This document shows, piece after piece, positions 1 to 64,000 of a stretch of DNA of 64,000 nt. The position numbers were made by a program, and so were the translations under genes. The stretch spans positions 130,718 to 194,717 of the forward strand of contig JAKOVW010000093.1 in the NCBI GenBank assembly GCA_029781865.1. Reading direction: 5' to 3'. Position 1 is the first letter of the stretch. Each line of letters opens with the position of its first letter. Under the pieces are notes generated by a model, which ran no database searches, was not told where the DNA came from, and saw only the letters and a list, made by a program, of their open reading frames with translations. The DNA comes from Bacteroidota bacterium (lineage in GTDB: Bacteria > Bacteroidota > Bacteroidia > Chitinophagales > Saprospiraceae).

Positions 1-88
1 CGGAGATGCCATGTTTGGAAAATTATTTGTTTATGCAGGCTCCGAACATCCGCATGCCGCACAAAAACCAGAACCCTATACAATCTAA
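1..88 (+). CDS. rplM: 50S ribosomal protein L13, C-terminal end (partial)
   Basis: The window opens inside a reading frame whose last 28 residues include FVYAGSEHPHAAQKPEPY, the typical C-terminus of bacterial ribosomal protein L13, followed by TAA at 86-88. L13 is an early-assembling large-subunit protein. The gene lies 3 bp upstream of rpsI, the usual L13-S9 operon order. The start lies outside the window. Confidence 0.9.
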   Translation, partial: GDAMFGKLFVYAGSEHPHAAQKPEPYTI

Positions 89-91
89 TAT

Positions 92-487
92 ATGGAAACA
101 ATTAACGCAATAGGAAGAAGAAAAGCAGCAGTAGCCAGAGTGTATTTCCGCAAAGGCACTACCACTGCAACAGGCGTAACCATAAATGGACGTGCGCTGA
201 ATGAATATTTTCCGATTAAAGACATTGCACAAAAAGTAATGGATCCCATACAAACCATAGGTGGTGAAAATACCTATGACATCTCTGCAGTCATTCGCGG
301 TGGTGGTCTTAAAGGACAGGCAGAAGCCCTCAGACTGGCGATTGCAAGAGCTTTTTGTAAAATCGATTTAGAAAATCGCAAAACGTTGAAAGAGAAAAAA
401 TTTCTTACCCGTGATGCCCGTGAAGTCGAACGTAAAAAATTCGGTTTGCGCAAAGCACGTAGAAGTTCACAGTTCAGTAAACGTTAA
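92..487 (+). CDS. rpsI: 30S ribosomal protein S9
   Basis: This 131-residue protein is the usual length for S9. It begins METINAIGRRKAAVARV, with the family's GRRK motif, and ends with the basic tail RKARRSSQFSKR, which reaches the P-site tRNA in the small subunit. The ATG lies three bases after the rplM stop, so the two are co-transcribed and probably translationally coupled. No Shine-Dalgarno sequence is visible, as is common in Bacteroidota. rpsB follows after 27 bp. Confidence 0.97.
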   Translation: METINAIGRRKAAVARVYFRKGTTTATGVTINGRALNEYFPIKDIAQKVMDPIQTIGGENTYDISAVIRGGGLKGQAEALRLAIARAFCKIDLENRKTLKEKKFLTRDAREVERKKFGLRKARRSSQFSKR

Positions 488-514
488 TCTTTATTTTTTT
501 AATCAAAGTAAATC

Positions 515-1231
515 ATGGAAAAACCTACCTATACTCAAATGTTGGATGCATGTGTACATTTCGGCCATTTGCGCAGAAAATGGAATCCTAAAATGCGTCC
601 CTATATTTTTAAAGAACACAAAGGTGTTCACCTGATTGATCTCAACAGAACCACAGAATGTCTTGAAAAAGCAGGTCAGGCAATGAAACAGATCGCAAAA
701 TCAGGAAAGAAGATCATGTTTGTTGCTACCAAAAAACAAGCAAGAGATATCGTGGCTGAAGCAGCAAAAAGCGTAAACATGCCTTATGTAACAGATCGTT
801 GGCTGGGAGGAATGATGACCAATTTCACGACCATCCGCAGATCCGTTAAAAAAATGAATAACATCGATCGCATGCTTGCAGATGCAACGGTGACGACGAT
901 TACCAAAAAAGAACGCTTGACTTTGAGTCGCGAACGCGAAAAAATGGAACGCGTATTAGGTGGTATTGCAAATTTAAACAGACTGCCATCTGCAGTATTT
1001 ATTGTAGATATTCTGAACGAACATCTTGCAGTTGACGAAGCAGAACGTCTGGGCATACGCACATTCGCAATGGTAGATACCAACAGCGATCCAAATCTGG
1101 TCGACTTTCCGATTCCTGCAAATGACGATTCTTCAAAATCAATTGCTATCATTACCAAATACATGGTGGAAGCAATCAAAGAAGGTTTGGAAGAACGCAA
1201 TGCGGAAGTAAAAGAAGAAGCCACTGCATAA
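515..1231 (+). CDS. rpsB: 30S ribosomal protein S2
   Basis: The 238 residues form a complete S2. Visible are the N-terminal TYTQMLDACVHFGHLRRKWNPKM, typical of S2 (GxHFGH..R.WNPKM), the central DRWLGGMMTNF, and DTNSDPNLVDFPIPANDD near the C-terminus, followed by a short acidic tail. S2 joins the small subunit late and helps recruit S1 and mRNA. The gene is between rpsI and tsf with gaps of 27 and 28 bp, an rplM-rpsI-rpsB-tsf operon common in Bacteroidota. Confidence 0.98.
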   Translation: MEKPTYTQMLDACVHFGHLRRKWNPKMRPYIFKEHKGVHLIDLNRTTECLEKAGQAMKQIAKSGKKIMFVATKKQARDIVAEAAKSVNMPYVTDRWLGGMMTNFTTIRRSVKKMNNIDRMLADATVTTITKKERLTLSREREKMERVLGGIANLNRLPSAVFIVDILNEHLAVDEAERLGIRTFAMVDTNSDPNLVDFPIPANDDSSKSIAIITKYMVEAIKEGLEERNAEVKEEATA

Positions 1232-1259
1232 CATATTTTAAAATACAAAACAGGGAATT

Positions 1260-2096
1260 ATGAGTTTTACTTTATCAGCTGCTGATGTAAAGAATCTGAG
1301 AGATTCAACAGGTGCAGGTATGATGGATTGCAAAGCTGCCTTAACAGAAGCTGAAGGCGATTTTGAAAAAGCCATCGAAATTTTACGCAAGAAAGGACAA
1401 AAACTTTCGCTAAAACGCGCAGACCGCGAAGCAAAAGAAGGCGTAGTCATCGCAATGATCAACAATGCAAAAACAAAAGGTGTCGTAGTAAAATTGAGCA
1501 GTGAAACTGACTTCGTTTCCAAGAACGAAGACTTCATCAATACCACACGGAAAATTGCAGAAATCGCATTGATGACCTTTCCGAATAGTCTCGAAGAATT
1601 ACTTAGTCAAAAATACGAAGGCAATACTACTATCGCTGATAAAGTCACAGACATGGTAGGTGCCATCGGCGAAAAAATTGAATTGACCAATTTTGAAAAA
1701 CTGGAAGCTCCCCAGGTGGAATATTACATTCACATGGGAAATAAAGCCGGTGTATTGGTTGGTTTGAATAAAGCAAGTGATAATTATATCGATGCCGGTC
1801 GCGATGTGGCCATGCAGGTTGCAGCAATGAAACCGGTAGCACTTGATAAATCTGATGTAGATCCTACGATCATTCAAAAAGAAATTGAAATCGGAAAAGA
1901 ACAGGCAAGAGCAGAAGGAAAACCGGAAGCCATGCTGGAAAAGATCGCCATGGGTAAACTCGAAAAATTTTACAAAGAGAGTACCCTCCTCAATCAGCAA
2001 TTTGTAAAGGATGGAGGACAAACCATTGCCAGTTATCTGAAATCCATAGATAAGGATCTTACGGTAACAGGATTTAAACATGTCAAATTAGGATAA
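1260..2096 (+). CDS. tsf: Elongation factor Ts
   Basis: This 278-residue protein is the nucleotide exchange factor for EF-Tu. The N-terminal UBA-like domain reads AADVKNLRDSTGAGMMDCK, followed by the core, which includes SSETDFVSKNEDF, the segment that contacts EF-Tu. The C-terminal half carries the coiled-coil-like helices (KEIEIGKEQARAEGKPEAM). It is the last gene before a strong terminator at 2102-2137, so it closes the ribosomal operon. The ATG was chosen by alignment to the family N-terminus. Confidence 0.98.
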   Translation: MSFTLSAADVKNLRDSTGAGMMDCKAALTEAEGDFEKAIEILRKKGQKLSLKRADREAKEGVVIAMINNAKTKGVVVKLSSETDFVSKNEDFINTTRKIAEIALMTFPNSLEELLSQKYEGNTTIADKVTDMVGAIGEKIELTNFEKLEAPQVEYYIHMGNKAGVLVGLNKASDNYIDAGRDVAMQVAAMKPVALDKSDVDPTIIQKEIEIGKEQARAEGKPEAMLEKIAMGKLEKFYKESTLLNQQFVKDGGQTIASYLKSIDKDLTVTGFKHVKLG

Positions 2097-2101
2097 ATCA
2101 T

Positions 2102-2137
2102 AAAAAAAAGCGAATGAGTTTTCATTCGCTTTTTTTA
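2102..2137 (+). terminator. Rho-independent terminator after tsf
   Basis: A 9-bp perfect stem (AGCGAATGA / TCATTCGCT, 2109-2117 and 2122-2130) with a four-base loop is flanked by an A-run and a T-run, so it could work on both strands. It begins five bases after the tsf stop codon and separates the rplM-rpsI-rpsB-tsf operon from pyrH. Confidence 0.9.
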
Positions 2138-2144
2138 CAATAAT

Positions 2145-2334
2145 TAGTAAGGAGTGAAGAAGTGAGGAGTTAGGAGTGAGGAGTTAGGAGCTAGGGGGTG
2201 AGGAGCTAGGAGCTAGGAACTAAGAGCTATGAGTGAGGAGCTAGGAGCTAGGAACTAAGAGCTATGAGTGAGGAGCTATGAGCTATGAGTGAGGAGTGAG
2301 GAACTAGGAGCTAAGAACTCTAGGGGTGAGGCGC
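2145..2334. repeat. Heptad tandem array, GNNAGGA family
   Basis: The tsf-pyrH gap is filled with degenerate 7-bp units such as GTGAGGA, GTTAGGA, GCTAGGA, ACTAAGA and GCTATGA. From 2198 to 2316 seventeen units follow without a register slip. Inside is a perfect 35-bp direct repeat (five heptads) at 2198-2232 and 2233-2267. Purine-rich on the + strand. No gene or known mobile element is visible. Confidence 0.9.
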
Positions 2335-2378
2335 TAATAATTGGTAATGAGTAATCGTAAATTGCAAAGAGATCAGAC

Positions 2379-3086
2379 ATGACAAAATACAAACGCATCC
2401 TGCTCAAACTAAGTGGTGAAGCCCTCATGGGTGAGCAAGCTTATGGGATTGAACCACAGATGTTGAAATATTATGCACAGCAAATCAAAATGGCTGTTGA
2501 ACACAAAATTCAACTTGCCGTAGTCATTGGTGGTGGAAATATTTTTAGGGGAATGGATGGGGAAGGTTCCGGAATCGAAAGAGTACAGGGAGATTATATG
2601 GGGATGTTGGCAACATGTATCAACGGCATGGCTTTGCAAAGTGCATTGGAAACCATAGGCGTATATACCCGTTTGATTACGGCCATTGAAATGCGTCAAA
2701 TAGCAGAACCCTATATACGCAGGAGAGCCATACGTCATTTGGAAAAAGGACGTGTAATTATATTTGCTGCAGGCACCGGCAATCCTTATTTCACAACTGA
2801 CTCAGCCGCTGCGTTGCGCGCCAGTGAATTAAATGTAGATGTCATTTTAAAAGGAACGCGCGTCGATGGCATCTATGATAAAGATCCGCTGAAACATCCG
2901 GATGCAAAAAAATTCAATAGCCTGAGTTTCGATGAAGTAATTTCCAGAGGCCTGGAAGTTATGGATATGACCGCCTTCACCATGTGCAAAGAAAATCACA
3001 TGCCGATCATCGTCTTTGATGTCAATCAACCGGAAAATTTTGAACACATCATCAAGGGTGAAAAAATTGGGACCCTGGTGAGTTGA
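2379..3086 (+). CDS. pyrH: UMP kinase
   Basis: The 235-residue protein phosphorylates UMP to UDP in pyrimidine nucleotide synthesis; it belongs to the amino acid kinase fold and is typically hexameric. Visible are [14 protein letters not shown] at the N-terminus (nucleotide-binding lysine region), [11 protein letters not shown] for phosphate binding, and [17 protein letters not shown], characteristic of PyrH. Normal length. The usual neighbour frr (ribosome recycling factor) does not follow; instead there is a long repeat-rich gap. Upstream is a heptad array. Confidence 0.97.
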
Positions 3087-3285
3087 TTGAATTTGGTGAA
3101 CAGTTGTTAGTTTACAGTTGGCAGTTGGCAGTTTGCAGTTTGGTTTAATTGTAATTTTTCTTTGTTTTTATAAAATGGATTTGTCTGTAAATTTTATTTC
3201 CATTTAAATTTTCAATTAAATGTGTTTGCTGTCTCATCGTATAGATCTCAGATCTCCTCTATTTTTCATTTTACAATCACATCCA

Positions 3286-3361
3286 CAATCATGTCACCCC
3301 GTCGGGGTTGGATGCATTCATTTCATCGTGCTACAATCATTTCACCCCGTCGGGGTTGGAT
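3286..3361. repeat. REP-like palindromic elements, first pair
   Basis: Two near-identical units (3286-3313 and 3334-3361) each contain CACCCCGTCGGGGTTGGAT after CAATCAT. The CCCC/GGGG arms can fold into a short hairpin. Related units recur at about 3481-3509 and 3691-3718, within the second block copy at 3840-3868, and near 4097-4112. Complementary-orientation versions (AACCTCGAAGAGGTGATA, AAACCCTGAAAGGGTGACA) are at about 3597-3616 and 3644-3667. The mixture of both orientations resembles BIME clusters of REP elements. No RAYT transposase gene is in the window. Confidence 0.75.
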
Positions 3362-3370
3362 CAATCTTAC

Positions 3371-4039
3371 AATTATTAATTACGTTTGCATGCGCCTGCT
3401 AAGAAAACACTCATAACTCATAGTTCAGATCTCAATTCTCATTCTCCTCAACATTTTATTGTAAAATCATTTCACCCCTACAATCATGCCACCCCTTCGG
3501 GGTTGGATTTATTCGTTTAGTCCAGTAACTATTATGTCACCCAGTGAGTCGGATTGACCCTTACGAATTAGAATTATTATTTCCTACCGTTGTATTCAAC
3601 CTCGAAGAGGTGATATTTTTGTAGCACATCATCAAAATAATGTTAAACCCTGAAAGGGTGACATTATTTTTTCATCAATCATTTCGCCCCTACAATCATG
3701 CCACCCCTACGGGGTTTTATAATGAATGCAATTATTAATTTCGTTTGCAGTCACACGTTAAGAAAACACTCATAACTCATAGTTCAGATCTCAATTCTCA
3801 TTCTCCTCAACATTTTATTGTAAAATCATTTCACCTCTACAATCATACCACCCCTCCGGGGTTGGATTTATTCGTTTAGTCCAGTAACTAATATGTCACC
3901 CAGTGAGTCGGATTGACCCTTACGAATTAGAATTATTATTTCCAACCGTTGTATTCAACCTCGAAGAGGTGATATTTTTGTAGCACATCATCAAAATAAT
4001 GTTAAACCCTGAAAGGGTGACATTATTTTTTCATCAATT
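3371..4039. repeat. Long direct repeat, two ~310-bp copies at 359-bp period
   Basis: The block at 3371-3680 recurs at 3730-4039 with a constant offset of 359 bp and only scattered substitutions. Each copy contains ACTCATA heptads, a forward REP-like unit, the segment CAGTGAGTCGGATTGACCC, and two reverse REP-like units. A partial third copy of the block start (AATTATTAGTTTCGTTTG, then GCGCCTGCTAAGAAA) is at about 4122-4157. It looks like a segmental duplication of a composite repeat. Confidence 0.9.
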
Positions 4040-4206
4040 ATTTCACCCATACAATCATTTCGCCCCTACAATCATGCCACCCCTACAATCATTTCACCCT
4101 TCGGGGTTTGATCTTTCATACAATTATTAGTTTCGTTTGAATGCGCCTGCTAAGAAATCACTCATAACTCATAACTCCTAGTTCCTAGCTCCTTGCTCCT
4201 AATTCC

Positions 4207-4214
4207 TATCTTTA
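4207..4214 (+). promoter_or_regulatory. Candidate -7 box of ruvA
   Basis: TATCTTTA matches the Bacteroidota -7 consensus TAnnTTTG at seven of eight positions and ends three bases before the ruvA ATG. If used, transcription would begin at or inside the start codon, giving a leaderless message. No -33 TTTG is clear, since upstream is a heptad array. Confidence 0.4.
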
Positions 4215-4217
4215 CGT

Positions 4218-4811
4218 ATGATTTATTCCATCAAGGGTCCCATCATTGAAAAGCATCCAACTTTCATCGTCATCGAAGCGAATGGAATTGCGTACCAGAT
4301 TTATATCAGTTTGAATACTTACGGCCAACTGGAAGGGCTAAAGGAAACGCGGATTTTGACCCATTTTATCGTAAAGGAAGATGGCCATTATTTATTTGGT
4401 TTTGCAACCGAACAGGAACGGCAACTTTTCATACTCCTGATTTCAGTCAGTGGTGTCGGTCCGAATACCGCCAGGTTAATACTTTCATCCCTGGAGACTG
4501 AATCCATCCGGTCAGCCATTGCATCCAAAGACGATCTCATTTTCCGCAAGATCAAGGGAGTAGGACCTAAAACGGCGCAACGCATTATCATTGATTTGTA
4601 TGATAAAATTGGAAAAGAAGTGACCACCGGCCCTGTGAGCGGGCAACTTCCCAAATCCACCAAACATTCTGAGGCCTTTTCCGCACTTCTGGCATTGGGT
4701 TTTGGCCGATCCGGAATTGAGCAGGTTCTGAAGAGTTTGCCCGAAGCTTCAAACCCCGAAATTCCAGTGGAAGAGCTCATTAAATTAGCTCTAAAAAAGT
4801 TAGCCGGATAA
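4218..4811 (+). CDS. ruvA: Holliday junction branch migration protein RuvA
   Basis: This 197-residue protein is the DNA-binding subunit of the RuvAB branch migration complex. The OB-fold domain is in residues 1-65 (MIYSIKGPIIEK at the start). Two helix-hairpin-helix motifs follow, visible as VSGVGPNTARLIL and IKGVGPKTAQRIIIDL. A C-terminal domain of about 50 residues (EAFSALLALGFGRSGIEQ) would contact RuvB. sprA follows in the same direction after 77 bp; a ruvA-sprA pairing is known from Flavobacterium. Confidence 0.97.
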   Translation: MIYSIKGPIIEKHPTFIVIEANGIAYQIYISLNTYGQLEGLKETRILTHFIVKEDGHYLFGFATEQERQLFILLISVSGVGPNTARLILSSLETESIRSAIASKDDLIFRKIKGVGPKTAQRIIIDLYDKIGKEVTTGPVSGQLPKSTKHSEAFSALLALGFGRSGIEQVLKSLPEASNPEIPVEELIKLALKKLAG

Positions 4812-4822
4812 GCCGCGAAACA

Positions 4823-4830
4823 TACCTTTG
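4823..4830 (+). promoter_or_regulatory. Candidate -7 box of sprA
   Basis: TACCTTTG is a perfect TAnnTTTG box in the ruvA-sprA gap, 58 bases before the sprA ATG. A TTAG at 4800-4803, 19 bases upstream, could be the -33 element. This suggests that sprA has its own promoter with a leader of roughly 50 bases. Confidence 0.5.
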
Positions 4831-4888
4831 TGCCAAAATCTTCGTTATACACTGTCGGTTTTTCTTAACGATTTATTAGTAAAGTTTT

Positions 4889-7800
4889 ATGAATAGGGTG
4901 GAACGTATACAACTTATAGCAGCTTTGTTTTTTCTAATCCTGGGGGGACTCTCCGCAGGTGGACATCAGCTGCCTGATTGGAACGATCCCATGCCCTCCA
5001 TCAGCGAGGACACCATCCCCTTGAAAGACCGTTCCGGAAACTTCACTCAGGACAAAGATCACAATCCATTCGATCTCAAAGATCCTAAAGTCATCAATCA
5101 GAAAGTAGAATACGATCCGGTTTCCGGCGAATACATTGTTACCGAAAAAGTGGGCGATGAAACATACAGGCCATCATCGAATATGAGCTTTACGGAATTT
5201 CTGAATTTCAAATCGCGACAACAGGACAAAGAATACCTGAAAAACTTAGCCGGAATCTCCACCTCCAAAAGAAATTATGAAAGCCTCATCGATCCCGTAA
5301 AACAAATTGATCTCAAGAAAAATTTAGCGGACCGTCTGTTCGGTGGATTTGGAATCGACATTAAACCTCAGGGTTCAATTGGATTTACTTTGGGAGCAAA
5401 TTATTCCCGGACTGACAATCCCTTGCTGCAGGAATATCAAAGAAGTCAATTGGTACCCAATTTTGATATGGACATCCGTATGGATGTAACCGGAAATATC
5501 GGAGACAAGCTTAAGTTGAATACAAACTACGATACTAAAGCGGCGTTTGATTTTGAAAACAAACTCAAGCTTGCATACGACTCAGAAAAATTTTCGGAAG
5601 ACGATATCATTAAAAAAATTGAAGCAGGTAATGTCAGCTTACCACTTCGTTCTAACCTCATACAGGGAAGTCAGAATTTATTTGGATTTAAAACAGAATG
5701 GCAATTCGGCTATCTGAGACTCACCGCATTGATCTCACAGCAAAAATCAAAACAAACCGACATCCAAACCAAAGGCGGTGGTGTGGTTCAGGAATATGAA
5801 AAAAGAGCGGATGAATACGATGAAAACCGGCATTTCTTTTTGAGTCATTACAATCGCAACAATTATGAACCTGCATTAGCGCATCTTCCTGAAATCAACA
5901 GCCAGTTTAAATTAAAAGATATCGAAGTCTGGCTAACGGAAGATGCACAAAACAGCCGTGAAACTGATTTCCGGGATATCGTTGCATTAACTGACCTGGG
6001 GGTTTCCGAAGAAGGATTGTTTGACATGGCCAGCGATTCTTCCGGTAAGGAAATGGTAAAACGCTTTCTTCCGGGCAGGGCGCTTTCTACCGATAAAGGT
6101 GGAGCCTTCGTTCCTTCCAATACATCGAATAAATTATTAGATCAGATATTAGTAAACGATCAGGCCAGGGATCTCAACAAAGTAGTTAGAATTCTTTCCG
6201 ATCCCAATGGTTTGAATTTAAAACAAGGTCGCGATTTTGAAAAAGTACGCGCGCGCAGATTAAATGCCAACGAATACAGTTACAATCCCGAATTGGGTTT
6301 TATTTCCCTGCGCTCCAGGCCAAGACCAAATCAAGTACTAGCCGTTGCCTATCGCTATTTGCAAAACGGCCGTGAATCCGATCCACGCAGTGGTGCAGAA
6401 TACAAAGTAGGTGAATTGAGCAGTGAAGTCAAATCGGATTCATTGAATTACAAAGTCATCTTCGTAAAAATGCTGAAATCATCCAATCAAAGTACCAGTC
6501 TTCCATCCTACCGCTTGATGATGAAGAATGTCTATCCGACGGGTGGCTTCAATCTCAATCCGGAAGATTTTACACTCGATATTTATTATCAGGATCAGGA
6601 CGGCAAGCAAAAAAGATTTATACAGGAAATTGATGGTTACCCTTTGTTGAATTTATTCCGATTGGATAATCTGAATAAGACACATGATCCGCAACCGGAT
6701 GGTGTATTCGATTTTATTCCGGGACAAACGGTGATCCCGGCTTCCGGCTCGATCATATTTCCTGTGCTGGAGCCCTTTGGTTCTTCCTTAAAAAAACTAC
6801 TGGCAGATACAAACATTGTTAAAGATCCTGCGCTGAGAGATCTGATTTATAAAAAATACAATTACGAACAATTGTATGATACCTCTATTACTGCTGCAAG
6901 AAGAGAATTAAAATCCAACCAGTTTCTCATCAAGGGAACGTACAAATCCGGTAAATCAAATGAAATACCATTAAACACATTTAATCTTGATCCGAATGCA
7001 AAAGTTACGGTAAGTGCCGGATCGCTGACTTTAAATGAAGGATCAGATTATATCGTGGACCGCAACCTGGGTAAAGTGACTATTCTCAATGAGGCTTTGT
7101 TACAATCCGGTGTACCCATCAGTGTAAAATTTGAAGACAATTCGCTATTTAGTTTTCAAACCAAAACCATGCTGGGTTTCCGTGCAGAATATTCCAAAAG
7201 AAAAGATTTATCTGTCGGACTCACCTACATGCATTTGTTTGAAAAGCCATTTACAGAAAAAGTAAACATTGGTGAAGATCCGATCAACAACCGCGTTGTC
7301 GGATTGGACTTCAACATCAATCGGAAAGCACCCTGGTTGACCCGGTTTTTGGATAAACTTCCTTTTTATTCTACCAAAGAAAATTCCAGCTGGAGCTTAC
7401 AAGCTGAAGCTGCTGCATTATTACCCGGACACTCCAGTGCAATCAATCAAAATGGAAGTGAAGGCGGTGTAGTATACATCGATGATTTTGAAGGCAGTTC
7501 TTCCGGTATCGGTTTGGGATTTAATGTATCGCAATGGATACTTTCAAGTGCTCCGCAGGGAATATCAGACCTGGCTTTCAGAGGAACAGAAATTTATGAT
7601 AATGTAATCAATAATGCCAATCGCGCTTTATTGAGTTGGTACCGCATCGATGAATTTGCCAGATCCGGAAGTTTGAATTCACAAAATTCATACTGCCGTC
7701 TTGTGGATGAGCGCGAAATATTTCCGAATAAACAAAGACCAATTGGATTTAGTACTGAGCTGACTTTCGACATGACCTATTATCCCAGGGAAAAGGGACC

Positions 7801-10800
7801 TTATAATTTTGATTTGGTGAATGGTCTGTCAGCTAAACTACCTGATAATTCGGAAGTTAAAACTGCAGGCACGGACAGAGATAATCATCTGAATGATCCT
7901 GCAAACCGTTGGGCAGGAATTATGACCCGTTTAAATACCAATGATTTTGAAGCAAACAATGTGGAGTACATCGATTTCTGGATGCTCAATCCATTTTTGC
8001 CAAAACCAAATCCGAATGATGCAAAAATTACTGGTGACGGTACAATCTATTTGCAACTTGGAAATTTTTCCGAAGACATTTTCAAAGATGGAAAACAACA
8101 ATTTGAACACGGGCTTCCAACCAATTCACTCAATCTTCCTATTGACAACAGTGCTTTTGGTAAAATAAGCAGGGTTCCTCCCTTAACCAGTAGCTTTGAT
8201 ATCAATGAACGCGCTCAACAGGATTTGGGTTATGATGGATTGGCAAGTAATAAAGAAAGCAATACTGAAGCTGAATACTTCAAAAATTACATCAGTCAGC
8301 AAAAGCCATTACTTAATACGGATGCCGCCAATGCTTTGACCATGGATCCGTCAAATGACAATTATGTTTCTTACCGGTCAAACACCTTTCCTCCCAATTC
8401 AACCGTACTGGATAAATACAAACGGTACAACATGCCGGAAGGCAATGGACAATTGGAAACCGGAAACAATCAATCCACTGCTTATACCGGTTATCCGGAC
8501 CAGGAAGATCTTAACAATGACAAATCACTAAATGAAATTGAATCGTATTACAGTTACAAACTGAAGATTGAAAAAGATCCAGCAACTGGTGAGATCAAAT
8601 TTGATCCTAATGATCCGAATAATTTTATTTCAGATACGGTGATTGTCAAAGTCCCAAATGCCACTAAAGATGAAACCTGGTATCGCTTCAGAATTCCGGT
8701 GAATACCAACGCTAAACAAAAGATAGGTGAGATTCGTGATTTCCGTTCCATACAGGCTATGCGCTTGTTGTTTACGGGTTTTGATGAAAGTGTTACTTTT
8801 CGTTTTATAAAATTTCAATTGGGAAGAAATGCCTGGAGAAAATACCAGGACGTTTGCAAAGGTGTTGATGGAGACAAGCCATTGATTCTGGATAAAGTGG
8901 ACATCGAAGAAAATGCAGGCAAGACACCATTTAATTATACTACTCCACCGGGAATTCAGCGCGAGCGATTTTACAGTACCCAATATGCCGACATTCAACA
9001 AAATGAATCCGCACTCTTGGTCCGTAAAGAAAATTTTATTGCCGGATGCGAAAATTCCATTTACAAAATTATCGACCTGGATATTCGCAAATACAAACGT
9101 TTAAAGATGTTTGTACACGGTGAACCCTTACTCCCTAATCATAAAGATTCTGTTAGCGTTTTTATGAGATTGGGAAAGGACTTCACAGACAATTATTATG
9201 AATACGAGATTCCATTGAAATATTCAAACGAATCCTTTTTCAACCAGCGCGATTCCATCTGGCCGAAATACAATGAATTTGATTTTCCACTGCAACTGCT
9301 GGTCGATTTAAAAAACAAACGAAATTCATCTTCCATACCCTTCGATGCCATTTACTCAGAAGCAGATCCGGAAAAACCGGGAAATACGGTGAAGATTAAA
9401 GGAAATCCTACCATCGGATTGGTCAGAGGTATTCAATTGGGGATAAGAAACAGAGCCGATTCAGCTACCAATAAGAATATGTCAGAAGATGTCGAAGTCT
9501 GGTACAACGAGCTTCGGTTAACCGGACTAGAAGAAAAAGGTGGGTTTGCAGGCTTAGCCCGTGCAGAAGTGCAATTGGCAGATCTTGGAAATATCAGCCT
9601 CGCCGGAAATTTATCGACAGTCGGTTGGGGTGGTATTGATAAAAAATTGGATGAACGGGCCAAAGACGATACCAAACAATTGGATGCAACGATGAATCTG
9701 TCATTGGATAAATTCATTCCGGAAAAACTCGGATTGAAAGTACCATTGTCTTTACAATATTCGGTTGCCACGCGAACTCCGGAATACGATCCTATTGATA
9801 CGGATATCAAGTTGCAGGATAAAATAGACAAAGCGTCTTCCCAGGCAGTTAAAGATTCCATCCGGGATCGTGCAATCGATTACGCAGAAATAAAAAGTTT
9901 TGCGCTCAATAATGTGCGGAAAGAACGAAAGGGCAGTAATAAAGCAAAACCCTGGGATATTGAAAATTTCTCGGTCAGTTATGCACAATCCGTGACTACT
10001 AGACACAATCCGATTATCGAAAATGATAAATTAAAAACACAACAAGGTGGCATTGATTATAATTTTTCACTGACTCCAAAATACATCGAGCCCTTTAAAA
10101 AATTGATTACGAGTCCAAGCTTAAAGTTGATTGGTGAATTTAATTTTAATCTGATACCCAATTCATTTTCCGTGCGCAATAGTTTGGATCGAAGAAGTTC
10201 GACGAGAACATACCGCTTTGCAGCACCGCAATACAGTACCTGGGAAGATCGAAAATTCAGTTGGAACAGAGATTATAGTCTGACCTGGGATTTGACCAAA
10301 TCTTTAAAATTTAATTTCAGTGCAAGAAATGAAGCGGCGATTGATGAAATCACATTCAATCCGTTGCGGCAGGCATACATTGATCCCAGAACCAATCTGC
10401 CGGTTTCCCCGGATCAGCGCGATAAATACCTGAGTGATAACCTCAAAGATTTCGGCAGAACAAAAGATTACAAACACAACTTCACCTTTTCGTATGCAGT
10501 ACCTACGCGATTGATCCCTTATCTGGACTTTATCACCATGCGGGCGCAGTATACGGCCAATTACAACTGGTCCTCCGGATCATTAAACAGCATTGACTCC
10601 CTGGGTTCCGTAATAAGCAATGGACAAAACATCAGTCTCACGAATGAATTCAATATGTCCACGCTGTATAATAAAATAAAGTTTCTCAAAAAATACACCG
10701 GAGAAGGGCCGTCTTCAGGTAGATTCAGGCCGGCAGCAAAAACCAAAGACGATGCAAAGACGGATGATAAAGCAAAAAAGAAAAAAGAACCGACGGAGCA

Positions 10801-12283
10801 TGTCAATCCATTTGTAAAAATTGCTTTGACTCCATTGATCATGTTAAAGCGGATTCAGATCAACTATTCACAAAATAAATCCACGACGATTCCGGGATTT
10901 ATGCGCAAGCCTGAATTGCTTGGTATGAGTTCAGGGTTTACTGCACCGGGTTGGGATTTCATTACCGGTGCGCAACCGGATTTTGGTGAGAATGGATGGT
11001 TGGACAAAGCCGCTGCCAAAGGATGGATTTCGGGAAATTGCTATTTCAATAAAGAAATGATGCAGAGAAGTTCAAATACATTTGGTGCTAAAGTTAAAAT
11101 CGAACCCTTTAAAGAATTCAACATCGATCTTAACCTGGACAGAACCTATACCAGGGATCTTGCAGAAACATTTAAAAATGATTTTCTGTATCCTACCACT
11201 GATATGGCCTTCCAGCATTTTACGCCATTTGAAAATGGACAGTACACCATTTCCTATATTTCAGTGCAAAGCATGTTCAGCGATATCGATCAGGTATTTC
11301 ACAAATTCAGCGATACCCGTAAAGTCATTTCAAAACGTATTGGTGACCAACTTGGGATTAAAGACTTAAGTCCGGGTGATCCCGATTATATCGATGGTTT
11401 TAAAGGAGATCATATCGATGTAGTCTCACCTGCATTCCTAGCTGCATATACCAACCAGGATCCAAATACGATCAATCTGGATTTATTTAAAACATTTCCA
11501 CTTCCCAACTGGCAATTAAACTATAGTGGTTTGGGCAAACTTGGATTTTTAAAAGACATCTTCCAGGATTTTACCATCAGACATGGTTATAAAAATACCC
11601 TCACTATAAATTCATTCAAAACGAATTTGAATTACAAAGCCAACGACAACGGATTACCTATTGCAAGAAGAGGAAATGACTTAAAAGCTTCTTACAATGC
11701 AGAATTTGAAATTCCGGAATTGGTCATCAATGAAACTTTTGCACCTTTACTGGGTATCAATATCAAAACCAAAAGCGGCCTGGAACTCGGATTGGATTTT
11801 AATAAAAACCGAAATCTGAAATTACAGAATTCGCTGGAAGGACAATTGATTGAAACCAAAGCGACCAACTATACGATCAAAGCTGGTTATACTATTAAAG
11901 ATGTTTTTTTAACCTGGCTCCCAGGAATGAAGGCCATTAATAAAGGCGTTAAACCTCCCACCAAAAAGAAGAAAGGGAAAAATTCAACAACCCCGGATCA
12001 GGCAACCACCAGTGCACCAAAAGGAAATGATCTGGAGTTTACATTCGATTTTGGTGTCAACGACAATGTATCCAAAATTCACAGGCTGGATAATAATATC
12101 GATGCACAGAATTTCAGCGGGTCCAAACAAATTTCATTTACACCTGCTGTCAAATACAACATGAGCAAAAGTCTCAACATCCGCTTTTTTGTGGATTACC
12201 GCAAAACGATTCCTTATGTCCAGAATCAATACAAGGATGTTCGGATCAATGGTGGATTGACCATTCAGTATACCTTAAATTAA
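4889..12283 (+). CDS. sprA: Type IX secretion outer-membrane translocon SprA (Sov)
   Basis: The 2464-residue product matches the very large SprA/Sov family, whose members are around 2400-2500 residues. In characterised relatives SprA is a giant single-chain beta-barrel through which T9SS cargo crosses the outer membrane. A signal-type hydrophobic stretch is at residues 7-25. The body is rich in alternating beta-strand sequence with family segments such as GFGIDIKPQGSIGFTLGAN and YIDDFEGSSSGIGLG. Two lysine-rich linkers sit at about 1950-1972 and 2357-2377. The last residues, GGLTIQYTLN, look like a closing barrel strand. The frame is intact. It lies 77 bp after ruvA. Confidence 0.96.
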   Translation: MNRVERIQLIAALFFLILGGLSAGGHQLPDWNDPMPSISEDTIPLKDRSGNFTQDKDHNPFDLKDPKVINQKVEYDPVSGEYIVTEKVGDETYRPSSNMSFTEFLNFKSRQQDKEYLKNLAGISTSKRNYESLIDPVKQIDLKKNLADRLFGGFGIDIKPQGSIGFTLGANYSRTDNPLLQEYQRSQLVPNFDMDIRMDVTGNIGDKLKLNTNYDTKAAFDFENKLKLAYDSEKFSEDDIIKKIEAGNVSLPLRSNLIQGSQNLFGFKTEWQFGYLRLTALISQQKSKQTDIQTKGGGVVQEYEKRADEYDENRHFFLSHYNRNNYEPALAHLPEINSQFKLKDIEVWLTEDAQNSRETDFRDIVALTDLGVSEEGLFDMASDSSGKEMVKRFLPGRALSTDKGGAFVPSNTSNKLLDQILVNDQARDLNKVVRILSDPNGLNLKQGRDFEKVRARRLNANEYSYNPELGFISLRSRPRPNQVLAVAYRYLQNGRESDPRSGAEYKVGELSSEVKSDSLNYKVIFVKMLKSSNQSTSLPSYRLMMKNVYPTGGFNLNPEDFTLDIYYQDQDGKQKRFIQEIDGYPLLNLFRLDNLNKTHDPQPDGVFDFIPGQTVIPASGSIIFPVLEPFGSSLKKLLADTNIVKDPALRDLIYKKYNYEQLYDTSITAARRELKSNQFLIKGTYKSGKSNEIPLNTFNLDPNAKVTVSAGSLTLNEGSDYIVDRNLGKVTILNEALLQSGVPISVKFEDNSLFSFQTKTMLGFRAEYSKRKDLSVGLTYMHLFEKPFTEKVNIGEDPINNRVVGLDFNINRKAPWLTRFLDKLPFYSTKENSSWSLQAEAAALLPGHSSAINQNGSEGGVVYIDDFEGSSSGIGLGFNVSQWILSSAPQGISDLAFRGTEIYDNVINNANRALLSWYRIDEFARSGSLNSQNSYCRLVDEREIFPNKQRPIGFSTELTFDMTYYPREKGPYNFDLVNGLSAKLPDNSEVKTAGTDRDNHLNDPANRWAGIMTRLNTNDFEANNVEYIDFWMLNPFLPKPNPNDAKITGDGTIYLQLGNFSEDIFKDGKQQFEHGLPTNSLNLPIDNSAFGKISRVPPLTSSFDINERAQQDLGYDGLASNKESNTEAEYFKNYISQQKPLLNTDAANALTMDPSNDNYVSYRSNTFPPNSTVLDKYKRYNMPEGNGQLETGNNQSTAYTGYPDQEDLNNDKSLNEIESYYSYKLKIEKDPATGEIKFDPNDPNNFISDTVIVKVPNATKDETWYRFRIPVNTNAKQKIGEIRDFRSIQAMRLLFTGFDESVTFRFIKFQLGRNAWRKYQDVCKGVDGDKPLILDKVDIEENAGKTPFNYTTPPGIQRERFYSTQYADIQQNESALLVRKENFIAGCENSIYKIIDLDIRKYKRLKMFVHGEPLLPNHKDSVSVFMRLGKDFTDNYYEYEIPLKYSNESFFNQRDSIWPKYNEFDFPLQLLVDLKNKRNSSSIPFDAIYSEADPEKPGNTVKIKGNPTIGLVRGIQLGIRNRADSATNKNMSEDVEVWYNELRLTGLEEKGGFAGLARAEVQLADLGNISLAGNLSTVGWGGIDKKLDERAKDDTKQLDATMNLSLDKFIPEKLGLKVPLSLQYSVATRTPEYDPIDTDIKLQDKIDKASSQAVKDSIRDRAIDYAEIKSFALNNVRKERKGSNKAKPWDIENFSVSYAQSVTTRHNPIIENDKLKTQQGGIDYNFSLTPKYIEPFKKLITSPSLKLIGEFNFNLIPNSFSVRNSLDRRSSTRTYRFAAPQYSTWEDRKFSWNRDYSLTWDLTKSLKFNFSARNEAAIDEITFNPLRQAYIDPRTNLPVSPDQRDKYLSDNLKDFGRTKDYKHNFTFSYAVPTRLIPYLDFITMRAQYTANYNWSSGSLNSIDSLGSVISNGQNISLTNEFNMSTLYNKIKFLKKYTGEGPSSGRFRPAAKTKDDAKTDDKAKKKKEPTEHVNPFVKIALTPLIMLKRIQINYSQNKSTTIPGFMRKPELLGMSSGFTAPGWDFITGAQPDFGENGWLDKAAAKGWISGNCYFNKEMMQRSSNTFGAKVKIEPFKEFNIDLNLDRTYTRDLAETFKNDFLYPTTDMAFQHFTPFENGQYTISYISVQSMFSDIDQVFHKFSDTRKVISKRIGDQLGIKDLSPGDPDYIDGFKGDHIDVVSPAFLAAYTNQDPNTINLDLFKTFPLPNWQLNYSGLGKLGFLKDIFQDFTIRHGYKNTLTINSFKTNLNYKANDNGLPIARRGNDLKASYNAEFEIPELVINETFAPLLGINIKTKSGLELGLDFNKNRNLKLQNSLEGQLIETKATNYTIKAGYTIKDVFLTWLPGMKAINKGVKPPTKKKKGKNSTTPDQATTSAPKGNDLEFTFDFGVNDNVSKIHRLDNNIDAQNFSGSKQISFTPAVKYNMSKSLNIRFFVDYRKTIPYVQNQYKDVRINGGLTIQYTLN

Positions 12284-12597
12284 AAGTTTTGACAATTGTC
12301 AATGAATGATTGTGTGCTGGTTATGAGTTTAGATCAGAATGCATAAAGATATTCGACATGGATTGGATGATCTCAAGTTATTATTGACTGATTTATCTGT
12401 TCTTACTTTCTATGATTAACTTTGAAATAGGGTATCCACAACAACAGCTTTAAATAAAAATATCCCTTAAGAGCAAGTTTATTCAGTTGGCTAACTCCAA
12501 ACGGATATGAACATAAATTACCAGAATCTCATTCACGTCTTGATAATTAATTTACCATTTTATCCTACTTTCGCATCCCATTACGCAGATGTAATTT
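12284..12597. other. Intergenic region between sprA and M13 peptidase
   Basis: The gap of 314 bp contains a perfect 14-bp palindrome, TTGACAATTGTCAA (12289-12302), directly after the sprA stop; it lacks a T-run, so termination is uncertain. A candidate promoter for the next gene is TTG at 12540-12542 and TACTTTCG at 12566-12573, 23 bases apart. No gene or RNA is apparent. Confidence 0.55.
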
Positions 12598-14673
12598 ATG
12601 AACCAAAAAAAGCAAAATATGTCTTTCAAAAATAAAATTTGCAGTCTTATTGGTCTGGCAATTCTGGTACTGTCATCCTGCAAACAAAAAGAACAGACGA
12701 CAGAAGTCCGCGATTTTACAAATTATCTGAATGAGTTTGTTGATACCAGCATACAGCCAGGGAATGACTTTAACAAATATTCTACAGGGACCTGGTTAAA
12801 AAACAATCCGATACCTTCCGATGAATCGATGTGGGGCGTGTTTCAGATCATACCGGATGAAATACAAACCAGGCTAAGAGGAATTAATGAAGAAGCCATT
12901 CAAAAAAATCCGGCCATGGGCACTGCAGCGCAGAAAATTGCAGACTTCTGGTTGAGTGGATTGGATACAATATCCATAGAAAAACAAGGAATCGATTCTT
13001 TGAAAGTCTACCTGGAACGAATTGATCATATTAAAGATATAAACGCGCTGATTGAAGAAACGGGCAAATTGCATTTCATCAGTGTTCCGGTGTTATTCAG
13101 CAATTACATTGCCCAGGATGAAAAAATCAGCAGTCAATATCGCTTGCATTTAAACCAGGGAGGATTGGGATTGCCGGACCGGGATTATTATTTTGACAAT
13201 GACGAGCGGACCAGAAACATCAGGAATGAATATGTATTGCATTTATCGAAAATGTTTTCTTTTCTTGGCGAAAACGAATCCAATTTAAATCAGATCAGTG
13301 CATCCATCATGAATATTGAAACTGCACTTGCAGGTTCATCCAGAAAGCTGGCAGATCTCAGAGATCCTTACAAGAATTACAATAAGATGGCGGTTAATGA
13401 TTTGAATAAACTCATACCGGTTTTAAAACATGAGATCTACTTTCCAAATAGCGGCATCAAACAAATCGATAGTTTGATTGTCGGACAACCGGAATTTTTT
13501 ATGAAGTTGAATGAATTGTTGACCAAAACTTCTCTGGCAGACTGGAAACATTATTTCAAATGGCATCTCCTGCATGCTTATGCTGATTATCTGAATGCAA
13601 AAATTCAAAATGAACATTTCCATTTTTACAAAACGATATTGGCTGGTGCAGAAAAACAAAAACCAAGATGGAAGCGCATTTTACAAAGCCAGGAAAATTA
13701 TCTCGGTGATGCGCTGGGCCAATTATATGTAAATAAATACTACTCCACCGCCTTAAAATCAAGACATGAAAAATTAGTGGATGACATCATTTCCGCTTAT
13801 CAGGAGCGGATTAAAAAGCTGGAATGGATGACAGACAGTACTCGGGAAAAAACATTGCACAAATTGAACTCCATACTTAAAAAAGTGGGCTATCCGGAAA
13901 AATGGAAGGATTATTCAAATTACACCGTACAAAAAACATCCTATGCGATGAATGTAATGCACGGTAATGAATGGTCTTCTGCATACAGCATTTCCAAATT
14001 ATACAGACCAGTGGATAAAAAGGAATGGGATATGACACCTCAAACGTATAATGCATATTACAATCCGTCCAATAATGAAATTGTATTACCGGCAGCCGCT
14101 TTCATCGTACCTGGATTGCCTGAAGACAAAGTGGATGATGCCATTTTATATTCTTATGCCGGAGGATCAACGATAGGACATGAGCTGACCCATGCATTCG
14201 ATGATCAGGGCAGCCAGTTTGATGCAAATGGCAATTTACGCGATTGGTGGAGCAAGGAAGACAAAGAAAAATTTAAAGCGCGTTGCAAAAAAATTGTAGA
14301 TCAATTTAATACATACACTGTACTCGACTCTATACATATCAACGGTGATGCAACACAAGGCGAAAACATTGCCGACCTCGGAGGTATCCTGGTAGGTTTA
14401 GACGCTTTTAAAAAAACAAATCAATACAAAGAAGGAAAACGCATTGGGGGGTATACTCCGTTACAACGCTATTTTTTCGGCTGGTCATTGTCCTGGGTTG
14501 GACAAATGAGAGATGCAGTGCTTGCCTTGCGGGTTAAAACCGATGTGCATTCGCCCACCTTTCTGCGCATCAATGGCCCAATCGTCAATGTCGATGACTG
14601 GTATGATGCATTTCAGATAAAACCTGAACATAAAATGTATGTCAAACCTGATGACCGGGTTAGAATCTGGTAA
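12598..14673 (+). CDS. M13 family metallopeptidase lipoprotein (neprilysin/PepO-like)
   Basis: The 691-residue protein is a zinc endopeptidase of the gluzincin clan, usual length for the family. The lipobox LSSC (cysteine 28) predicts a lipoprotein, so it acts outside the cytoplasm. The zinc motif HELTH is at 528-532 with the third ligand in ENIAD (E589). The substrate-binding NAYYNPSNNEIVLPAAAF and the C-terminal INGPIVNVDDWYDAF are diagnostic of M13. An alternative start is Met8, which gives a neater signal peptide. It is monocistronic, with a candidate promoter at 12540-12573. Its in vivo peptide substrate cannot be told. Confidence 0.95.
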   Translation: MNQKKQNMSFKNKICSLIGLAILVLSSCKQKEQTTEVRDFTNYLNEFVDTSIQPGNDFNKYSTGTWLKNNPIPSDESMWGVFQIIPDEIQTRLRGINEEAIQKNPAMGTAAQKIADFWLSGLDTISIEKQGIDSLKVYLERIDHIKDINALIEETGKLHFISVPVLFSNYIAQDEKISSQYRLHLNQGGLGLPDRDYYFDNDERTRNIRNEYVLHLSKMFSFLGENESNLNQISASIMNIETALAGSSRKLADLRDPYKNYNKMAVNDLNKLIPVLKHEIYFPNSGIKQIDSLIVGQPEFFMKLNELLTKTSLADWKHYFKWHLLHAYADYLNAKIQNEHFHFYKTILAGAEKQKPRWKRILQSQENYLGDALGQLYVNKYYSTALKSRHEKLVDDIISAYQERIKKLEWMTDSTREKTLHKLNSILKKVGYPEKWKDYSNYTVQKTSYAMNVMHGNEWSSAYSISKLYRPVDKKEWDMTPQTYNAYYNPSNNEIVLPAAAFIVPGLPEDKVDDAILYSYAGGSTIGHELTHAFDDQGSQFDANGNLRDWWSKEDKEKFKARCKKIVDQFNTYTVLDSIHINGDATQGENIADLGGILVGLDAFKKTNQYKEGKRIGGYTPLQRYFFGWSLSWVGQMRDAVLALRVKTDVHSPTFLRINGPIVNVDDWYDAFQIKPEHKMYVKPDDRVRIW

Positions 14674-14851
14674 ATGCAGTGTGGAGTTGGTCTAATAATA
14701 GGGCTTAAACTTTATGGCGTAGTGTTCTATAAAAATTGCGGAATTACTGGTTAAAACCAATTAACGAAATAATCTATAAGCTCTTCACTCAAATTAAGTT
14801 TAGAAACCAACTATACTACTGCGATTGTTTGATCTAATCTATAGTGCCCAT

Positions 14852-15367
14852 TTACCAAATCCTCGCCACGAAATCGCTTTGATTGAGAATACGAGAAGAA
14901 TCGCCGGTTGCTTTGATTACAAATAATCCCTGGCGCTCTGCAAACTTTGTACTTTCTTCATTCGATTTCAGAAAAGCTACAGCTCCATAGACCTTATAAT
15001 TTTTGTATTCATGCAACCAGATTTTTACTTGTGAAAGTTCATCTAAGAACTCTTTAACTTTTCGGACATTAAGTCCTGATTTTACTTCAACGATTACAAT
15101 TTCTGAACCATTATGGGCAATGATATCAAACTCATACTGTCTGCCATGATAGTCCCCGCTCACACGTGTTGAGGTGCGGTGTACATCTATACCTCTTGAT
15201 TTCATTAATGCAACCAGTCCTCCTTCCACCAGGCTTTCAATTAATCTGCCCCATTGGTCCTCGAAAGTATAGATGAGCTTATTCAACTTCCGATCAGTTT
15301 CCCTGAATAGAATTTTGAGTTCCTTATCCAGATCCTGAAGCTCCTGTATTGTTGCATGTTGACTCAC
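14852..15367 (-). CDS. PD-(D/E)XK nuclease-like protein of unknown role
   Basis: With the GTG at 15367 as start the protein has 171 residues; an in-frame ATG at 15397 would add a hydrophobic decapeptide that does not fit the family and overlaps the promoter box. The N-terminal third is a charged helical, probably coiled-coil, segment. The remainder has the nuclease-fold signature YEFDIIAHNGSEIVIVEVKSG: an aspartate followed by ExK. Similar small proteins are widespread in Bacteroidota and cyanobacteria as orphan genes. It is an isolated gene between two plus-strand genes. DNA cleavage is a family inference only. Confidence 0.7.
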   Translation of the reverse strand: MSQHATIQELQDLDKELKILFRETDRKLNKLIYTFEDQWGRLIESLVEGGLVALMKSRGIDVHRTSTRVSGDYHGRQYEFDIIAHNGSEIVIVEVKSGLNVRKVKEFLDELSQVKIWLHEYKNYKVYGAVAFLKSNEESTKFAERQGLFVIKATGDSSRILNQSDFVARIW

Positions 15368-15397
15368 GCTACAAAAATAGCATAAAAAAATAATCAT

Positions 15398-15944
15398 AAT
15401 CCACTTTTGCCATTAATGTGGCTTTCATTTATTCAATAAGGTAAATAACTTATTGTAAGCTGATACCTTATGATTGATTCGATCAGGACTGAATGAAGGA
15501 AGTTCATATCGCCCTTGAATCAAGCTATGTATTCTAAAATTAAAGCTATGCGGTTTTTAAATTTGAAACAAGAATCAAGACTTATGCATCATGCCACATG
15601 TTCAGTTATTTGCTATCATCAAGCTAAAGATCATAAGACTGTAATCGGATATTTACGAAATGAAAACTTTCGATGCCTTTCGCAGTAGTAAACTTTTTAT
15701 GTTATTCCGAACGAAACAATTTGTCTATTCCCTAAAGAAAATTTAACCTATTCTGATATAGTCCACTTAAAGTCTGGCTGAATTCGTTTTGAGCATCCGG
15801 GTTGCTCTCTTTTTGAGGATGAGGGTAGATTTAACAGTTCATTTAATGATTCATGTTCAATGCTTATATGGTATCCCTCAAATTAAAAACAACTGCCTTA
15901 TAATTCATTACTAATAACTCTTCTCTTCATACCTTTGCCGACCT
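15398..15944. other. Intergenic region upstream of metH
   Basis: This 547-bp gap holds the divergent promoters of the nuclease-like gene and metH. Visible are an inverted repeat with 8-bp arms, ATAAGGTA/TACCTTAT (about 15438-15473), and a small hairpin GAGCA/TGCTC at 15791-15807 followed by TCTTTTT, which could be a weak terminator. I could not find a cobalamin or SAM riboswitch core, although metH is a common target of such control. Confidence 0.5.
15930..15937 (+). promoter_or_regulatory. Candidate -7 box of metH
   Basis: TACCTTTG is a perfect TAnnTTTG box ending seven bases before the metH ATG, so the transcript would have almost no 5' leader. No clear -33 TTTG is seen at the expected spacing. 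Confidence 0.5.
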
Positions 15945-18900
15945 ATGAGTATATTTAATGAACTTGATGACATTGCCTCGAAACGCATCCTGATTTTGGA
16001 TGGCGCAATGGGAACAATGATACAAGGATATAAACTTACGGAACAGGATTTCAGGGGAGAGCGTCTGAAAGATCATCCGAAAGATCTGAAAGGCAATAAT
16101 GATCTATTGTCCATCACTCGTCCGGATGTGATTGAGCAAATCCATTTGAAATATCTTGAAGCGGGTTCAGATATTATCGAAACCAATACCTTTAGTGCCA
16201 CTGTGATTTCACAGGCTGATTATGGATTAGAGGATCTGGTGTATGAAATCAATTTTGAATCTGCCCGAATTGCCAAAAAAGCCATTACCGAATTTTTAAA
16301 AACCAATCCCGGTCAACGAAGATTTGTTGCCGGTGCCCTGGGACCAACCAATAGAACTGCCAGTTTGAGCCCGGATGTCAATCGTCCCGGATTTCGGGCT
16401 ATACACTTTGATCAACTAAAAGAAGCTTATTACACGCAAGCCAAAGGATTGATGGAAGGTGGTGCCGATATATTACTGGTGGAAACAATTTTTGATACGT
16501 TAAATGCGAAAGCGGCATTGTACGCCATTGAAGAATTGTTTGAGCACAAAGGGCAAAAACTACCTGTCATGGTTTCCGGTACGATAACCGATGCAAGCGG
16601 CCGCACCCTTTCCGGACAAACTGTGGAAGCATTTTATATTTCAATGACTCATCTTCCGTTGTTTTCTATCGGATTGAATTGTGCATTAGGCGCCAAGGAA
16701 CTTCGACCGCATCTGGAAGAATTATCCAAAATTTCCAATATCCGGGTAAGCGCCTATCCAAATGCCGGACTACCTAATGAATTGGGAGGATATGATCAGA
16801 CGGCAGAAGAAATGTGTTCGTTCATTTCCGATTTTGCAAAGCAAGGTTATGTCAATATTATCGGTGGTTGTTGTGGTAGCACCCCCGAACACATCCGTCT
16901 AATGGCAAAGGCAGTGCGCAATGTAGCTCCAAGAAAAATTCCGGATCTACCGGTTTACACCGAGCTATCCGGTCTTGAAGCACTGATTTTTCGTCCCGAA
17001 TTGAATTTTGTGAATATTGGCGAACGAACCAATGTCACCGGTTCGAAGCAATTTGCCAAACTCATCCTTAATAATAATTATGAAGAAGCCATCGTAGTTG
17101 CTCGTCAACAGGTAGAAGCAGGTGCTCAAATCATCGATGTAAATATGGATGAAGGTTTACTCGATGGCGAAAAGGCAATGTCAGATTTTTTGCACCTCAT
17201 CAGTTCCGAACCGGATATTATCAAAGTACCGGTAATGATCGATTCGTCCAAGTGGAATGTCATTGAAGCCGGATTAAAATGCTTACAAGGCAAATGCGTA
17301 GTCAATTCTATTTCACTTAAGGAAGGAGAAGAAAAATTTCTCGAACAAGCTATTAAAGTAAAACGATATGGTGCCGCAGTCGTTGTCATGGCATTTGATG
17401 AACAAGGTCAGGCAGATACCATCGAACGCAAAGTGGAGATTTGCAAACGGGCATATCATTTATTGATTGATAAAATCGGATTTCATCCCAGCAATATCAT
17501 TTTTGATCCCAACATATTTGCTGTTGCAACCGGAATTGAAGAACACAATGAATACGCCATTAACTACATAGAAGCAACAAGGCAAATTAAAGCGGCCTGT
17601 CCTTATGCAAAAATCAGTGGAGGGGTAAGCAATTTATCTTTTTCATTTCGCGGAAATGAAACGGTCAGGCAGGCCATGCATGCTTCCTTCTTATATCATG
17701 CAATCCAGGCCGGAATGGATATGGGCATAGTCAATGCAGGTCAGATTGAAGTCTATGATGAGATTGATAAAGATCTGCTTGTTTTGGTTGAAGATGTGCT
17801 GTTCAACAGACGTCCGGATGCTACAGAACGACTGACCGATTTTGCAGAAGGCGTAAAAAAGAAAAATACTTCGAAAGATAAAAACCAAATAGAGGCCTGG
17901 CGTACTGAAGACGTAGTCAATCGATTGAAACACGCGCTGGTGAAAGGAATCAATGAATTTATTTTGGAGGATGCGGAAGAGGCGCGGGTACAATTGGGGC
18001 ACCCCCTGAGAGTCATTGAAGGTCCGTTGATGGACGGAATGAATGAAGTAGGTGATTTGTTTGGAGCAGGCAAAATGTTTTTACCGCAAGTAGTCAAGAG
18101 TGCACGGGTGATGAAACAGGCAGTTGCTTATCTCACTCCGTTTATGGAACAGGACAAATCCCAGGCAGCGAAAGCGAAAGGAAAAATTTTGTTGGCAACT
18201 GTGAAAGGTGACGTGCATGATATCGGTAAAAATATTGTCGGCGTGGTACTAGCCTGCAACAATTATGAAATTTTCGATCTCGGTGTAATGGTGTCCTGCG
18301 AGCGCATACTCGAACACGCCCGTGAAGTAAAGGCGGACATTATTGGTTTAAGTGGATTGATCACTCCTTCGCTGGATGAAATGGTTCATGTTGCCGGCGA
18401 AATGAAAAAACACAACTTTGATCTTCCGTTGTTGATTGGCGGTGCTACCACTTCCAAATTGCACACCGCTCTGCGCATAGAGCCGGAATATGCACATCCT
18501 GTCGTACATGTCCTTGACGCATCCAGAGCCGTAGCGGTTGTAAGTAATCTCCTCAGTGAAGATACGGATCAACGCGAATTGTATTTGCAAAACATCCGCG
18601 ATGATTACGAACGCACGCGCATACAAAGAATGAATCGCCAGAAATTTAAAGAATTTCTAAGCCTGGAAGAAGCACGTAAAAATAAATTCTACATCAAATG
18701 GGACAGTTATCAAATTCCGGTTCCCAAACAATTAGGCATTCAGGTTTTTGAAAATATCGACTTGAATTTACTTAGAACCTATATTGACTGGACACCGTTC
18801 TTCCAAAGCTGGGAGCTTGCAGGAAAATACCCAGCCATATTGCAAGACGACATAGTAGGTGTTGAAGCCAAAAAATTATTTGATGATGCGAATACATTAA

Positions 18901-19628
18901 TCGATCAGATTCTAAAAGAACATTCTATTCAGGCCAAAGCGGTAATAGGAATATTTGCCGCCAATTCACTGCAGGACGATATCATTTTGTTTGATGATGA
19001 CACCAGAAAAAAAGAACATCTAAGGCTGCATCATCTTCGTCAGCAAATTAAAAAAACGGCCGGACAAGCCAATTTTTGTTTGTCGGATTATGTTGCTCCT
19101 CTGGAAACTGCAATGAATGATTATATCGGAGCTTTTGCCGTTAGTGCCGGATTCGGCGTTGACGAACTGGTAAAAAAATACGAAGCAAATCACGATGACT
19201 ATCACGCCATCCTGGTAAAAGCCATTGCTGATCGTTTTGCTGAAGCACTTGCGGAATACATGCATGAAAAAGTGCGCAAGGAAATCTGGGCATATGATCA
19301 ACAAGAACAATTTACAAACGAAGATTTAATTTCAGAAAAATACCAGGGCATCAGACCTGCGCCCGGATATCCGGCCTGTCCCGATCACACTGAAAAACAA
19401 AGCTTGTGGAATTTACTCGAGGTTGACAAAAATATCAAACTTCATCTTACTGAAAGCATGGCCATGTATCCTACAGCTGCAGTGAGCGGATGGTATTTTT
19501 CTCATCCAGACTCCAAATATTTTGCGATCAGTGAAATCTCTGTTGATCAGTTTGAAGACTATAAAAAACGGAAAAACTGGGATGAAAAATCTGCTAAGAA
19601 ATGGCTTGGACCTGTAATGGGAAATTGA
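15945..19628 (+). CDS. metH: Cobalamin-dependent methionine synthase
   Basis: The 1227-residue protein is a full four-module MetH that transfers the methyl group of methyl-tetrahydrofolate to homocysteine through cobalamin. The homocysteine domain (about 1-330) carries zinc ligands C246, C309 and C310. The pterin-binding domain follows (about 350-630, with [14 protein letters not shown]). The cap and cobalamin domain includes DVHDIG (756-761), where H758 is the cobalt ligand. The C-terminal reactivation domain has [15 protein letters not shown] near 1137. No module is missing, so it should repair itself with SAM. It is monocistronic with a near-leaderless promoter. Confidence 0.98.
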
Positions 19629-19690
19629 ATTCAATTACTAATGACAAATTATCAATTACTAATTAATAATTAGTAATTGAAATTGTGAAT
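19627..19690. repeat. AT-rich heptad array with perfect hairpin
   Basis: Directly after metH, units such as CAATTAC, TAATGAC, AAATTAT, TAATTAA and TAATTAG follow at a 7-bp period. Within it 19653-19665 and 19667-19679 are perfect 13-bp inverted arms around a single base. The hairpin has no T-run, but may help end metH transcription. Confidence 0.65.
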
Positions 19691-19737
19691 TTTGATTTTA
19701 TATTTACAAATCTCATCAGTAGTGTTAAACGCATTGC

Positions 19738-21741
19738 ATGTCTTTAAATAAAATCGGTTCTTTCTTTCTTCCGTTTGCCATGCTGTGCGTCGGACTTTAT
19801 TTAGTACCCATAAATATTTATGGTCCGGCATTCTCAAAAGTACCTGGTGATTTGGGTGATGCCCGCTTTAATAACTATATCCTTGAGCACAACTATCAGT
19901 ATTTCACCGGAAAAGTGGCCAGCTATTGGGATGCCCCATTTATGTATCCCTATAAAAATGTAATTGCATTCTCTGATAATTTATTGGGAAGTGCACCAAT
20001 CTATGCAGCCTTCAGAATAGCCGGATCAGACCGCGAAACATCTTATCAACTTTGGTTGTTGAGTCTATTCGTTTTAAACTTTGCCTGTTGTTATTGGGTA
20101 CTGAAAAAAGGATCCGGAAACACGATACTTTCGTCCACCGGCGCCTATATTTATAGCTTCTCCATACTGCTAGTTGCTAATATTTATAATGTTCAAACGT
20201 TTCCCAGGTTTATAGTACCCCTGGTTTTTTATTGGTGCTGGAAGTATATCGACCAAAAACAATTCAGGTATTTTATCTATCTGGGCCTGGGTATAATTTA
20301 TCAATTCTACTGCGGTATTTATTTGGGATTCCTTCTGCTTTATGCATTGTTATTCATTACCATTTCATACCTGATCATTTACCGGGATTTTACTTTATTC
20401 AGTCCATTTAAAAATTCAAAGACGCTGAAGAAATATAGTATAGCCTTGATTGTTTTTGCCGGTCTTTTTTTGCCATTCATTTATCCATATATTTCTATTT
20501 CCCACGACGCAGGTGCACCCACATTTGATGAAGTATTTCCGTATATCCCAACCCTACGATCCTATTTTTTTACCAGCAAAGCACCTCTGTTTTGGGGCGT
20601 TTTGTCGGATCACCTGATCAACGGAATAAAATACTGGTGGTGTCACTTTTTATTTATTGGAGCTTTGCCGTGGCTGGGCATTCTGATGATCCCAATTGTT
20701 TTGGTGCGAAATTCTACGGAACCGGGTACAAAAAAATTCATCCTGTTTTTAAGCCTTAGTTTATTTCTATGTTTTGTTTTTTGCCTGAACATCAATGGAT
20801 TTACACTATATAAGTTCATTTATAAAATTCCCGGATTCTCCGCAATGCGTTCGATGAACAGAATCATCAATATTGAGGTTTTGTTTTTCATATTGATATT
20901 CGTATTTGCATTTCATGAACTCAGTAAATCCATCAGAATCATCAATTGGCTGGTGTATTTGTTTCCGCTCTTCGTTATTCTGGACAACTCCATTAATCCG
21001 CAAGAAATTCTCACATACAACAAAAAAGAATCGCAACATCAGATCAATAACATTGTCAAAGAAATTGGCACTCAGTACGATAAGAACTACAAGGCCATAG
21101 CATACATGCCGGATATAATTGATAATCCGGTTTATCTCAACCTCGATGTAATGCTTGCGAGCCAGGAACTTCGGATTCCTTGTGTCAATGCTTACAGCGG
21201 ACATAATCCCGGGCATTTCAATAGTTTTTATGGGAAAATGGATTATCCTTCCTTAGTGGAATGGTGTGATTACAACCACATTCCGACCACGCAGATTCAG
21301 CAAATACCTACTCGCTTTGAAACCATTTTTGGCAAAACGGATCAAAAAGAATTCAATGTGACCTTACTTGCCTTTCAGGATCAGTTCGTTTGTGCAGATA
21401 CAAGCAAAGGATCGATGCTGATTGCCCATAAAAAAGAGTTGGAAGATCCCTGCGCATTTAAATTAATCTTCATGGATTCGACCCATGTGCTTTTGAAATT
21501 TGCGGAAAATAAATTTGTAAGCCTCGCAGGGGAAAATAAAATGTTCCTGTATGCAAATACGGATTCTATTGAGCAAGCTGAACATTTTGAGATTTATCTA
21601 AGAGAAAACGGATACTTTGGATTTAAGGCATCCAACGGATCTTTTTTATGTTCAGATCAGAAACTTGAAGGTAAACTGATTGCAAACAGATCTTATATCG
21701 GAGACTGGGAAAAATTTAAAATAAGAATTGCGGTGAAGTAA
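19738..21741 (+). CDS. Polytopic glycosyltransferase-like membrane protein with fascin-like C-terminal domain
   Basis: The 667-residue protein has about ten or more hydrophobic segments up to around residue 430. Right after the first one comes VPGDLGDARFNNY, with acidic residues D38 and D41 in the position where GT-C enzymes have their catalytic acidic motif. The soluble C-terminal part (about 440-667) ends with a pattern of beta strands and repeated F-x-L/F-K-F elements (QFVCADTSKGSMLIA, FGFKASNGSFLCSD, WEKFKI) that resembles a fascin-type beta-trefoil. This would be an actin-bundling or sugar-binding fold; here binding of glycan is inference. Single gene between metH and a convergent gene. 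Sugar donor and acceptor are unknown. Confidence 0.6.
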   Translation: MSLNKIGSFFLPFAMLCVGLYLVPINIYGPAFSKVPGDLGDARFNNYILEHNYQYFTGKVASYWDAPFMYPYKNVIAFSDNLLGSAPIYAAFRIAGSDRETSYQLWLLSLFVLNFACCYWVLKKGSGNTILSSTGAYIYSFSILLVANIYNVQTFPRFIVPLVFYWCWKYIDQKQFRYFIYLGLGIIYQFYCGIYLGFLLLYALLFITISYLIIYRDFTLFSPFKNSKTLKKYSIALIVFAGLFLPFIYPYISISHDAGAPTFDEVFPYIPTLRSYFFTSKAPLFWGVLSDHLINGIKYWWCHFLFIGALPWLGILMIPIVLVRNSTEPGTKKFILFLSLSLFLCFVFCLNINGFTLYKFIYKIPGFSAMRSMNRIINIEVLFFILIFVFAFHELSKSIRIINWLVYLFPLFVILDNSINPQEILTYNKKESQHQINNIVKEIGTQYDKNYKAIAYMPDIIDNPVYLNLDVMLASQELRIPCVNAYSGHNPGHFNSFYGKMDYPSLVEWCDYNHIPTTQIQQIPTRFETIFGKTDQKEFNVTLLAFQDQFVCADTSKGSMLIAHKKELEDPCAFKLIFMDSTHVLLKFAENKFVSLAGENKMFLYANTDSIEQAEHFEIYLRENGYFGFKASNGSFLCSDQKLEGKLIANRSYIGDWEKFKIRIAVK

Positions 21742-21806
21742 AATCTATCCTTTCATTTAAATTTTATATGATTTAACGCTCACGGAAATTTTTACAAAGG
21801 CCCTAT

Positions 21807-23372
21807 TTATTCTATCTTCTTAAGTAATAAAGTCTCTAGTTCTTTATTGCTGTTCAATGGAATATAACAGAATTTATTCTTTAATTCTTCATATTCTTGT
21901 CTGGTACAAAAAATAAAATCACTCGATTCGTTAATTCCATTCCTGTCAGCGGGTATCAGATAATCCATTGAATACATTTTTCTATAATAATTGATTGCCG
22001 GTTCTAAGTTCCAATCCGATGATAAAGAAATAGGATGCGACCAATTCATTGTATTATTGTGTTCCATCATTACTAATTGCATTCTTTGTTTTACCTCTGA
22101 ATCAAAGGCCCATTCTAAAGAATGTTTTAAATTTAAATTACAATAAAAATGATAAATTAAAGGAGCAGTTAAAAAAATGACCAACAAAGCATTAAAAATC
22201 ACAATTTCATAGCTTGCCTTTAATGTCAAAGAGTATTCAGCCAGTAAATAGACGACCAAAAGTGAATACAATGGAATATAAAAAAGAGCTGTTCGCTCCA
22301 TTGGATATAAAACATCAAACACGTAATGTTGAAGAATATTGGCGAATATCATCAACAAGAGCACCACCGTTATTTTCTGAAGTGGACTTTCATGATTAAC
22401 ATACAACTGACTGATAAGCGCTAGAAGAAAAAAAAGAATGACAATAACCCTTACGATCTTCCATAAAACCTCTCCATAATAACTGAAATAAATCGACCTA
22501 TGTATCAAAATCGTTAATGTATTATCAATAAAATTTTGTTGCCCTCCAAAATAAAGTTGATTATTCTCTTTCAGCAAAAGCAATTGACTTATCGCAGGAA
22601 GTAAAAACAGAATATTGAGAAAAACAATGGTTGCAATTATACCCATTTTTTTATTATCCCACGATCTGCCCTTACCTTGCCGGCTTCTGAATAATGCGAT
22701 TAAATAGACTGCCAGAATTGTGATATTCAGGTTTAAATAAATCAGATTTGAATACACTGAAAGTAAACTAAAAAAGATCGATAAAGCAAAACATTTTACA
22801 AATTGACTATCATTCTTATCGCTTGAATAACTTAAGAAGTAATACAAGGATCCCAACGCAAATCCCAAAGCCAGACCATAGCCTCTTGCAAGACTAAAGT
22901 ATTCTAACAAATATGGATTTAAAAGAATAAGGGTAGCTCCGGCAAGAGAGACGTAAAAGTTATTAATTTTTGAGAGTAGTTGATACGAATAAAACGCATA
23001 AATCAAAAACGCAAATAAATTGGGTATTCGAAGGACCAATTCTTTGCCACCAAAACAAGAATAGAGAATCGACATCAAGCTGGTATTCAAAAAATGATTA
23101 TTTGCCGTATGAACAAATGTTGGGTCACCCGTAATTATTTTAAATGAAATACATTCATCATGAGTGAATGAAATCGTTCCCGCTCTTAACACAACATAAA
23201 TAAATAATAAAGAAATTAATAAAAGTAAAATGGTAAACGTAAGATTCAGCCCTTTGAGCCTTATTAAATAGATAAATAAACTCGTTTTCTTTACCTGAGA
23301 ATTCGTGATTCTAATAGTTGATTTCTCGGTTCCGGTAATAAACATTTTAAGCGAATGCATTGGCATATTCAC
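21807..23372 (-). CDS. Polytopic glycosyltransferase-like membrane protein (GT39/PMT-like)
   Basis: The 521-residue product has an N-terminal tail of about 45 residues, then roughly ten hydrophobic segments. After the first one is AGTISFTHDECIS, with adjacent acidic residues D72 and E73 typical of GT-C enzymes that use lipid-linked sugars. The short soluble C-terminus (about 445-521) ends with repeated charged residues. Start is uncertain among four methionines near the N-terminus. It is convergent with the preceding fascin-domain protein, and probably works on the same class of surface glycan, though sequence identity is low by eye. Confidence 0.65.
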   Translation of the reverse strand: MNMPMHSLKMFITGTEKSTIRITNSQVKKTSLFIYLIRLKGLNLTFTILLLLISLLFIYVVLRAGTISFTHDECISFKIITGDPTFVHTANNHFLNTSLMSILYSCFGGKELVLRIPNLFAFLIYAFYSYQLLSKINNFYVSLAGATLILLNPYLLEYFSLARGYGLALGFALGSLYYFLSYSSDKNDSQFVKCFALSIFFSLLSVYSNLIYLNLNITILAVYLIALFRSRQGKGRSWDNKKMGIIATIVFLNILFLLPAISQLLLLKENNQLYFGGQQNFIDNTLTILIHRSIYFSYYGEVLWKIVRVIVILFFLLALISQLYVNHESPLQKITVVLLLMIFANILQHYVFDVLYPMERTALFYIPLYSLLVVYLLAEYSLTLKASYEIVIFNALLVIFLTAPLIYHFYCNLNLKHSLEWAFDSEVKQRMQLVMMEHNNTMNWSHPISLSSDWNLEPAINYYRKMYSMDYLIPADRNGINESSDFIFCTRQEYEELKNKFCYIPLNSNKELETLLLKKIE

Positions 23373-23589
23373 CCTTCAATAGTTTAAGGACTTTAAATTA
23401 GAAATGGAAATTGTATATGATGGTAAACGAACTAATCCGGGCTTTGTGAATTTCTTAACTTTAATTGTACAAGGGAAGAATGGCTATGTACGGCAATCAA
23501 TAGCATATTTTAGTATGTGCTAAAGGATCTGTGGTTCCTTTAGAATTGCTTGCAAGAAAATCACTACAGTGATTACTATCTCAACTGCA

Positions 23590-24342
23590 TTATTGAGGCA
23601 ACCTTAGAGAAGTGCCGAAGGAAATAAATTTATTGACACCCAGGTTCAGTGTTGGTGAACCCAGAGCCAGATCAATGGAGAAATTATTTTTAAGTGCATA
23701 AATGAAACCGATATCCATACCATTGGAGGCACTTACATTCTTTGCAAAATTGCCATAGTACTCTGCATAGACCGCAAACCGGTCTGTAACGTTGTAATTC
23801 AGTTCGACGGCGGATAGATAAGATTTGTCCAATGTCACCTGATCCCGTGATATCCCTATATTGGAATACAGTTTCAAACCTCCTGCGATCTCATGTCGCA
23901 TAGAGATGGTGAATGTATAACCCAGATGCTCCCCTTTAAATGCTTTACTTAAAGTTACCGGTAGTTTAAAATAACTGACTATCGTTACTTTGGGCAATAG
24001 ACCCTTTTGCCACCACAACAAATTCTTGAAACTTATTGTCAGAGGCTGAAAACCGGAAATGGTATTGACATCCGGAATGACCGTATATTGATTAAGCAAT
24101 CGCACTTCAAATTTTTTAACGACTCCATACCGTATTAAAGTAACATTATCCATGCCGTTTGCAGATTCATCTAATTTGGAAAATTGCAAACCGGTCTCTA
24201 TCTGAAAATGATTGATTTCAACCACATGGGATCCATCGCTCTGGTCAGGCCGGTCTGTATTCAATACATTTAAAACGCTTTGTGCACTTGAATCAAGAAA
24301 GCAAATTGCCATCATCAGCAACAGGCTAGAATACTTTTTCAT
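23590..24342 (-). CDS. Outer-membrane beta-barrel protein (MetA/phenol-degradation-like family)
   Basis: The 250-residue protein starts with a signal peptide (to about residue 20, ending SSAQS) followed by LNTDRPDQSDGSHVV, the conserved TDRPD opening of a Bacteroidota outer-membrane family often annotated as transporter or Phenol_MetA_deg. The remainder is alternating hydrophobic/polar strands, with the last strand ending in SFGTSLRLPQ. It is the third gene of a minus-strand operon, 17 bp after the 616-residue membrane protein. Substrate and real function are unknown. Confidence 0.65.
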   Translation of the reverse strand: MKKYSSLLLMMAICFLDSSAQSVLNVLNTDRPDQSDGSHVVEINHFQIETGLQFSKLDESANGMDNVTLIRYGVVKKFEVRLLNQYTVIPDVNTISGFQPLTISFKNLLWWQKGLLPKVTIVSYFKLPVTLSKAFKGEHLGYTFTISMRHEIAGGLKLYSNIGISRDQVTLDKSYLSAVELNYNVTDRFAVYAEYYGNFAKNVSASNGMDIGFIYALKNNFSIDLALGSPTLNLGVNKFISFGTSLRLPQ

Positions 24343-24359
24343 AGATGTCCGGGGATTAA

Positions 24360-26210
24360 CTAATAAAACGTCTCCAATTTAATATCATCAATATAAATGG
24401 AGTGATCACTCCGGTTCCAAAAGTACGTCTTAAAAATATCTTCCCGGGACCTGACTTCCGGTGTCAGGTAAATAAACTCAACATACTGCCATTGGTCCCT
24501 TGGCAGGTTTAATTTTTCAAAATTGAGCGATCTCCAAAAATAGGTTTTACCGTGGTATTGCATTTCTGCGCATAAATTGGCTTTGGTAATGGTATCTGCT
24601 CCGGATGGTATAAATACATGTGCAGAGATTCTTAAATAGGCATAATCATGAGTGGTGACAGCATTGAATGGAATCCAGATTGCTTTGCTAAATCCGGATG
24701 GACTCACCCGTTGAGCATGCTTTCCTTCAAACACCGGTGTATTCACAAGACTTTCGTCATTTCCAAATTCCATATCCTCCATACCTATGATGCGATGTTG
24801 AAAATACGGTGCCGGCACAAATGACTCAACGCCTGTTTCACTTCGCAATTTAATGAGCAATCCTTCTGTTTCCGGAGCTCGTTTTAATGCAAGAAAATTT
24901 TTTAGGTAAGCCGCTTTCGTCATCCGCTCCGGGTCAATAATGCCTTTGTGAAATTGCCAGGTTTGAAAAAGGTTGAATACAATTAAAATGGGGATAAGCC
25001 CTGAGAAAAAAAGGCTTTGCCATTTTTTAATACCACCTGTTGTCTGTATCGCTGTCAACAAAGCTGCCAAAGGAAAACAAAGATAACTGTATGCCGGTAT
25101 GGCCGCCCTCGAACTGAAACTGGATGAATACCACCACACCGACCAACTTGCAGTCAGATATAATGAACTCAAAAAAACAAAAATCACTGGAAAAAAAATG
25201 GTCCTCTGATTTTTGTACAAATACCAAAATCCAATGCAGCAAACCATTACCAACGGTGTATACAACATCCAACCTTTTCGAAAACTAAATAAATAATCTG
25301 CAAGGTGCGGAGACAACAAATCAAGTCCTTCCCCGGGATTATCATAACTATTTATAATCCAATGTCCCGTTTCTATTTTCCAATAGATGAATTGAATGGA
25401 TCCGAATGCCATCAGTATGAAAAAAGATAACAGACTTTGCCTTCGTTCGTTTACACAAAAACCGGCTAATCGTTTGCGGACTGCATTCAAAGAATCCATT
25501 CCCCAAAATACAGGTATGCACAAGGATATGATTTCAACGGGACGGACCAATGTCATCAATGCTGAACAAGCGATTGCGGAATACCAATATTTTTGTCTGC
25601 CTGTTTTCAGATACTGCTCTGACAAAAAAAGCAGCAATGCATACAACATGAACAAATAATTGTGTGACATGACATTCAGATTATACATTCCTGAATGCAC
25701 CATCATATTCGTTCCAAAAAAAATACAAACCAGCGTTAGCTGCACTATGCTTTTTTCAAAATAATTCCGCAGCGTTTTTTGCAATAAAATAAATCCAATA
25801 CAAGTCACCAGTATGCTTTCTATAAATATCATCCACTGGTAGGGCGTTGAAAATCCATCCATAGGATAATTCAGAAGATAGGCTATGAGATGCCCGATCA
25901 GGAAGAATGGCAGATAAAGCAATGCCATGCCCGAAGAATATCGAATAATCCAGTGTTGGTTGTCTATCCAGCTGAATTGATAAAGCGTAGGTGTGTTGTG
26001 ATAAGTATCGTTGATTTTAGTTACCCATTCCAGGTCAGTAAAATTTAAATTCCAGTCATGAACGAATTTGGGGAGGTATAAATAATAACCAAAAACGTCA
26101 TACGAAAACAGGTTAACGCTTTTTGTTACATAATTTAATACTATTAAAGTCGTAAGGATGAGTAAAAAACCATATCTTAAATAGAATGATTTTATTGAGC
26201 CGGCAAACAT
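24360..26210 (-). CDS. Polytopic glycosyltransferase-like protein with C-terminal carbohydrate-binding-like beta sandwich
   Basis: The 616-residue protein is a clear paralogue of the product of 29897-31246: both have D-x-x-GYY-x-YLP after the first membrane segment (D38 here), FRKGWMLYTP, a SWxxWWY...RA motif, and NLFQT near the end of the membrane region. This copy carries an extra soluble part, about residues 455-616, with predicted strands and the ending SIYIDDIKLETFY, the pattern of CBM4/9-type jelly-roll modules. It would bind sugar on the periplasmic side (inference). It is 29 bp after the DUF3109 gene and 17 bp before the barrel gene. Confidence 0.65.
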   Translation of the reverse strand: MFAGSIKSFYLRYGFLLILTTLIVLNYVTKSVNLFSYDVFGYYLYLPKFVHDWNLNFTDLEWVTKINDTYHNTPTLYQFSWIDNQHWIIRYSSGMALLYLPFFLIGHLIAYLLNYPMDGFSTPYQWMIFIESILVTCIGFILLQKTLRNYFEKSIVQLTLVCIFFGTNMMVHSGMYNLNVMSHNYLFMLYALLLFLSEQYLKTGRQKYWYSAIACSALMTLVRPVEIISLCIPVFWGMDSLNAVRKRLAGFCVNERRQSLLSFFILMAFGSIQFIYWKIETGHWIINSYDNPGEGLDLLSPHLADYLFSFRKGWMLYTPLVMVCCIGFWYLYKNQRTIFFPVIFVFLSSLYLTASWSVWWYSSSFSSRAAIPAYSYLCFPLAALLTAIQTTGGIKKWQSLFFSGLIPILIVFNLFQTWQFHKGIIDPERMTKAAYLKNFLALKRAPETEGLLIKLRSETGVESFVPAPYFQHRIIGMEDMEFGNDESLVNTPVFEGKHAQRVSPSGFSKAIWIPFNAVTTHDYAYLRISAHVFIPSGADTITKANLCAEMQYHGKTYFWRSLNFEKLNLPRDQWQYVEFIYLTPEVRSREDIFKTYFWNRSDHSIYIDDIKLETFY

Positions 26211-26239
26211 TTTACATTGCTTGATGAAGTATGCTAAAG

Positions 26240-26827
26240 CTAACGATCTGCTTTAGTCATATGTTGATACGCTTCATCCAATTGCTGATAAAAATCTTCG
26301 CCGAATTTTCTGATCAGTGCATCTTTTACAAACTGATAGAGCGGCATTTTTTGTGCTTCGCCAAGCGTACATGCGGCTTTACATATATCCCATTGATCAT
26401 AATTGACAGCTACAAAACCCTGTTGTTTATTTTCCTTGACGCGAATCGGATATAAATGACAGGAAATGGGTTTTTTAAAATCGCTTACCCCTGCTTTATT
26501 TGCCTGTTCGATGCCACAGGCAGCAATTCCATTTTTATCCCTGGTCATAAATACACAGGCACCATCCGGCATGAGCGCCGTACCCCAGGACTTCATCTCC
26601 CTGTAGTATTGGTATAATCCGCTTTTCTCGATTTGCGCTATGCTTTGAGGAGTAAGAAAAGCTTTTACGTTTGGATATATTTCCTCAATGATTTCCTTTT
26701 CCTCTGCTGTAACCGGAGCTCCAAAATCCCCTTCATAGCAACAGGCACCTTTGCATTTGTCCAAAGCACAGATAAATCGGGCTTCCAGTACTTCATCACT
26801 GACTAAAATATTGTCGATCATTAACAT
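26240..26827 (-). CDS. DUF3109 family cysteine-rich protein
   Basis: The 195-residue protein has the cysteine pattern CALDKCKGACC at residues 20-30, then single cysteines in GACVF, AACGIE, SCHLYPIR and KAACTLG, which is the signature of DUF3109 and related to YkgJ-type putative metal-binding proteins. A zinc or iron-sulfur cluster is likely, but the biochemical role is unknown. First gene of a three-gene minus-strand operon. A -7-like TAATTTCG lies four bases upstream of its ATG, and the gap to divergent gltA is full of repeats. Confidence 0.85.
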   Translation of the reverse strand: MLMIDNILVSDEVLEARFICALDKCKGACCYEGDFGAPVTAEEKEIIEEIYPNVKAFLTPQSIAQIEKSGLYQYYREMKSWGTALMPDGACVFMTRDKNGIAACGIEQANKAGVSDFKKPISCHLYPIRVKENKQQGFVAVNYDQWDICKAACTLGEAQKMPLYQFVKDALIRKFGEDFYQQLDEAYQHMTKADR

Positions 26828-26844
26828 GCTGCGAAATTACAGGT

Positions 26845-27345
26845 TATAGGTAATAGGGTGTAGGTTTTTAGGTGGTAGGCTTTAGGTTTTTAGGTTGTAG
26901 GTTTTTAGGCGTTAGCTATTTAGGCTATAGACGGAAGGAGCTTAGGTGGCAGAGGAAAAGGTAGTAGCGGTTTAGACTGTAGCAATTTAGTCTATAGCGG
27001 TTTAGTCTATAGACTATAGTCGGAAGTAGTTTAGAAGGATTAATACTGTGTTATAAGTAAGACTATTTTTTGAATTGATAGAATTCTAATGTAAAATATG
27101 TTAAATTCTAACTAACCTGCTAAAACGTAGATTCCTAATATCAATACTACAAAAGTCTTAATCCGTTCAATCTAAAGCATATATTACTACAACCTAAACT
27201 GCTACAGCCTAAAAACCTACAGCCTACATTCCTATAGCCTAAAAACCTAACACCTAAAAACCTAACACCTAAACACCTACAACCTAAATTACTACAACCT
27301 AAACTGCTACAACCTAAAAGCCTAAAAACCTACTGCCAAAAACCC
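26845..27345. repeat. Inverted pair of 7/8-bp arrays between divergent genes
   Basis: The left arm (about 26845-27040) is made of alternating 7- and 8-bp words on the + strand such as GTTGTAG and GTTTTTAG, later TCTATAG and CGGTTTAG. The right arm (about 27181-27334) has the complementary words CTACAAC and CTAAAAAC. An example of exact pairing is GTAGGTTTTTAGGC at 26897-26910 with its reverse complement at 27207-27220. Between them is unique AT-rich sequence. The whole lies between DUF3109 (minus) and gltA (plus) and could extrude a long imperfect hairpin. Confidence 0.85.
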
Positions 27346-27436
27346 CTATAGTCTGATTTTTTTCATCCTAAATTCCGCTCTTCCCCTCTTACTAATAATG
27401 TTTCATCAAAAACATAAGGTTTCCTGAAAAACATTA

Positions 27437-27444
27437 TACTTTTG
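27437..27444 (+). promoter_or_regulatory. Candidate -7 box of gltA
   Basis: TACTTTTG fits TAnnTTTG and lies 36 bases upstream of the gltA ATG at 27481. It overlaps the in-frame TTG at 27442, which argues that this upstream codon is not the start. Confidence 0.5.
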
Positions 27445-27480
27445 CGCGTTGTTTTTCGAAAGTATTCTATCAGAAATTAC

Positions 27481-28794
27481 ATGGACAGGCTAAAAACCCT
27501 ATTCAAAGAAAGATTCACATCTTCCGCTGAGGAAATCAAATCCCTCGTGAAATCTTATGGGACCAAAATCATAGACAGCGTTCAGATTGAACAGGTCTAT
27601 GGTGGTATGCGGGGCATTCAAAGCATGCTTTGGGAAACCTCTTCATTGGATTCCAACGAGGGCATACGGTTTCGCGGTTATTCCATTCCCGAACTCAGGG
27701 AGCGACTTCCAAAGATTAATGGTGCAACAGAACCCTTACCGGAAGGGCTATTCTGGCTCATGCTCACCGACAAATTGCCAACGGAGGAAGACGTTACCTG
27801 GCTGAGCAAAGAGTGGCAAAGAAGGGCGGTATTGACTCCAAAAGAATACGATCTCCTGGATCACCTGGATTCTGTAATCCACCCCATGACTCAATTCAGT
27901 ATGGCTATTATGTGCATGCAATCGGAAAGCGTGTTTGCGCATCAATACGAAAATGGCATGACCAAAGCCGAATACTGGGATGTGATGTATGAAGATTGCA
28001 TGAATCTCATTGCCAAACTTCCATTGGTAGCAGCCTATATCTACAGAAAAACCTTTTATAATAACGAGCAAATCAGCGCAGATCCAAACCTGGACTGGAG
28101 CGCCAATTTTGCCCATATGCTGGGAAAAGACGATTCCGCCTTTAAAGACCTTATGAGACTTTACATGACGATACATGCAGATCATGAAGGTGGAAATGCT
28201 TCGGCCCATACGGTGCATTTGGTCGGCTCTACCCTTAGCGATGCCTATTTATCGCTTTCCGCCGGTATCAATGCGTTAGCCGGACCTCTACATGGACTGG
28301 CCAATCAGGAAGTTATGGATTGGATTTACGACATGATCCGCGACCTTGGCACCAATACCCCTTCCAAAGAACAAATAGCAGAATACGTAAAGACTACTTT
28401 ATCTCATGGCGTAGTAGTGCCCGGTTATGGCCATGCGGTCCTGAGAAAACCGGATCCGCGATTCCTGGCTCAAAAGGATTTTGCTGAAAAGCATTGCCCG
28501 CAGGATGCCATGGTTCAAATCGTTTGGAATGTTTTTGAAGTTGTTCCACCCATTCTCGAAAGTCTTGGCAAAGTAAAAAATCCATGGCCAAACGTAGACG
28601 CGCACTCCGGTGCTTTATTGGAACACTACGGAATGAAAGAACACAATTTTTATACGGTAATGTTTGGCGTTTCCAGGGCTTTGGGTGTGCTTGCACAACT
28701 CTGCTGGGACAGGGCATATAATCTTCCACTGGAACGTCCAAAATCTCTGACCACCGAAGAGATTAAACTCTTCTTAGCAAATTCAAACAATTAA
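27481..28794 (+). CDS. gltA: Citrate synthase, eukaryotic-like type
   Basis: Starting at the ATG of MDRLKTLFKERF the protein has 437 residues. It condenses acetyl-CoA with oxaloacetate at the entry of the citric acid cycle. Active-site residues are visible at nearly the numbers of the animal mitochondrial enzyme: H271 in GPLHG, H318 in GYGHA and D373 in NVDAHSG, with HADHEGGNASAHTV at 232. This type I-like form occurs in many Bacteroidota. It lies 15 bp upstream of gcvH with which it probably forms an operon. A longer frame from TTG 27442 is rejected because it overlaps the promoter box. Confidence 0.95.
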   Translation: MDRLKTLFKERFTSSAEEIKSLVKSYGTKIIDSVQIEQVYGGMRGIQSMLWETSSLDSNEGIRFRGYSIPELRERLPKINGATEPLPEGLFWLMLTDKLPTEEDVTWLSKEWQRRAVLTPKEYDLLDHLDSVIHPMTQFSMAIMCMQSESVFAHQYENGMTKAEYWDVMYEDCMNLIAKLPLVAAYIYRKTFYNNEQISADPNLDWSANFAHMLGKDDSAFKDLMRLYMTIHADHEGGNASAHTVHLVGSTLSDAYLSLSAGINALAGPLHGLANQEVMDWIYDMIRDLGTNTPSKEQIAEYVKTTLSHGVVVPGYGHAVLRKPDPRFLAQKDFAEKHCPQDAMVQIVWNVFEVVPPILESLGKVKNPWPNVDAHSGALLEHYGMKEHNFYTVMFGVSRALGVLAQLCWDRAYNLPLERPKSLTTEEIKLFLANSNN

Positions 28795-28809
28795 AAACCA
28801 TATTCGAAT

Positions 28810-29202
28810 ATGAATTTTCCAGAAGATCTTAAATATACCCGCGAGCACGAATGGGTTCGCATCAATGGGAATATTGCTACCATTGGTATCACTGAATTCG
28901 CTCAATCTGAATTAGGCGATATCGTCTATGTGGAGGTAGAAACCATTGGCGACGAAGTCATGAAAGACGATGTATTCGGTACCGTTGAAGCCGTTAAAAC
29001 CACTTCGGATTTATTTATGCCGATTTCCGGTAAAATACTGGAGTTGAATCCAAAAATCGATGAGAAAGGAGGCAACGATCCGACCCTGGTCAATTCCGAC
29101 CCGTATGGTGACGGCTGGATTGTAAAGGCAGAAGTTAAGGATCCCGCGCAATTGAATGAATTGATGGATGCCGCTTCTTACCGCAGCCTGATCGGCAAAT
29201 AA
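28810..29202 (+). CDS. gcvH: Glycine cleavage system H protein
   Basis: The 130-residue protein is the lipoyl carrier of the glycine cleavage complex. The lipoylated lysine is K63 in FGTVEAVKTTSDLF, and the typical opening KYTREHEWVR and the DPYGDGWI motif near the end are present. It is of normal length. It sits between gltA (15 bp) and a VanZ-like gene (14 bp). gcvT and gcvP are not in the window. A gcvH-VanZ pair directly after sprA is known from Flavobacterium; here the pair lies about 16.5 kb downstream of sprA. Confidence 0.97.
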   Translation: MNFPEDLKYTREHEWVRINGNIATIGITEFAQSELGDIVYVEVETIGDEVMKDDVFGTVEAVKTTSDLFMPISGKILELNPKIDEKGGNDPTLVNSDPYGDGWIVKAEVKDPAQLNELMDAASYRSLIGK

Positions 29203-29216
29203 TTTAATTTCCTTTA

Positions 29217-29606
29217 ATGATAAATATAAGCCCAGGTCAATATCTCATATTGGCCTGGGGTCTTGTCATTTCCATTATTATTTTATCGATACTGCCCGGC
29301 AGCAGTATGCCGAAATACGATTGGATGGAATTGTTTGCTGCCGATAAATGGGGCCATTTTGCATTCTATGGTACTACCGCCTGGAGTTTCTCAAAATATA
29401 ATCAGCTTAAACAGCCATCGCGCAGCAAATGGTTTATTGGTATGCCCTTATTTCTCCTTGGCGTAAGCCTGGAATGTGTCCAGTATTTAATGAAACAAGG
29501 AAGAAGTTTTGATTTGTTTGATATCCTGGCAAATGGAATCGGTGTCTTTTGTGGATTGCGTTATTTTGATATGATCTTCCGATTTGTATTCAGAAAGTCT
29601 TTGTAA
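29217..29606 (+). CDS. VanZ-like family membrane protein
   Basis: The 129-residue protein has about four transmembrane segments. Conserved elements of the VanZ-like family are visible: DKWGHFAFYGTTAW after the first helix, GVSLECVQYLMKQGRSFDLFDILANGIG, where E and Q are within membrane segments and the R-x-FD-x-x-D-x-x-AN-x-x-G stretch is diagnostic. It is the third gene of the gltA-gcvH operon. The family includes a teicoplanin resistance protein, but small housekeeping relatives such as this have no proven function, and resistance should not be assumed. Confidence 0.85.
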   Translation: MINISPGQYLILAWGLVISIIILSILPGSSMPKYDWMELFAADKWGHFAFYGTTAWSFSKYNQLKQPSRSKWFIGMPLFLLGVSLECVQYLMKQGRSFDLFDILANGIGVFCGLRYFDMIFRFVFRKSL

Positions 29607-29660
29607 CTGCAGCGTAGGTGTTTTCAATTCAAAATAATAGGTGCCACCTACCCGGAATAT

Positions 29661-29757
29661 TCTTAACCGCAAAGACGCAAAGGTTTCGCAAAGGACGCAA
29701 AGACGCAAAAGATGCGAAGGACGCGAAGGATGCAAAGGATGCAAAGGATGCGAAGTT
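29661..29757. repeat. 8-9-bp tandem array, GCAAAGGAC family
   Basis: Following the VanZ-like gene, words such as GCAAAGAC, GCAAAGGAC, GCGAAGGAT and GCAAAGGAT repeat about eleven times with a period of mostly 8 or 9 bp. It is G/A-rich on the + strand and has no gene. The family differs in period and sequence from the heptad arrays elsewhere in the window. Confidence 0.85.
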
Positions 29758-29873
29758 TAATTCAAGGTTAAAGATTGTACGCCATTGAATTTAAATAATC
29801 TATATGAATGCGGTTATTACTTACATGCGGATTATTTATACTTAAGCTAAATTAAAATAAGCCCCTTTTAAGC

Positions 29874-29881
29874 TATTTTTG
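29874..29881 (+). promoter_or_regulatory. Candidate -7 box of the 29897 gene
   Basis: TATTTTTG is a perfect TAnnTTTG box 15 bases upstream of the ATG at 29897. It overlaps an alternative in-frame TTG at 29879 and therefore supports the downstream ATG as the start. Confidence 0.5.
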
Positions 29882-29896
29882 GCAAACGAAATTTCT

Positions 29897-31246
29897 ATGT
29901 GGAAAAAATCCATTTCGCTTTATGCTTACTTTCTGCTGATCATCATTTTTACAGTAGCGAATTTTAATATTAAAAAATGGCAAACGCAACACGTTATTGA
30001 TTGGGACATCATTGGATATTACTCTTACCTGCCGTCCACATTTATTTATCACGACTACAAACTAAAATTTTTAAAAGAAAACCGAAAACTGGATGAAGGC
30101 GTAAAATTCTGGCCACTCACTGCACCAAATGGAAACCTGATTAACAAATACACCATGGGCATGTCCGTGATGTATGCACCGTTTTTCTTTCTTGCACACA
30201 TCCAATCCCAGATTTCTGAATCCAATCCGAATGGATTCAGCTGGTATTATCAAAAATACGTGCACCTGTCCTGCTTGTTTTATTTATTCATCGGATTGTA
30301 TTTCCTCAGAAAACTATTATTGTATTGGTTTGACGAATGGGCGGTTGCATTGTCCCTGATTACCGTAACCCTGGGCACGAATTTATTTTACAATGCCACC
30401 ACCGAAGCTGCCATGAGTCATGCATACAATTTTTCACTTGCTGCTGTTTTCTTGTATTGCGTGCAATCCTGGTTTTCCGTGAATCAGCGAAAGTATGCAG
30501 TAGGCATCGGAATCAGCCTGGGCCTGTTAATTCTTATCCGACCTGTAAATATGCTTTTTGTTTTATTTCCTGTTTTGTACGGCATCCATTCTGTTCCGGA
30601 TGTATTGAAAAATATCAAACTGTTCTTTTCAAAACCGGTTGATCTTGCGATTGTATTTCTTCTTTGTTTCCTCATAGTATTACCTCAGCTTCTTTATTGG
30701 AAATCCGTTACCGGTCAGTATTTATTCTTTTCTTATCTGGGTGAACGATTCTTTTTTCTGAGACCCATGATCCTTCATGGTTTGTTTAGTTTTAGAAATG
30801 GCTGGCTGATCTATACCCCGATCATGTTTTTCTCTATCATCGGAATGTATTTATTGTACAAGCAAAAATTTCAGGCTTCAATAGCGATCGTATTTATTTT
30901 TCTCATCTATATCTATATCGTTTTCTCCTGGTGGTGCTGGTGGTATGTTGGATTTGGCAATCGCGCTATGATCGATTTGTATTCTTTACTTGCCATTCCT
31001 ATCGCATCATTTTATACCTATGTATTTCAACTTCAGTATTTGAAAAGAGCTGCTGTTTTCGGCATTGCCTTTTTGTTGCTTGGTTTAAACTTATTTCAAA
31101 CCTTGCAATACCGGATGAACCTGGTGCATTACGACAGCATGAATTTTAAGGCATACATGGCTTCTTTTGGCCGGATCCACTTCACTGAAGAATACAAAAA
31201 TGCCCTCGAGCAGCCTGATTATGAAAAAGCCAAAAGGGGGGAGTGA
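29897..31246 (+). CDS. Polytopic glycosyltransferase-like membrane protein
   Basis: The 449-residue protein has about ten hydrophobic segments. After the first is VIDWDIIGYYSYLPS with the acidic D35/D37 expected of GT-C-type transferases. It shares FRNGWLIYTP, WWCWWYVGFGNRAMI and NLFQT with the product of 24360-26210, so the two are paralogues, but it lacks that protein's C-terminal sandwich domain. It ends directly before an 9-bp repeat array (31247 on); the last residues KAKRGE may be affected by it. Sugar substrate is unknown. Confidence 0.65.
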   Translation: MWKKSISLYAYFLLIIIFTVANFNIKKWQTQHVIDWDIIGYYSYLPSTFIYHDYKLKFLKENRKLDEGVKFWPLTAPNGNLINKYTMGMSVMYAPFFFLAHIQSQISESNPNGFSWYYQKYVHLSCLFYLFIGLYFLRKLLLYWFDEWAVALSLITVTLGTNLFYNATTEAAMSHAYNFSLAAVFLYCVQSWFSVNQRKYAVGIGISLGLLILIRPVNMLFVLFPVLYGIHSVPDVLKNIKLFFSKPVDLAIVFLLCFLIVLPQLLYWKSVTGQYLFFSYLGERFFFLRPMILHGLFSFRNGWLIYTPIMFFSIIGMYLLYKQKFQASIAIVFIFLIYIYIVFSWWCWWYVGFGNRAMIDLYSLLAIPIASFYTYVFQLQYLKRAAVFGIAFLLLGLNLFQTLQYRMNLVHYDSMNFKAYMASFGRIHFTEEYKNALEQPDYEKAKRGE

Positions 31247-31352
31247 GACGCAGATTGGGACGCAGATTACACAGATTACGCAGATTAGGACGCAGATTAG
31301 GACGCAGATTACACAGATTACGCAGATTAGGGACGCAGATTACGCAGATTAC
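31247..31352. repeat. 9/12-bp tandem array, ACGCAGATT family
   Basis: ACGCAGATT, ACACAGATT and the 12-bp form ACGCAGATTAGG repeat about eleven times beginning right at the stop codon of the preceding gene. A reading frame through it gives TQITQIRTQ-type low-complexity protein and is not a gene. This array is a different family from the GCAAAGGAC array 1.5 kb upstream. Confidence 0.9.
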
Positions 31353-31484
31353 ACTGATATGATAGTATGGAAGCTAGTGGGTGATTTTATGGAGTTTGGG
31401 GAGGGTGGCTATATTGCATTTTCAATTCCGTCCGGAAGACCGGATTTAAATGGCCCAAAGGCTTAGCAATCCCGATTTCTAAAC

Positions 31485-31492
31485 TAATTTTG
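31485..31492 (+). promoter_or_regulatory. Candidate promoter of the 31514 TPR gene
   Basis: TAATTTTG is a perfect TAnnTTTG box 21 bases upstream of the ATG. A TTAG at 31463-31466, 18 bases further upstream, may be the -33 element. Confidence 0.5.
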
Positions 31493-31513
31493 CCCCCTTA
31501 TCGTTTGTAGAAG

Positions 31514-33310
31514 ATGCGCATTGTAATTTTTCTGTTTTTCGTGTTCAGCTCGATGCTACAGGCCCAGGATCCGCGGCTGGCACAGCAATATTTCAGTGAC
31601 GGGGAATTCGAGAAAGCCGCAGGCTTGTACCAGTCGTTGTATCAAAAAAATCCGAATAATGATTCCTATTTCAACCGATACCTCGATTGTCTGCTGGCCA
31701 TGAAACAATACGATCAAAGTGAGGACCTCGTCAAAAAAGAAATCAGCCTAAGACCCAAAGAAGTTCAACTCTACGTGAGTTATGGAAATCTGCTCATCCG
31801 CAAGAATGAAGAAGAAAAAGCAGAGAAACAATTTGAACTGGCCATAGACAAATTACCTGCAGATGTATCAGCAATACACAGACTGGCCAATTCATTTATT
31901 ACTCTTGCGAAATACGATCTGGCCATCAAGACCTATGAAAAAGGAGAAAAACTGATGAAATCCCAGGTGTATTTTACCTACAACCTTGCAGATCTGTATC
32001 GCAGAAAGGGCGATCATCAAACCATGTTAAAATATTTTCTGGATGGACTGGAAAACAACACCGTTCAACTTTCAGGAGTGCAGAGTCTATTGATTACCTA
32101 TCTGACACCGGAGCAATACAAATCCCTTCAGGCCTCCCTTTATCAAAGACTGGATAAGAATCCGGAATCCATTTCACTTTCGGAATTACTTCTTTGGTCT
32201 TTCATACAGGTTAAGGATTATGCCAACGCATTGCGGCAAGCCAAAGCACTGGATCGCAAGCTGAATGAAAACGGAAACCGCGTGTACAACATCGCAGTAG
32301 CATCAGCAGCTGATAACGATCTTCGCGCTGCAATTGACGGATACAATTTTATCAAAGAAAAAGGGGCAAGCAGTTCTTTTTATCACGAGGCCTGCCGTCA
32401 GGTTTTGTTTTGCAGACGTCAATTGATCGTTGAAAAAAATGATTATAAAAAAGAAGATCTCGTTCAACTGGAATCGGATTATCAGAAATACAAAGATGAA
32501 TTTGGAAGCAATTATCTGTCTGCTTCATTGATCATTGAATACGCCGAACTCGAAGCAAGGTATCTGAACAATCTGGATAAAGCCATTCAACTGCTTCAGG
32601 AAATGGTGAAAAGCAATTATGTAGAAGCTCATATCAAGGCAAAAGCTAAACTGGACCTGGGCGATTACTATTTAATAAAAGGAGAGCGCTGGGAAGCTAC
32701 CTTATTGTATTCACAGGTTGACAAGGATTTTAAAGAAGACGAGTTGGGAGAATTGGCGCGGTTTAAAAATGCACATCTGTCTTATTTCGCCGGCGATTTT
32801 GAATGGGCAAAAGAACAATTTGACATTCTCAAACGAGCGACGAGCAAATTGATTTCTAATGACGCCATCGACCTTTCTGTGTTTATCATTGATAATCTCA
32901 ATCAGGATAGTACCGGTGTTTCCCTGAGCATGTATTCCAAAGCGGAATTAAAAGTATTTCAGAATCAATACGATTCTGCATTGATGATATTGGATAGCAT
33001 TCCATTTAATGATCCTGACACTAAGTTTCTTGAAGATGATGTCTGGTATCTTCAGGCTAAGATTTATGATCATTTAAAACAAACGGATGTCGCTATCAAA
33101 AAATATGAAATGATCCTGGAAAAACACAAAGAGGAAATCCGCGCTGACAATGCACTCTATGAATTAGCCAGGATCTACGATTATCAACTCAATAATAAAG
33201 ACAAAGCAAAAGAACTCTATGAGAAATTATTCATCGACTTCAGCAACAGCGTTCTTGCCGTCGAAGCCCGAAAACGATACAGAGTCCTGAGAGGAGATAA
33301 AGTGCAGTAA
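31514..33310 (+). CDS. Secreted tetratricopeptide repeat protein
   Basis: The 598-residue protein starts with a signal peptide ending SSMLQAQ (about residue 17). It then has TPR-like helical pairs through most of its length, for example AQQYFSDGEFEKAAGLYQSLYQKNPNN at the N-terminus and two clear units near the C-terminus (ALYELARIYDYQLNNKDKAKELYEKL). It is expected in the periplasm or at the outer membrane as an assembly scaffold. It is not recognisable as a characterised T9SS component. Single gene; a heptad array starts two bases after the stop. Confidence 0.75.
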   Translation: MRIVIFLFFVFSSMLQAQDPRLAQQYFSDGEFEKAAGLYQSLYQKNPNNDSYFNRYLDCLLAMKQYDQSEDLVKKEISLRPKEVQLYVSYGNLLIRKNEEEKAEKQFELAIDKLPADVSAIHRLANSFITLAKYDLAIKTYEKGEKLMKSQVYFTYNLADLYRRKGDHQTMLKYFLDGLENNTVQLSGVQSLLITYLTPEQYKSLQASLYQRLDKNPESISLSELLLWSFIQVKDYANALRQAKALDRKLNENGNRVYNIAVASAADNDLRAAIDGYNFIKEKGASSSFYHEACRQVLFCRRQLIVEKNDYKKEDLVQLESDYQKYKDEFGSNYLSASLIIEYAELEARYLNNLDKAIQLLQEMVKSNYVEAHIKAKAKLDLGDYYLIKGERWEATLLYSQVDKDFKEDELGELARFKNAHLSYFAGDFEWAKEQFDILKRATSKLISNDAIDLSVFIIDNLNQDSTGVSLSMYSKAELKVFQNQYDSALMILDSIPFNDPDTKFLEDDVWYLQAKIYDHLKQTDVAIKKYEMILEKHKEEIRADNALYELARIYDYQLNNKDKAKELYEKLFIDFSNSVLAVEARKRYRVLRGDKVQ

Positions 33311-33311
33311 G

Positions 33312-33525
33312 GGTTAGGAGTTAGGAGTTAGGAGTGTTGAGAGATGAGTGATAAGTGAGGAGTGATGAATTATTTAATTCAAGATTAATACAAGTTAATT
33401 TAAGTTCTACGATACGCTGTGTTCCGATCTCAGATCTCATAACTTATCTCTCATAACTCAAATCTCATAACTCATCTCTCATAACTCCGATCTCTCAGCT
33501 CCTAGTTCCTAGTTCCTCCCTTCCC
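33312..33525. repeat. Inverted pair of heptad arrays
   Basis: Left arm 33312-33369 consists of GTTAGGA, GTGTTGA, GTGATAA, GTGAGGA heptads; right arm about 33426-33520 of ATCTCAT, AACTCAT, CTCTCAT and AGTTCCT heptads, that is, the complementary words. They bracket a 55-bp AT-rich spacer between the TPR gene and the first of the T9SS cargo pair. Same architecture as 26845-27345, different sequence family. Confidence 0.85.
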
Positions 33526-33563
33526 CATCTTTTTTGTATCTTAGATTCCTAAATACACATCCT

Positions 33564-35672
33564 ATGACACTAATTCCGACACTATGGAAGAGGGATTCCT
33601 GTAAGAAAATCTATGCTGTGAATCCATTCAAAGTTTTGTTATTTATTGGTTTACATATTTTGATTTGCTTTACTATAAATGCGAGTCCCAGTATTGTATC
33701 ACCGGACACCTGCATAGATTCTGACAAACCAACGATCTCCATTGCTATTGGCAATTGCACTCCGGCGACATTTAATCAATCGCTAAACACCTGTACCGGA
33801 TATTTATCCATCCAGGCACAGGCTACGGATAATCTCACCCCAGAAGAACTGCTATTATTTGACTATAAGATTGACTTATACAACGATGGCAGAGGGCCAT
33901 ACAATGGCTTTGATATCCGGGTAGGAGCCTTATCCTTACAGCAGTATAAAGCAGGAAACAATCCGCAATTTCAAGACAATCCTTTTGCGGAAAACAACAG
34001 AAATCCTTTTGACGCCAGTGGCACTTATCCGATTGGCATCCATAAAATTTGCTGGTATGTTGAAGACAGTTGTGGAAATACTGCGGCGCTGTGTCAGCTT
34101 TTTGAAGTGAGAGATTGCGAGGCGCCGGTTCCAAATTGTCAAACAATATTAAAAAGAAATTTCTTATTCACTGCGCCTACGACTGTATATGCCAAAGATT
34201 TCAATTACAATAGTTCTGATAATTGTACTTCCAAAGAAAAATTGAAATACTATTTTAACGGCGATCCTGCAATGAATAGCATAAGTATTAGTTGCGATGA
34301 TTTCGCTAAGTACGGAGATTGTGATGAGGCAAATCTGAATCTACAGTTATGGGTCGAAGATGAAGAAGGAAATGCGGATTATTGTCACGTCCTATTGAAG
34401 GTAATTAATGATTTAGATCCTACAATATGTTGTGATTTATCTATTAATAGAAGTATTTATGGACAAATATTAGCTTCAAAAAATGGAATAGATTCTGTTA
34501 CATCTCCGGAAGTTGAAATTTATATTACAAGTTCCGGTTTAGATAGAAGTCATAGTTCCAATAAAAATTTCAGGTTCAGTTTTATTAATCCCGATTTATA
34601 TACTCTTCAAGGAAGCCGCAATGGTGATTCATTGAATTCTGTATCCACTTTTGATATAATTAAAACAACAAGACACATTCAAGGAATCGAATTATTCAAC
34701 AACCCATTCCAAATAATAGCAGCTGATGTCAATCATGACTCAATTATATCATTGGCAGATCTGGTTGAAATTCGTAATTTGATTTTAGGAAACAGTATAT
34801 CTTTCAGCGGAATTAAAACCTGGAAAGTGTTTCCGGTAAGATTGAATAATTCCATTTTGAATGTGTACAATGAAGAAATCAAAATAGATTTAAATAGGAA
34901 TTCAGATAAGTATTTAGATTTGAGATTAGTCAGTATGGGGGACGTAAATGATTTCTCAAGACCTTTAAATTATACTCCATTAATAGGAAGTTCGGATTCC
35001 TTATTATTCAAATACAAAAAACAAAACATCAGAAGTGGGGATAGTATCCAGGTTGATTTTTTTTCAATAAGGTTTACTAATATTCAGGGCTTTCAGGGTA
35101 CATTTAAATTTGATACAAGTTTACTTAATTATTCCGGCTTTCTTTCAAACTCTATTAAAATAGATACTCAAAACTTAGGAACTAATTTTATAAATAAAGG
35201 ACTACTCACGATAAGTTGGAACAATCCAAGTGGTTTTTCTAATAGCCTTAAAGAAAACGAATTAGCATTTTCCATAATTTTTAACGTAAAACAAGATGGC
35301 GATCTCTGTGACGCCATTTCATTCACCAGCGATCTAACTCCTGCAGAAGCCTATACAGATAGTGTATTGATAAAAAAGATCAGGCTGGAATCCTGTGATG
35401 TCCCACTCAGTAATCATGATCTGATTGATCAAAATTTCATAGTTTATCCAAATCCGTTTAATGGTATACTGCACTTTCGAATTGCAGATAACTTAGTATT
35501 TCCTGTTGAATTGAGTCTTTACGACCAGAATGGGGAAAATATCGAAACTACCAAAATACAATCGACTCAATCTCAATTTAGTTGGAAGTTAAATTCAATA
35601 CATTCTGGAATTTACTTTGTCAAGATCAGTAATGAGCAAAAGATCATTTTTAAAAAAATAGCCAAACTATGA
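33564..35672 (+). CDS. T9SS cargo protein with dockerin-like and cohesin-like regions (first paralogue)
   Basis: From ATG 33564 the protein has 702 residues (the upstream TTG 33534 lies in the promoter region). A signal anchor-like stretch at about 20-40 is followed by a region ending IGIHKICWYVEDSCGN, a pattern of secreted Saprospiraceae proteins. At about 387-408 is DVNHDSIISLADLVEIRNL, a dockerin-like calcium loop. A region near 490-610 (SIQVDFFSIRF, GFQGTFKFD) resembles cohesin. The end (about 625-702) is a T9SS type A sorting domain: VYPNPFNGILHF, SGIYFVKI. Next gene is a paralogue 35 bp downstream with highly similar patches. Function unknown. Confidence 0.75.
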   Translation: MTLIPTLWKRDSCKKIYAVNPFKVLLFIGLHILICFTINASPSIVSPDTCIDSDKPTISIAIGNCTPATFNQSLNTCTGYLSIQAQATDNLTPEELLLFDYKIDLYNDGRGPYNGFDIRVGALSLQQYKAGNNPQFQDNPFAENNRNPFDASGTYPIGIHKICWYVEDSCGNTAALCQLFEVRDCEAPVPNCQTILKRNFLFTAPTTVYAKDFNYNSSDNCTSKEKLKYYFNGDPAMNSISISCDDFAKYGDCDEANLNLQLWVEDEEGNADYCHVLLKVINDLDPTICCDLSINRSIYGQILASKNGIDSVTSPEVEIYITSSGLDRSHSSNKNFRFSFINPDLYTLQGSRNGDSLNSVSTFDIIKTTRHIQGIELFNNPFQIIAADVNHDSIISLADLVEIRNLILGNSISFSGIKTWKVFPVRLNNSILNVYNEEIKIDLNRNSDKYLDLRLVSMGDVNDFSRPLNYTPLIGSSDSLLFKYKKQNIRSGDSIQVDFFSIRFTNIQGFQGTFKFDTSLLNYSGFLSNSIKIDTQNLGTNFINKGLLTISWNNPSGFSNSLKENELAFSIIFNVKQDGDLCDAISFTSDLTPAEAYTDSVLIKKIRLESCDVPLSNHDLIDQNFIVYPNPFNGILHFRIADNLVFPVELSLYDQNGENIETTKIQSTQSQFSWKLNSIHSGIYFVKISNEQKIIFKKIAKL

Positions 35673-35707
35673 ACATTTAATTTATTCACTCACTAATTCC
35701 ACATTCT

Positions 35708-37804
35708 ATGACACCAACTCCCATTTACTTTGAAAAGTTCAGTATAATTAACTCTGCGATATTCTACCATTTCTATTTACTTTTTATATTTAGTATTTGT
35801 ATTGGCATCACGTCAGTAAATGCTGCCGCAATGAAATCGCTTTCATTGGATAGCTGTACGGATACTGAAAAACCAGTCATTACTATTGACATAGGATCCT
35901 GCAATTCTGCAGTCTTCGACTCTATTTTAAAAACTTGTACGGGATTACTTTCTATTAAAGCAAGCGCTAACGATGATGAAACTCCGGCTGATTTATTATC
36001 TTTTGAATACAAGATAGATTTGTATAATGATGGCAAAGGAATTTTCAATGGATTCGATTGCCAGGTTGGACCTTTGACGTATCAAGAATATATAACCGGC
36101 ATTGTCCCTGTTTTTCATCAAAATATATTTTCAAATGATTCTAAAAATGCCTTTGATGCAACCGGCACTTATCCGATTGGCATCCATAAAATTTGCTGGT
36201 ATGTTAAAGACACTTGTGGAAATATGTCAGTCCATTGTCAATTATTTGAAATAAAAGATTGTAATGCACCAATCGTGAGTTGTACCGGTGGATTACAAAC
36301 ATTCACACTACCACAAATGGGATGCATCACCCTCTATGCAAAAGATTTTAATACTGGCAGCTACGATAATTGTACAGCTTCCGGCAAGTTGTTATATTAC
36401 TTTAATGGAGATCCTGCTAAAACAAGTTTGACCATTTGTTGCGAAGATTTTATCGCATCTGGGGCTTGCGACGACCTGCTTTTCGACGTCCAGGTTTGGG
36501 TACAGGATGAAGAAGGAAATAGTGATTATAGCAGTATACCAATATTAGTTGAAGATGTTTTAAACGTTTGCCCGGATGGTGACTCCTTTACTTTATATGG
36601 ACAAATAAATTCCGTAATCCACGAAAAGACTACATTTCTAACCAAGGATGTTGAAACAAATCTTTTCAAATACAATAATGTGAAAAAACAAACGAATGGC
36701 AATCCCTTTCGCTTTAAATGTCTGGGGGGATTTAACGATATTGAGATGATTAAATCAAATGATTCCTTGAATTCTGTGAACACATATGATCTGTACATGA
36801 TTCAAAAACAAATTAACCATATTGATACATTTACTAACTTTTATCAATATGTTACTGCGGATGTTGATCAAAACGGCATTACTGAAATCGAAGATTATGT
36901 TGAAATTAAAAGACTTATTCTTGGTGTTGAAAATCAATTTAAAAAAAGCAGAGCCTGGAAAATTTTGCCGGTGCGTTATGATACAAGCAATTTATTTACA
37001 ACAATGGAAAAATATCATTTCCGTATTACCTGGTATTATCAAACTATAATCGCCCGTTGTTTCAAAATGGGAGATGTAAATGACTTTGTAAGTCCTTTGA
37101 ATTATGTGCCTCTAAAAACAGGAACAACCGATAGCCTTGTCTTTACATATAAAAATCAGCAAATTTTAAAAGGAGATAAAGTTAAAATTGACTTTTATGC
37201 TCAACGATTTAATTCTGTTACAGGTTTTCAAGGGACAATAAAATTTGACAATCAGAAACTTCAATATCAAAATTCTATTTCCGGATCACTTACCATGGAT
37301 AGTGCTAGCTTAGGAAGAAAATTTATTTCTAAGGGTCTATTGACCATAAGCTGGAATGATTTATATCCAATCAGTTATTCTTCCGATTCCATTTTATTCA
37401 GCCTTGAATTCGAAGCCTTACAAGATGGGGATCTCTGTGAAGCCATTTCATTCACCAGCGATCTAACTCCTGCAGAAGCCTATACAGATAGTGTATTGAT
37501 AAAAAACATCAGGCTGGAATCCTGCGATGTTATCCTTAAAAACAAAGAAATACAGGCAGATAATATCCGGATATTCCCGAATCCTATGAAAAACGTGTTG
37601 AATTTTGAATTTCCGGAAGAAACTGCATTTCCAATCCGTCTTGATTTTTATTCGAATGAAGGAAAAACGATCAGGACCTTTACCATTCCAATTCCGACCA
37701 GGCAATTCATTTGCGAATTAAAGGATATGCCTTCCGGTCTGTTTTTCGTAAAACTTAGTTCAGGGAATGAAGTTATCTTCAGAAAATGTATTAAAACGGA
37801 ATAA
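35708..37804 (+). CDS. T9SS cargo protein with dockerin-like and cohesin-like regions (second paralogue)
   Basis: The 698-residue protein repeats the architecture of the preceding gene: signal region to about residue 40, an N-terminal region with IGIHKICWYVKDTCGN, a dockerin-like loop DVDQNGITEIEDYVEIKRL at about 384, a cohesin-like region near 485-600 (KVKIDFYAQRF, GFQGTIKFD) and a C-terminal sorting domain (IFPNPMKNVLNFEF, SGLFFVKL). Overall divergence is high, but two DNA patches are nearly identical to the first copy. Probably exported through SprA and anchored or released at the surface. Binding partners unknown; dockerin-cohesin pairing between copies is speculation. Confidence 0.75.
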   Translation: MTPTPIYFEKFSIINSAIFYHFYLLFIFSICIGITSVNAAAMKSLSLDSCTDTEKPVITIDIGSCNSAVFDSILKTCTGLLSIKASANDDETPADLLSFEYKIDLYNDGKGIFNGFDCQVGPLTYQEYITGIVPVFHQNIFSNDSKNAFDATGTYPIGIHKICWYVKDTCGNMSVHCQLFEIKDCNAPIVSCTGGLQTFTLPQMGCITLYAKDFNTGSYDNCTASGKLLYYFNGDPAKTSLTICCEDFIASGACDDLLFDVQVWVQDEEGNSDYSSIPILVEDVLNVCPDGDSFTLYGQINSVIHEKTTFLTKDVETNLFKYNNVKKQTNGNPFRFKCLGGFNDIEMIKSNDSLNSVNTYDLYMIQKQINHIDTFTNFYQYVTADVDQNGITEIEDYVEIKRLILGVENQFKKSRAWKILPVRYDTSNLFTTMEKYHFRITWYYQTIIARCFKMGDVNDFVSPLNYVPLKTGTTDSLVFTYKNQQILKGDKVKIDFYAQRFNSVTGFQGTIKFDNQKLQYQNSISGSLTMDSASLGRKFISKGLLTISWNDLYPISYSSDSILFSLEFEALQDGDLCEAISFTSDLTPAEAYTDSVLIKNIRLESCDVILKNKEIQADNIRIFPNPMKNVLNFEFPEETAFPIRLDFYSNEGKTIRTFTIPIPTRQFICELKDMPSGLFFVKLSSGNEVIFRKCIKTE

Positions 37805-37841
37805 GTACATTCTATCACCGGTATAGTTATCTTCGCATTGA

Positions 37842-37863
37842 ACACCGGGAAAACGCGCGGTGT
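37842..37863. terminator. Possible hairpin between convergent genes
   Basis: ACACCG (37842-37847) can pair with CGGTGT (37858-37863) around a ten-base loop in the gap between the second cargo gene and ileS, which converge. No T-run follows on either strand, so termination is weakly supported. Confidence 0.3.
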
Positions 37864-37884
37864 CCGATTGATCAGAAATTTTAA

Positions 37885-40800
37885 TTAGACAACAGAAACT
37901 TCGATTCCAATTTGCTGATCATCCAGCCAATCCATTTTTTCCGCAAAGGTACCTGCACTGATTTCAATCGAATTAGCAAGCACTTCATTGCTGATCAGTT
38001 CGGTAAAGGAATGTAAAGCGCTTGCAATTTCCTTATTATCCCCGAGTTTGACTTGTATGCGATCCGTTACATTGAAATTCTTTTCCTTGCGGATATTCTG
38101 AATGCGGTTTATTAATTCTCTTGCGTTACCTTCTGCCAGTAACGCTTCCGTTATATTGATATCCAATGCTACAGTCATGCTGCCGTCATGGCTTACCAAC
38201 CAACCGGGTATATCCTCGGAAACAATTTCCACATCTTCTCTTAATATGCTAAACTGTTCGTCTTCCAATTTTAAAACAACTTCCGCTCCCTGCTCTAAAA
38301 TTTGTATTTGCTCATTGCTGAACTTTAGTATCAGTTCAGAAGCTTCCTTCATGTGCTTGCCCAGTTTTTTGCCAAGCGTTCTAAAATTGGGTTTTGCTTT
38401 TTTCTTCACAAGGCCGGTTTCCCCGTGGATATAATTGACCTCTTTCACATTTACTTCCGATTTGATCAATTCCTCCACCTTCTGCAAATCCGTTTGCATC
38501 GAATCATCCAAAACCGGAATCAATATTTGTTTAAGAGGTTGCCTCACTCTAATTTTTTGTGCCTTACGCAAAGACAAAACCAAAGAAGATGCCCTCTGTG
38601 CAAGATCCATTCTACGCTCAAGTGCATCATCTATCCAATTTTCATTGGCATTCGATAAATTCGTAAGATGCACCGATTCAAAATGCAGTGCTGAATTTTT
38701 ATCCGCTGATTTCTTTCTTATTCCTTCCGTTAAATTTCTATATAACCAATCCGCCATAAATGGTGCCAATGACGCCATTAATTGAGAAACGGCAACCAGG
38801 CATTCAAATAATGTTTCAAATGCCGCTTGTTTATCTGATGTCGATTCTGATTTCCAGAAACGGCGACGAGATAATCGCACATACCAGTTGGATAAATCAT
38901 CGGAAACAAATTCTTCTACCACTCTTGCCGCTTGAGTCGGTTCATAATCATCCATAAACAAACGATATGAGCGGATTACATTTTGCAAACGGGAAATAAT
39001 CCAACGATCCAACTCGGTGCGCTCTGCCATCGGCATAGGATTTTGCTCATCGAATATAAACTTATCGATATTGGCATATATGGCAAAGAAGGTATAGGTG
39101 TTGAACAGGGTTCCAAAAAATTTATTACGCACTTCCGTAATTCCCTCCCGGTCAAATTTTAAATTTTCCCAGGGATCGGCATTGCTGATGAGATACCAGC
39201 GCGTTGCATCGGCTCCAAAAGTTTTTATCGTTTCAAACGGATCGACGACATTTCCTTTGCGCTTTGACATTTTCTCTCCATTCTTGTCGAGCACCAGCCC
39301 ATTGGAGACCACTACTTTATAAGCAACACTATCAAATACCATGGCTGCAATTGCATGCAAGGTATAGAACCAGCCGCGCGTCTGATCCACGCCTTCTGCA
39401 ATGAAATCTGCCGGAAATAATCCCGAGAGTGAATTAGTCTCAAACGGATAATGAATCTGCGCATAAGGCATCGCTCCTGAATCAAACCACACATCGATTA
39501 AGTCCAATTCACGGGTCAACTTCTGTTTTCCATCTTCCGAAACCAGGACGATCTGATCGATATAAGGACGATGCAAGTCTTCCGGTACAGATTGATTTAA
39601 TTGGAATACATGATTTGCCTTTTCAATTTCAGCTTTAAGTTCTTGTAATGAACCGATACATTTTTCAATTTCACCATCAGCTGATCTCCAGATTGGCAAT
39701 GGAATGCCCCAATACCTGGACCGCGATAAATTCCAATCCTGAACGTTTTCCAGCCAATTGCCAAAACGCCCTGTACCCGTCGACTCCGGTTTCCATTTAA
39801 TGGTATTATTGAGCGCTACCAGTTTATCCTTAATTGCCGTTACTTTAATAAACCAGCTATCCATAGGATAATACAATATCGGTTTATCCGTGCGCCAGCA
39901 ATGCGGATAGTTGTGCGCATATTTTTGTGAATTGAATAATTTTCCTTCTTTCTTTAACTTAATGACAATCCGCTCATCAACGGATAAATATTTATCCAGT
40001 CCTAACCTGATTTTTTCTTTCGCTTTCTCTTCTGCATTGAGATAGTCTTCTTTAACATACTCACCCGGAAAATCATAAACCTCTTTTACAAACCGTCCCT
40101 GCTTATCAACGAGTGTAAGTGCACCTATTCCATATTTTTTAGCTACGCGCATGTCATCCGCACCAAATGAAGGAGCGATATGCACGATCCCTGTTCCTTC
40201 ATCCGTAGATACAAAATCGCCGATGAGCATTTTAAATGAATCGCCTTCTTCCGGTTTCGCATAATCAAACAAAGGCTCATAACGGATTCCATCCAATTTT
40301 TTTCCTTCAAATTCTGAAATCAAAATTTTGAAATGTATTTTTTTATCTTCCGAAATCGGAGGCAGATGATCATGAACTTCGTTCTCCGGTTTAAACCATT
40401 TGTACACGAGGTCTTTGGCAAAAATGATTTTATTGATTTCATAGGTGTATGGATTGTGACATTCCACCAATGTATATAAAATGCGTTCTCCGACAGCCAG
40501 CGCCGTATTACTTGGCAAAGTCCATGGCGTGGTCGTCCAGGCTGCAGCCAAAATTTGATGATCCGCAAATAAACTTTTTTGCTCTGCCGTAAAACTATTG
40601 CCATTTAAATTGAAAAGAGCTACGGCAGAAACATCTTTCACTTCGCGGTATGCACCCGGTTGATTTAATTCATGCGAACTCAGTCCTGTACCTGCAGCCG
40701 GAGAAAATGGTTGAATGGTAAACCCCTTATACAGATATCCTTTTTTGTAAATCTCTTTGAGAATGTACCAGACCGTTTCGATGTAATTATTTTCGAAAGT

Positions 40801-41247
40801 GATATAGGGATGATTCAGATCAACCCAATAACCCATCTTACGCGTAACGTCATCCCATTCATTTTTATAACGCAATACCGTCTCACGGCATTTGTGATTA
40901 TAATCATCAATGGAAATTTTAGTACCTATATCTTCTTTAGTGATTCCGAGTTCTTTTTCGACACTCAATTCGATAGGAAGACCATGCGTATCCCAGCCAC
41001 CTTTGCGGTGTACTTTTTTTCCTTTGAGCGTTTGATATCTGCAAAACAAATCTTTGACCGCACGAGCCATAACGTGGTGAATTCCCGGCATTCCATTAGC
41101 GGAAGGCGGTCCTTCATAAAACACAAAAGACTCAGATCCTTCCCTGTTGCTGATGCTTTTTTCAAATATTTTGTTCTCACTCCAAAAAGCAAGTATTTCT
41201 TTGTCAATCTCCGGTAAATTCAGTCCTTTTACTTCCCTGTAAATCAT
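37885..41247 (-). CDS. ileS: Isoleucyl-tRNA synthetase
   Basis: The 1120-residue class I synthetase charges tRNA-Ile. The signature of the HIGH motif is PPSANGMPGIHH (47-58), followed by GWDTHGLPIE, and the KMSKR loop reads GEKMSKRKGN near residue 660. The CP1 editing domain is in between, with TTPWTLPSNTALAV. The C-terminal anticodon-binding and extension domains run to residue 1120. The length and long C-terminus match the eukaryote-like type 2 IleS found in several Bacteroidota. It is transcribed alone from a promoter at 41268-41275. Confidence 0.97.
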   Translation of the reverse strand: MIYREVKGLNLPEIDKEILAFWSENKIFEKSISNREGSESFVFYEGPPSANGMPGIHHVMARAVKDLFCRYQTLKGKKVHRKGGWDTHGLPIELSVEKELGITKEDIGTKISIDDYNHKCRETVLRYKNEWDDVTRKMGYWVDLNHPYITFENNYIETVWYILKEIYKKGYLYKGFTIQPFSPAAGTGLSSHELNQPGAYREVKDVSAVALFNLNGNSFTAEQKSLFADHQILAAAWTTTPWTLPSNTALAVGERILYTLVECHNPYTYEINKIIFAKDLVYKWFKPENEVHDHLPPISEDKKIHFKILISEFEGKKLDGIRYEPLFDYAKPEEGDSFKMLIGDFVSTDEGTGIVHIAPSFGADDMRVAKKYGIGALTLVDKQGRFVKEVYDFPGEYVKEDYLNAEEKAKEKIRLGLDKYLSVDERIVIKLKKEGKLFNSQKYAHNYPHCWRTDKPILYYPMDSWFIKVTAIKDKLVALNNTIKWKPESTGTGRFGNWLENVQDWNLSRSRYWGIPLPIWRSADGEIEKCIGSLQELKAEIEKANHVFQLNQSVPEDLHRPYIDQIVLVSEDGKQKLTRELDLIDVWFDSGAMPYAQIHYPFETNSLSGLFPADFIAEGVDQTRGWFYTLHAIAAMVFDSVAYKVVVSNGLVLDKNGEKMSKRKGNVVDPFETIKTFGADATRWYLISNADPWENLKFDREGITEVRNKFFGTLFNTYTFFAIYANIDKFIFDEQNPMPMAERTELDRWIISRLQNVIRSYRLFMDDYEPTQAARVVEEFVSDDLSNWYVRLSRRRFWKSESTSDKQAAFETLFECLVAVSQLMASLAPFMADWLYRNLTEGIRKKSADKNSALHFESVHLTNLSNANENWIDDALERRMDLAQRASSLVLSLRKAQKIRVRQPLKQILIPVLDDSMQTDLQKVEELIKSEVNVKEVNYIHGETGLVKKKAKPNFRTLGKKLGKHMKEASELILKFSNEQIQILEQGAEVVLKLEDEQFSILREDVEIVSEDIPGWLVSHDGSMTVALDINITEALLAEGNARELINRIQNIRKEKNFNVTDRIQVKLGDNKEIASALHSFTELISNEVLANSIEISAGTFAEKMDWLDDQQIGIEVSVV

Positions 41248-41267
41248 CGGTAATTTTATTTGAATTG

Positions 41268-41275
41268 CAAAGATA
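41268..41275 (-). promoter_or_regulatory. Candidate -7 box of ileS
   Basis: On the minus strand this reads TATCTTTG, a perfect TAnnTTTG box 20 bases upstream of the ileS ATG. No T-box leader is present, as would be expected for the phylum. Confidence 0.5.
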
Positions 41276-41392
41276 AAAAGAATAGGATTAGGAAGTTACG
41301 TGAGAAATATCCGACGATCCATCCCTTTATTCAGCTCATAAATGCGATTGTTGAAATGATCTCTGATAAGGCAGCGCGAATTCTGATACCGA

Positions 41393-42466
41393 TTACATTT
41401 CTTTCTTCAAAAAAGAATTGATATTCGTGCTGAATGTGATTTGACTGGTGCCACCTGCGAGATGATACACTGCATAGGAATAATCCAATTTGAATTTATA
41501 AATTTTTACACCAAAACCGGCAGACAAACCTGCCAGACTTTGATAATCGGAAAGCCCTAAATCTTTTTTCCGAAGATGATTATAGCCTAAGCGGATAACC
41601 AGATTTTCTTTTTTAGTTAAACTTAATTCCGTACCGATGACTAAATGCCGGAAAAAATTTCCAACAAACTTGTCAAATTCAGTAGTAGTTGGTGCAGTAC
41701 CAAACAATACGCCGTCACCGGACAAATCCGGATCATCATATCTTACATCCCAGGTCTCCAGATGTTGAAACGTAATGTGATAAACCAGCGGAAGGTGTTT
41801 TAATTTTTTTGAAAATCCCAATTGCACTTCGAAAGGAAGTGTTTCTTTCAATTGATTATATTTTTTGATCTGCACTCCGGCATTTTTAAATACCAAACTC
41901 AATCCGAAATTTTTCTCCGGACTGAAATAAGAGATACCTGCATTCACACAAAGTCCCTGCGCACTTTCAAATCCAAGGGAAGAAAAAACATATTGAAGAT
42001 TGGCGCCAATGATCAATCGTTCCTGAAATGTTTTGGATGCGGCAATATAAAAATCACTTTCACTGGATTTAAACTGACCCAGGGTATTGCCATAAATATC
42101 TGTCTGCGGAGCGTTACCATAATTCACATAATGGACCCCGGCCTGCAAATTCAAATCTTGTTTGTCCAGATGATGCGAATAAGAAAAATGACCTGAACCT
42201 ATGTCACTAAAATAATATTGGTGCGAGAAATAAATACTGCCATCTAATTTTTCCGTCAGCAAGGATGGATTTTGAAAGACAACACCGGGATCTTCAGCAC
42301 GCCAGGCAACCGGCATGCCACCTAATGCTGCAATACGAGCACCGGGAGATAAATTTAAAAACTGGAAAATCTGACGACCACCTGTTTGTGACAGTCCCTG
42401 TTGTATCAGAACCAGGATTAAAACGAACGCTGTGCTGTAGTATCTTTTGCCCATTTCGTGTTGCAT
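41393..42466 (-). CDS. porQ: Type IX secretion system protein PorQ
   Basis: The 357-residue outer-membrane barrel opens after its signal peptide with GGRQIFQFLNLSPGARIAALGG, the family hallmark of PorQ, and ends in a barrel strand (TFSTNINSFLKKEM). PorQ is part of the attachment complex with PorU, PorV and PorZ that processes and fixes cargo to the surface; it is a relative of PorV. Start is uncertain: ATG at 42466 or 42454. Either overlaps the 3' end of the MORN-like lipoprotein gene by about 40-50 bp, implying coupled translation. The other attachment genes are not in the window. Confidence 0.85.
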   Translation of the reverse strand: MQHEMGKRYYSTAFVLILVLIQQGLSQTGGRQIFQFLNLSPGARIAALGGMPVAWRAEDPGVVFQNPSLLTEKLDGSIYFSHQYYFSDIGSGHFSYSHHLDKQDLNLQAGVHYVNYGNAPQTDIYGNTLGQFKSSESDFYIAASKTFQERLIIGANLQYVFSSLGFESAQGLCVNAGISYFSPEKNFGLSLVFKNAGVQIKKYNQLKETLPFEVQLGFSKKLKHLPLVYHITFQHLETWDVRYDDPDLSGDGVLFGTAPTTTEFDKFVGNFFRHLVIGTELSLTKKENLVIRLGYNHLRKKDLGLSDYQSLAGLSAGFGVKIYKFKLDYSYAVYHLAGGTSQITFSTNINSFLKKEM

Positions 42467-43074
42467 TTACCAAGTACACAATTCATGACTCGTATCAGAG
42501 TACCTGTGGTATCATAAAGTTTCAATTCACCATCCTCGACAGGTCCATCCAATTGTTTGTATTGCCCTTCAGCTTTTAATTTTCCATTTTCAAAATACTC
42601 TGTAAAAGGGCCATTTTCCTCATTGTTTGCAAACTTAACTATTTCCTTCAACATGCCGTTAGGATAATAACTTTTAACATCTCCGGTCATCACGTCATTT
42701 ACATAATTTGCTTCCATCCTCAACTTCCCGTTTGGATAGTAGGCTTTATAAGGGCCATGATATTGGTCTGATACCCGTGTTTCTTCACTTTCAAGAATGC
42801 CGTTTTCGTATAATTGCCTGATGCCATCCAATTTTCCCAACTTATATTCACTCTTTTCAGCCAATTGCCCTTTTTCATTGTATCGCTCATAGCTTCCATG
42901 TTTGACTTCGCCGTCTTTCCCGTGAATCACCGAATATTTTTCCAGAAGCTGGCCCTGATCATTTTTGCGCTCAATCGTTTGTATGCGATTACAGGAGATC
43001 CATGCCATGCAGAAGACAACAGAGAGGAGGGATTTAGGAAACATGGATGAATAACGACTGAAATATAAAATCAT
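42418..43074 (-). CDS. MORN-repeat lipoprotein (YwqK-like)
   Basis: From ATG 43074 the protein has 218 residues (an upstream GTG at 43092 is less likely). A lipobox-like MAWISC ends the signal peptide. The body consists of repeats of the MORN_2 type: GSYERYNEKGQLAEKSEYK, GPYKAYYPNGKLRMEANYV, GDVKSYYPNGMLKEIVKF, GPFTEYFENGKLKAEGQY. Such proteins are often called YwqK antitoxins without evidence in Bacteroidota. It overlaps porQ on the same strand, so its product may serve the envelope. A -7-like box TATCTTTA is at 43102-43109. Confidence 0.75.
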   Translation of the reverse strand: MILYFSRYSSMFPKSLLSVVFCMAWISCNRIQTIERKNDQGQLLEKYSVIHGKDGEVKHGSYERYNEKGQLAEKSEYKLGKLDGIRQLYENGILESEETRVSDQYHGPYKAYYPNGKLRMEANYVNDVMTGDVKSYYPNGMLKEIVKFANNEENGPFTEYFENGKLKAEGQYKQLDGPVEDGELKLYDTTGTLIRVMNCVLGKCNTKWAKDTTAQRSF

Positions 43075-43129
43075 TGTTTTATCCTTTAACACACTATGAA
43101 ATAAAGATACTGCGGATTTAGACGTAATA

Positions 43130-43159
43130 AAAAAGCCCGGTTGTACAACCAGGCTTTGT
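43130..43159 (-). terminator. Rho-independent terminator of the PPIase gene
   Basis: Read on the minus strand, AAAGCCTGGTTG pairs with CAACCGGGCTTT around two bases with one mismatch and is followed by a run of seven T. It lies 25 bases after the stop codon of the PpiD-like gene and separates it from the MORN-porQ pair. Confidence 0.85.
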
Positions 43160-43183
43160 TTCGTTTGGAATAGCAGTTTCGCA

Positions 43184-45310
43184 TTAGAAAAATCTGCTCC
43201 TGTTATCTTTCACTTTAAAATGTTTTTTCATGGCTGTCATCAAATAACTCATGGCAATATTCTTTGCAGGATGCACATACACTTTACGGATTGCATCAAA
43301 ATCTGTGACAGGGTTTGCGGCTTGTTTTCTCAACACCTTACAAATAAATACGCCGTTTTCGCCCTGTAAGGCCGGAGAGGTTTGTCCTTCATTCAATTTA
43401 GTCAGGGAAGCAATTACATTGGTTTCGTTACCCAGATTTTGAATGAATGGCATACTCAATGCTGATATATCTCTTGCCGTATCAATTTTATAAATGTATT
43501 CACCCAGATTTGGTGCCAAATCCGTAAACTTGCCGAGTACCTCTTTAATTTTTTCAAACTTTTTCTTCTTGATAATGTCCCCTTTCATTTTGTCCTTAAA
43601 TGACTCCACAGATGCTATTCCTTTCGGAACAATTTCCGCCAGTCCTGCAATGATATATCTGTTTACATATTTCTTTTCTTCTTCCTGCAAACTATAAATT
43701 TCCGTACTGACGTCACCGACTTTTGTTTCTTTGGAAAATGCCCAACGCACGATTTCGCGAACTGTATTATTTGAATTGGTGCCCAATTTGGTAATCTGAT
43801 AAGAGTTTGCAAACAGGTTACCTGCCAATTCAAGTTTATATTTTCCACCTTCATTTATGGCTTTTTCCAAAGCGTCTAAGGTACGGTGTTGTTGCACCAG
43901 GTTTTGTGCTTCATCGTAAACTGTATTGGTGATGGCTTCTCCCGGAAGTAATGTTTCACCAATGACTGCTATATGCACACCTTCAAATTTATGATCGTAT
44001 TTAGCGTCTGTAACCTGCACCAGGTGAACTCCGAATTGGGTCAGGACCAATTTCATTTCGCCGATGTTAAGTTTATAAAAGATCGCATCGTTAAATGGTT
44101 TGACCATTCTGCCGGGTCCTGCATATCCAAGATCTCCACCTTTTATTGCAGATCCCGGATCCTGGCTGAACTTCATAGCCAGAGAATCAAACGGCGCTTT
44201 GCCGGATTTGATCACAGTGGACAAACTATCCAGCAATTTAACCGCACTTTGGTATTGTTCTCTCGTCTGCACTCTGATCAGTATATGTCTTGATTTAACA
44301 GAGTCAGGAATCATTCTTTTATCCAGCAATTTGGCTATGCGGTATTCGCCATTATCAAGATAAGGACCATACACGCTACCTTTTTCAAGTTTAAACATGG
44401 TATCTCTGATCGCGGGACTGATTTGAAACGTAGTCTGATACACTTCGTCCCATTTTCCCAGGTTGGTGACTACAAAAGTGGAATCATCTTTAGTATTTTT
44501 CAATGCATCCAGTTTAGCAGCAACCAGGGCTTTTACCTGCGCTGAATCTTCAGAGGTCGGAACAATATCCAGGAAGGCATATTTGACCGTACGCGTTTCT
44601 TCATCTGTTCTCACAGCCGCTTCGCGCTCCATCAACATTTTTTTATAATCTTCCTCTTCAATTTTAATCTCCTCGTCTTTTACGATTCCATAGGGAATTA
44701 CGGCATAGGCAAAATCCAATTTCAGATTGCTTTCATATTGATTGCGTTCGATCATGAAATTCGGCATATACAAGGATTTGGAAACAAGGGTGCCCAACTT
44801 GGAATACATCCTGTCTTTGATGACTTCCTGTTCCTGAACAACCCAAAAGTCTTTTAATCTGGGATCCAGGTTTTCATCTTCAATGCCTTGTTTAAAGGTA
44901 TTTAATTGTTCGCGGTTAACCTGGCCGGTATTCGGATCGCGGAAATTGCGTTCGATGACCGGAGAAAGATTATAACCGAATTCCAATTCTTTAATTTCTG
45001 CAGGACTTACCCCTGTACCGTTGTCCGAAGCATCTTTTTCCAGGATTGCTTTTTCAAGAAACTGATTCCAGAGATAGTCTCTTCTTCCAAAATAATCAAC
45101 AGCTGAATTGGCATAGAGTACGCGTTCTGTTTTCTGAAAGTCAACCCAACTCAGGGTCTGACCTGCCACTGAACCCAGGGTGTCGGTGTTGTTAAACAAA
45201 CTCGATGACTTGCCGGAAGTCATATCCATGACTATAAACCCGATTAAAGCCAAAGCCATCAGTATGGTTACCATCCATAAACGCTTCCTGATACTTGTGA
45301 TTATTCCCAT
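43184..45310 (-). CDS. PpiD/SurA-like peptidyl-prolyl cis-trans isomerase
   Basis: The 708-residue protein has one N-terminal transmembrane anchor (about 12-30) preceded by the basic IRKRLW, as in PpiD. A SurA_N-type helical chaperone region follows (with YFGRRDYLWNQFLEKAIL). The parvulin domain is at about 330-440, with SRHILIRVQTREQ, FSQDPGSAIKGGDLGYAGPGRM and FGVHLVQV. The remainder is a second helical domain. It is anchored in the inner membrane facing the periplasm and helps fold outer-membrane or secreted proteins, fitting the many barrels and cargo here. Ends in a strong terminator at 43130-43159. Confidence 0.88.
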   Translation of the reverse strand: MGIITSIRKRLWMVTILMALALIGFIVMDMTSGKSSSLFNNTDTLGSVAGQTLSWVDFQKTERVLYANSAVDYFGRRDYLWNQFLEKAILEKDASDNGTGVSPAEIKELEFGYNLSPVIERNFRDPNTGQVNREQLNTFKQGIEDENLDPRLKDFWVVQEQEVIKDRMYSKLGTLVSKSLYMPNFMIERNQYESNLKLDFAYAVIPYGIVKDEEIKIEEEDYKKMLMEREAAVRTDEETRTVKYAFLDIVPTSEDSAQVKALVAAKLDALKNTKDDSTFVVTNLGKWDEVYQTTFQISPAIRDTMFKLEKGSVYGPYLDNGEYRIAKLLDKRMIPDSVKSRHILIRVQTREQYQSAVKLLDSLSTVIKSGKAPFDSLAMKFSQDPGSAIKGGDLGYAGPGRMVKPFNDAIFYKLNIGEMKLVLTQFGVHLVQVTDAKYDHKFEGVHIAVIGETLLPGEAITNTVYDEAQNLVQQHRTLDALEKAINEGGKYKLELAGNLFANSYQITKLGTNSNNTVREIVRWAFSKETKVGDVSTEIYSLQEEEKKYVNRYIIAGLAEIVPKGIASVESFKDKMKGDIIKKKKFEKIKEVLGKFTDLAPNLGEYIYKIDTARDISALSMPFIQNLGNETNVIASLTKLNEGQTSPALQGENGVFICKVLRKQAANPVTDFDAIRKVYVHPAKNIAMSYLMTAMKKHFKVKDNRSRFF

Positions 45311-45386
45311 AAACTACTATTAAGTATTTGTATATCAATAATTTATAATAAAATCATGCCCCTAAAAGGTCATTTTTTGAGGAATG

Positions 45387-45394
45387 CAAAGGTA
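45387..45394 (-). promoter_or_regulatory. Candidate -7 box of the PpiD-like gene
   Basis: Minus-strand TACCTTTG is a perfect TAnnTTTG box, 77 bases upstream of the ATG, leaving a leader of roughly 70 bases. Confidence 0.45.
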
Positions 45395-45544
45395 ATAGGA
45401 TTGATTCTTATTTTATAAGCTAAAAATGGAAAAGTAAGTCCCGGGTAAATTATGTGGGGATAATTTGAACTTCAGTCCATAATCCCCTTACTATCAGAGC
45501 CAAATGACGGTTCTTTACATTGGGCCATCACAACTTGGGAAAGC

Positions 45545-46156
45545 TCATTTATAGATCATTTTCAATAGGTATATACCTAGGGTATCATTCGTTTGAAAAT
45601 CATCTGTTTTCAGAATTTTTGAGAATTCATTTCCAATATTGCCATCTCCACATAAATCGTATTCAATCTGTGAATTGAAGTTTCCGTTTTTTTTAAGAAT
45701 TTCCAAGGTCAAAGCCAAACAATAACTTAATTCCTGCTTATTCTTATCCCAAACAATGGTATAGCCATATAACGAGGTATTGATAATTTCACCTGTTGCA
45801 TTTTCAGAATTGGCTGATAAATCAAATGAGCTTTCCATTCCATTTAACCAAGTATATAAACGGACCGAATCTTTACTGAGCAATTCGATTGATTCAATAA
45901 AAGTGCCATTGCCTAAGTTTCTAATATATGCAAATAGATCAGTGGTTACTTCTGATTTCAAAAGTTTCAGGTTTCCCTCAATAGAATTTATTTCTGAATA
46001 CGATTCATTATCTCCAATAATATAAGCCTTTTCTTCCATAATTTGAGATTTATAAAATTCAAATTTTTTGGGATAAGCTTTGACATCAGTTTGATCTGTA
46101 TTACAGGAGGATGCAGATAATACAATGATTACTACACAAAACATTAACTGTTTCAT
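45545..46156 (-). CDS. Small lipoprotein of unknown function
   Basis: The 203-residue protein has a signal peptide with a plausible lipobox (LSASSC, cysteine at 18) and then no motif I recognise. The body is mixed, with several predicted strands and a high content of asparagine, serine and glutamate. It lies 104 bp downstream of the giant M23-SprB protein on the same strand and is AT-rich like that gene. It may belong to the same accessory set. Function cannot be given. Confidence 0.6.
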   Translation of the reverse strand: MKQLMFCVVIIVLSASSCNTDQTDVKAYPKKFEFYKSQIMEEKAYIIGDNESYSEINSIEGNLKLLKSEVTTDLFAYIRNLGNGTFIESIELLSKDSVRLYTWLNGMESSFDLSANSENATGEIINTSLYGYTIVWDKNKQELSYCLALTLEILKKNGNFNSQIEYDLCGDGNIGNEFSKILKTDDFQTNDTLGIYLLKMIYK

Positions 46157-46260
46157 ATTTCTAATATTATGATTATACTATAACGAATTAAAGGCATTGC
46201 AATTAAAAAAATGAAAAACGTTTAACACCTTTTTGATTAATACCATTACATCTAACGGTA

Positions 46261-49200
46261 TCAATCCGTTTTTACAAATCTTCTTACTGCTGCATTACCT
46301 GATTCATCTCTTAATTTGAATAAGTACATTCCGGGATGGAGGGCGCTTGTATTCATTATAATAGAATTCCTCTGAAGAACACCATCCATTTCAATTCGCT
46401 TTCCATTTAAATCAAAAATTTCAAATTCAATTTTCGTGTTCCCTTGGCATTGAAAATCCACGCGTAGCCGTTTATTTACGGGATTAGGCTGTAGACTAAG
46501 TATAGTAATTCTATCCCTTTTGTTTGTTATTACTTCTTGTTTTCTCAGACTGGGGACAGATTCACTTGCATTAAAGTTAATATAACTGATGAATGCAGAA
46601 TTTTCAATATCCCCAGCCTTTATCAAATCAACATCTCCTATACTTCTGATTAAACTGGCACCTTTAATTTCGCCACCTAAATAAAGAACATTTTCTTCAG
46701 AATAATACATTTCCTTCAATACTTCATCATCATATATAGATCCATATCTTTGCTGAAACACTCGATTACCTGATGAATCGTATTTTATTATCACAATATC
46801 GGAACCGGACCTATTTACATCATCTGGATTTGTTTGTAACAAGTTAGAAGAATCATTGACATTAAGACCTATAACTATTTCTTGTTTGTCACATAACTGA
46901 ACCTGAATGTTTTGCATGTCAATTCCGACTGAATTTATATAATCATACCATTTTAAATTATTATTTTCAAACCGAACAAGTACCAGTTGATTCGAGAATG
47001 GCAAATCGAGCTTGAATTCACCTATTTGAATGGGCCCATTAGCATTTGCGAGTATAAACAGATTAGAACCGTCTTTTGATTCAGAATAATTAATTAATTC
47101 AAATCTACCGTCTACATCCGAAAATCGGTTCAAGGCAATTTCTCCGGATTCATTGATTTTCATCAAGATGATATTACCTATCTTATTTTCATCCAAAGCA
47201 ACTCCGTTGAATTGAATGGCTGCAAGGGCTGAAGATCGTTTCAAAACAAAACAGTTTGTTCTACCGGATGTACGTTTAATGTTGCTTGCTCCCGTAATGA
47301 AATTTATTTCTGTCAAATTTAATTTATCGTTTCTATACAAAACAAAAATAGCCGGGTCAGCAGCTTGAAAGATTATTTTGTTATCCTGTTTAAAAGCTCC
47401 TTTAAATTCTCCTTCACTTATAAATCCATTTCCAAAAGGATAAAATGATCTAAACTTCAGACTTTGGTCACATGAGATAGAAGTAAAATGAATTGTATTT
47501 AGTTCACCTGAATAAATTTCGTATTCATTCGGGGAATTACCATTGCTAATTAATTGAATTCGATTGTTCTTAGCATCACGGTGGGCATACAAAGCGCCTT
47601 CAAACTCTTCCAATTGATTAAATATAATTCCTGGTTCAAATTTTTGATAATAACTTTTTCCTTCAGTGTCTTTAAAGATAGCATTAATCGTATTAAATTC
47701 TTCGGGTTGATACAATGTGGAAAAACCTGTAAAGAATGTATTTCCATGTTGAAACGGAACAAATTGAATTGAACGCGGTTCTTCAGTATTTTGCAAGGCC
47801 ACTGTGCATCTTTTAGGCAGTAATTTTGGTTCAAGGCAAATTCCATTTTTCCTGATTATTTCCGGATCATCACATTCACAAAACACAATATCATTTCCAT
47901 TGTAAGAATGGGGATCACATGTTGAATTGACTACCCAGTTTCCTACATTCAGCGGTGGATTAAAATCCAAGCATTCAATCTCTAGAATATTAGTTTTGAC
48001 CAGAGAATAGTCCTCAAGACAAAATGTTACCCAACCGCAATATCTTTCTCTTTTATTTCTGTAACTATCCACTAATTTGGCCATCTCTGAATCATAGAAT
48101 TTTTTACCATCATCCATAACAAACTTTGACCAGCACTCCAGAACATCAGTAAAGTTCAACGTAATCGGTGTGCATTCTTTTGGTTTGGGTTTTCCTGTCG
48201 GATCCAAATAATTTCGATCATCTCTATAAAAAGGCAGGAATGCATCCGGGATAAAGTTTTCCCCACATATTTTGTAATCCTGTCTGATCAATCCAAAAAA
48301 CGACCTGCATTTAACCCGATAACAATCTCCATCTCTCTCAATGCCTTTAAACTTGCCACCCAATTCTCCTCGGGCTGTAGCTACAATACAATAGGGATCG
48401 TCATGACAAATCCAGACATGATCACAAAAATTTCCAGTAAGACTGGATGCATCGAGTCCAAGTTCCTGGGCATATAAGATTAACTCAAGCCTACGCATGT
48501 GAATTTTTTTACCGGGAATTGTTTTGACAACACCAGGATTACCATCGCATTTAACTTCAACTTCGGCACATTCTTTAAAAAGAAATTTCTTGCAATTTCC
48601 ACCTGTATGAGTAAGAATGGGGACTTCTCTTTTTCCATCAACAATCCTGTTTTCATTGCATACTAAATCATATACACATGCTGCAATCCCATTGGATTCT
48701 TCAAATCGTTTAAATTCTTTGCTTAATTCTTCTTCTCCTAAAGTAAACTTGACTTCAAATAAACATTGGCCAACACGAACATAAAAATGATACTGTTTGC
48801 TTCCGGCAAGATCCTTTAATGTAAAACTGACCGGATTGGAATAATCATTACGGATTTTATACAATGTTCCGCAATCATCGCAGGGAGAATAATCATAACT
48901 TACATCAACTCTTTCATTTCTCGGATTATTAATTTTAAATGTCATTTGCCCATCCCAGAAACCTTTGCATGGTTTTACAGGATTTATCAACTCTACTGGA
49001 TTGGTATTAATTTCATTTACTGCTGTACATCCTAACTTATCAGTAACCGTTACTTTATAAATTCCTCCAATGGGAACTCCTATTAAATTTTTTATGGTAT
49101 AACCATTAGACCATTTGTAGGAATATTCAGGATTTCCTCCGGAGACTTCAGACAATACATTGACATTGTCCGGACAATTATAAACCATTACAAGATTTAT

Positions 49201-51693
49201 CCTAAGAGATTGATTTAAATCAAAACATTGTTTAATTGAATTTTGACATCCATCTGTAATGGTAACACAATATTGACCCGTACTAAGATGTCCAATACCA
49301 GATCTGAAATCACCATTAGACCATTTATAACTATAGGGCTTATTGCCACCGCTAACAGACAACTGAACGGCTCCATTTTGCTGATTTTGACAAGGTATTA
49401 GGCTTTCATAGTTTAAACTTAATGCCTTACCTGTTCCTTTTATTTCGTAACAATCTTCCTGATTACAATCTGTGGAATTGGATGTTACCGTAACACAATA
49501 AATCCCTGCAGTCAATTGATCTATTCCGGATTCTGTAATGTCATCTTCATTTAAACCAGTTGACCATTCAAAACGATATGTATCATCCGGATAATCCTCT
49601 GAAAGGGCATACAATTTAATTTTACCATCATTGCCTTTACAAGAATTCACAATTTCCGGAAACAAGAAAAATTTTTCGGGTGAATTAAGCTCAATTTTAA
49701 AAGAACCGGAACATCCATTTGCATCTGTAGCAGTATAAAAATATTTTCCGGCATACAGATTTTCATAAATTCCGGATACCGGATCAGGTTGAAAATGATC
49801 GCCATGAATATCTAACAAATTATAGTTATACGGATCTTTCCCTCCATTCGTCTTTGTGCTTATTATTCTTATTTTGCCATCGTTCAAATTACAATCAGAA
49901 GGTGGTGTCAATCCAGTAATTACATTTAATGCAATTGCAGGACACAGTGTAACGCAACTGTTAATTCCACAACAATGCGCATCTTCAATAAAATAACAAT
50001 ATGTACCAGCTGTCAAATCTGTCAAATCATATGCGTTTAATCCTTGCTTGATTATTTTACCTTCATTATCTGCCCATTTGATATAATATGGCGGAAACCC
50101 ACCGGAGACGTCAAGATGAATCCAAGCATCTCCGGCACCATTAAAAGATTCGAATTCGTAAGACAGATTCAAGTCTTCGGATTGAATGCAATCGAATGTC
50201 GCAAATTCATTTCTCTCACCATCATCTTTCATATTATGGCATTTTCTAAAACAGAATTCATGAACATCATCGTAATCTCCTCCCTTTCTGATTGGTTTCC
50301 AAGTTGTACTACTTTCCCGGATCGGAATAAGCACCGGTTGTTTTGAAGCAATTTTACCCCCGGCTATGGCACGCATATCCAATAAATGATTGCCATTCAT
50401 ATCAGAGCCGGCAAACAAAAGATGTCCCTTATCTCCATCTTTCAGATAATTCAAATTTTGAAACGTAGCTTCCCAATTCAAACCACCGGTATTATTAAAT
50501 GAGATAAATCCACCAGGAAATTCCACAATCCTACCGTTTAGAAAACTTAAAAATTCACTCGTTGTGACCTTTATTGTAATTAAACTATTCAGCATAACAT
50601 CCGTACTCCGGCATTCATATCCTGAGAATTCGGGCCCATTGTTTCCGCACTCCCAGCTGGCAGAATAAACATTAATTCCATCAATCAGAACTGTTACCGA
50701 CTCAATATAAGGCTGAAAATTGTCAATTATGTATTGGTGAAAATTTGCATTCGGTAAAACAAATTGTGTACTATTATTGCTGAAATCCTTTGAGGTTATA
50801 CGCAATTTAACTTCTCCATCCTTAAACTGACATTGATCCGGGCAATTCCCAGATTCTGAATAGTTAGAGTTAAGTTTTTGCCTTATATTAAAATAGCGGT
50901 CATATTTTTTCAAAAATGGATCGTGCGTTATCCAATATTCAAAATTTGGTGTATTGTAATCTGCATTGGGTCCATGAACTATAAAAGCTGAATTATTGGT
51001 TGGTACACTTTCAAATGAAATACCCGGAAATGAATAAATGTTCTGATCAAATTTATTCAACAGCTCACAATCCATTTTAAAAGGCGCAATTCCAAATCCA
51101 CCACCAGTGCCATCTGCATTAATTCTTTGATCTTCCGAATTCACAATCAAATCAAGCTTTCCATAAATGATCTGCTGATTTGTTATATTGTTTACATGAT
51201 TATTGTCGCTGTATATTCTTGCAAATTCAATACGTGGAGCTGACTGATCATCCGGATCCAGGTAGGATATCGGATTTAACCAGCCATTGCCATCCCAACT
51301 ATTAGGAGGACCAGAAGATAAATTTTCGCTGTTTTGTTGAAGATGCAGGTGTCGGTCTGAATAGCTTACATCTCCTATATACGCTCCTGCTGGTACAAAC
51401 TCATTTAATCTGTATTTGAGGTTTATCACATGAAGATACCCGAAATGACTAATCGCTGGATAACCACTTACCAATTTTAAAATTCCTCCTTCAATTGCAT
51501 GTACATGCGTTCCTCCCGGTTTTTGAAAATCAATACCATAATGATACCTCGTTCTTCCTCCCCGCTCTTCTCCCACAGTACCGTTGATGAAATGCTGAAT
51601 ATTTGCGTTTTCAAAAGGATACTGTGAAAATAAATCAGGAATAAATAAATTGCATAGTTGAATTAATAGTACAGGTTTAATAAGTTTATTCAT
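46261..51693 (-). CDS. Giant T9SS cargo: M23 peptidase-like domain, SprB repeats, sorting domain
   Basis: The 1810-residue protein begins with a signal peptide (to about residue 24). Residues 30-160 form an M23 (lysostaphin/LytM-type) domain with all zinc-site elements: H51 and D55 in HYGID and H115/H117 in RHLHLQQ. A Cys-rich region with SprB-like repeats follows (about 490-900; SGGNKPYSYKWSNG, TGQYCVTITDG). The part from about 1000 to 1700 is beta-rich and includes repeated isoleucine/phenylalanine strands of a probable propeller. The end (1735-1810) is a T9SS type A sorting domain, SLQPNPVNKRLRVDF, PGMYLFKL. Its start overlaps the stop of the upstream lipoprotein gene by 8 bp. A secreted wall hydrolase or adhesin is inferred. 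Confidence 0.8.
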   Translation of the reverse strand: MNKLIKPVLLIQLCNLFIPDLFSQYPFENANIQHFINGTVGEERGGRTRYHYGIDFQKPGGTHVHAIEGGILKLVSGYPAISHFGYLHVINLKYRLNEFVPAGAYIGDVSYSDRHLHLQQNSENLSSGPPNSWDGNGWLNPISYLDPDDQSAPRIEFARIYSDNNHVNNITNQQIIYGKLDLIVNSEDQRINADGTGGGFGIAPFKMDCELLNKFDQNIYSFPGISFESVPTNNSAFIVHGPNADYNTPNFEYWITHDPFLKKYDRYFNIRQKLNSNYSESGNCPDQCQFKDGEVKLRITSKDFSNNSTQFVLPNANFHQYIIDNFQPYIESVTVLIDGINVYSASWECGNNGPEFSGYECRSTDVMLNSLITIKVTTSEFLSFLNGRIVEFPGGFISFNNTGGLNWEATFQNLNYLKDGDKGHLLFAGSDMNGNHLLDMRAIAGGKIASKQPVLIPIRESSTTWKPIRKGGDYDDVHEFCFRKCHNMKDDGERNEFATFDCIQSEDLNLSYEFESFNGAGDAWIHLDVSGGFPPYYIKWADNEGKIIKQGLNAYDLTDLTAGTYCYFIEDAHCCGINSCVTLCPAIALNVITGLTPPSDCNLNDGKIRIISTKTNGGKDPYNYNLLDIHGDHFQPDPVSGIYENLYAGKYFYTATDANGCSGSFKIELNSPEKFFLFPEIVNSCKGNDGKIKLYALSEDYPDDTYRFEWSTGLNEDDITESGIDQLTAGIYCVTVTSNSTDCNQEDCYEIKGTGKALSLNYESLIPCQNQQNGAVQLSVSGGNKPYSYKWSNGDFRSGIGHLSTGQYCVTITDGCQNSIKQCFDLNQSLRINLVMVYNCPDNVNVLSEVSGGNPEYSYKWSNGYTIKNLIGVPIGGIYKVTVTDKLGCTAVNEINTNPVELINPVKPCKGFWDGQMTFKINNPRNERVDVSYDYSPCDDCGTLYKIRNDYSNPVSFTLKDLAGSKQYHFYVRVGQCLFEVKFTLGEEELSKEFKRFEESNGIAACVYDLVCNENRIVDGKREVPILTHTGGNCKKFLFKECAEVEVKCDGNPGVVKTIPGKKIHMRRLELILYAQELGLDASSLTGNFCDHVWICHDDPYCIVATARGELGGKFKGIERDGDCYRVKCRSFFGLIRQDYKICGENFIPDAFLPFYRDDRNYLDPTGKPKPKECTPITLNFTDVLECWSKFVMDDGKKFYDSEMAKLVDSYRNKRERYCGWVTFCLEDYSLVKTNILEIECLDFNPPLNVGNWVVNSTCDPHSYNGNDIVFCECDDPEIIRKNGICLEPKLLPKRCTVALQNTEEPRSIQFVPFQHGNTFFTGFSTLYQPEEFNTINAIFKDTEGKSYYQKFEPGIIFNQLEEFEGALYAHRDAKNNRIQLISNGNSPNEYEIYSGELNTIHFTSISCDQSLKFRSFYPFGNGFISEGEFKGAFKQDNKIIFQAADPAIFVLYRNDKLNLTEINFITGASNIKRTSGRTNCFVLKRSSALAAIQFNGVALDENKIGNIILMKINESGEIALNRFSDVDGRFELINYSESKDGSNLFILANANGPIQIGEFKLDLPFSNQLVLVRFENNNLKWYDYINSVGIDMQNIQVQLCDKQEIVIGLNVNDSSNLLQTNPDDVNRSGSDIVIIKYDSSGNRVFQQRYGSIYDDEVLKEMYYSEENVLYLGGEIKGASLIRSIGDVDLIKAGDIENSAFISYINFNASESVPSLRKQEVITNKRDRITILSLQPNPVNKRLRVDFQCQGNTKIEFEIFDLNGKRIEMDGVLQRNSIIMNTSALHPGMYLFKLRDESGNAAVRRFVKTD

Positions 51694-52993
51694 ATAAGGG
51701 TGTTTTTATCTTGAAGTATTTAAAATCGCTATTATCTGATTCGATTTCCAAATACGGAATCGTGTCAATTAATTTGAGTTTGGGTTTTCCTTCAATTGGT
51801 ATATGATAGCATTTTTTAACGCCGTTCATCCCATAAACACATAAATTGCTTTTCACATATTTTTTTCTATTCTTTATATAAAGGGGCTCAGACAGAATGA
51901 AGACCATACTGCTTTTGATGTTATCAGAAGCAAGAATTTCATTGTTTACTTTGGATGACTGAAAAGCGATTAATTGTTTTAATGACTTTAGTTCGACAAT
52001 CTGTAAACTTGTCCTTCCCTGGATTAAAACCCACCAATCATTTCTTATTTTCTTAAATGAACAGGCATCATACCCAATGGAGTCCCAATTTTTATCCATC
52101 AGAATCTGACCATTTTGATCAAGTATGCAAAACTGATTCGCATATGCACTTTTAGTAGCAGCATATGCAAATCCTATTAAATCTCCTGATTCGGAAATAA
52201 ACGGATCCTGGCTAACGATTTTATTGTTCAATTTCTTTCTCCAGAGCAAAGAACCATTTACCGTCCATTTTTCAATAGTCAATATATTGCTTGTATCCGT
52301 ATTCTCATTCGTTTCATAATACAAAAGGAAAAAAAATCCAGAATCTGTACTTAGACCAGTAAGACTACCATAAGCATGTTCATTCAGAAAGCTGCCCGTC
52401 TGTTTCCATTGTCCTTTACCTGTTACCCTGTAAATCTTATAAGCAAATGACGAACCAAATCGAAACGCTTTTTGTAAAATTCCACTCCCATCATTAAATG
52501 GAATAAGTTTATCCTCTTCTTCATCGCTATCCAAATAATCCAGTTGAGCTAGCCCTATTCTATGATTTGCATTGTCAAACAATTCAATGTTATATTTCTT
52601 AATTGAAATTTTATCGGTGGAATCCATATGAGCATTTTTCTCAATGATAAAATACTTTTGATTCTGGGATAAATAAACCATTTCATCAGGCTGTAGAGTC
52701 CTGACAATTTTATGATTTCCATCAAACATTTCCAATTTTGAAAATTGCTGATTAAAATATATTTGATTTATCAACTCCCGCTCAATGGGTTCTAATAATA
52801 ATTCCGCTTGTTCCGCTTTGTTTTCGCCATATTTTCGAGTGAAATCATTCCATAAATTGTTTAATCTACTCGCCGTATCAAATGCTATTGCTTTTTCAAA
52901 TGAATCTGTCTTGACTGATTTTGTGTTACAGGATATTATCGAAAAAAGCAATATTCCATATACTCTAATGAGAAGAATAATAGTGTATTTCAT
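51686..52993 (-). CDS. Lipoprotein of unknown function, coupled to the giant cargo gene
   Basis: The 435-residue protein has a signal peptide with lipobox-like FSIISC (cysteine 22). The mature part begins with a helical segment and continues with repeated strand pairs containing aromatic residues (ILTIEKWTVNGSLLWRKKL, FCILDQNGQILMDKNW), which suggests a beta-propeller. No family is recognised. The stop codon overlaps the ATG of the next gene within ATGAATAA, so both are translated from one message. It could be a surface partner or anchor of the M23-SprB protein; that is inference from position only. Confidence 0.65.
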   Translation of the reverse strand: MKYTIILLIRVYGILLFSIISCNTKSVKTDSFEKAIAFDTASRLNNLWNDFTRKYGENKAEQAELLLEPIERELINQIYFNQQFSKLEMFDGNHKIVRTLQPDEMVYLSQNQKYFIIEKNAHMDSTDKISIKKYNIELFDNANHRIGLAQLDYLDSDEEEDKLIPFNDGSGILQKAFRFGSSFAYKIYRVTGKGQWKQTGSFLNEHAYGSLTGLSTDSGFFFLLYYETNENTDTSNILTIEKWTVNGSLLWRKKLNNKIVSQDPFISESGDLIGFAYAATKSAYANQFCILDQNGQILMDKNWDSIGYDACSFKKIRNDWWVLIQGRTSLQIVELKSLKQLIAFQSSKVNNEILASDNIKSSMVFILSEPLYIKNRKKYVKSNLCVYGMNGVKKCYHIPIEGKPKLKLIDTIPYLEIESDNSDFKYFKIKTPLYE

Positions 52994-53252
52994 TCCGGTT
53001 AATTAAATGTTTATATAGTAGAGTTCCAAACATGAAACCCTTGTTGCTTCCTAAAATTCAATCCTATACTATAGATTGAATCCGGTAACCAATAAAATAA
53101 AATTGTAATTAGTCCTTTCCAGTGTAGTCAAATTAAAAATCCTATGAGCAGATCTTTAAATTGCGATTTACAAAAGTATCCAATCCTTCATTCGCATTTC
53201 CATCCATTTATTGAATGAAGTGTTTGAGTTATTTAATCTGCTGTTTGCGTGA

Positions 53253-54140
53253 TTAAACTTTGATGATTTTCAAACTCAAGGTCCTGTTTTTATTTATTAA
53301 TTTCAACAAATAGACGCCGGCGGGAACGGCATGGATATCTAGCTGGTTTCTGTTTACTTTGACCAATGAATATTGCCGGCCAAACTGATCCCACAACTCA
53401 ACGGCATAGTCCCCTTCATCCAATCCCTGCATATATACATTACCTGAAGACGGATTGGGATACATTTTGGGCTTTTCGGCTGTCGCTTGTTGCAGTCCGG
53501 TCGGAATTTTACAGTTGCTGTTTGAAGGATAGGTAAACTGTCCATTGGTAAAGCAGCTCAGCCCTCCGCCTTCCGGCGGATCCACCGCACAAAAGGTTTG
53601 AAAAAAATAAAAACCCGCACCGATGTCCTCTGCGATATTAAATAAATAATCAAAACAATCCCTGCCTCCGGTTTTATGAAAAATATACCTCTTTTTAGGT
53701 CCGCCTGAAGTTTGAATTGATTTAATGGAATCGATCCGGTAGGTGACAAAATTCGGTTCTGTTTTACTTCGCATGTTTGGTATAAAATAAGATACCGTGT
53801 CTCCTACGGATACTGTGAAATCATAAATCAGAAAAAACTTTGCTGAGTCCTGATCCCACAAACTGACTTTACCATTGTCGGTTTTTATAAAATAGCGGTC
53901 CGCATACATTGGGGTATGTGCTGAATCCCAGGTGGCATTCCAATGAAATTTATAAAGCTCCTTGGCATCTTCATTTTGAATGACGGTATCTTTTGTAATC
54001 TGAAGTATGACGTAATTGTACGGATCAAATGGACCGAAATCAATTTGATCGTAGACCCAGGTAGTGCCAACGGGCCAGTTCTGGGCAAGAAGGGTATTGA
54101 TCATCCCCAGGACGCAACATAACAGCAGACTTTTTTTCAT
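53253..54140 (-). CDS. Small T9SS cargo protein
   Basis: Using the ATG at 54140 (MKKSLLLCC) the protein has 295 residues; the ATG further upstream at 54176 overlaps a promoter box at 54174-54181. The signal peptide ends LLAQ. The middle is one beta-rich domain (WPVGTTWVYDQIDFGPFD, SIKSIQTSGGPKKRYIF), as in many Saprospiraceae secreted proteins. The C-terminal sorting domain reads MYPNPSSGNVYM and PAGVYLLKL. Divergent from a lipoprotein gene at 54218. The function is unknown. Confidence 0.75.
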   Translation of the reverse strand: MKKSLLLCCVLGMINTLLAQNWPVGTTWVYDQIDFGPFDPYNYVILQITKDTVIQNEDAKELYKFHWNATWDSAHTPMYADRYFIKTDNGKVSLWDQDSAKFFLIYDFTVSVGDTVSYFIPNMRSKTEPNFVTYRIDSIKSIQTSGGPKKRYIFHKTGGRDCFDYLFNIAEDIGAGFYFFQTFCAVDPPEGGGLSCFTNGQFTYPSNSNCKIPTGLQQATAEKPKMYPNPSSGNVYMQGLDEGDYAVELWDQFGRQYSLVKVNRNQLDIHAVPAGVYLLKLINKNRTLSLKIIKV

Positions 54141-54173
54141 CGCAGGATAGTTTGAAGTGTTAAATGATGGATC

Positions 54174-54210
54174 CAAATATAAACAATCGCTTTTAAAATA
54201 ATTACATTTA
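54174..54210. promoter_or_regulatory. Divergent -7 boxes for the cargo and lipoprotein genes
   Basis: CAAATATA at 54174-54181 reads TATATTTG on the minus strand, 33 bases before the cargo ATG. TACATTTA at 54203-54210 on the plus strand lies seven bases before the lipoprotein ATG at 54218. The two boxes are only 21 bases apart, so polymerases could not occupy both at once. Confidence 0.4.
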
Positions 54211-54217
54211 TGTGCAA

Positions 54218-54778
54218 ATGAAACTTATTCACGTTCATCCGATTCTCCTGCTTTTGTTTCTTGCTTCATGCGCCACGACAAGGAAGATTGATCTGCCCGC
54301 AGACAAATCCAAAGCAGCCGTCCTGCTGCCATTTGCGGTCAAGGAATTAAAAATAACAGACCTGCGCGATAGCCTTAGATCTATGGATTGGAAACTTCCT
54401 TCGGTTTATCCTAAAAAGAAAAGTTGGACCGGTAATCCCGAACTCAGCATTCAAAATAAAACCGATATCGAACGAATCGTGAAAAGCAGCGAACCCAAAG
54501 AAAACGGAGTGCCCGCCTTATTTGAAATCAAAATTAATGCGGGAGAATGCAAACTTAAAATGGATTCGACAAAAATCCGGGAATACATTCACATCAAGGC
54601 AGAACTTACCGTAAGCGTCCCCGGAAGAGCTGTAAAATACGGCAGCATTGCAGAAGGCAATTACGAGAATCCCGTTTATGAGGCGTCCAAAGAACATGTG
54701 TTACAACTTTACAATCTCGTGATGCGAAATGTCACTACAGAATTGCTGAAGGAAGTCAGGGATGATATCGGAAATTGA
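54218..54778 (+). CDS. Lipoprotein of unknown function
   Basis: With the ATG at 54218 (MKLIHVHP) the protein has 186 residues; a GTG two codons upstream is in frame but less likely. A lipobox FLASC at about residue 18 follows a leucine-rich signal. The body has a helix-rich start, then strands with repeated charged residues. No family recognised. It stands alone between a divergent T9SS cargo gene and convergent pth. Confidence 0.65.
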   Translation: MKLIHVHPILLLLFLASCATTRKIDLPADKSKAAVLLPFAVKELKITDLRDSLRSMDWKLPSVYPKKKSWTGNPELSIQNKTDIERIVKSSEPKENGVPALFEIKINAGECKLKMDSTKIREYIHIKAELTVSVPGRAVKYGSIAEGNYENPVYEASKEHVLQLYNLVMRNVTTELLKEVRDDIGN

Positions 54779-54828
54779 CGTTTTCAATTTCGTCCATATT
54801 GAGAATCAAAGAATGCAGGTATGCTCCA

Positions 54829-54969
54829 TTACCATTTACAAACGGATAATCTGAAACTGGTTTGATTTCCTTTTAACATCAAAAAATAAATACCGGAAGG
54901 AAGGTTTGTGATATCGAATTTTTCCTTTTTGATTCCATAGAATAATCGTTGGCCCAATTGATTTAAAGT
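54829..54969 (-). pseudogene. Remnant of a T9SS type A sorting domain after pth
   Basis: Directly after and in frame with the pth stop codon, 46 minus-strand codons encode NQLGQRLFYGIKKEKFDITN followed by LPSGIYFLMLKGNQTSFRL and end at TAA (54829-54831). This is the second half of a Por sorting domain (compare PAGVYLLKL in the neighbouring cargo). The N-terminal part of the domain and any start codon are absent. It is probably the tail of a lost cargo gene. Confidence 0.7.
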
Positions 54970-55560
54970 CTATTTGGAAGACTCTTCAATGATGACCTTC
55001 TTCGAGTTAAAGGTATTGGCTGTATTCTGCATTCCGGCAAAACAAAAACTCAATGCTGCATCTGCAGTTAGTTTGATAATCTCAGCTAAATATTTTTTTT
55101 CCTGATCATTCCAATGACCCAACACATAATTTACCTGTTGCCCTTTGCCAAAATGATTTCCAATGCCCACGCGGAGTCGCGCATAGGCATTTGTAGACAA
55201 CTGCTCCTGAATGTCTTTCAATCCATTATGTCCTCCATCCGCACCGGAAGGGCGAATGCGTATGGCACCAAAAGCCAGATTCAGATCATCAAGTATCACC
55301 AACAAATTTTCCACCGGGATATTTTCTTTTTCTAACCAATACCGGACTGCTTTGCCACTCAAATTCATATACGTGGTTGGTTTGATCACAATCAGTTTTC
55401 TTCCTTTATAACTTCCTTCCGCACGGTGTGCCAGACTGGAGGAGCTAAAATGTACAGATAAGCGGGATGCCAATTCATCGGCCACATCAAAGCCAATATT
55501 GTGACGGGTCCCGAAGTATGCTGTTTCCATGTTGCCGAGCCCGGCGATGAGGTATTTCAT
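54970..55560 (-). CDS. pth: Peptidyl-tRNA hydrolase
   Basis: The 196-residue enzyme frees tRNA from stalled peptidyl-tRNA. Visible are GLGNMETAYFGTRHNIGF with catalytic H20 and N10, KPTTYMNLSGKAVRYW, D91 in ILDDLNLAFG and SGADGGHNGLKDI. All key residues are present. The last few residues (KKVIIEESSK) are beyond the conserved core. The stop is directly followed, in frame, by a remnant of a T9SS sorting domain. The gene is divergent from the radical SAM gene. Confidence 0.96.
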   Translation of the reverse strand: MKYLIAGLGNMETAYFGTRHNIGFDVADELASRLSVHFSSSSLAHRAEGSYKGRKLIVIKPTTYMNLSGKAVRYWLEKENIPVENLLVILDDLNLAFGAIRIRPSGADGGHNGLKDIQEQLSTNAYARLRVGIGNHFGKGQQVNYVLGHWNDQEKKYLAEIIKLTADAALSFCFAGMQNTANTFNSKKVIIEESSK

Positions 55561-55747
55561 AATTTGTAAAATTGAACAACAGGTGAGGATAACCGACCTG
55601 CCGGATCAAGGACAATAATTTTGTTTGAAATTGGACTACCGACGGACAAATGAAAAGTGATACTAAAATGATTGTCCGCAAAATTAAACATGATCCTCAT
55701 GTAAATGGATGATTTTATTGTTTCAATTTTGTCCGATCGCATAATCA

Positions 55748-56764
55748 TTGAAAACCAAAGAACTCATACTCATCCTGCGCAAGTTGCGAATCAAAAAGCT
55801 ATGGAATGCTTTTAAAATTCTCAGCTCCTATTATGTATCCCGGATCACGGCCAAACCGGTAAGCTGGGGACTTCCCATTTGCATTGCCGTAGAGCCGACC
55901 ACAGCCTGCAACCTGCGATGTCCGGAATGCCCTTCCGGATTGCGATCTTTTACCCGGCCCACGGGAAATCTGAAAATAGCACAATTCAAACAATGGCTGG
56001 ATCCGGTTAAGGATTCACTTTGGTCTATCCATTTTTACTTCCAGGGAGAACCGTTCATTCATCCGCAAATCCACGAAGCCATACGGTATGCCGGACAGGC
56101 AGGCATTTATACCATGAGCTCGACCAACGGGCATTTTCTGGATGCGGAGCAATGTGAAAAAATCGTTCGCTCCGGTTTGGATAAATTGATCATTTCTATT
56201 GATGGCACGACCCAGGAAACCTATGAATCTTATCGCATCGGTGGAGAGCTTAAGAAGGTTCTGGAAGGAGTTGAATGCCTGGTTGAAACAAAGAAAAAAT
56301 GGAAGAGCCGCAGCCCTTATCTCATTTTTCAATTTCTGGTCGTCAGACCCAATGAACATCAGATACCTGAGATTTATAAACTGGCAAAACAATATGGCGT
56401 TGATGAAGTAAAACTCAAGACGGCGCAGATTTATAATTATGTCAATGGATCGAATCTGATTCCGGAACAGGACATTTATTCGAGGTATAAAAAAAATGAA
56501 TCCGGTAGCTATCAATTGAAAAATAAATTGCAGAATCACTGCTGGAAATTATGGCATTCCCCTGTCATTACCTGGGATGGCAAAGTAGTGCCCTGCTGTT
56601 TTGACAAAGATGCTCAACACGTGTTGGGGACATTAGACCAACATAATCTGGAAGCGATATGGAACAATGAAGCCTATCAAAAATTCCGGACCGATCTCAT
56701 GCAATCGAGAAAGTCAATTGATATCTGTAAAAATTGTACAGAAGGCACTAAAGTTTGGGCTTGA
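55748..56764 (+). CDS. Radical SAM/SPASM domain protein
   Basis: The 338-residue protein has the radical SAM cluster motif CNLRCPEC (C54, C58, C61) in a (beta/alpha) barrel. The C-terminal part has further cysteines in NHCWKLW, VVPCCFD and ICKNC, the pattern of a SPASM domain with auxiliary iron-sulfur clusters. Family members mature peptides or act in cell-envelope and cofactor synthesis. No small peptide precursor was found next to it. The start is a TTG (no ATG is near the N-terminus), or the true start is missing. Single gene, divergent from pth. Confidence 0.88.
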   Translation: MKTKELILILRKLRIKKLWNAFKILSSYYVSRITAKPVSWGLPICIAVEPTTACNLRCPECPSGLRSFTRPTGNLKIAQFKQWLDPVKDSLWSIHFYFQGEPFIHPQIHEAIRYAGQAGIYTMSSTNGHFLDAEQCEKIVRSGLDKLIISIDGTTQETYESYRIGGELKKVLEGVECLVETKKKWKSRSPYLIFQFLVVRPNEHQIPEIYKLAKQYGVDEVKLKTAQIYNYVNGSNLIPEQDIYSRYKKNESGSYQLKNKLQNHCWKLWHSPVITWDGKVVPCCFDKDAQHVLGTLDQHNLEAIWNNEAYQKFRTDLMQSRKSIDICKNCTEGTKVWA

Positions 56765-57081
56765 GAAAAAAGACCCTTATAAAGGAAATGAGATACCACT
56801 TTCCCCCGGAGTTTTATGAACTTAAATTTCCCATGAATGCATTGTCTAATTCGGATCTCTGCACTTAAATCTTTTATATCATTGATATTTACAGTACCAA
56901 TAATACTTACACCATGAACTAAAGAAACAGGATAGGCGAATTTAAAATGATCTGGGAATTACAAAAGGCTTTTACTGGTGTAAATAAAAATAAATCTGTA
57001 ACTTTGGCAGATTCCAAGCAGCGGGACCAAGTGTATACTAATCCGTTATTTGAGATCACCAAAATGACCTAAATTTAATTT
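56765..57081. other. Intergenic region before hicBA
   Basis: No gene is evident in these 317 bp. A minus-strand stretch from about 56770 to 56935 stays open for around 55 codons (VHGVSIIGTVNINDIKDL) without start or recognised family, and may be a gene remnant. The hicBA promoter is probably in the last 100 bp but no good TAnnTTTG box is seen. Confidence 0.4.
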
Positions 57082-57306
57082 ATGAAAAGAAATTTGGAAT
57101 TCACGGCTGTAATTGAGAAGGAGGAGAATATGTATGTATCCTTATGTCCGGAGCTAGATATAGCCAGTCAGGGAGAAACTCCCGAAGAGGCAAAGTCCAA
57201 TCTTATTGAAGCCATAGAGCTATTTTTTGAAACTGCATCAGAAGGCGAAATTTCAAAAAGACTTCATAACGAATTAGAAATAACACGAATTGCGATTAAC
57301 GTGTAA
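57082..57306 (+). CDS. hicB: HicB family antitoxin
   Basis: The 74-residue protein has the HicB fold opening FTAVIEKEENMYVSLCPELDIASQGETPEEAK followed by a helix NLIEAIELFFETA. It lacks a long C-terminal DNA-binding domain, as in the short HicB forms. It would neutralise the downstream HicA toxin and may repress the operon. hicA begins three bases after its stop. The order antitoxin-toxin is reversed relative to many hicAB operons. Confidence 0.88.
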   Translation: MKRNLEFTAVIEKEENMYVSLCPELDIASQGETPEEAKSNLIEAIELFFETASEGEISKRLHNELEITRIAINV

Positions 57307-57309
57307 GAA

Positions 57310-57519
57310 ATGAAACCACTATCCGGAAGAGAAGTATGTAACATTCTCTCACAACATGGTTTCCAACATGTTAGGCAAAAAGGCAGCCATGTAATCATGC
57401 AAAAAATTGGATCGAACACAACTATCACCGTTCCTGTACCCATTCATAAAGAATTAAAAGAAGGAACGTTAAGATCCATTATAAGGCAATCGGGACTTGC
57501 AAAGAGTGACTTTGAATAA
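57310..57519 (+). CDS. hicA: HicA family mRNA interferase toxin
   Basis: The 69-residue double-stranded RNA-binding-like protein has the typical opening SGREVCNILSQHGF and the catalytic histidine H27 in KGSHVIM, then TVPVPIHKELKEGTLRSIIRQSGL. It is complete, so an active toxin that cleaves mRNA is expected. It is three bases after hicB. Immediately downstream is decayed DNA, a common location for toxin-antitoxin modules. Confidence 0.9.
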   Translation: MKPLSGREVCNILSQHGFQHVRQKGSHVIMQKIGSNTTITVPVPIHKELKEGTLRSIIRQSGLAKSDFE

Positions 57520-57667
57520 CGACCTCACCTATTCGAGTAGACGGCCCTACCAGTTTACACTAAAAGGATACGCCTCTCATACCACTTCCGCCAACCGGCG
57601 CAATAAACTCTATCTGTGTTTCGAATACAGCGGTTCGGAAAGTCATAGCTTTATGATCTGGTACTAA
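57512..57667 (+). pseudogene. Possible short coding fragment after hicA
   Basis: A 51-codon frame beginning with TTG and overlapping the end of hicA encodes a peptide with SANRRNKLYLCFEYSG and the end SHSFMIWY. It looks like protein sequence but matches no family I recognise. It may be the end of a lost gene. Confidence 0.25.
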
Positions 57668-58706
57668 TCTGCTAATGAATTATAAGCTCTTTGTTTTATC
57701 GTAGAATTGTAATGGTGGTTTTAAGAAAAGGATTCTGTGTAATTGCTTTACCTCCCATTCCTCAGCCTGCATTTTCTGGTTCTTTCAATTCGACGTAATT
57801 TGGGATATCGATCCGTAAATAACGGAATCGTTCAGTGAATTCTGTAAGGCAAACATCTTTCGATCAATCTCCGCTGTATTTACTCCTATCAATCTTTGGT
57901 GCGAGATTGCATAATGTGTCGCATAACCTTTTGACACGAACCTCATATACAACCGCTTCGTTCTTTACTTCATCAAAGACATTTTAAGTCTTTGGTTTCT
58001 TTCAGAAACTTCACTACGTTCACTATTCGTCGGTATCAATCTTTGCCTTCCTGCTTACTTCAGTACAAAAATCACTTCATATCACATTACAGTTTGCTCT
58101 TACTTCCGGTCGTTAGCCGACGCATGACAGATTTTCGATCCCTAGATTTATATTTTTTACTACTAAACAGTTTATTTGACATTCAAGGCGCACACAGGCG
58201 TTTAGAAAAAAGCGGGTTCACTGGTTAATTGAACATTCTACCTTGTATCAAATTTTGTCTGGGGTAACGGTTTAATTCTTCGAAATCCACTTTTTCGCCA
58301 AGCTTCAATTCTTTCGGGACTGTATCCTTTTTCAGCAGAATCGGAAGATTACCAATTTCCTTCTAAGCCCATTTTAAGATCCGGATTTTGTCCATCCGGA
58401 ATCGAAAGCTAATGTCCTGACAATGAATTGTTTGATTTCCGGCAATCTTTTGGAGGGACCAGGGAGAATAGAACAAAAAAATTTAATATATAATTGGCAT
58501 TATTTCATATTAATACGCATATTAAAAAATTAATTCTTTGATTATTAATCAATTACATCAAAATTTGTTGTACAATCCTATGAAAGTTCCGATCTTTGTA
58601 ACCTACTTTAATACAGGACTGATACACATTTCAATATTTTAATATACCGGTGGGTCCCTTGAAAAGATGAAGTTGTTCAAATTGACTTTTCAAATTCTCC
58701 GGTTTA
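57520..58706. other. Decayed region without intact genes
   Basis: Almost 1.2 kb without an intact gene. Both strands are interrupted by stops. Coding-like pieces are a plus-strand fragment at 57512-57667, a minus-strand open stretch at about 57805-57975 (SKGYATHYAISHQRLIG) and a frameshifted minus-strand piece at 58225-58410. No inverted repeats of an insertion sequence, no tRNA and no CRISPR repeats are seen. The composition is AT-rich, especially at 58490-58640. Confidence 0.55.
58225..58410 (-). pseudogene. Frameshifted gene remnant
   Basis: On the minus strand SIPDGQNPDLKMGLEGNW runs into a stop, while the next frame continues KEIGNLPILLKKDTVPKEL to KLGEKVDFEELNRYPRQNLI and ends at TAA (58225-58227). 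Together they look like the C-terminal 60 residues of a protein with one frameshift. The family is not recognised. Confidence 0.35.
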
Positions 58707-58760
58707 ATGGAATGCGTTACTTCTCCGAAAGCTGATCTAAACAGAAAGAAAATACCAGGT

Positions 58761-59795
58761 ATGCAACATAGTACTTTTTACAAGGTGATTATACAGGGCC
58801 GATTTGAATTTGGTACTGAAAAATCCTTTCAAAAGGTTTTGCAACTTTACAACCAACGCTCTGAAACACTTTACAAAAAAGAAATCCTTTTTAAAATTCC
58901 GGAAGACATTTTCAAACCGGAAGAATTGAGTCTTAATATCGGCAGATTCATCGGCAACTCTTCGGAAAAAGTTTGGAAAAACACCATCAGCCTCATCGAA
59001 TACTGCGCACAATTTTCGCTCTCCGGAAGTATTAATGCCTGGATGACCGACAATGGAAAAATTTTACATCATTTTCATCTGGAGCCACTGGCAGAAAAAT
59101 CTTCCGTGATGTTGTACCAGGAAGGCAAAAAAATGGCAGAGCAAATCGGCAAGGAAAAAGAAGCTATTCAACTGCTTACCGAAGCCATAGAGAAATACGA
59201 CCGGCATTCACAGGCGTATGAAAAAAGGGGATACATCAATTTCCATCTCAAGAATTACGATGATGCCATTTACGATTTTAAAAAGAGCATCAGCTTTGAT
59301 CATATGAATGCATCTGCGCACTACGGTCTTGCAAGAGCCCTGATGATTAAAAAAGAGCTGGAAGCAGCCATTCTTTCTCTTGAAGAAGCAACCAAACAAT
59401 CCATAGCGCTTCAGCCACTTTATTGGGCTGCACGAAGAGTAAAAGGAAATTGTCACCTCGAGCTCAATCAATTTGAAAAAGCGGCATTCGAATATAAATT
59501 ATTTACCAGCCGCAACTTTTTGATCTCAGACGCCAATTTCAAACATCTTTCCAAGACCTGGTTCAATTACGGCAAAACGCTTTTTGCTTTAGGTCAGCTC
59601 GATCAGGCACTGGAAGCATTTGACAAAAGCCTCGGCACTCTTGAGACAGAAAAGGAAAACAATCAAGCCGAAATCTTTATGCACCGGGGTATGGCGCGCA
59701 AAGCCGCAGGCAAGGCAGATTATATCCTCGATCTCAAGAAAGCAGCTGAATTGGGGCTTGACTCCGCCAGTCTATTATTAGGTGAAGTTGCCTGA
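58761..59795 (+). CDS. Tetratricopeptide repeat protein
   Basis: From the ATG at 58761 (MQHSTFYKVI) the protein has 344 residues; an ATG at 58707 is also in frame and the choice is uncertain. There is no signal peptide, so it is cytoplasmic. The N-terminal 110 residues are a mixed domain of unknown family. Then come four or more TPR units: AIQLLTEAIEKYDRHSQAYE, YDDAIYDFKKSISFDHMNAS, ELEAAILSLEEATKQSIALQ and LDQALEAFDKSLGTLE. The partner is unknown. The PorE-like gene follows after 46 bp on the same strand. Confidence 0.7.
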   Translation: MQHSTFYKVIIQGRFEFGTEKSFQKVLQLYNQRSETLYKKEILFKIPEDIFKPEELSLNIGRFIGNSSEKVWKNTISLIEYCAQFSLSGSINAWMTDNGKILHHFHLEPLAEKSSVMLYQEGKKMAEQIGKEKEAIQLLTEAIEKYDRHSQAYEKRGYINFHLKNYDDAIYDFKKSISFDHMNASAHYGLARALMIKKELEAAILSLEEATKQSIALQPLYWAARRVKGNCHLELNQFEKAAFEYKLFTSRNFLISDANFKHLSKTWFNYGKTLFALGQLDQALEAFDKSLGTLETEKENNQAEIFMHRGMARKAAGKADYILDLKKAAELGLDSASLLLGEVA

Positions 59796-59827
59796 TCCTT
59801 ATATCGTAAGATACCTGATTGTCGTTT

Positions 59828-59833
59828 AAGGAG
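59828..59833 (+). promoter_or_regulatory. Shine-Dalgarno-like site of the PorE-like gene
   Basis: AAGGAG lies eight bases before the ATG at 59842. A strong ribosome-binding site is exceptional in this window and supports the start choice. Confidence 0.5.
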
Positions 59834-59841
59834 AAAATTTC

Positions 59842-61764
59842 ATGCGTCTCGCTTCTCTGATTATTTTTTCATTTTGCATTTCATTCCTGTTTTCACAATC
59901 TGTGATAACTAAAAAGGATGCCCCTAAACAAAGCCTTAAACTTTTTCTGAATGGCGTAGAGCAATACCGTGCCAATCAGTACGCGAAAGCCATATCGCTT
60001 TTTGAAAAATCATTACAGAAAACACCTAACTTCATCGATGCGGAATTGCAATGGGCTTCTGTATGTTTCGAAATGAAAAATTATGAGTGTGCGGAAATCC
60101 ATTTTCAAAAAGTACTTACACTTGACTCCACTTATAATTCTAAAGTTTATTACACCCTGTCTCTTACCCAATATCAATTGGATCACTTTAAACAGGCCAA
60201 AGAAAATTGCACCACTTATCTTCGAAAAGAAAGTGCAAACCAGGATCTGATTGCAAAAGCAAAGCTTCTTTTAAAGTCCACTACTTTCGCAGATTCCGCT
60301 ACGCGCAACCCGGTACCGATTGTACCAACTTTATTAAAGTCGTTCAATTCAGATTATTCTGAATATATGCCTACCATTTCAGCAGACGGCAAAACAGCAG
60401 TGTTTACCAGGAGAACAGTTCGCAATGATGAAGATTTGTTTATTTCGCATTTTATAGATAGCAGCTGGACCGAAGCAATTCCCATCAACGATTTAAATAC
60501 TCCTGCAAACGAAGGTTCTCCGGCATTATCTCCGGACGGCACTTCGCTTATTTTTACTATTTGCGATGGACCTTTTTCTTTTGGTGGTTGTGACTTGTAT
60601 CTCTCTGATTTGAAAGATGGCCATTGGACCCAGCCTTACAACATGGGTGAAAAAATAAATACACCGGCTTATGAATCCAATGCCTGCTTTGCGGAAAATG
60701 GCAATGCCATTTACTTTACCAGCAATCGCAAAGGAACTCTGGGCGGATATGATATCTGGATGAGCAGAAGAAAAAAAGATCATTCCTGGTCGGTTCCCAA
60801 AAATCTCGGACCAACGATCAATACGAGTGGAAACGAACTCAGTCCATTTATTCATCCCAATGGAATGGTATTGTATTTTTCGTCCGACTATTTTCCCGGA
60901 ATGGGCGGAAGAGATTTGTTTTACTCGATTGCCGATGAAAATGGAAATTGGGAACCGCCTGTTAATCTTGGTTATCCCATCAATTCGAAAGGCGATGAAT
61001 CGTCCTTTGTCGTATTCCCGGACGGACAAAAAGCATGGATGGCTAGCGACAAAAAATATCTGAATCAATCGATTCCGAATCAACATCCGAATCTCGATTT
61101 GTATGAAATGATTTTACCTGCTTCCCTTAGCATTCCATCTTCCACGTATATCGAACTAACCGTTTCGGATAAATTGACGGATGCCGGCATTAGTGCAACC
61201 GTTAGCATATTCGATTTAAGTAATAACAAAGTTTTTTATGAAAACACCATCGACTCATCCGGAAAACTGTTGATTGCATTGCCGACGGGAGCAGATTATG
61301 GCATGCATATTTACCACAAAGATTATTTATTTATTTCTGATCAGTTTAGATGTACTGTTCCAAAGAAAATATACAATCCATTTATCATTCACAAAAAAAT
61401 GGAACGCGTATCGGATCAAAACAATGTGCCTGTCTCCTTGAAGAATATTCTTTTTGAATCCGGAACAGCAAATCTGAAAAAAGAAAGCCGGTTTGAATTA
61501 ATGGCTTTGGTTCAGTTTCTCAATGACAATCCGCAACTAAAACTGAAAATCACCGGACATACCGATAATATCGGAACAGAAGCTGACAATCAGATTTTAT
61601 CTGAAAAAAGAGCATCCGCAGTCGTGGATTTTCTTAAACAAAAAGGGATTGCGATGGAACGCCTTATCCATGAAGGAAAGGGCGAGACTATGCCGGTAGA
61701 TGATAACAATACAGAAGAAGGAAGACAGAATAACCGTAGGATAGAATTTTTAATTATCAAATAG
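59842..61764 (+). CDS. PorE-like protein: TPR, beta-propeller, CRD-like and OmpA domains
   Basis: The 640-residue protein has a signal peptide (to about residue 18) and TPR-like helices at 25-130 (LFLNGVEQYRANQYAKAISLFEKSL). A propeller of PD40-type blades is at about 160-420 (GSPALSPDGTSLIF, NACFAENGNAIYFTSN, SPFIHPNGMVLYFSSD). A CRD-like beta domain follows at 430-515, and the OmpA peptidoglycan-binding domain is at about 530-640 (ITGHTDNIGTEADN, EEGRQNNRRIEFLI). This domain order is that of Porphyromonas PorE, which links T9SS to the wall. Several paralogues of this architecture occur in Bacteroidota, so it may be a relative rather than PorE itself. Confidence 0.75.
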   Translation: MRLASLIIFSFCISFLFSQSVITKKDAPKQSLKLFLNGVEQYRANQYAKAISLFEKSLQKTPNFIDAELQWASVCFEMKNYECAEIHFQKVLTLDSTYNSKVYYTLSLTQYQLDHFKQAKENCTTYLRKESANQDLIAKAKLLLKSTTFADSATRNPVPIVPTLLKSFNSDYSEYMPTISADGKTAVFTRRTVRNDEDLFISHFIDSSWTEAIPINDLNTPANEGSPALSPDGTSLIFTICDGPFSFGGCDLYLSDLKDGHWTQPYNMGEKINTPAYESNACFAENGNAIYFTSNRKGTLGGYDIWMSRRKKDHSWSVPKNLGPTINTSGNELSPFIHPNGMVLYFSSDYFPGMGGRDLFYSIADENGNWEPPVNLGYPINSKGDESSFVVFPDGQKAWMASDKKYLNQSIPNQHPNLDLYEMILPASLSIPSSTYIELTVSDKLTDAGISATVSIFDLSNNKVFYENTIDSSGKLLIALPTGADYGMHIYHKDYLFISDQFRCTVPKKIYNPFIIHKKMERVSDQNNVPVSLKNILFESGTANLKKESRFELMALVQFLNDNPQLKLKITGHTDNIGTEADNQILSEKRASAVVDFLKQKGIAMERLIHEGKGETMPVDDNNTEEGRQNNRRIEFLIIK

Positions 61765-61774
61765 ATGGTTGTGG

Positions 61775-61935
61775 GTATTAGGTTGTAGGTGTTTAGGTTG
61801 TAGGTGTTTAGGTGTTAGGCTGAAAAATATTGAATATTGAAAATTGATTATTGAACATTGATTATTGAACATTGATTATTGATTACTGACTGTTGACTGT
61901 TAACTGTTAACTCTTGACTGTTGATTGCTGATTTT
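61775..61935. repeat. Two heptad arrays upstream of rlmD
   Basis: The first (61775-61821) has alternating 7/8-bp words GTTGTAG and GTGTTTAG. The second runs 61831-61935 as fifteen consecutive heptads without a slip: TGAATAT, TGAAAAT, TGATTAT, TGAACAT, and later TGACTGT, TAACTGT, TGATTGC. It ends 14 bases before the rlmD ATG, so the rlmD promoter must lie in or before the arrays. Confidence 0.9.
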
Positions 61936-61949
61936 TTCAAAATAGTCCA

Positions 61950-63350
61950 ATGCGAAAACCAAAAATCGTTGAAATAGAAATTACCGGATTGGCACATAAA
62001 GGTGCTGCAGTAGGGCGCACGGATGAAGGACTGGTTGTGTTTGTTCGCGATGCTGTACCCGGTGATCGCGTCAAAGCTTCATTGGATAAAAAAAGAAAAG
62101 GAACCTGGCATGCAAGGCTGGAAGAAATCATTCGCTATTCCACACACCGGAACAAAGCCATCTGCCAGCATTTTGGGATTTGCGGAGGATGCAGCTGGCA
62201 AAATCTGGATTATGCAGAGCAACTGCAACAAAAAGAAAAAATGGTCAAGGATGCATTGATCCGGATTGGAAAAGTAGCCGATTTTCTGATTGAACCAATT
62301 CTACCGGCTCCGCAAACAGAATTATACAGAAATAAACTCGAGTATACTTTTTCCAACAATCGCTGGTTGACGAAAGATGAAATGGATCAGGTAAAAAATC
62401 CGGAAGATTTACTGGCACTCGGATTTCATCGACCGGGCATTTACTATAAAATAGTAGACATCCAAAAATGTCATCTACAAATTGATTCAACCAATCAGAT
62501 TCGCAATTTTATCAAAAAATTATCGATACAGGAAAAACTTTCATTTTACGATATTAAAAATCAAACCGGTTTCCTGAGAAACCTGATCATCAAAAGCAAT
62601 ACACAAAATGAAATCATGTGTATTCTTGTTCTTTCCGAAAACGACGAGCAAATCATTTCAATGTTTGTGGAGCAATTGCGTGCCAATTTCAAAGAGATCA
62701 TTTCTATTTACAAAGTAATCAATGCAAAGAAGAACGATAGCTACCTCGATTTAACATTTGATAAAGTCTATGGCGAAGATTACCTAACCGAAAATCTGGA
62801 CCATGCCAAATTTCTCATTGGCCCAAAATCTTTTTTTCAAACCAATCCGAAACAAGCAGCAGCACTATACAGGCTGATTGCCGAATATGCCGATTTAAAA
62901 GGTGATGAAGTGATCTATGACTGGTATTGTGGAGTTGGAAGTATTGGAATTTTTCTGGCAAAAAACGCCGGAACGGTGATTGGCGTGGAAGAAGTTGCGG
63001 AAGCCATAGAAGATGCAAAGTTGAATGCAAAAGCAAATGCACTAGACAATTGTCATTTTTATGTTACGGATGCAAAAGACATCGATATTGAAAACATTAT
63101 TGAAAAACACGGAGCTCCTGATTTGATTGTAGTAGATCCGCCCAGGGCCGGAATGCATCCGAATGTAATTGAGCAAATCATTCAAATGCATCCACCTAAA
63201 TTAATTTATGTCAGTTGCAATCCTGCAACACAGGCCAGAGACATTCAATTATTGAGCACGCATTACAAAGTGGAAAAAATAAAACCGTTGGATATGTTCC
63301 CGCATACAAATCATGTGGAATCAGTAGCCTTGTTGTCCTACCTGAAATAG
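61950..63350 (+). CDS. rlmD: 23S rRNA (uracil-C5)-methyltransferase, RlmD-type
   Basis: The 466-residue protein methylates a uracil in 23S rRNA (U1939 in Escherichia coli for RlmD). An N-terminal TRAM domain (5-60) is followed by iron-sulfur cysteines C72, C78, C81 and C174. The SAM-binding region reads IYDWYCGVGSIGIFLAK, DPPRAGMHP follows, and the catalytic cysteine is C423 in YVSCNPATQARD. All parts are present. RlmCD-like dual specificity cannot be excluded. It begins 14 bases after a heptad array. Confidence 0.93.
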   Translation: MRKPKIVEIEITGLAHKGAAVGRTDEGLVVFVRDAVPGDRVKASLDKKRKGTWHARLEEIIRYSTHRNKAICQHFGICGGCSWQNLDYAEQLQQKEKMVKDALIRIGKVADFLIEPILPAPQTELYRNKLEYTFSNNRWLTKDEMDQVKNPEDLLALGFHRPGIYYKIVDIQKCHLQIDSTNQIRNFIKKLSIQEKLSFYDIKNQTGFLRNLIIKSNTQNEIMCILVLSENDEQIISMFVEQLRANFKEIISIYKVINAKKNDSYLDLTFDKVYGEDYLTENLDHAKFLIGPKSFFQTNPKQAAALYRLIAEYADLKGDEVIYDWYCGVGSIGIFLAKNAGTVIGVEEVAEAIEDAKLNAKANALDNCHFYVTDAKDIDIENIIEKHGAPDLIVVDPPRAGMHPNVIEQIIQMHPPKLIYVSCNPATQARDIQLLSTHYKVEKIKPLDMFPHTNHVESVALLSYLK

Positions 63351-63423
63351 CATCCAGTTTTAATCATTCCATAATTACTTAATCATAAAATTACTTTCTT
63401 TGGTATTCATTTAACTTATATCC

Positions 63424-63475
63424 TTCACTCATAACTCATAACTTATAACTCATAACTTCTTACCCCAAACTACAT
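63424..63475. repeat. ACTCATA heptad array
   Basis: ACTCATA, ACTTATA, ACTCATA and ACTTCTT words form about six units of 7 bp in the rlmD-63514 gap. It is the same family as the ACTCATA array upstream of ruvA. Confidence 0.75.
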
Positions 63476-63500
63476 CCTTTACTCTATAACTATTCCTTAT

Positions 63501-63508
63501 TATCTTTG
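63501..63508 (+). promoter_or_regulatory. Candidate -7 box of the 63514 gene
   Basis: TATCTTTG is a perfect TAnnTTTG box, five bases before the ATG at 63514, so the message would be leaderless or nearly so. Confidence 0.5.
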
Positions 63509-63513
63509 CGCCG

Positions 63514-63897
63514 ATGGAAGTGCCATTTGAAAAATATCTGCAACTGGAAGATGATTTACGCCGATACCGGAAAGCATTAAATCAGGCTCTGGATGTCATG
63601 CTGGATCAGGAGATCAGCAATTACCCGATTTTTTTATTACACCAGCAGGAACTGGCCATGGGTGTGAATGTTATTGAAGCCGGAGAACAAACCGGACTAT
63701 GGTCTGTCAATGCTTCCAGCCTGGAAGAATTTGCTCTGAAAGGGTTAATCGAACCGGAAAAAATTGCCGATTTTCAGAAAGTGTATAAAGAGCATACGGA
63801 TAGTTTTTGTTTATTTGTTTTATCCGAACTTGGTGCCCAATTTATTTTTTATCCACGAGCCGATCACCTCTATACCGAATATGGAACTCTCAATTGA
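63514..63897 (+). CDS. Conserved protein of unknown function
   Basis: The 127-residue soluble protein has a helical N-terminus (FEKYLQLEDDLRRYRKALNQALDVMLDQ) and a mixed C-terminal part with SEFGAQ-like region SELGAQFIFYPR. No signal peptide. I recognise no domain; the pattern is not a known enzyme. It overlaps the next gene by 17 bp, so the two are probably translated together. Given a possible Hpt partner, a signalling role is possible but unproven. Confidence 0.6.
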   Translation: MEVPFEKYLQLEDDLRRYRKALNQALDVMLDQEISNYPIFLLHQQELAMGVNVIEAGEQTGLWSVNASSLEEFALKGLIEPEKIADFQKVYKEHTDSFCLFVLSELGAQFIFYPRADHLYTEYGTLN

Positions 63898-64000
63898 TCT
63901 GAAGTTGATTCGGGAAATCGTTTTTAAAGACGAACAACTATTGAAAGAAATGTTGAGTGAATGGATTGAAGACTCTGAAGGCAAATTAATCGAAATCAAA
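63881..64000 (+). CDS. Start of an Hpt-like gene (partial)
   Basis: An ATG overlapping the end of the previous gene opens a frame that runs to the window end (40 codons). MELSIDLKLIREIVFKDEQL followed by LKEMLSEWIEDSEGKLIEIK matches the opening helix pair of histidine phosphotransfer domains (DL..LRE..xxDEELLxELLxxF). The phosphorylated histidine would be further downstream outside the window. Confidence 0.45.
   Translation, partial: MELSIDLKLIREIVFKDEQLLKEMLSEWIEDSEGKLIEIK

Follow-up and report, generated by a model that had tools for sequence, protein, structure and literature searches.

What sets tandem arrays of degenerate 7-bp units into the intergenic gaps of this Saprospiraceae genome, and does their place between genes follow a rule? 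The window, that is, the whole 64,000-bp stretch of DNA analysed here, is C28:130718-194717 of a 4.52-Mb genome in 93 contigs (G000). Its clearest array lies between tsf (EF-Ts, PF00889; 1260..2096, + strand) and a gene of the amino acid kinase family (PF00696; 2379..3086, + strand), for which the name pyrH is taken from the original prediction and from context. Here GAG-family words (AGGAGTT, AGGAGTG, AGCTAGG, AACTAAG and AGCTATG) occupy 2141..2319 on the + strand, beginning 44 bp from tsf and directly past a terminator-like, near-symmetric hairpin with a T-run 3' of that gene (2103..2136); the scan called this hairpin on the - strand, and a T-run end is present on the + strand too. Both features reported earlier, a run of 17 consecutive heptads (2198-2316) and a perfect 35-bp (5 x 7) duplication, are present exactly as claimed, and TRF returns period 7 with 21.1 copies at 2165-2313 and period 35 at 2161-2285.

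Heptad arrays in the window and across the genome

The other places named as 7-bp periodic proved to be so. An AGTTGGC/AGTTTGC array (3093..3142, + strand) starts 6 bp past the pyrH stop codon and is faced, across a long gap, by a CTCATAA/CTCCTAG array (4157..4211, G-rich strand -) lying 6 bp ahead of ruvA (RuvA_N, PF01330). The GTTAGGA array at 33308..33373 (+) begins on the stop codon of a TPR-domain gene (31514-33310, Pfam) and is likewise faced by a CTCATAA/ATCTCAG array (33423..33517, -) that ends 16 bp ahead of the next ORF start. Two arrays of the same orientation follow the stop codon of an OmpA/PD40-domain gene (Pfam): a 15-bp array of TAGGTGTT/TAGGTTG (61778..61819, +), 13 bp past it, and one of TTGATTA and then ACTGTTG (61826..61936, +). 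A CTCATAA array (63427..63471, -) stands 42 bp ahead of the ORF at 63514, and the orientation of the TAATTAC/TAATTAG array at 19631..19705 is ambiguous since its sequence is largely self-complementary. The stretch 26837-27345 is a mixed array in which period 7 combines with period 15 (7+8), made up of TAGGTTTT/TAGGCTT units (26837..27012, +; 9 bp from the left ORF start) and facing CTACAACCTAAAAAC units (27172..27345, -). The epithet 'strict' for period 7 was too strong, for periods 8, 9, 15 and 16 also occur.

The window holds other repeats as well. Between pyrH and ruvA, interspersed CAATCATTTCACCCCTA units and small ACCCC(TTC/TAC)GGGGT hairpins occupy 3288-4099, and a 359-bp tandem duplication lies at 3370-4069. 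Arrays of 9 bp occur at 29668-29755 (CGCAAAGGA) and at 31247-31358 (ACGCAGATT), the second starting at an ORF end. Rfam returned zero matches to the window at gathering scores.

Chance as the origin of the lag-7 segments is excluded. When gaps were resampled by a first-order Markov model, shuffles gave 0.0 segments against nine in the gaps of the window, and 0.2 against 14 in 20 stretches of 20 kb of this genome. For other lags, those 20 stretches yielded four segments (lag 8), two (lag 9), a single one (each of lags 6, 12 and 13) or zero (lags 5, 10 and 11). The proposed 7-bp peak in intergenic autocorrelation does exist in the genome sample (lag 7, 0.2998 versus 0.2891 ± 0.0025, z 4.4; lag 14, z 6.3), but it is modest and lag 5 is raised too (z 5.6); the coding DNA of the sample has no lag-7 peak. 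Arrays occur in 7 of 27 gaps of the window and in 17 of 213 gaps of at least 40 bp in the 20 stretches, the latter count being probably low because these stretches hold none of the 47 places of the genome matched by BLAST with the tsf-pyrH array as query. No sample of this genome is unbiased for array density: the first, at round coordinates on contigs known from the BLAST matches, misses all 47 places, some of which fall in the second, and the third was picked around them. Genes throughout are simple longest-ORF calls, not gene predictions.

The period is retained while the words drift, in agreement with the original prediction, and the words stay inside a limited lexicon. Near-perfect arrays exist (7 x GCTGTAG, 9 x TGATAAT, 8 x ATAGTCT); most arrays drift, with words from this small set. 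The BLAST query above found matches in 2 of 60 other sampled genomes of the family. Exact (GAGTTAG)3 has 41 matches in this genome and occurs in 5 of 295 other sampled Bacteroidota genomes, at one place each; its reversed-word control occurs in 1 of 296 genomes. No tandem set of two or more TAACTGA units was seen in 1.254 Mb of this genome, and the DNA examined holds no tandem set of GGGAATC or of CAACAGT, which is reportedly an STRR word.

Assembly artefact had been raised as a condition that would undo the observation. It is an unlikely general cause of the arrays: TAACTNN arrays are found in long chromosome records as well, for example those of Planktothrix PCC 7821 and Calothrix NIES-267. 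An array in G223 includes a run of N. At L327 (1497-1851), GAGTTAG and GGGAATA units face CATTGCTC/CATTGCCC around another run of N, which is likely an assembly gap within an array.

Placement and direction of the arrays

The most informative feature of the arrays is one that the original prediction lacked, namely their polarity. Each array can be given a root, meaning the 5' end of its G-richer strand, on the gene side, and a tip, meaning its opposite end. The rule was spotted post hoc: a keto-rich strand leaves the left gene and an amino-rich strand heads to the right gene, as in 28 of the 34 arrays of the discovery sample. Applied unchanged to 20 new stretches, it fits 23 of 30 arrays by keto skew and 25 of 30 by G-C (30 of 36 arrays were used, gaps with an unknown flank being left out). 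With the discovery, test and all other sets of this genome pooled, 58 of 85 arrays have their root no more than 20 bp from a gene and 8 have their tip there, where random placement gives 11.9 ± 3.0; the 85 are those of the 91 arrays with more than 41 bp of free gap. The rule is valid at both gene ends and whether the ORF cut-off is set at 90 or at 200 aa. The prevailing arrangement is a root against coding sequence, at either gene end and in either reading direction, with the tip usually far from the next gene. Few are rooted behind a terminator-like hairpin: by eye, four of the 25 arrays rooted 21-400 bp off, two of them directly. An array in G319 also follows such a hairpin. Period-8 arrays obey the rule (root 10, tip 1 of 21), and period-9 arrays do not clearly do so (root 2, tip 1 of 11).

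This polarity bears first on plain slippage of chance seeds, an undirected process in which placement would reflect tolerance only, away from promoters. Arrays are indeed rare in divergent gaps (6 of 117) and commoner in convergent ones (24 of 109), and the polymerase-footprint idea of Mrazek for the 7-nt unit, as cited in the accessible parts of PMC4692102 and PMC4679880, would suit it. However, slippage of this kind gives no polarity, neither the excess of roots over tips beside genes nor the arrangement of array pairs sharing one gap, of which 19 face each other, none are reversed and 10 run in the same direction. Nor does it account for the recurrence of one word in unrelated genomes against its reversed control. 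Polarity already refutes its simplest form, and we consider the wider idea unlikely.

Selection at the RNA level could produce a direction. On this view 3' UTRs would tolerate G-rich arrays or benefit from them, 5' UTRs would do so with C/A-rich ones, and wrong orientations near genes would be purged; the effect would run via quadruplexes, ribosome access or regulator binding. The 5' flanks of this genome are mildly G-poor (G-C -0.052), and tips that face a start keep about 34 bp or more away from it (5th percentile). Rehm 2015 (PMC4692102), in the parts accessible, reports the same placement and discusses regulatory effects, none of which is found there; the accessible parts of MacGregor 2015 (PMC4679880) propose a translational role for TAACTGA just before starts. 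Against this stand the convergent gaps, which contain no 5' UTR and still give root 16 and tip 2 of 24 arrays, and the 3' flanks, which have no skew. At least four GGG runs, as in the G-quadruplex consensus of four G3+ tracts, occur in only 3 of 91 arrays. Words nearly free of GG (<0.15 GG per unit) obey the rule in other taxa (root 48, tip 10 of 96, among the matches listed); in this genome the effect for such words is weak (root 10, tip 4 of 19, null 3.4). Since words that hardly contain GG, or lack it, obey the rule too, quadruplexes are unlikely to be the whole story. RNA selection appears doubtful to us.

Base composition of the flanks was rejected as a cause for 3' ends: background G-C skew after stop codons is 0.005, about 0, and therefore does not explain the 3' polarity. 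Stop codons are distinctive where arrays are rooted. An overlap of at least 3 bp with the gene end is seen at 20 of 66 3' roots and at 0 of 25 5' roots. Stop codons at 3' roots (n = 51) are TGA 27, TAG 13 and TAA 11, against TGA 186, TAG 110 and TAA 458 at other genes of this genome (n = 754; p 2e-7), and roots 3-20 bp from the stop give TGA 16, TAG 4 and TAA 5. The TGA excess is absent in other taxa, among the matches listed (18 of 80 versus 128 of 589). TAACTNN words contain TAA when read in sense, but a supply of stop codons by the repeat was rejected as the origin of their polarity: near 3' ends 17 are in sense and 39 reversed. Within this genome, TGA terminates 24 of the 37 rooted genes on the C-skewed strand, and TAG terminates 8 of the 14 on the other.

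The strand of replication might also matter, if G-rich arrays arose on one replication strand. GAG runs do follow GC skew, lying on the + strand in 30 of 33 cases where skew is below -0.02 and on the - strand in 3 of 3, from two stretches, where it is above 0.02; the other 14 of the 50 GAG runs, 7 on each strand, come from stretches with skew near zero and were not counted. The strand of GAG runs is consistent within contigs (38 clusters, p 0.0014). The replication frame (C56, C74 and the end of C60 flipped) was set after the GAG strands were known. This behaviour is confined to the GAG family: all arrays together do not correlate with GC skew over the 26 loci with arrays, and other words look balanced. 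Local gene-strand majority and GC skew were rejected as causes of orientation by the same absence of correlation. Rehm 2015 (PMC4692102), as far as accessible, found no preference for leading or lagging strand in Xanthomonas. Furthermore, the gap rule is symmetric under strand exchange and therefore cannot be caused by the replication strand, a cause that we regard as very improbable.

Word order along the root-tip axis is suggestive only. AGTTAGG tends rootward (z -3.2), as do purine words (-2.4), and AGTGATG tipward (2.3); 7 of 10 word families lie below |z| 2.

Recurrence in congeners, other phyla and known repeats

Comparison with congeners (G044, G061, G062, G063, G064, G066 and G067) shows that the arrays are mostly lineage-specific additions between genes. 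Five of the array-bearing junctions have an orthologue in the congener stretches, which allows 10 comparisons; in 8 of these the gap of the congener is the shorter one, for example 26, 7, 162 and 137 bp against 200, 188, 614 and 1131 bp here. These comparisons, with multi-unit duplications seen by eye, bear out the earlier proposal of added DNA growing by multiples of seven. The same words were seen in congeners at none of the five junctions compared. The tsf-pyrH gap measures 282 bp in G000 and 18, 77, 96 and 253 bp in congeners, and is longer in two, at 292 bp (G061, array undetected) and 362 bp (G067, with a 19-bp/7-bp array of other words). In G064 and G066 this gap is short, keeps the terminator-like hairpin and lacks the array; in G063 it holds a different heptad, GTCTATA, and the hairpin was not seen. 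Between L075 and G066 the coding ends align through a shared TGA stop, with the array 7 bp after it. Since congener gaps are mostly shorter and these ends align, the arrays look like young additions. Samples of 35-60 kb from each congener gave five lag-7 segments in G063 and three in G061, none in G064, G066, G044, G062 and G067, and in G067 one lag-14 and one lag-19 segment.

Beyond the genus, named genomes were scanned for five TAACTNN units, which gave at least 116 stretches. Those with titles, among the matches listed, are mostly from Cyanobacteria and Bacteroidota, with single loci from Chlorobi, Ignavibacteria, Poribacteria, Verrucomicrobia, Clostridia and others. Among the matches listed, a gene is present no more than 20 bp from the root for 100 of 196 arrays and equally near the tip for 13 (null 25.3), the 196 being those of 237 arrays with more than 41 bp of free gap. 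By groups set by hand from record titles, the counts among these matches are root 46 and tip 6 of 99 in Cyanobacteria, 8 and 1 of 18 in Bacteroidota with Balneolaceae, 13 and 2 of 20 at other titled loci, and 33 and 4 of 59 at untitled loci (the titles of L170-L205 were not listed). Arrays without an AGTTA word behave alike (root 55, tip 10 of 119, among the matches listed). By orientation, 70 of the 90 TAACTNN matches used are concordant, 6 of these from G000 itself; 131 merged matches were available, with 12 in ORFs and 29 at locus edges left out. TAACTNN arrays are also present in 89 IMG/VR viral-contig stretches, where the rule persists in weaker form (of 72 usable arrays, 49 have the root nearer and 23 the tip; 8 inside ORFs and 15 at edges were set aside).

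The word GAGTTAG itself offers a further comparison. In the five unrelated Bacteroidota genera with (GAGTTAG)n, three of the arrays begin right at a stop codon (-2, 0 and +2 bp), one lies 70 bp off, behind a terminator-like T-run, and one 83 bp from a start.

As heptad satellites, tandem beyond chance and with a unit within 5-11 nt, the arrays belong to a known kind of bacterial 7-nt simple sequence repeat. Cyanobacterial STRR heptamers, which Mazel is said to have described in 1990, are reportedly tandem heptanucleotides with several words per genome. The class of 5-11 nt repeats of Mrazek 2007, in which heptamers are commonest and slippage was proposed, is known to us as cited in PMC4679880 and PMC4692102, whose citing passages do not mention a placement rule. 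The original prediction knew of no well-described counterpart in this group, a view that the literature does not support. The accessible text of MacGregor 2015 (PMC4679880) describes TAACTGA heptamer arrays in five Bacteroidetes, some with other heptamers, missing from some close relatives, often forward near starts and with one reverse set just past a stop, together with a Microcystis sample of mixed orientations. Those repeats resemble the present arrays as intergenic heptamers with orientations that the root rule predicts (PMC4679880, in the parts accessible), but the words here are CTAACTC, CTCCTAG, CTCATAA and others rather than TAACTGA.

The placement rule, too, has a precedent. Rehm 2015 (PMC4692102; accessible parts) reports quadruplex-forming GGGAATC and GGGGA(C/T)T heptamers in Xanthomonas and Nostoc that lie nearer the 5' neighbouring ORF whatever its direction (Xanthomonas average 28 versus 160 nt), overlap stop codons, form inverted facing pairs, are rare between divergent ORFs and differ in repeat length between species; its reference 39 concerns Calothrix PCC 7601. 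With these repeats the arrays described here share a heterogeneous, mostly intergenic 7-nt unit, the same polarity, facing pairs, stop-codon overlap and under-representation in divergent gaps. In contrast to them, as far as that text is accessible, the present arrays use non-quadruplex words from a drifting multi-word lexicon, have 8/15-bp relatives and include a strand-biased GAG family, strand bias being absent in Xanthomonas. Prior reports described the polarity for quadruplex-forming words and discussed it as gene regulation by quadruplexes. What is new here is that quadruplexes are not needed, that GAG arrays track GC skew and that array-side stops are mostly TGA or TAG. In titles and abstract openings, with subscription papers mostly outside the search, we found no root/tip rule for GG-free words or across phyla.

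Possible origin of the arrays

How could such arrays come to be rooted at gene edges? Direction and polarity are observed, and the mechanism proposed here is inferred from them. We lean, at rather less than even confidence, to heptad satellites that expand directionally until essential DNA halts them. An array would be born as a short heptad seed and lengthen by slippage or unequal copying. It would encroach mainly rootward, following extension of the A/C-rich strand, and would consume or displace the gap DNA there until purifying selection stopped growth at essential sequence such as a stop codon, a start region or a terminator. Older units would decay on the tip side, and most arrays would be filler rather than regulators. 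The DNA past tips, taken as the 54 of 73 pieces in which no array was detected, has a weak 7/8-bp periodicity, with lag 7 at 0.320 versus 0.286 in array-free gaps; the excess is small, and lag 4 is raised too (0.312 versus 0.287).

Several observations pull against this expansion. Unit identity shows no gradient from root to tip (0.752 versus 0.764, n 65, p 0.62), which counts against it because a strictly terminal growth point predicts one. The TGA stop at L075 is identical in the array-free congener G066, which speaks against encroachment, as do the weak polarity of GG-poor words in this genome and the failure of congeners in the first orientation test (6 of 16 by keto skew, 9 of 15 by G-C); at a stricter threshold, 5 of 10 congener arrays have the root, and 0 of 10 the tip, within 20 bp. 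Furthermore, perfect (GAGTTAG)n arrays stand at stop codons in other genera, and therefore position may be set at birth rather than by slow encroachment. Local seeding leaves the occurrence of one word in unrelated genomes unexplained.

Arrays might instead have been inserted. A mobile or templated system, imagined as REP/Y1-transposase-like or reverse-transcriptase-like, would copy arrays or elements into gene or transcript ends in one orientation. The lexicon common to dozens of loci (the 47 BLAST places) and the single word beside stop codons of unrelated genera would suit such copying, and strong Y1_Tnp matches occur in the array-bearing G000, G063 and G061. They occur also in the array-poor G062 and G067, however. 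Of the six Y1_Tnp loci inspected, a single one adjoins an array (8-bp words, 2 bp upstream), and another shows a weak period-14 match at some distance, unlike REP/RAYT systems, where repeats lie beside the Y1 transposase gene. RVT_1 is absent from the array-bearing G061 and G063, although a telomerase-like or RT-templated origin would place it in every array-bearing genome, and Ku is absent from all nine genomes. Where a genome holds one exact (GAGTTAG)3 locus, a second exact one that could serve as its source is lacking. Reverse transcriptase and Ku thus do not track the arrays, Y1 transposase is not supported, and fused telomere-like ends were dropped with no Ku and no consistent RT. Site-directed insertion appears quite unlikely on this evidence. 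Beside the Y1_Tnp genes themselves, an 8-bp TAAACACC array at L225 (19334-19376) ends 2 bp upstream of an ORF matching Y1_Tnp, and a palindrome, AACAGATAGCCCATGACTTAAGTCATGGGCTATCTGTT, at L234 (1411-1448) is REP-like by eye.

Returning to directional growth, a broader form of it may be suggested tentatively, and we rate it as rather unlikely: one directional process at the DNA level, independent of quadruplexes and common to Bacteroidota, Cyanobacteria and, by Rehm's data, Xanthomonas, would keep making arrays with the G-richer strand beginning at the border of essential DNA. If this is true, bacterial gaps own a satellite with a defined root and tip, and its direction is a record of growth. 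Any mechanism for the preference for 7 nt must account for direction as well as period, which makes an old question testable. Practically, arrays of this kind mark lineage-specific growth of intergenic gaps and may misplace predicted gene ends.
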